From assembly GCA_021807845.1 (NCBI GenBank), contig JAKBCM010000044.1:1-9602 (forward strand): a DNA stretch of 9,602 nt. The letters are read 5' to 3'. The position numbers were made by a program, and so were the translations under genes. The notes beneath the pieces are model-generated. The model was not told the DNA's origin and did no database searches. It saw nothing but the letters and a program-made list of their open reading frames with translations. Position 1 is the stretch's first letter. Every line of letters starts with the position of its first letter. The DNA comes from Pseudomonadota bacterium (lineage in GTDB: Bacteria > Pseudomonadota > Gammaproteobacteria > Legionellales > Legionellaceae). This document shows positions 1-9,602 of this stretch, piece by piece.

Positions 1-1
1 G

Positions 2-160
2 CAAAGTTTTGCCAACAATGCTCGAGCTTCATTGGGCTATATTCGTCGAGCCAACCAAGGACTATTTACCATCACAGATGCAAACTCTAACTTTGATTCA
101 GGAAATGCCATCATGAAAAAAGTGCGTATCGTCACCACGGTTGAGTTTCAATTGAAATAA
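2..160 (+). CDS. 3' end of an unrecognised protein (52 C-terminal residues)
   Basis: This frame is open from the left edge of the window to a TAA at 158-160. It gives 52 residues that begin QSFANNARASLGYIRRA and end in VRIVTTVEFQLK. The other forward frame I checked from the window start closes by about base 90, which favours this one. The tail alternates polar and hydrophobic residues as in beta strands and has no membrane segment. I do not recognise the family. The C-terminus vaguely recalls the ends of minor pilin-like (PilW-type) or surface proteins, but that is too weak to name it. The start lies outside the window. Transcription runs in the same direction as everything downstream, with about 220 bases before the next start, so it is probably a separate unit. 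Confidence 0.6.
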   Translation, partial: QSFANNARASLGYIRRANQGLFTITDANSNFDSGNAIMKKVRIVTTVEFQLK

Positions 161-261
161 AAGGGCGTTGGCCACAACAAAGTTTACACGCATTTCTTCC
201 TAAATTCTGATGAATGCTTACAAAAGACTTTTATCTAGAAAAGAAATACGTTATAAAGAAT

Positions 262-288
262 AAGCCTGTATCAAGGATTGATAGGCTT
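262..288 (+). other. Bulged hairpin in intergenic region
   Basis: AAGCC (262-266) pairs with GGCTT (284-288), and TATCA (269-273) pairs with TGATA (279-283). A two-base TG bulge sits on the left arm and the loop is AGGAT. That gives ten pairs in total. No T-run follows, so it is not a standard Rho-independent terminator. It could be a leader structure for the helix-turn-helix gene at 381 or a processing site. The pairing is read directly from the sequence; any role is unknown. Confidence 0.4.
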
Positions 289-303
289 GAAGCACTGTGA
301 AAT

Positions 304-334
304 AGCGTTTAATAGCAACACCGAGACAAACGCT
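304..334 (+). other. Seven-pair inverted repeat, possible weak terminator or leader stem
   Basis: AGCGTTT (304-310) is the exact reverse complement of AAACGCT (328-334), separated by 17 bases. The right arm runs into TTGATCTTTT, an imperfect T-rich tail. It might terminate transcripts from the gene ending at 160, or be part of the 5' leader of the gene at 381. The long loop and interrupted T-tract make either role uncertain. Confidence 0.3.
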
Positions 335-368
335 TTGATCTTTTGCACACAGCCACACAAAATTTCTC

Positions 369-375
369 AAGGAGG
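369..375 (+). promoter_or_regulatory. Strong ribosome binding site of the HTH gene
   Basis: AAGGAGG is a near-perfect Shine-Dalgarno sequence, five bases before the ATG at 381. It is the strongest such site in the window and fixes the start of the helix-turn-helix gene. Confidence 0.85.
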
Positions 376-380
376 GAAGA

Positions 381-650
381 ATGAACAGCAAAGTGTTTTC
401 ACAACGGTTTAATAGGGAGCTATCTTTATTAGGCTTTCCTGAAGACCTAGCAGAAAAAACAAAAGCTGTATCTAAAGTTTTTGGTGTGACTCGCCATCTA
501 GCGAATGCAATGATCTTTGGCCATATGTTACCACCAGAAGATCAACTGGATAAAATTGCTGAAATTCTGGAAGTCTGCCCACAATGGTTAAGTGGCAAAA
601 CAGATCGGAAAAAAGCATACTCAGGACGAGAATCCATTGAAAACGGGTAG
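381..650 (+). CDS. Small helix-turn-helix (cI/Cro-like) DNA-binding protein
   Basis: This 89-residue protein is probably a cytoplasmic transcriptional regulator. Residues 5-73 follow the layout of phage-repressor-type HTH domains. FSQRFNRELSLLG is the first helix. A helix-turn-helix follows around residues 24-46, with the turn at FGVTRH (34-39) and the probable recognition helix LANAMIFG after it. The domain closes with a segment ending EILEVCPQWLSG (61-72), like the VSVEWLLTG-type end seen in this family. There is no dimerisation, peptidase or ligand domain beyond this, only a charged tail of about 17 residues. The ATG is set by a strong Shine-Dalgarno. It lies 49 bases upstream of the DUF155 gene, whose likely promoter sits in between, so it may be autonomous or may regulate that operon. 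Its target is unknown. Reading it as the antitoxin of a pair is not supported, because no toxin-like partner is adjacent. Confidence 0.8.
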   Translation: MNSKVFSQRFNRELSLLGFPEDLAEKTKAVSKVFGVTRHLANAMIFGHMLPPEDQLDKIAEILEVCPQWLSGKTDRKKAYSGRESIENG

Positions 651-667
651 TTTGGATAAGATTAGGT

Positions 668-673
668 TATAAT
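668..673 (+). promoter_or_regulatory. Perfect -10 box (TATAAT) ahead of the DUF155-led operon
   Basis: TATAAT matches the sigma-70 -10 consensus exactly. It lies 18 bases after the stop of the HTH gene and 26 bases before the ATG at 700, which would give a leader of about 20 bases. No good -35 stands 16-18 bases upstream: GGGTAG is there, and the nearest TTGAAA at 637-642 is too far at 25 bases. The promoter, if real, may therefore depend on an activator. The HTH protein encoded just upstream is a natural candidate, but that is inference. Confidence 0.45.
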
Positions 674-699
674 CTAGCCTGACATACTGGTAGAATGAA

Positions 700-1506
700 A
701 TGGAATGCTTGAGTTTTTGCATTGGCAATAATATTGATCTCACAAGGTTGGATACTCATTATAAGACAACCATTGTTGGCTATGCATCGGTAAAATCGCG
801 TGATGTATTGAAATTAACACCCTGCGATAACAATCAGGTGTTGGTGTTTGTATTTAAAAATGGCACCGTGGTATCGTGGGGGGTTAAGCGCCACAAGATG
901 GCAGCATACCTTGACACCATCAATTTGTTTGCCAACAAACCCATTTCATTTCGCGTCCATGATGAATTTAGCTTTAAAAACGGCGATAAAACGGCCATTG
1001 AACCCCATGATTTTTTTGATGTAGATTGTTTATCCATTGAAACCGATAGTGATGAATTGAAACTCAGTTTATCTTATGGATTTTCCCAATCCGTAAAATT
1101 ACAGTATTTTGAAACCATTCTAGAAGCATTGATTGAAAAATACACCCCACTGATTCATCAGTTATCTTACAAAGGTGGTATGCCAGTCACCCGAAATCAG
1201 ATCCGTCATGTGATAGGAGAAATCTTAAGTGCCAAAAGTGAAATGAATCTGATCAGTAATTTTTTGTATCACCCAAAGTATTTTTGGCAACATCCAACCC
1301 TTGAAGATCATTACATTATGCTGGAGCGATATTTGCATATTCAACGACGGGTCAATGCGATGAATCATAGACTGGATACGCTCAATGAAATTTTCGATAT
1401 GTTCAATAGCTATCTTGAATATCGCCACTCACATAGCCTAGAAATCATTATTATTGTTCTCATTTCTTTTGAAATAGCGTTCAATGTATTCAATTTTCAT
1501 TTTTAA
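700..1506 (+). CDS. DUF155 / RMND1-YagE family protein with C-terminal membrane anchor
   Basis: This 268-residue protein belongs to the DUF155 family, whose eukaryotic members (yeast Rmd1, human RMND1) include mitochondrial proteins needed for translation or meiotic division. The bacterial function is not established. Family landmarks are visible in order: VLVFVFKNGTVVSWGV (47-62), the strand KLSLSYGFSQSVKLQYFE (121-138), a helical stretch with GEILSAKSEMNLISNFL (173-189), the hallmark PKYFWQHPTLE (192-202), RRVNAMNHRLDTLNEIF (216-232), and a final hydrophobic segment at about 248-266 after HSHSLE. That arrangement is typical: a soluble domain, a helical hairpin and one C-terminal membrane helix. 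The in-frame TAG at 691-693 excludes an earlier start, and the ATG at 695 soon meets a stop. The Shine-Dalgarno is poor. The gene leads a tight four-gene block, 21 bases before the purine permease. Confidence 0.87.
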   Translation: MECLSFCIGNNIDLTRLDTHYKTTIVGYASVKSRDVLKLTPCDNNQVLVFVFKNGTVVSWGVKRHKMAAYLDTINLFANKPISFRVHDEFSFKNGDKTAIEPHDFFDVDCLSIETDSDELKLSLSYGFSQSVKLQYFETILEALIEKYTPLIHQLSYKGGMPVTRNQIRHVIGEILSAKSEMNLISNFLYHPKYFWQHPTLEDHYIMLERYLHIQRRVNAMNHRLDTLNEIFDMFNSYLEYRHSHSLEIIIIVLISFEIAFNVFNFHF

Positions 1507-1527
1507 CAAGTTTCATGAGTGTAACCA

Positions 1528-2796
1528 ATGACCTATTTTAAAAGCGATGCATCGCTCAAAACAGAGCTTTATGCGGGCATCACTACTTTTCTAACAATGG
1601 CATACATTGCCTTTGTGAATCCCGCCATTTTGCAAGATGCAGGAATGAACCAGGGATCTGTTTTTACCGCCACCTGTATGGTCTCGGCCTTTGCCACGCT
1701 CCTCACTGGTTTATATGCCAATACTCCTATTGGAGTAGCTCCAGGCATGGCATTGAATATTTACTTTGCATACAACGTAGTCAAAGAACTCTCTTTTCCC
1801 TGGCAACAGGCTTTAGCCATGGTATTTGTGTCTGGCTTGTTGTTTTTTTTGATAAGTTTAACAAACCTTCGTCGATTATTGACAGAAGCCATTCCACATA
1901 ATCTTCAGATTGCGATTCTTATTGGCATTAGTTTATTAATCGCTTTGATTGCTTTACAAACCAATCACCTGATTGTTCGTGGGAATCATACCATGATGCA
2001 CCTCGGGGACATTGGCCGTCCAGAAAGCCTCTTATTCTTTTTAGGGTTTCTTTTCATCTTAGTGCTAGATTATTATCGAATACCGGCAGCCATTATCATC
2101 AGCATTATCTCGATTACTTTGCTCAGTTTATTGCTTGGACTCTCAACATGGCATGGGATGATGTCCCTCCCTCCCTCAATAAGTCCCACCTTATTTCAAC
2201 TAGACTTTACAAGTTTAGGCACCGTTGAGGGTTTAAAAACGATGTTTGCTTTCTTTTTAATCGCCATGTTTGATGCCACAGGAACGCTGATAGGATTACT
2301 CAATCAATCTGTTTTTAAAGATAGACCTCGTTATAAAGAACGGTTAATTAAAAATTTAACCTCTGATGCAGCAGGTTCTGTATTAGCTGGGTTATTTGGC
2401 TGCGCGAATACGTCACCCTTCATTGAATCTGCAGCAGGGATACAAGTAGGGGGACGCACAGGGGTCACTGCCGTCGTTATTGCCCTTGGATTTAGTTGCA
2501 TGCTGTTTTTTTTCCCATTGGCTCAAACCATTCCAACCTTTGCGGTAGGTCCTGCTTTACTCTATGTAGCCTGTTGTATGATGAGAAACTTAAGCGAGTT
2601 GAAATTAGTAGAAATCACCGAAACTGCTCCTTGTGTGTTAACCATCATGATGATCCCTTTTACCTCATCCATTGCTGATGGAATTGGTGCTGGCATTATT
2701 TTATATACCTTAATGAAATTACTGACTCGCCAGGCCGTCAATGGAATGTTGTGTAGCTTGTGTTTGTTATTTGTTGTCTTTTTTATGATCAGCTGA
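1528..2796 (+). CDS. AzgA-type purine permease (NCS2 superfamily)
   Basis: This 422-residue inner-membrane protein is a predicted proton-coupled importer of adenine, guanine or hypoxanthine. It is highly hydrophobic, with the multi-helix pattern of NCS2 carriers (usually 14 segments). Family motifs are clear: LYAGITTFLTMAYIAFVNP (14-32), APGMALNIYFAY (71-82), the first substrate-region motif FDATGTLIGLL (248-258) and the second FIESAAGIQVGGRTGVTAV (298-316) with its conserved Glu300. The AzgA subgroup (PbuG, AdeP/YicO, GhxP/YjcD) is favoured over uracil/xanthine NCS2 proteins by the opening GITTFLTMAYI and by FDATGT. The usual G-TSTVTTYIESAAG wording is changed here to GCANTSPFIESAAG, so specificity cannot be assigned. 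Length is close to the family norm. Upstream in-frame GTG at 1519 is followed at once by TAA, so ATG 1528 is the start. The stop overlaps the next start as TGATG, which indicates translational coupling. Confidence 0.92.
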   Translation: MTYFKSDASLKTELYAGITTFLTMAYIAFVNPAILQDAGMNQGSVFTATCMVSAFATLLTGLYANTPIGVAPGMALNIYFAYNVVKELSFPWQQALAMVFVSGLLFFLISLTNLRRLLTEAIPHNLQIAILIGISLLIALIALQTNHLIVRGNHTMMHLGDIGRPESLLFFLGFLFILVLDYYRIPAAIIISIISITLLSLLLGLSTWHGMMSLPPSISPTLFQLDFTSLGTVEGLKTMFAFFLIAMFDATGTLIGLLNQSVFKDRPRYKERLIKNLTSDAAGSVLAGLFGCANTSPFIESAAGIQVGGRTGVTAVVIALGFSCMLFFFPLAQTIPTFAVGPALLYVACCMMRNLSELKLVEITETAPCVLTIMMIPFTSSIADGIGAGIILYTLMKLLTRQAVNGMLCSLCLLFVVFFMIS

Positions 2797-4259
2797 TGAA
2801 TATTCGCCCCCACGTTATCATAGCACTTTATTTTGGCTTACTTTTGCTCATTGCCCCCGTTAACTTACTCACTTTTGATACTTACTATTACTGGGAATGG
2901 AGTCGGCATCTACAGTTATCGTATTATGATGGCCCGCCCTTAATAGCCTATTTCATCAAATCATCGACCTTACTTTTTGGCGATACTTTATTTGCATTAA
3001 GCTTTGTTGGGATTGTCTCTGTCGCTCTAACCAGCTGGATTATTTATAAAACAGCACGGCTATTTTTATCGATAGGAGCAAGCCAGATTGCTCTGTTGTT
3101 GTGGTTATTTTCACCCTTCATGACCATAGACCTATTAAAACAAACCACCTATGACACACCACTCACTTTATTTTGGGCCTTATCGATTTATTTTGTTGTT
3201 CGATTTATTCAGTGGAATCAAACAAAAGACTTATATCTTTTAGGACTAAGCATTGGCTTGATGATGCTTTCAAAATATTCTGCAGTGGTGCTGATTTTAG
3301 CCTTATTCATTTTTTTGTTGACGACCTCTTATCGCTATCTCTTTAAAACACGCCATTTTTACTTCGTGTGTATCCTTGCACTACTGGTGTTTAGCCCCGT
3401 CATCTTATGGAACATTGAGCATCACTGGGAATCTTTTACCTATCAACTAAATACCCATCAATTGAGAAATCAAGTATCGCCACTATTTTCTATAGGTAAA
3501 GCATTTGTATTTTATTTTTTACCTGCCTTAAATGTCATGATGCTACCAGCCACCCTGTGCTGGCTGAAACGACCCTATTTATTTATCCCAAAGAAGGCTT
3601 CATCAAAAGATACATATGCGCTCACTGTGTATCTCTTAATGATCATTTGCACCACCTTTTTTTTCTTTTACCTCATTCTCTCGGCAAAAACAGCGTTGAG
3701 GGTCAATTGGCTTAGCCCCTATTTAGTGACCAGTGCATTGTTGGCTGGCGTTTGTTATGAGAGGTTCCATTATCACAAAGCACTCGTTGGCCTCATTATA
3801 GTCTATGGGATGTTAAGCGTGTTTATCATGCTAAATAACACTTATTTTTATAGCATCAACAAGTCAGAAAAACTCATCCATTACCAACTGATTGAACAAT
3901 TGAATCACACCTATCCTCACTTACCCAAAACCGTTATCTCCACAGGATGGTTCGAAGCACGGATGCTCTTTTTTCTGAACCACAAACCCAAGGTCTACAC
4001 GCTCCATTGCAATTCCTTGGAAAATCAATATGCTTTATGGAGCACTTCTATTGTCAAGCAGATTAAAAGTAAATCACTAGAACATATTTTGTATATCGAC
4101 CCTTACGATAGAATCGACTGTATCAAGCCTTACTTTGATCAATGTGTTCCATTATCGACTCCCACCTATCTCTATCAAAACAAGCGCTATACAATCTATG
4201 CTTATCTATGTTCTAACTTCCTAACTCATCATGATAGTCTCATCCCATCAACTAAATAA
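2796..4259 (+). CDS. PMT_2/GT39-type membrane glycosyltransferase
   Basis: This 487-residue polytopic inner-membrane protein resembles the dolichyl-phosphate-mannose protein mannosyltransferase / ArnT-like family. These enzymes use polyprenyl-phosphate sugars and act on the periplasmic side. Landmarks: FDTYYYWEWSRHLQLSYYDGPPL (27-49, in the first periplasmic loop), with the putative catalytic Asp28 and Asp45; YDTPLTLFWALSIY (119-132); GLMMLSKYSAVVL (154-166); PVILWNIEHHWESF (201-214); then RVNWLSPYLVTSALL and a soluble C-terminal part of about 140 residues. Most relatives have Asp-Glu at the first motif, whereas here it is Asp-Thr. The reading frame extends upstream to a TTG at 2760. I chose ATG 2796 because it gives the typical N-terminus (a short basic stretch, then a membrane helix) and overlaps the permease stop as TGATG. 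Acceptor and sugar are unknown: lipid A, a surface glycan or a protein are all possible. Confidence 0.85.
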   Translation: MNIRPHVIIALYFGLLLLIAPVNLLTFDTYYYWEWSRHLQLSYYDGPPLIAYFIKSSTLLFGDTLFALSFVGIVSVALTSWIIYKTARLFLSIGASQIALLLWLFSPFMTIDLLKQTTYDTPLTLFWALSIYFVVRFIQWNQTKDLYLLGLSIGLMMLSKYSAVVLILALFIFLLTTSYRYLFKTRHFYFVCILALLVFSPVILWNIEHHWESFTYQLNTHQLRNQVSPLFSIGKAFVFYFLPALNVMMLPATLCWLKRPYLFIPKKASSKDTYALTVYLLMIICTTFFFFYLILSAKTALRVNWLSPYLVTSALLAGVCYERFHYHKALVGLIIVYGMLSVFIMLNNTYFYSINKSEKLIHYQLIEQLNHTYPHLPKTVISTGWFEARMLFFLNHKPKVYTLHCNSLENQYALWSTSIVKQIKSKSLEHILYIDPYDRIDCIKPYFDQCVPLSTPTYLYQNKRYTIYAYLCSNFLTHHDSLIPSTK

Positions 4260-5097
4260 CGAACAGCTCCTGCAGCTTGATGGTCTTTGTGCTGAGTGTA
4301 AACAAATTGATCGTCATCAAGTGGCCATTTATCGCCACCTTTTAAGTCAATATCGCATGCTTCCAAACAACGTGCTTTACTATGAAGATCAATTATTGAT
4401 AGGCTTTTTAAGCACTTTTTATTTCCAGGAAAATGAGTGTGAAATCAGTATCATGGTCTCACCCTCTTCGCGAAGGCAAGGCATCGCGAGACAAATGATT
4501 CGACACATCCTTCCACTGATCAAAAGCCAAAAAATCACGATGATCTTGGTTTCATCACCCAGCCATTTCAATGACCTCTGGTTAACAAAGTGTGATTTTG
4601 AGTATCAATATAGTGAATACCAAATGCAGCACTTGCTTGATGCACCCCTACCAAAGTCAAATTCCATCCTCTCGATACGACAAGCAACAAAACACGATCT
4701 TCACGCTCTATTACATATGGATAAACAATGTTTCCCAACGCAACATACCGCCATGTCTCATCGGTTTCAACATATGTTGGATGATGACAGTTACCAACTA
4801 TGGATTGCAGAAAAAAACAAGCGTCCCATAGGGAAAGTTCATCTGGTCATGCAAAAAGAAGGCGCTCGATTGACGGATCTTGCCATTCTGCCACAATACC
4901 AGAGACACGGTTTTGGGAGTGAGTTGGTGCGATACGCTATCCACCTATGCCAACGATTAGGATACACATACTTATCCCTTGATGTTGAAACAAAAAATCT
5001 TCAAGCTTTAAATCTCTACAATCGACTCGGTTTTCAGATAGTCAACGCTTGTGATTTTTGGTCCATTCCAATGAACTTATTCGAGGCGAAAATCTAA
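4231..5097 (+). CDS. Tandem-GNAT N-acetyltransferase (two GNAT domains)
   Basis: This 288-residue cytoplasmic protein contains two GNAT acetyl-CoA-binding folds. The N-terminal domain has the motif-A signature MVSPSSRRQGIARQMI (75-90), where the pyrophosphate loop is RRQGIA. The C-terminal domain begins near SILSIRQATKHDLHAL (145-160) and carries LAILPQYQRHGFGSELV (217-233) and the motif-B segment NLQALNLYNRLGF (256-268). Both CoA loops look usable; the C-terminal one is closer to consensus. The two-domain layout matches mycothiol-synthase-like and other tandem GNATs, where often only one half is catalytic. Substrate is unknown. The ATG lies inside the last 29 bases of the glycosyltransferase gene, with no clear Shine-Dalgarno, so translation probably depends on coupling. 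The next in-frame Met (residue 43) would cut into the first domain, which supports the early start. It is the last gene of the block, and 90 bases follow before the next start. Confidence 0.85.
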   Translation: MIVSSHQLNNEQLLQLDGLCAECKQIDRHQVAIYRHLLSQYRMLPNNVLYYEDQLLIGFLSTFYFQENECEISIMVSPSSRRQGIARQMIRHILPLIKSQKITMILVSSPSHFNDLWLTKCDFEYQYSEYQMQHLLDAPLPKSNSILSIRQATKHDLHALLHMDKQCFPTQHTAMSHRFQHMLDDDSYQLWIAEKNKRPIGKVHLVMQKEGARLTDLAILPQYQRHGFGSELVRYAIHLCQRLGYTYLSLDVETKNLQALNLYNRLGFQIVNACDFWSIPMNLFEAKI

Positions 5098-5111
5098 ACC
5101 AACAAGAGAAG

Positions 5112-5139
5112 TTGCTTAAGGTACGCTTATTAGTCTAAA
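5112..5139 (+). promoter_or_regulatory. Weak candidate promoter for the decarboxylase-dehydrogenase pair
   Basis: The 90-base gap between the acetyltransferase and the ThDP enzyme holds TTGCTT (5112-5117) and TCTAAA (5134-5139), 16 bases apart. They are partial matches to -35 and -10 elements. No Rho-independent terminator is visible in the gap, so read-through from the upstream block is equally possible. Confidence 0.25.
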
Positions 5140-5187
5140 GTAAATGATGTAAGACATTCTCGTTTAAGACTCAAAAAAGGATTTTTG

Positions 5188-6828
5188 ATGAAAGCCTCCG
5201 ATCTATTTCTGAATTGCCTTGAAGCCCAAGGGGTTAAAACCATATATGGTGTTCCTGGTGAAGAGAATGCAGATTTTATGATTTCTCTTCTGAATCATTC
5301 CATACAATTCATTACTTGCTGTCATGAACAAACAGCATCTTTCATGGCCACCATGCATGGTCATCTTACAAATGAGCCGGGCGTGTGTCTGGCAACGCTT
5401 GGACCTGGAGCTACGAATCTATTAACGGGTGTGGGACAAGCCAATTTAGATGGCGTCCCATTAGTGGCTATTATAGGCCAAGCAAATACCACAAGACTTC
5501 ATAAAGCTTCTCACCAAAATATCAATTCAATTGAAGTGTATAAACCTGTCACCAAATGGGCAAGAACCATCTTATCGGCGGATACTATCCCCGAGGTGAT
5601 TGCCAAAGCATTTAAAATTGCGGTCACAGGAAGACCTGGTGCCGTATTAATCGAATTACCCCAAGACATTGCCAGCTTTGATACCAATGCTGAGGTGATA
5701 GGAAAACGGGCTCATCCCAACGATGAAGAAACCTCTGAAGAGCAAATTCATGAGTTTCTGAAACTGTTGGAGCGAAGTGAAAGACCATTGCTTTTGATTG
5801 GAGATGGCGCATGCCATAGCGAAAGCGATAAACCCATCCGCGCATTTTTAGATAAAACAAAACTCTATTCTGCCTACACATTCATGGGAAAAGGTGTCAT
5901 CAGTAACCTTTATGAACGATCCCTACATTGCGTGGGTCTTGGTATGAAGGATCTCGCCTTAGAAGCCTTTCAATTATCTGATTTGGTGATTTGTGTCGGA
6001 TACAATCTCGTCGAATGGTCTCCATCGAAATGGAATACAGGCATTAAGAAAAAGATTGTTCATATCGACGTAGAACCCAGTGAAATCGATCAATTCTACT
6101 TGCCGGATTTAGAGATGGTTGGCTCCATTACCCGCATCTTTGAACAAATCAATCCGCATCTAGGTAAGAAACAAAAGAAAGATAACCCCTATTTTGCAGA
6201 CATTCAAAAACATGCGGAAATTGATATTCGTTCCTTTGCAGATGATGACGGATTTCCGATCAAACCGAAACGCATCTTGAAAGATATTCGTGACACATTG
6301 GCAGATGATGACATTTTAATCAGCGATGTTGGGGCCCATAAGATGTGGATTGCAAGACAATATGGTGCCAGACAATCTAAAACTTGTTTTATCAGCAATG
6401 GATTTTGCTCGATGGGTGGCAGTATGCCAGGTGCCATGGAAGCAAAACGTCTTTATCCTGAAAAAAATGTGATTGCGGTGTGTGGTGATGGGGGCTTTAT
6501 TATGAGTATTCAAGCCTTATTTACCGGGGTCACGCAAAAAATACCTTTTGTCGTGATTGTTTGGGAAGATTATCAATATGGCTTAATCAAATGGAAGCAA
6601 GAAATGCACTTTGACAAGCATTCCCATACGGAAGTAGAGCACCATGACTTGGCAAAAATTGCAGACGCGATAGGATGCCACTCTAAACGCATCAGCCAAA
6701 ACCGTGATTTTATCCCATCCTTGCACTGGGCCTTAAAAAATACTGAAAAACCAACTGTGCTTATTGTTCCTGTTGATTATAGCGAGAACATGAAGCTATT
6801 TTATCATCTCAAACAGGAAGTCGAATAG
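5188..6828 (+). CDS. ThDP-dependent acetolactate-synthase-like enzyme, candidate 2-oxoglutarate decarboxylase
   Basis: This 546-residue, full-length thiamine-diphosphate enzyme has the usual three domains. The N-terminal pyrimidine-binding domain (about 1-165) opens with GVPGEENADF (21-30), carries catalytic Glu47 in HEQ, then LATLGPGATNLLTGV (68-82), SHQ (108-110) and GRPGAVLIELPQD (148-160). The central domain follows (about 190-325). The C-terminal ThDP-binding domain has GDGG (433-436) and the second metal ligand Asp461 in VWEDYQYGLIKWKQ (458-471), ending with VPVDYSENMKL (527-537). The last motif is shared with catabolic acetolactate synthase (AlsS). The PGEEN start, GLIKWKQ and the adjacent succinate-semialdehyde dehydrogenase point instead to the 2-oxoglutarate decarboxylase subgroup described in Synechococcus PCC 7002. 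No regulatory small subunit is adjacent, unlike anabolic IlvBN. ATG 5188 is preferred over TTG 5185 because AAAAAAGG ends at 5180 with good spacing. Superfamily is certain; substrate is inferred. Confidence 0.88.
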   Translation: MKASDLFLNCLEAQGVKTIYGVPGEENADFMISLLNHSIQFITCCHEQTASFMATMHGHLTNEPGVCLATLGPGATNLLTGVGQANLDGVPLVAIIGQANTTRLHKASHQNINSIEVYKPVTKWARTILSADTIPEVIAKAFKIAVTGRPGAVLIELPQDIASFDTNAEVIGKRAHPNDEETSEEQIHEFLKLLERSERPLLLIGDGACHSESDKPIRAFLDKTKLYSAYTFMGKGVISNLYERSLHCVGLGMKDLALEAFQLSDLVICVGYNLVEWSPSKWNTGIKKKIVHIDVEPSEIDQFYLPDLEMVGSITRIFEQINPHLGKKQKKDNPYFADIQKHAEIDIRSFADDDGFPIKPKRILKDIRDTLADDDILISDVGAHKMWIARQYGARQSKTCFISNGFCSMGGSMPGAMEAKRLYPEKNVIAVCGDGGFIMSIQALFTGVTQKIPFVVIVWEDYQYGLIKWKQEMHFDKHSHTEVEHHDLAKIADAIGCHSKRISQNRDFIPSLHWALKNTEKPTVLIVPVDYSENMKLFYHLKQEVE

Positions 6829-6833
6829 GAGAT
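6826..6833 (+). promoter_or_regulatory. Ribosome binding site overlapping the decarboxylase stop codon
   Basis: The TAG stop at 6826-6828 is part of TAGGAGAT, whose AGGAG lies eight bases before the ATG at 6840. Sharing stop codon and Shine-Dalgarno suggests coupled translation of the two enzymes. Confidence 0.75.
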
Positions 6834-6839
6834 ATTCTC

Positions 6840-8216
6840 ATGAAACAGATATCCACTCTGAATCCAACCACAGAAGAAGTCTGTGGAACATATCCTTTGA
6901 TGAGTCAAGATGATATCAAACATATCATTGAAGAAATGAGCCGCCAGCAAGTATCTTGGTCTCAAACTGATGTGGGAAGACGTCAAGAGGGGTTTCTAAA
7001 AGTTGCTAAAATACTGCGTGATGAAACGCATCATTATGCATCCATCATCACAACTGAAATGGGCAAACCCATCACACAAGCTGCTCAGGAAATTGAGAAA
7101 TGCGCTCTATTATGTGATTACTACGCAAAAATGGGAGCAACATTTTTAGAAGATGAAATCATCGAAACGAGTTTCTATAAAACGTATCGTTCCTTTCAAC
7201 CGCTTGGAATTATTTTCGCTATTATGCCCTGGAACTATCCATTTTGGCAGGTCATGCGTTTTGCAGTGCCTAATTTGATGGTGGGCAATGCAGGTCTTCT
7301 CAAGCATGCGCCCAATTGCATAGGCACATCGCTAGCTATTGAACAACTCTTTATCAAAGCAGGCTTTCCGAAAGGTTTGTTTAGAAGTCTTGTTGCTGAT
7401 GTGGATGTTGTTCCATTTATTATTCAACATCCAAAGATTTGTGGGGTTACTTTAACCGGCAGTAATCGTGCAGGAATAGCAGTTGGCGAGGAATCGGGGC
7501 GCGCCATGAAAAAAGTGGTTTTAGAATTAGGAGGCAGTGACCCTTATGTGATATTAAAGGATGCAGATATTGAGAATGCTGCATCAGAATGTGTTTCTTC
7601 TCGTCTTGGCAATTGCGGTCAAGTTTGTATTGCAGCCAAGCGAATGATTGTGGTCAAAGAAGTCAAAGAAGCTTTTGAAGCATTGGTTCTAGCAAAAGCC
7701 AAAAAATATGTCATGGGAAATCCTACTGATCCCAACACCAACCTAGGCCCCATGGCTCGTGAAGACTTACGAGCCAATCTACATGAACAAGTGTTACGAT
7801 CAATCAGCAAAGGTGCGCGCTGTGTTTTAGGGGGATCCATACCGAGTGGAAAAGGCTTTTTTTATCCAGCCACAGTATTGTTTGACGTCGATGAAGATTC
7901 ACCTGCGTTTCATGAAGAATTGTTTGGCCCTGTGATCTGTGTCACCGTCGCTGATGATGAAGCACATGCTTTACGCCTTGCAAACCAAACTGAATTTGGA
8001 CTGGCTGCCGCTGTATTTACAAGTGATCTTAAAAAAGGGGAGCACATTGCAAAAAAAGTGTTGATGGCAGGCGGCTGTGCCGTGAATACCCATGTTGCAT
8101 CCGATCCGCGCTTACCCTTCGGTGGCATAAAACAATCAGGATATGGACGAGAATTATCCCTAGAAGGCATGCGGGAGTTTGTGAACATCAAAACAGTTAT
8201 TGTGGCAAAAGTGTAG
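6840..8216 (+). CDS. Succinate-semialdehyde dehydrogenase-like aldehyde dehydrogenase
   Basis: This 458-residue cytoplasmic enzyme of the aldehyde dehydrogenase superfamily probably oxidises succinate semialdehyde to succinate with NAD(P)+. Motifs in order: AIMPWNYPFWQ (127-137) with Asn132; LLKHAP with cofactor-binding Lys155; TLTGSNRAG (204-212); the general base Glu229 in LELGG; the nucleophile Cys263 in GQVCIAAKR (260-268); EELFGPV (359-365); and the C-terminal LPFGGIKQSGYGREL (425-439). Length and the GQVC-AAKR wording fit the short GabD1/Sad (YneI) group of about 460 residues, rather than the roughly 480-residue E. coli GabD. It starts 11 bases after the ThDP enzyme. No gabT aminotransferase is visible, so the semialdehyde more likely comes from the neighbouring decarboxylase than from GABA. 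No active-site residue is missing. Other short-chain semialdehydes remain possible substrates. Confidence 0.9.
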   Translation: MKQISTLNPTTEEVCGTYPLMSQDDIKHIIEEMSRQQVSWSQTDVGRRQEGFLKVAKILRDETHHYASIITTEMGKPITQAAQEIEKCALLCDYYAKMGATFLEDEIIETSFYKTYRSFQPLGIIFAIMPWNYPFWQVMRFAVPNLMVGNAGLLKHAPNCIGTSLAIEQLFIKAGFPKGLFRSLVADVDVVPFIIQHPKICGVTLTGSNRAGIAVGEESGRAMKKVVLELGGSDPYVILKDADIENAASECVSSRLGNCGQVCIAAKRMIVVKEVKEAFEALVLAKAKKYVMGNPTDPNTNLGPMAREDLRANLHEQVLRSISKGARCVLGGSIPSGKGFFYPATVLFDVDEDSPAFHEELFGPVICVTVADDEAHALRLANQTEFGLAAAVFTSDLKKGEHIAKKVLMAGGCAVNTHVASDPRLPFGGIKQSGYGRELSLEGMREFVNIKTVIVAKV

Positions 8217-8274
8217 AATTTTTGGTTCAATGCAAGAGAGATCGTGAGTGAAATAATATATAGCGCGCTTTTTG

Positions 8275-8303
8275 TTCAATTATTGCCGACATTTCGGTAT
8301 ACT
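8275..8303 (+). promoter_or_regulatory. Candidate promoter of the ketoacyl synthase gene
   Basis: The 118-base gap between dehydrogenase and ketoacyl synthase holds a good -10, TATACT (8298-8303), 31 bases before the ATG. With 17-base spacing the -35 would be TTCAAT (8275-8280), a poor match; TTGTTC at 8272-8277 is a better hexamer but 20 bases away. The gene's Shine-Dalgarno, GAGG at 8324-8327, is well placed. I see no convincing terminator hairpin for the preceding operon in this gap. Confidence 0.4.
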
Positions 8304-8334
8304 CCCTCGCGATAATAGAATATGAGGATAGGGC

Positions 8335-9558
8335 ATGAAACGAAGGGTTGTCATTACTGGAATGGAAATCACCTCCGCAATCGGTAGCGGCTTAGAGGCC
8401 TTTTGGAATGCAGCGACAAAAGGTACCTGTGGAATTAAACGAATTGAGTCCTATGATCCATCCCCCTATACCACTCAAATCGCTGCTGAAATCACTGAGT
8501 TATCATTAGCTCATCTGCCTGAATTTGATAGAAAAAAACGCTATCCCCGTGCAGCGCAATTTGCTTTATATTGTGCTCACCATGCCATCCTTCGCGCGGG
8601 CTTAACAGCGAGTGAATTAACCCTTGCAGGAACATACATGGGTACCAGTCTAGGTGGAACACCAGAGATGGAATCCGCTTATCAAGCTTTTTACACTGAA
8701 AACTGGAAAAAAATTCCCGCCTTGAGCGTCATTCGTGGCATGCCTAATTCTATTGCCAATCATATCGCCATTGCTTTCGGCATTGGGGGACCTAATTCTA
8801 CCATTTCTAATGCTTGTGTATCTTCCGCAGAAGCAATAGGACAAGCGTATCAACAAATCTCTCAAGGAAGGTTAAATGTCGCATTGTGTGGCGGTACAGA
8901 GGCCATGGTGTGTGAAACCATTATGGCTGCTTGGTGTAAGTTACGTGTGATGTCGACCCATAATGAGGATCCTAAAACTGCAAGCCGCCCCTTTGACAAG
9001 AATCGAGACGGCATGGTCATGGCTGATGGTGCAGGGATTTTGATTCTTGAAGAACTGGAACATGCACAAGCTCGAGGCGCTACGATTTATGCAGAAATCA
9101 TTGGTTTTGGCGCCAGTTGTGATGCCCATCACGTCACAGCCCCCCATTCAGAAGGTCAGGCAAGGGCTATTAATGCCTCATTAGATGATGCCCGTGTTGC
9201 TGTTAGCGACATTCAATATATTAATGCGCATGGAACAGGCACTCAACTCAATGACATCACCGAGACCGAAACGATCAAAATGGTTTTTGGCAAACATGCT
9301 TATCAAATCCCCATCACTGCACAAAAAGCTATGACTGGGCACGCCATTGGTGCGGCCGGCGTGATGGAGATCATTGCAACAACTTTAAGCCTACAAAATG
9401 ATATCCTGTTACCCACCATCAATTTGCATGATCCAGATCCATTATGCGATCTAGATTATGTACCCAATCAGGCACGAAAGAAGCGTATTGATATCGCCTT
9501 ATCCAATCACTTCGCTTTCGGTGGTGCAAATGCCGCGATTGTACTTAGACGATTTTGA
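8335..9558 (+). CDS. FabF-like beta-ketoacyl-ACP synthase (KAS II type)
   Basis: This 407-residue cytoplasmic thiolase-fold condensing enzyme probably catalyses decarboxylative condensation of malonyl-ACP with an acyl-ACP, in fatty acid or a related acyl/polyketide pathway. The catalytic set is complete: Cys161 in SNACVSSAEAIGQAY (158-172), His299 in NAHGTGTQLND (297-307), Glu310, Lys331 and His336 in QKAMTGHAIGAAG (330-342). The carboxy end has PDPLCDLDYVPN (367-378) and the gating loop NHFAFGGAN (391-399). Length and the DLDYVPN motif fit FabF rather than FabB. Deviations are Asn-Ala-Cys where Thr-Ala-Cys is usual, MADGAG (229-234) for GEGAG, and FAFGGAN for FGFGGTN. These suggest a specialised paralogue rather than the housekeeping enzyme. 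No acpP or fabG lies upstream as in a classic fab cluster, and the downstream side is cut off by the window end. The ATG is set by GAGG with seven-base spacing. Confidence 0.88.
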   Translation: MKRRVVITGMEITSAIGSGLEAFWNAATKGTCGIKRIESYDPSPYTTQIAAEITELSLAHLPEFDRKKRYPRAAQFALYCAHHAILRAGLTASELTLAGTYMGTSLGGTPEMESAYQAFYTENWKKIPALSVIRGMPNSIANHIAIAFGIGGPNSTISNACVSSAEAIGQAYQQISQGRLNVALCGGTEAMVCETIMAAWCKLRVMSTHNEDPKTASRPFDKNRDGMVMADGAGILILEELEHAQARGATIYAEIIGFGASCDAHHVTAPHSEGQARAINASLDDARVAVSDIQYINAHGTGTQLNDITETETIKMVFGKHAYQIPITAQKAMTGHAIGAAGVMEIIATTLSLQNDILLPTINLHDPDPLCDLDYVPNQARKKRIDIALSNHFAFGGANAAIVLRRF

Positions 9559-9602
9559 TCTCTCCAGGGCAAAATCATAGTTTGCTTGAATTTAAATCAC
9601 AT

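What the first reader, a model, noticed from the sequence alone, without database searches (positions are those of the whole stretch)
5188..8216. Candidate TCA-cycle bypass: 2-oxoglutarate decarboxylase plus succinate-semialdehyde dehydrogenase
An acetolactate-synthase-like ThDP enzyme and a GabD1/Sad-type dehydrogenase lie 11 bases apart with a shared stop/Shine-Dalgarno. In Synechococcus sp. PCC 7002 an adjacent pair with the same family membership, originally annotated as acetolactate synthase and an aldehyde dehydrogenase, was shown to convert 2-oxoglutarate to succinate semialdehyde and then to succinate. The PGEEN N-terminus, the GLIKWKQ stretch and the absence of an IlvN-type small subunit agree with that subgroup. 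If right, this organism has a CoA-independent route from 2-oxoglutarate to succinate that routine annotation would miss. The gene motifs are seen directly; the substrate is inferred.
Basis: partly seen in the sequence, partly recalled or inferred. Interest (0 to 1): 0.72.

Follow-up and report, generated by a model that had tools for sequence, protein, structure and literature searches.

The report
Second route from 2-oxoglutarate to succinate
Two neighbouring genes, which standard annotation would call an acetolactate synthase and a succinate-semialdehyde dehydrogenase, most likely form the CoA-free 2-oxoglutarate-to-succinate pathway known from cyanobacteria, here in a probable relative of Legionella whose kin also carry the normal TCA-cycle enzyme.

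Summary
A 546-residue ThDP enzyme (5188-6828) and a 458-residue aldehyde dehydrogenase (6840-8216) lie 11 bases apart; the second gene's Shine-Dalgarno overlaps the first stop. NCBIfam would name the first 'acetolactate synthase large subunit', but the same model scores 878 bits on a characterised 2-oxoglutarate decarboxylase of Microcystis. The window protein keeps 15 of 17 residues discussed for that enzyme, both substrate lysines included; six AlsS, IlvB, IlvI, Gcl and PoxB references lack both lysines. It falls in the decarboxylase family (99/96), not with AlsS (p-AU 0.001), but is not sister to the cyanobacterial enzymes (p-AU 5e-5). The dehydrogenase keeps the succinate-semialdehyde site and is Sad-like.

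All 12 whole genomes found here with a window-type copy (at least 55% identity) also encode 2-oxoglutarate dehydrogenase E1, so the pair is probably a parallel, CoA-free route. The window's own genome is not held, and the substrate is inferred, not measured.

The parts
5188..6828 (+). ThDP-dependent 2-oxoacid decarboxylase, OgdA/KGD family (NCBIfam NF006187/PRK08322); predicted 2-oxoglutarate decarboxylase, 546 aa
5177..5181 (+). AAGGA Shine-Dalgarno for the first gene
   Evidence: Sequence read directly
5257..5265 (+). GEE of the PGEEN stretch (MiKGD G27-E28-E29), family signature; the two AlsS references have GAK here
5326..5328 (+). Glu47 = MaKGD Glu50, catalytic glutamate that activates ThDP (E50A inactive in PMC10418658)
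6337..6342 (+). His384-Lys385 = MaKGD His385-Lys386 (ThDP and 2-oxoglutarate contacts in docking)
6577..6597 (+). YGLIKWK; Tyr464, Leu466, Lys470 = MaKGD Tyr465, Leu467, Lys471 (Lys471: salt bridge to 2-oxoglutarate in docking)
6826..6831 (+). TAGGAG: stop codon of gene 1 overlapping the Shine-Dalgarno of gene 2
   Evidence: Sequence read directly
6840..8216 (+). Sad/GabD1-type succinate-semialdehyde dehydrogenase, 458 aa; catalytic Cys and Glu, SSA-carboxylate Trp/Arg/Ser and cofactor Lys conserved; Pro in place of the NADP-preference Ser157

Best explanation
The two genes form an operon for a CoA-independent route from 2-oxoglutarate to succinate. The first enzyme uses ThDP to decarboxylate 2-oxoglutarate without oxidation to succinate semialdehyde and CO2. 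The second oxidises the semialdehyde to succinate, by a catalytic Cys thioester, with NAD(P)+ (probably NAD+, as in Sad). Shown here: the two-gene anatomy, family membership, active-site residues, conserved pairing, and coexistence with sucA/sucB in relatives. Inferred: co-transcription, substrate, cofactor preference, direction in the cell, and the role as a valve parallel to 2-oxoglutarate dehydrogenase that gives succinate without succinyl-CoA.
For: Family: NF006187 615 bits against cut-off 509; the characterised Microcystis NIES-4325 enzyme scores 878 bits on the same model, and its identity is backed by 14 of 14 checked residues falling at the numbering of PMC10418658. Residues: of 17 residues that the paper discusses, 15 are identical, including both Lys that contact 2-oxoglutarate in docking; EcIlvB, EcIlvI, EcGcl, EcPoxB, KpAlsS and BsAlsS share 4-9 of 17 and lack both Lys. 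Tree: family clade 99/96, window+AlsS rejected p-AU 0.001. Partner: the best solved relatives are Sad SSADHs (425 bits), with a SSADH labelled here as Synechococcus A2771 at 373 bits; 8 of 9 checked cofactor, catalytic and SSA-site residues conserved. Linkage: Sad-type SSADH adjacent in 9 of 12 genomes with a window-type copy (6 of 8 in the order, 3 of 4 outside); of the 70 closest homologues (P0002-P0071), 69 have a contig length given, and 32 of these 69 share it with a listed SSADH homologue, against 0-2 in ten shifted controls. Context elsewhere: in 369 gammaproteobacterial genomes the family is commoner where sucA is missing (52 of 89 sucA-minus, 95 of 280 sucA-plus, Fisher p 6e-5, relatedness not corrected); in three genomes a family member lies beside sucA-sucB-lpd, in two of them with sucC-sucD too.
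Against: No assay. MaKGD Gln254 and Ala408, both in the substrate pocket, are Gly and Cys here, so specificity could have shifted; the Ala-to-Cys change is common in other family members. Profiles alone do not settle it: MiKGD itself passes one AlsS model (PRK08617, 521/510), which the window misses (445/510). Only cyanobacterial members of the family have measured activity in the papers seen here, and the window clade is not their sister. All 12 relatives with a window-type copy keep sucA, so no gap in the cycle forces this function. Three of the 12 have no adjacent SSADH: G110 has a copy elsewhere (53%), G055 nothing over 31%, G157 was not searched further. Over the wider family pairing is not universal: 46 of 80 loci gave no aldehyde-dehydrogenase match in the stored flanks, the Microcystis locus among them (some contigs are short).
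Confidence: 0.7

Rival explanations
1. Same fold and chemistry but another 2-oxoacid, for instance 2-oxoadipate to glutarate semialdehyde, which the partner would oxidise to glutarate.
For: Two pocket residues differ from MaKGD (Q254G, A408C). JGI names many partner homologues succinate/glutarate-semialdehyde dehydrogenase.
Against: Both substrate lysines and the rest of the compared pocket are kept; the partner keeps the succinate-semialdehyde carboxylate site; no lysine- or 2-oxoadipate-pathway gene was identified among the window's other ORFs by Pfam or NCBIfam.
Confidence: 0.12
2. A 2-oxoglutarate-using carboligase: the enamine from 2-oxoglutarate is transferred to glyoxylate or another acceptor, as PMC10418658 reports for Rv1248c, or the pair runs in reverse from succinate.
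For: Relatives do not need a bypass since they keep sucA. Reverse use of a KG decarboxylase was proposed in Pseudomonas fluorescens (PMC8945261, abstract and passages seen), though the primer table there names an alkB gene.
Against: A tightly linked aldehyde-oxidising partner argues for release of a free aldehyde. MaKGD makes the aldehyde (PMC10418658 section 2.4).
Confidence: 0.1
3. A true acetolactate synthase (catabolic AlsS-like or an IlvN-less AHAS), as the database name says.
For: NF006187 is named acetolactate synthase large subunit and the score is over its cut-off; the solved relatives closest in sequence are AlsS.
Against: The same model covers the characterised 2-oxoglutarate decarboxylase; the AlsS and AHAS model cut-offs are missed; the AU test rejects a clade with AlsS; AlsS and AHAS references lack the two lysines; no IlvN in 8 of 8 relatives; acetolactate formation gives an aldehyde dehydrogenase partner no obvious role.
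Confidence: 0.05

Closest known systems
OgdA/SsaD bypass of Synechococcus sp. PCC 7002 (SynPCC7002_A2770/A2771) and MaKGD/MiKGD of Microcystis
   Same: Same ThDP family and active-site signature, same SSADH branch (Sad/GabD1 type), two adjacent genes
   Different: 43% identity to MiKGD; separate subclade (p-AU 5e-5 against a joint clade); decarboxylase gene first, while SSADH comes first in the six of seven cyanobacterial loci with the pair; SSADH has Pro for Ser157, as Sad; relatives have 2-oxoglutarate dehydrogenase, which cyanobacteria lack (PMC5160925, passage)
Sad (YneI) succinate-semialdehyde dehydrogenase
   Same: Best solved relative (8qms, 425 bits), identical at all 9 checked positions
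   Different: 484 bits against a cut-off of 855 for the equivalog model PRK13968 (that this model stands for Sad/YneI is recalled); encoded beside a decarboxylase
Catabolic acetolactate synthase AlsS/BudB
   Same: Closest solved ThDP structures; same three Pfam domains (recalled for AlsS)
   Different: 31-32% identity; lacks Lys386 and Lys471; separate clade
Mycobacterial/Corynebacterial multifunctional KGD/OdhA and SucA
   Same: Acts on 2-oxoglutarate with ThDP (recalled)
   Different: A different E1 family (TIGR00239/PRK12270), encoded separately in relatives

Membership tests
Cyanobacterial-type 2-oxoglutarate decarboxylase (OgdA/KGD, within NF006187) | Passes the family profile that the characterised enzyme passes | tested here: met
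   615 bits, cut-off 509; MiKGD 878 bits
Cyanobacterial-type 2-oxoglutarate decarboxylase (OgdA/KGD, within NF006187) | Groups with characterised members apart from AlsS and AHAS | tested here: met
   96 (SH-aLRT) in an 88-row quick tree with long outgroup branches, 99/96 in a 30-row careful tree without Gcl and PoxB; window+AlsS p-AU 0.001
Cyanobacterial-type 2-oxoglutarate decarboxylase (OgdA/KGD, within NF006187) | Catalytic Glu50, Asp435, Asp462 and substrate Lys386, Lys471 | tested here: met
   Glu47, Asp434, Asp461, Lys385, Lys470
Cyanobacterial-type 2-oxoglutarate decarboxylase (OgdA/KGD, within NF006187) | All 17 discussed residues identical (Gln254, Ala408 too) | tested here: not met
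   15 of 17; Gly252 and Cys407 differ; these two vary in the family at large, so I do not treat them as defining
Cyanobacterial-type 2-oxoglutarate decarboxylase (OgdA/KGD, within NF006187) | Releases succinate semialdehyde and CO2 from 2-oxoglutarate, not from pyruvate | not testable with these tools
   Needs an assay
Cyanobacterial subgroup of OgdA | Joint clade with cyanobacterial enzymes to the exclusion of others | tested here: not met
   p-AU 5e-5
TCA-cycle bypass replacing 2-oxoglutarate dehydrogenase | sucA/sucB absent from the organism | tested here: inconclusive
   Own genome not held; sucA present in 12 of 12 genomes with a window-type copy, sucB in 8 of 8 examined
Sad/GabD1-type SSADH | Catalytic Cys262 and Glu228; SSA site Trp135, Arg139, Ser419 | tested here: met
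   All conserved (residues from PMC7510979)
Sad/GabD1-type SSADH | Passes a curated SSADH equivalog cut-off | tested here: not met
   PRK13968 484/855, PRK09406 461/730; so no curated equivalog name applies, and the label rests on residues and nearest relatives
Acetolactate synthase AlsS | Passes AlsS models and groups with AlsS | tested here: not met
   TIGR02418 413.5/551, PRK08617 444.6/510; AU test. Caveat: MiKGD passes PRK08617 (521/510)
AHAS large subunit (IlvB/IlvI) | Passes TIGR00118; IlvN/IlvH small subunit beside it or in the genome | tested here: not met
   367/538; IlvN 0 of 8 relatives; own genome not held

The most novel reading that the evidence does not exclude
A lineage of gammaproteobacteria with an intact 2-oxoglutarate dehydrogenase has independently assembled, from a different subclade of the decarboxylase and a different, Sad-like (probably NAD-linked) dehydrogenase in the opposite gene order, a second CoA-free 2-oxoglutarate-to-succinate operon that works as a parallel overflow valve and has been hidden under the name acetolactate synthase.
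Probability: 0.45. Interest if true: 0.6.

Novelty: new variant of a known kind. Interest (0 to 1): 0.45.

Why it matters
If right, the CoA-independent 2-oxoglutarate route is not only a cyanobacterial patch for a broken cycle. It would also run beside a complete TCA cycle in Legionella relatives and other gammaproteobacteria, and a widely used family name (NF006187, acetolactate synthase large subunit) would mislead metabolic reconstructions: a family-level match (E up to 1e-120) is found in 147 of 369 sampled gammaproteobacterial genomes, and 26 of 28 loci checked from that search carry both substrate lysines. It makes testable why a cell would keep both routes.

Tried and rejected
Rejected: true acetolactate synthase (tree, residues); glyoxylate carboligase and pyruvate oxidase (25-28% identity, residues differ); membership of the cyanobacterial subgroup; an operon extending into the downstream FabF-like gene (118-base gap; no FabF-like match in the fetched flanks of 8 related loci, though two of those flanks, L119 and L121, reach only about 2 kb or less past the pair). 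Led nowhere: promoter and terminator scan found fewer sites than shuffles; no Rfam match over threshold and no tRNA; the distant DNA search of plasmids gave six hits, all inside the SSADH gene; paper searches for Legionella or gammaproteobacteria with 2-oxoglutarate decarboxylase gave nothing on this pair (search listings, and passages of the papers cited). No structure model was made, since the tool returns no coordinates with which to measure the pocket.

The sucA list used E up to 1e-100. The handle lists and the contig lengths were typed by hand; the handle counts match the tallies (147, 280).

Full report
What is there. The window (9602 bases, 41% G+C) holds seven plausible larger genes on the + strand (Pfam and NCBIfam): DUF155, an Xan_ur permease, a PMT_2 glycosyltransferase, a GNAT acetyltransferase, the ThDP enzyme (5188-6828), the aldehyde dehydrogenase (6840-8216) and a FabF-like ketoacyl synthase (8335-9558), besides a small ORF at 381-650. 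The ThDP and dehydrogenase genes are 11 bases apart, and AGGAG overlaps the first stop.

Where it comes from. No whole genome is held for the window. Of the listed homologues of three window proteins (120 rows each), 23 bear an organism name; 13 of these are Legionella, Legionellaceae or Legionellales, the rest other or unspecified bacteria, among them Piscirickettsia, Vibrio and Paraphotobacterium. I take the source to be a member of the Legionellales; this is inference.

Which family. NCBIfam NF006187 (PRK08322, named acetolactate synthase large subunit) is passed at 615 bits against 509, whereas the AlsS and IlvB models are missed. The name is the problem. Locus L080 is Microcystis aeruginosa NIES-4325, and its 550-residue ORF has all 14 residues checked from PMC10418658 at exactly the paper's positions (abstract, introduction and sections 2.1 and 2.4-2.6 seen). 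That paper reports the NIES-4325 and NIES-843 enzymes as purified 2-oxoglutarate decarboxylases, and finds no aldehyde from pyruvate or four other 2-oxoacids with the NIES-843 enzyme. The decarboxylase scores 878 bits on NF006187, so passing NF006187 does not mean acetolactate synthase. Profiles are not a clean judge between the two, since the same Microcystis protein also passes one AlsS model (PRK08617, 521/510), which the window misses.

Active site. Of the 17 residues that the paper discusses, the window protein has 15, including Glu50, His385, Lys386, Asp435, Asp462, Tyr465, Leu467 and Lys471 (paper numbering); Gln254 is Gly and Ala408 is Cys. Six reference enzymes (IlvB, IlvI, Gcl, PoxB, two AlsS) have 4-9 of 17 and neither Lys386 nor Lys471. 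The lysine pair is in 217 of 231 rows of the family-wide alignment; the 14 without it are the six references, seven distant paralogues from related genomes, and L075. In 28 further loci 26 have it, two have His at 471. PGEEN and GLI(x)WK are thus marks of the family, not of a cyanobacterial subgroup.

Tree. In an 88-row quick tree the family splits from AlsS with 96 support, with long outgroup branches. In a 30-row careful tree the family clade has 99/96; joining the window clade to AlsS is rejected (p-AU 0.001), and joining it exclusively to the cyanobacterial enzymes is rejected as well (p-AU 5e-5). The window lies in a clade (100/100) with Piscirickettsia litoralis and Vibrio sp. S4M6 proteins (P0050, P0071), with Actinomycetospora and Myxococcota proteins next.

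The partner. The dehydrogenase is nearest to Sad among solved structures (8qms, 425 bits) and then to a cyanobacterial SSADH (4it9, 373 bits; that this is the Synechococcus enzyme is partly recalled). Using the residues of PMC7510979 (passages), Trp130, Asn131, Trp135, Arg139, Lys154, Glu228, Cys262 and Ser419 are conserved and Ser157 is Pro, as in Sad. That Pro and the paper's statement that Salmonella YneI prefers NAD+ suggest NAD+ use; this is inference. No curated SSADH equivalog cut-off is passed.

Conservation of the pair. Of 143 genomes of the order, 8 have a 59-73% copy and 10 a 39-42% homologue. Of those 8, 6 have the Sad-type gene directly downstream; G110 has one elsewhere at 53%, and G055 nothing above 31%. 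In a 369-genome sample of the class, 6 have a copy at 55% or more, 4 of them new (G468, G176, G446, G157). The partner is downstream in G468 and G176, upstream in G446, and not seen within 1.5 kb in G157. Together that is 9 of 12. In the partner tree 9 of 10 paired dehydrogenases, the window's included, share a clade (96), and G446's falls with unpaired ones (93). In the six of seven cyanobacterial loci that show the pair, SSADH comes first, so the pairing probably arose more than once. Among the 80 loci, 34 gave an aldehyde-dehydrogenase match in the stored flanks, mostly next to the decarboxylase, and 46 none. Ten adjacent dehydrogenases were profiled: nine are nearest to NF040648, all below its cut-off, and the tenth is cyanobacterial and nearest to an SSADH model. 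Recurrent pairing with aldehyde dehydrogenases of more than one kind fits a decarboxylase that releases an aldehyde, but the pairing is not universal.

Bypass or parallel route. sucA is found in 142 of 143 genomes of the order, 141 over cut-off, including all 8 with the window-type gene, and sucB is over cut-off in 8 of 8. The four further window-type genomes also have sucA over cut-off. Across the 369 genomes the family as a whole is enriched where sucA is missing (family present: 95 with sucA, 52 without; absent: 185 with, 37 without; Fisher p 6e-5, relatedness uncorrected), but window-type genomes are 6 of 6 with sucA. So elsewhere in the family the enzyme may well close the cycle, while in the window's clade it most likely works beside the dehydrogenase complex. 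In G310 and G154 a family member follows sucA-sucB-lpd-sucC-sucD on the same strand, and in G235 one stands divergently from sucA-sucB-lpd, each with a DsbA-like gene in between; all three match MiKGD at the 18 positions compared. sucA was identified by profile in all three genomes, sucB, sucC and sucD by profile in L165 and sucB in L167; the rest, lpd included, by order, length and N-terminus. These are three picked cases, not a count. They tie the family to the 2-oxoglutarate node.

Mechanism. ThDP ylide (Glu47) attacks 2-oxoglutarate held by Lys385 and Lys470; CO2 leaves; the enamine is protonated and succinate semialdehyde is released; the partner forms a Cys thiohemiacetal with it, reduces NAD(P)+ and releases succinate. 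Residues are seen; the reaction is carried over from the cyanobacterial enzymes. The most serious doubts are the two changed pocket residues and the lack of any assay in this clade.

What is known. PMC5160925 (abstract and passages) describes OgdA/SsaD in Synechococcus 7002 and states that 2-oxoglutarate dehydrogenase is absent in all cyanobacteria. PMC4224347 (passages) notes that the cyanobacterial enzyme lies with acetolactate synthase and apart from Euglena and Mycobacterium enzymes. I found nothing on this pair in Legionella relatives or other gammaproteobacteria in the searches; most subscription papers are not in that library, so this is weak.

Verdict. New variant of a known kind, of moderate interest.

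Noticed in passing
L089-L098 (10 of 143 genomes of the order): A 39-42% homologue with MaKGD His385 replaced by Leu, Val382 by Thr and Gln254 by Met but both substrate lysines kept; no SSADH match in the fetched 1.5 kb flanks.
   Followed up: partly
L165 8452-9090, L166 3149-3862, L167 6977-7624, L118 5638-6273: A DsbA-like thioredoxin gene sits next to the decarboxylase in three gammaproteobacteria (the L165 copy is 56% and 43% identical to the other two), and an annotated DsbA family gene follows it in the Halorarius plasmid; the link is unexplained.
   Followed up: partly
L021, L034, L026, L010, L018, L047, L028, L007, L062: A second, unnamed kind of aldehyde dehydrogenase (nearest NF040648, all nine below cut-off) stands beside the decarboxylase in place of the SSADH in other subclades.
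   Followed up: partly
NCBIfam NF006187 (PRK08322): The equivalog name 'acetolactate synthase large subunit' covers a characterised 2-oxoglutarate decarboxylase and looks wrong for much of the family.
   Followed up: yes
window 381-650: An 89-residue ORF preceded by AAGGAGGG and without a Pfam family over cut-off; a 34%-identical stretch lies just upstream of an AlsS-like gene in L099 at 1231-1494 of the reverse strand.
   Followed up: no
window 8335-9558: FabF-like ketoacyl synthase with 465 bits against the FabF cut-off of 493.75 of TIGR03150 (it passes the subfamily model NF005589); possibly a diverged paralogue.
   Followed up: no
L118 2604-5587: A haloarchaeal plasmid carries annotated SSADH and 'acetolactate synthase' genes overlapping by four bases in the opposite order, so a similar pair reaches archaea.
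   Followed up: partly
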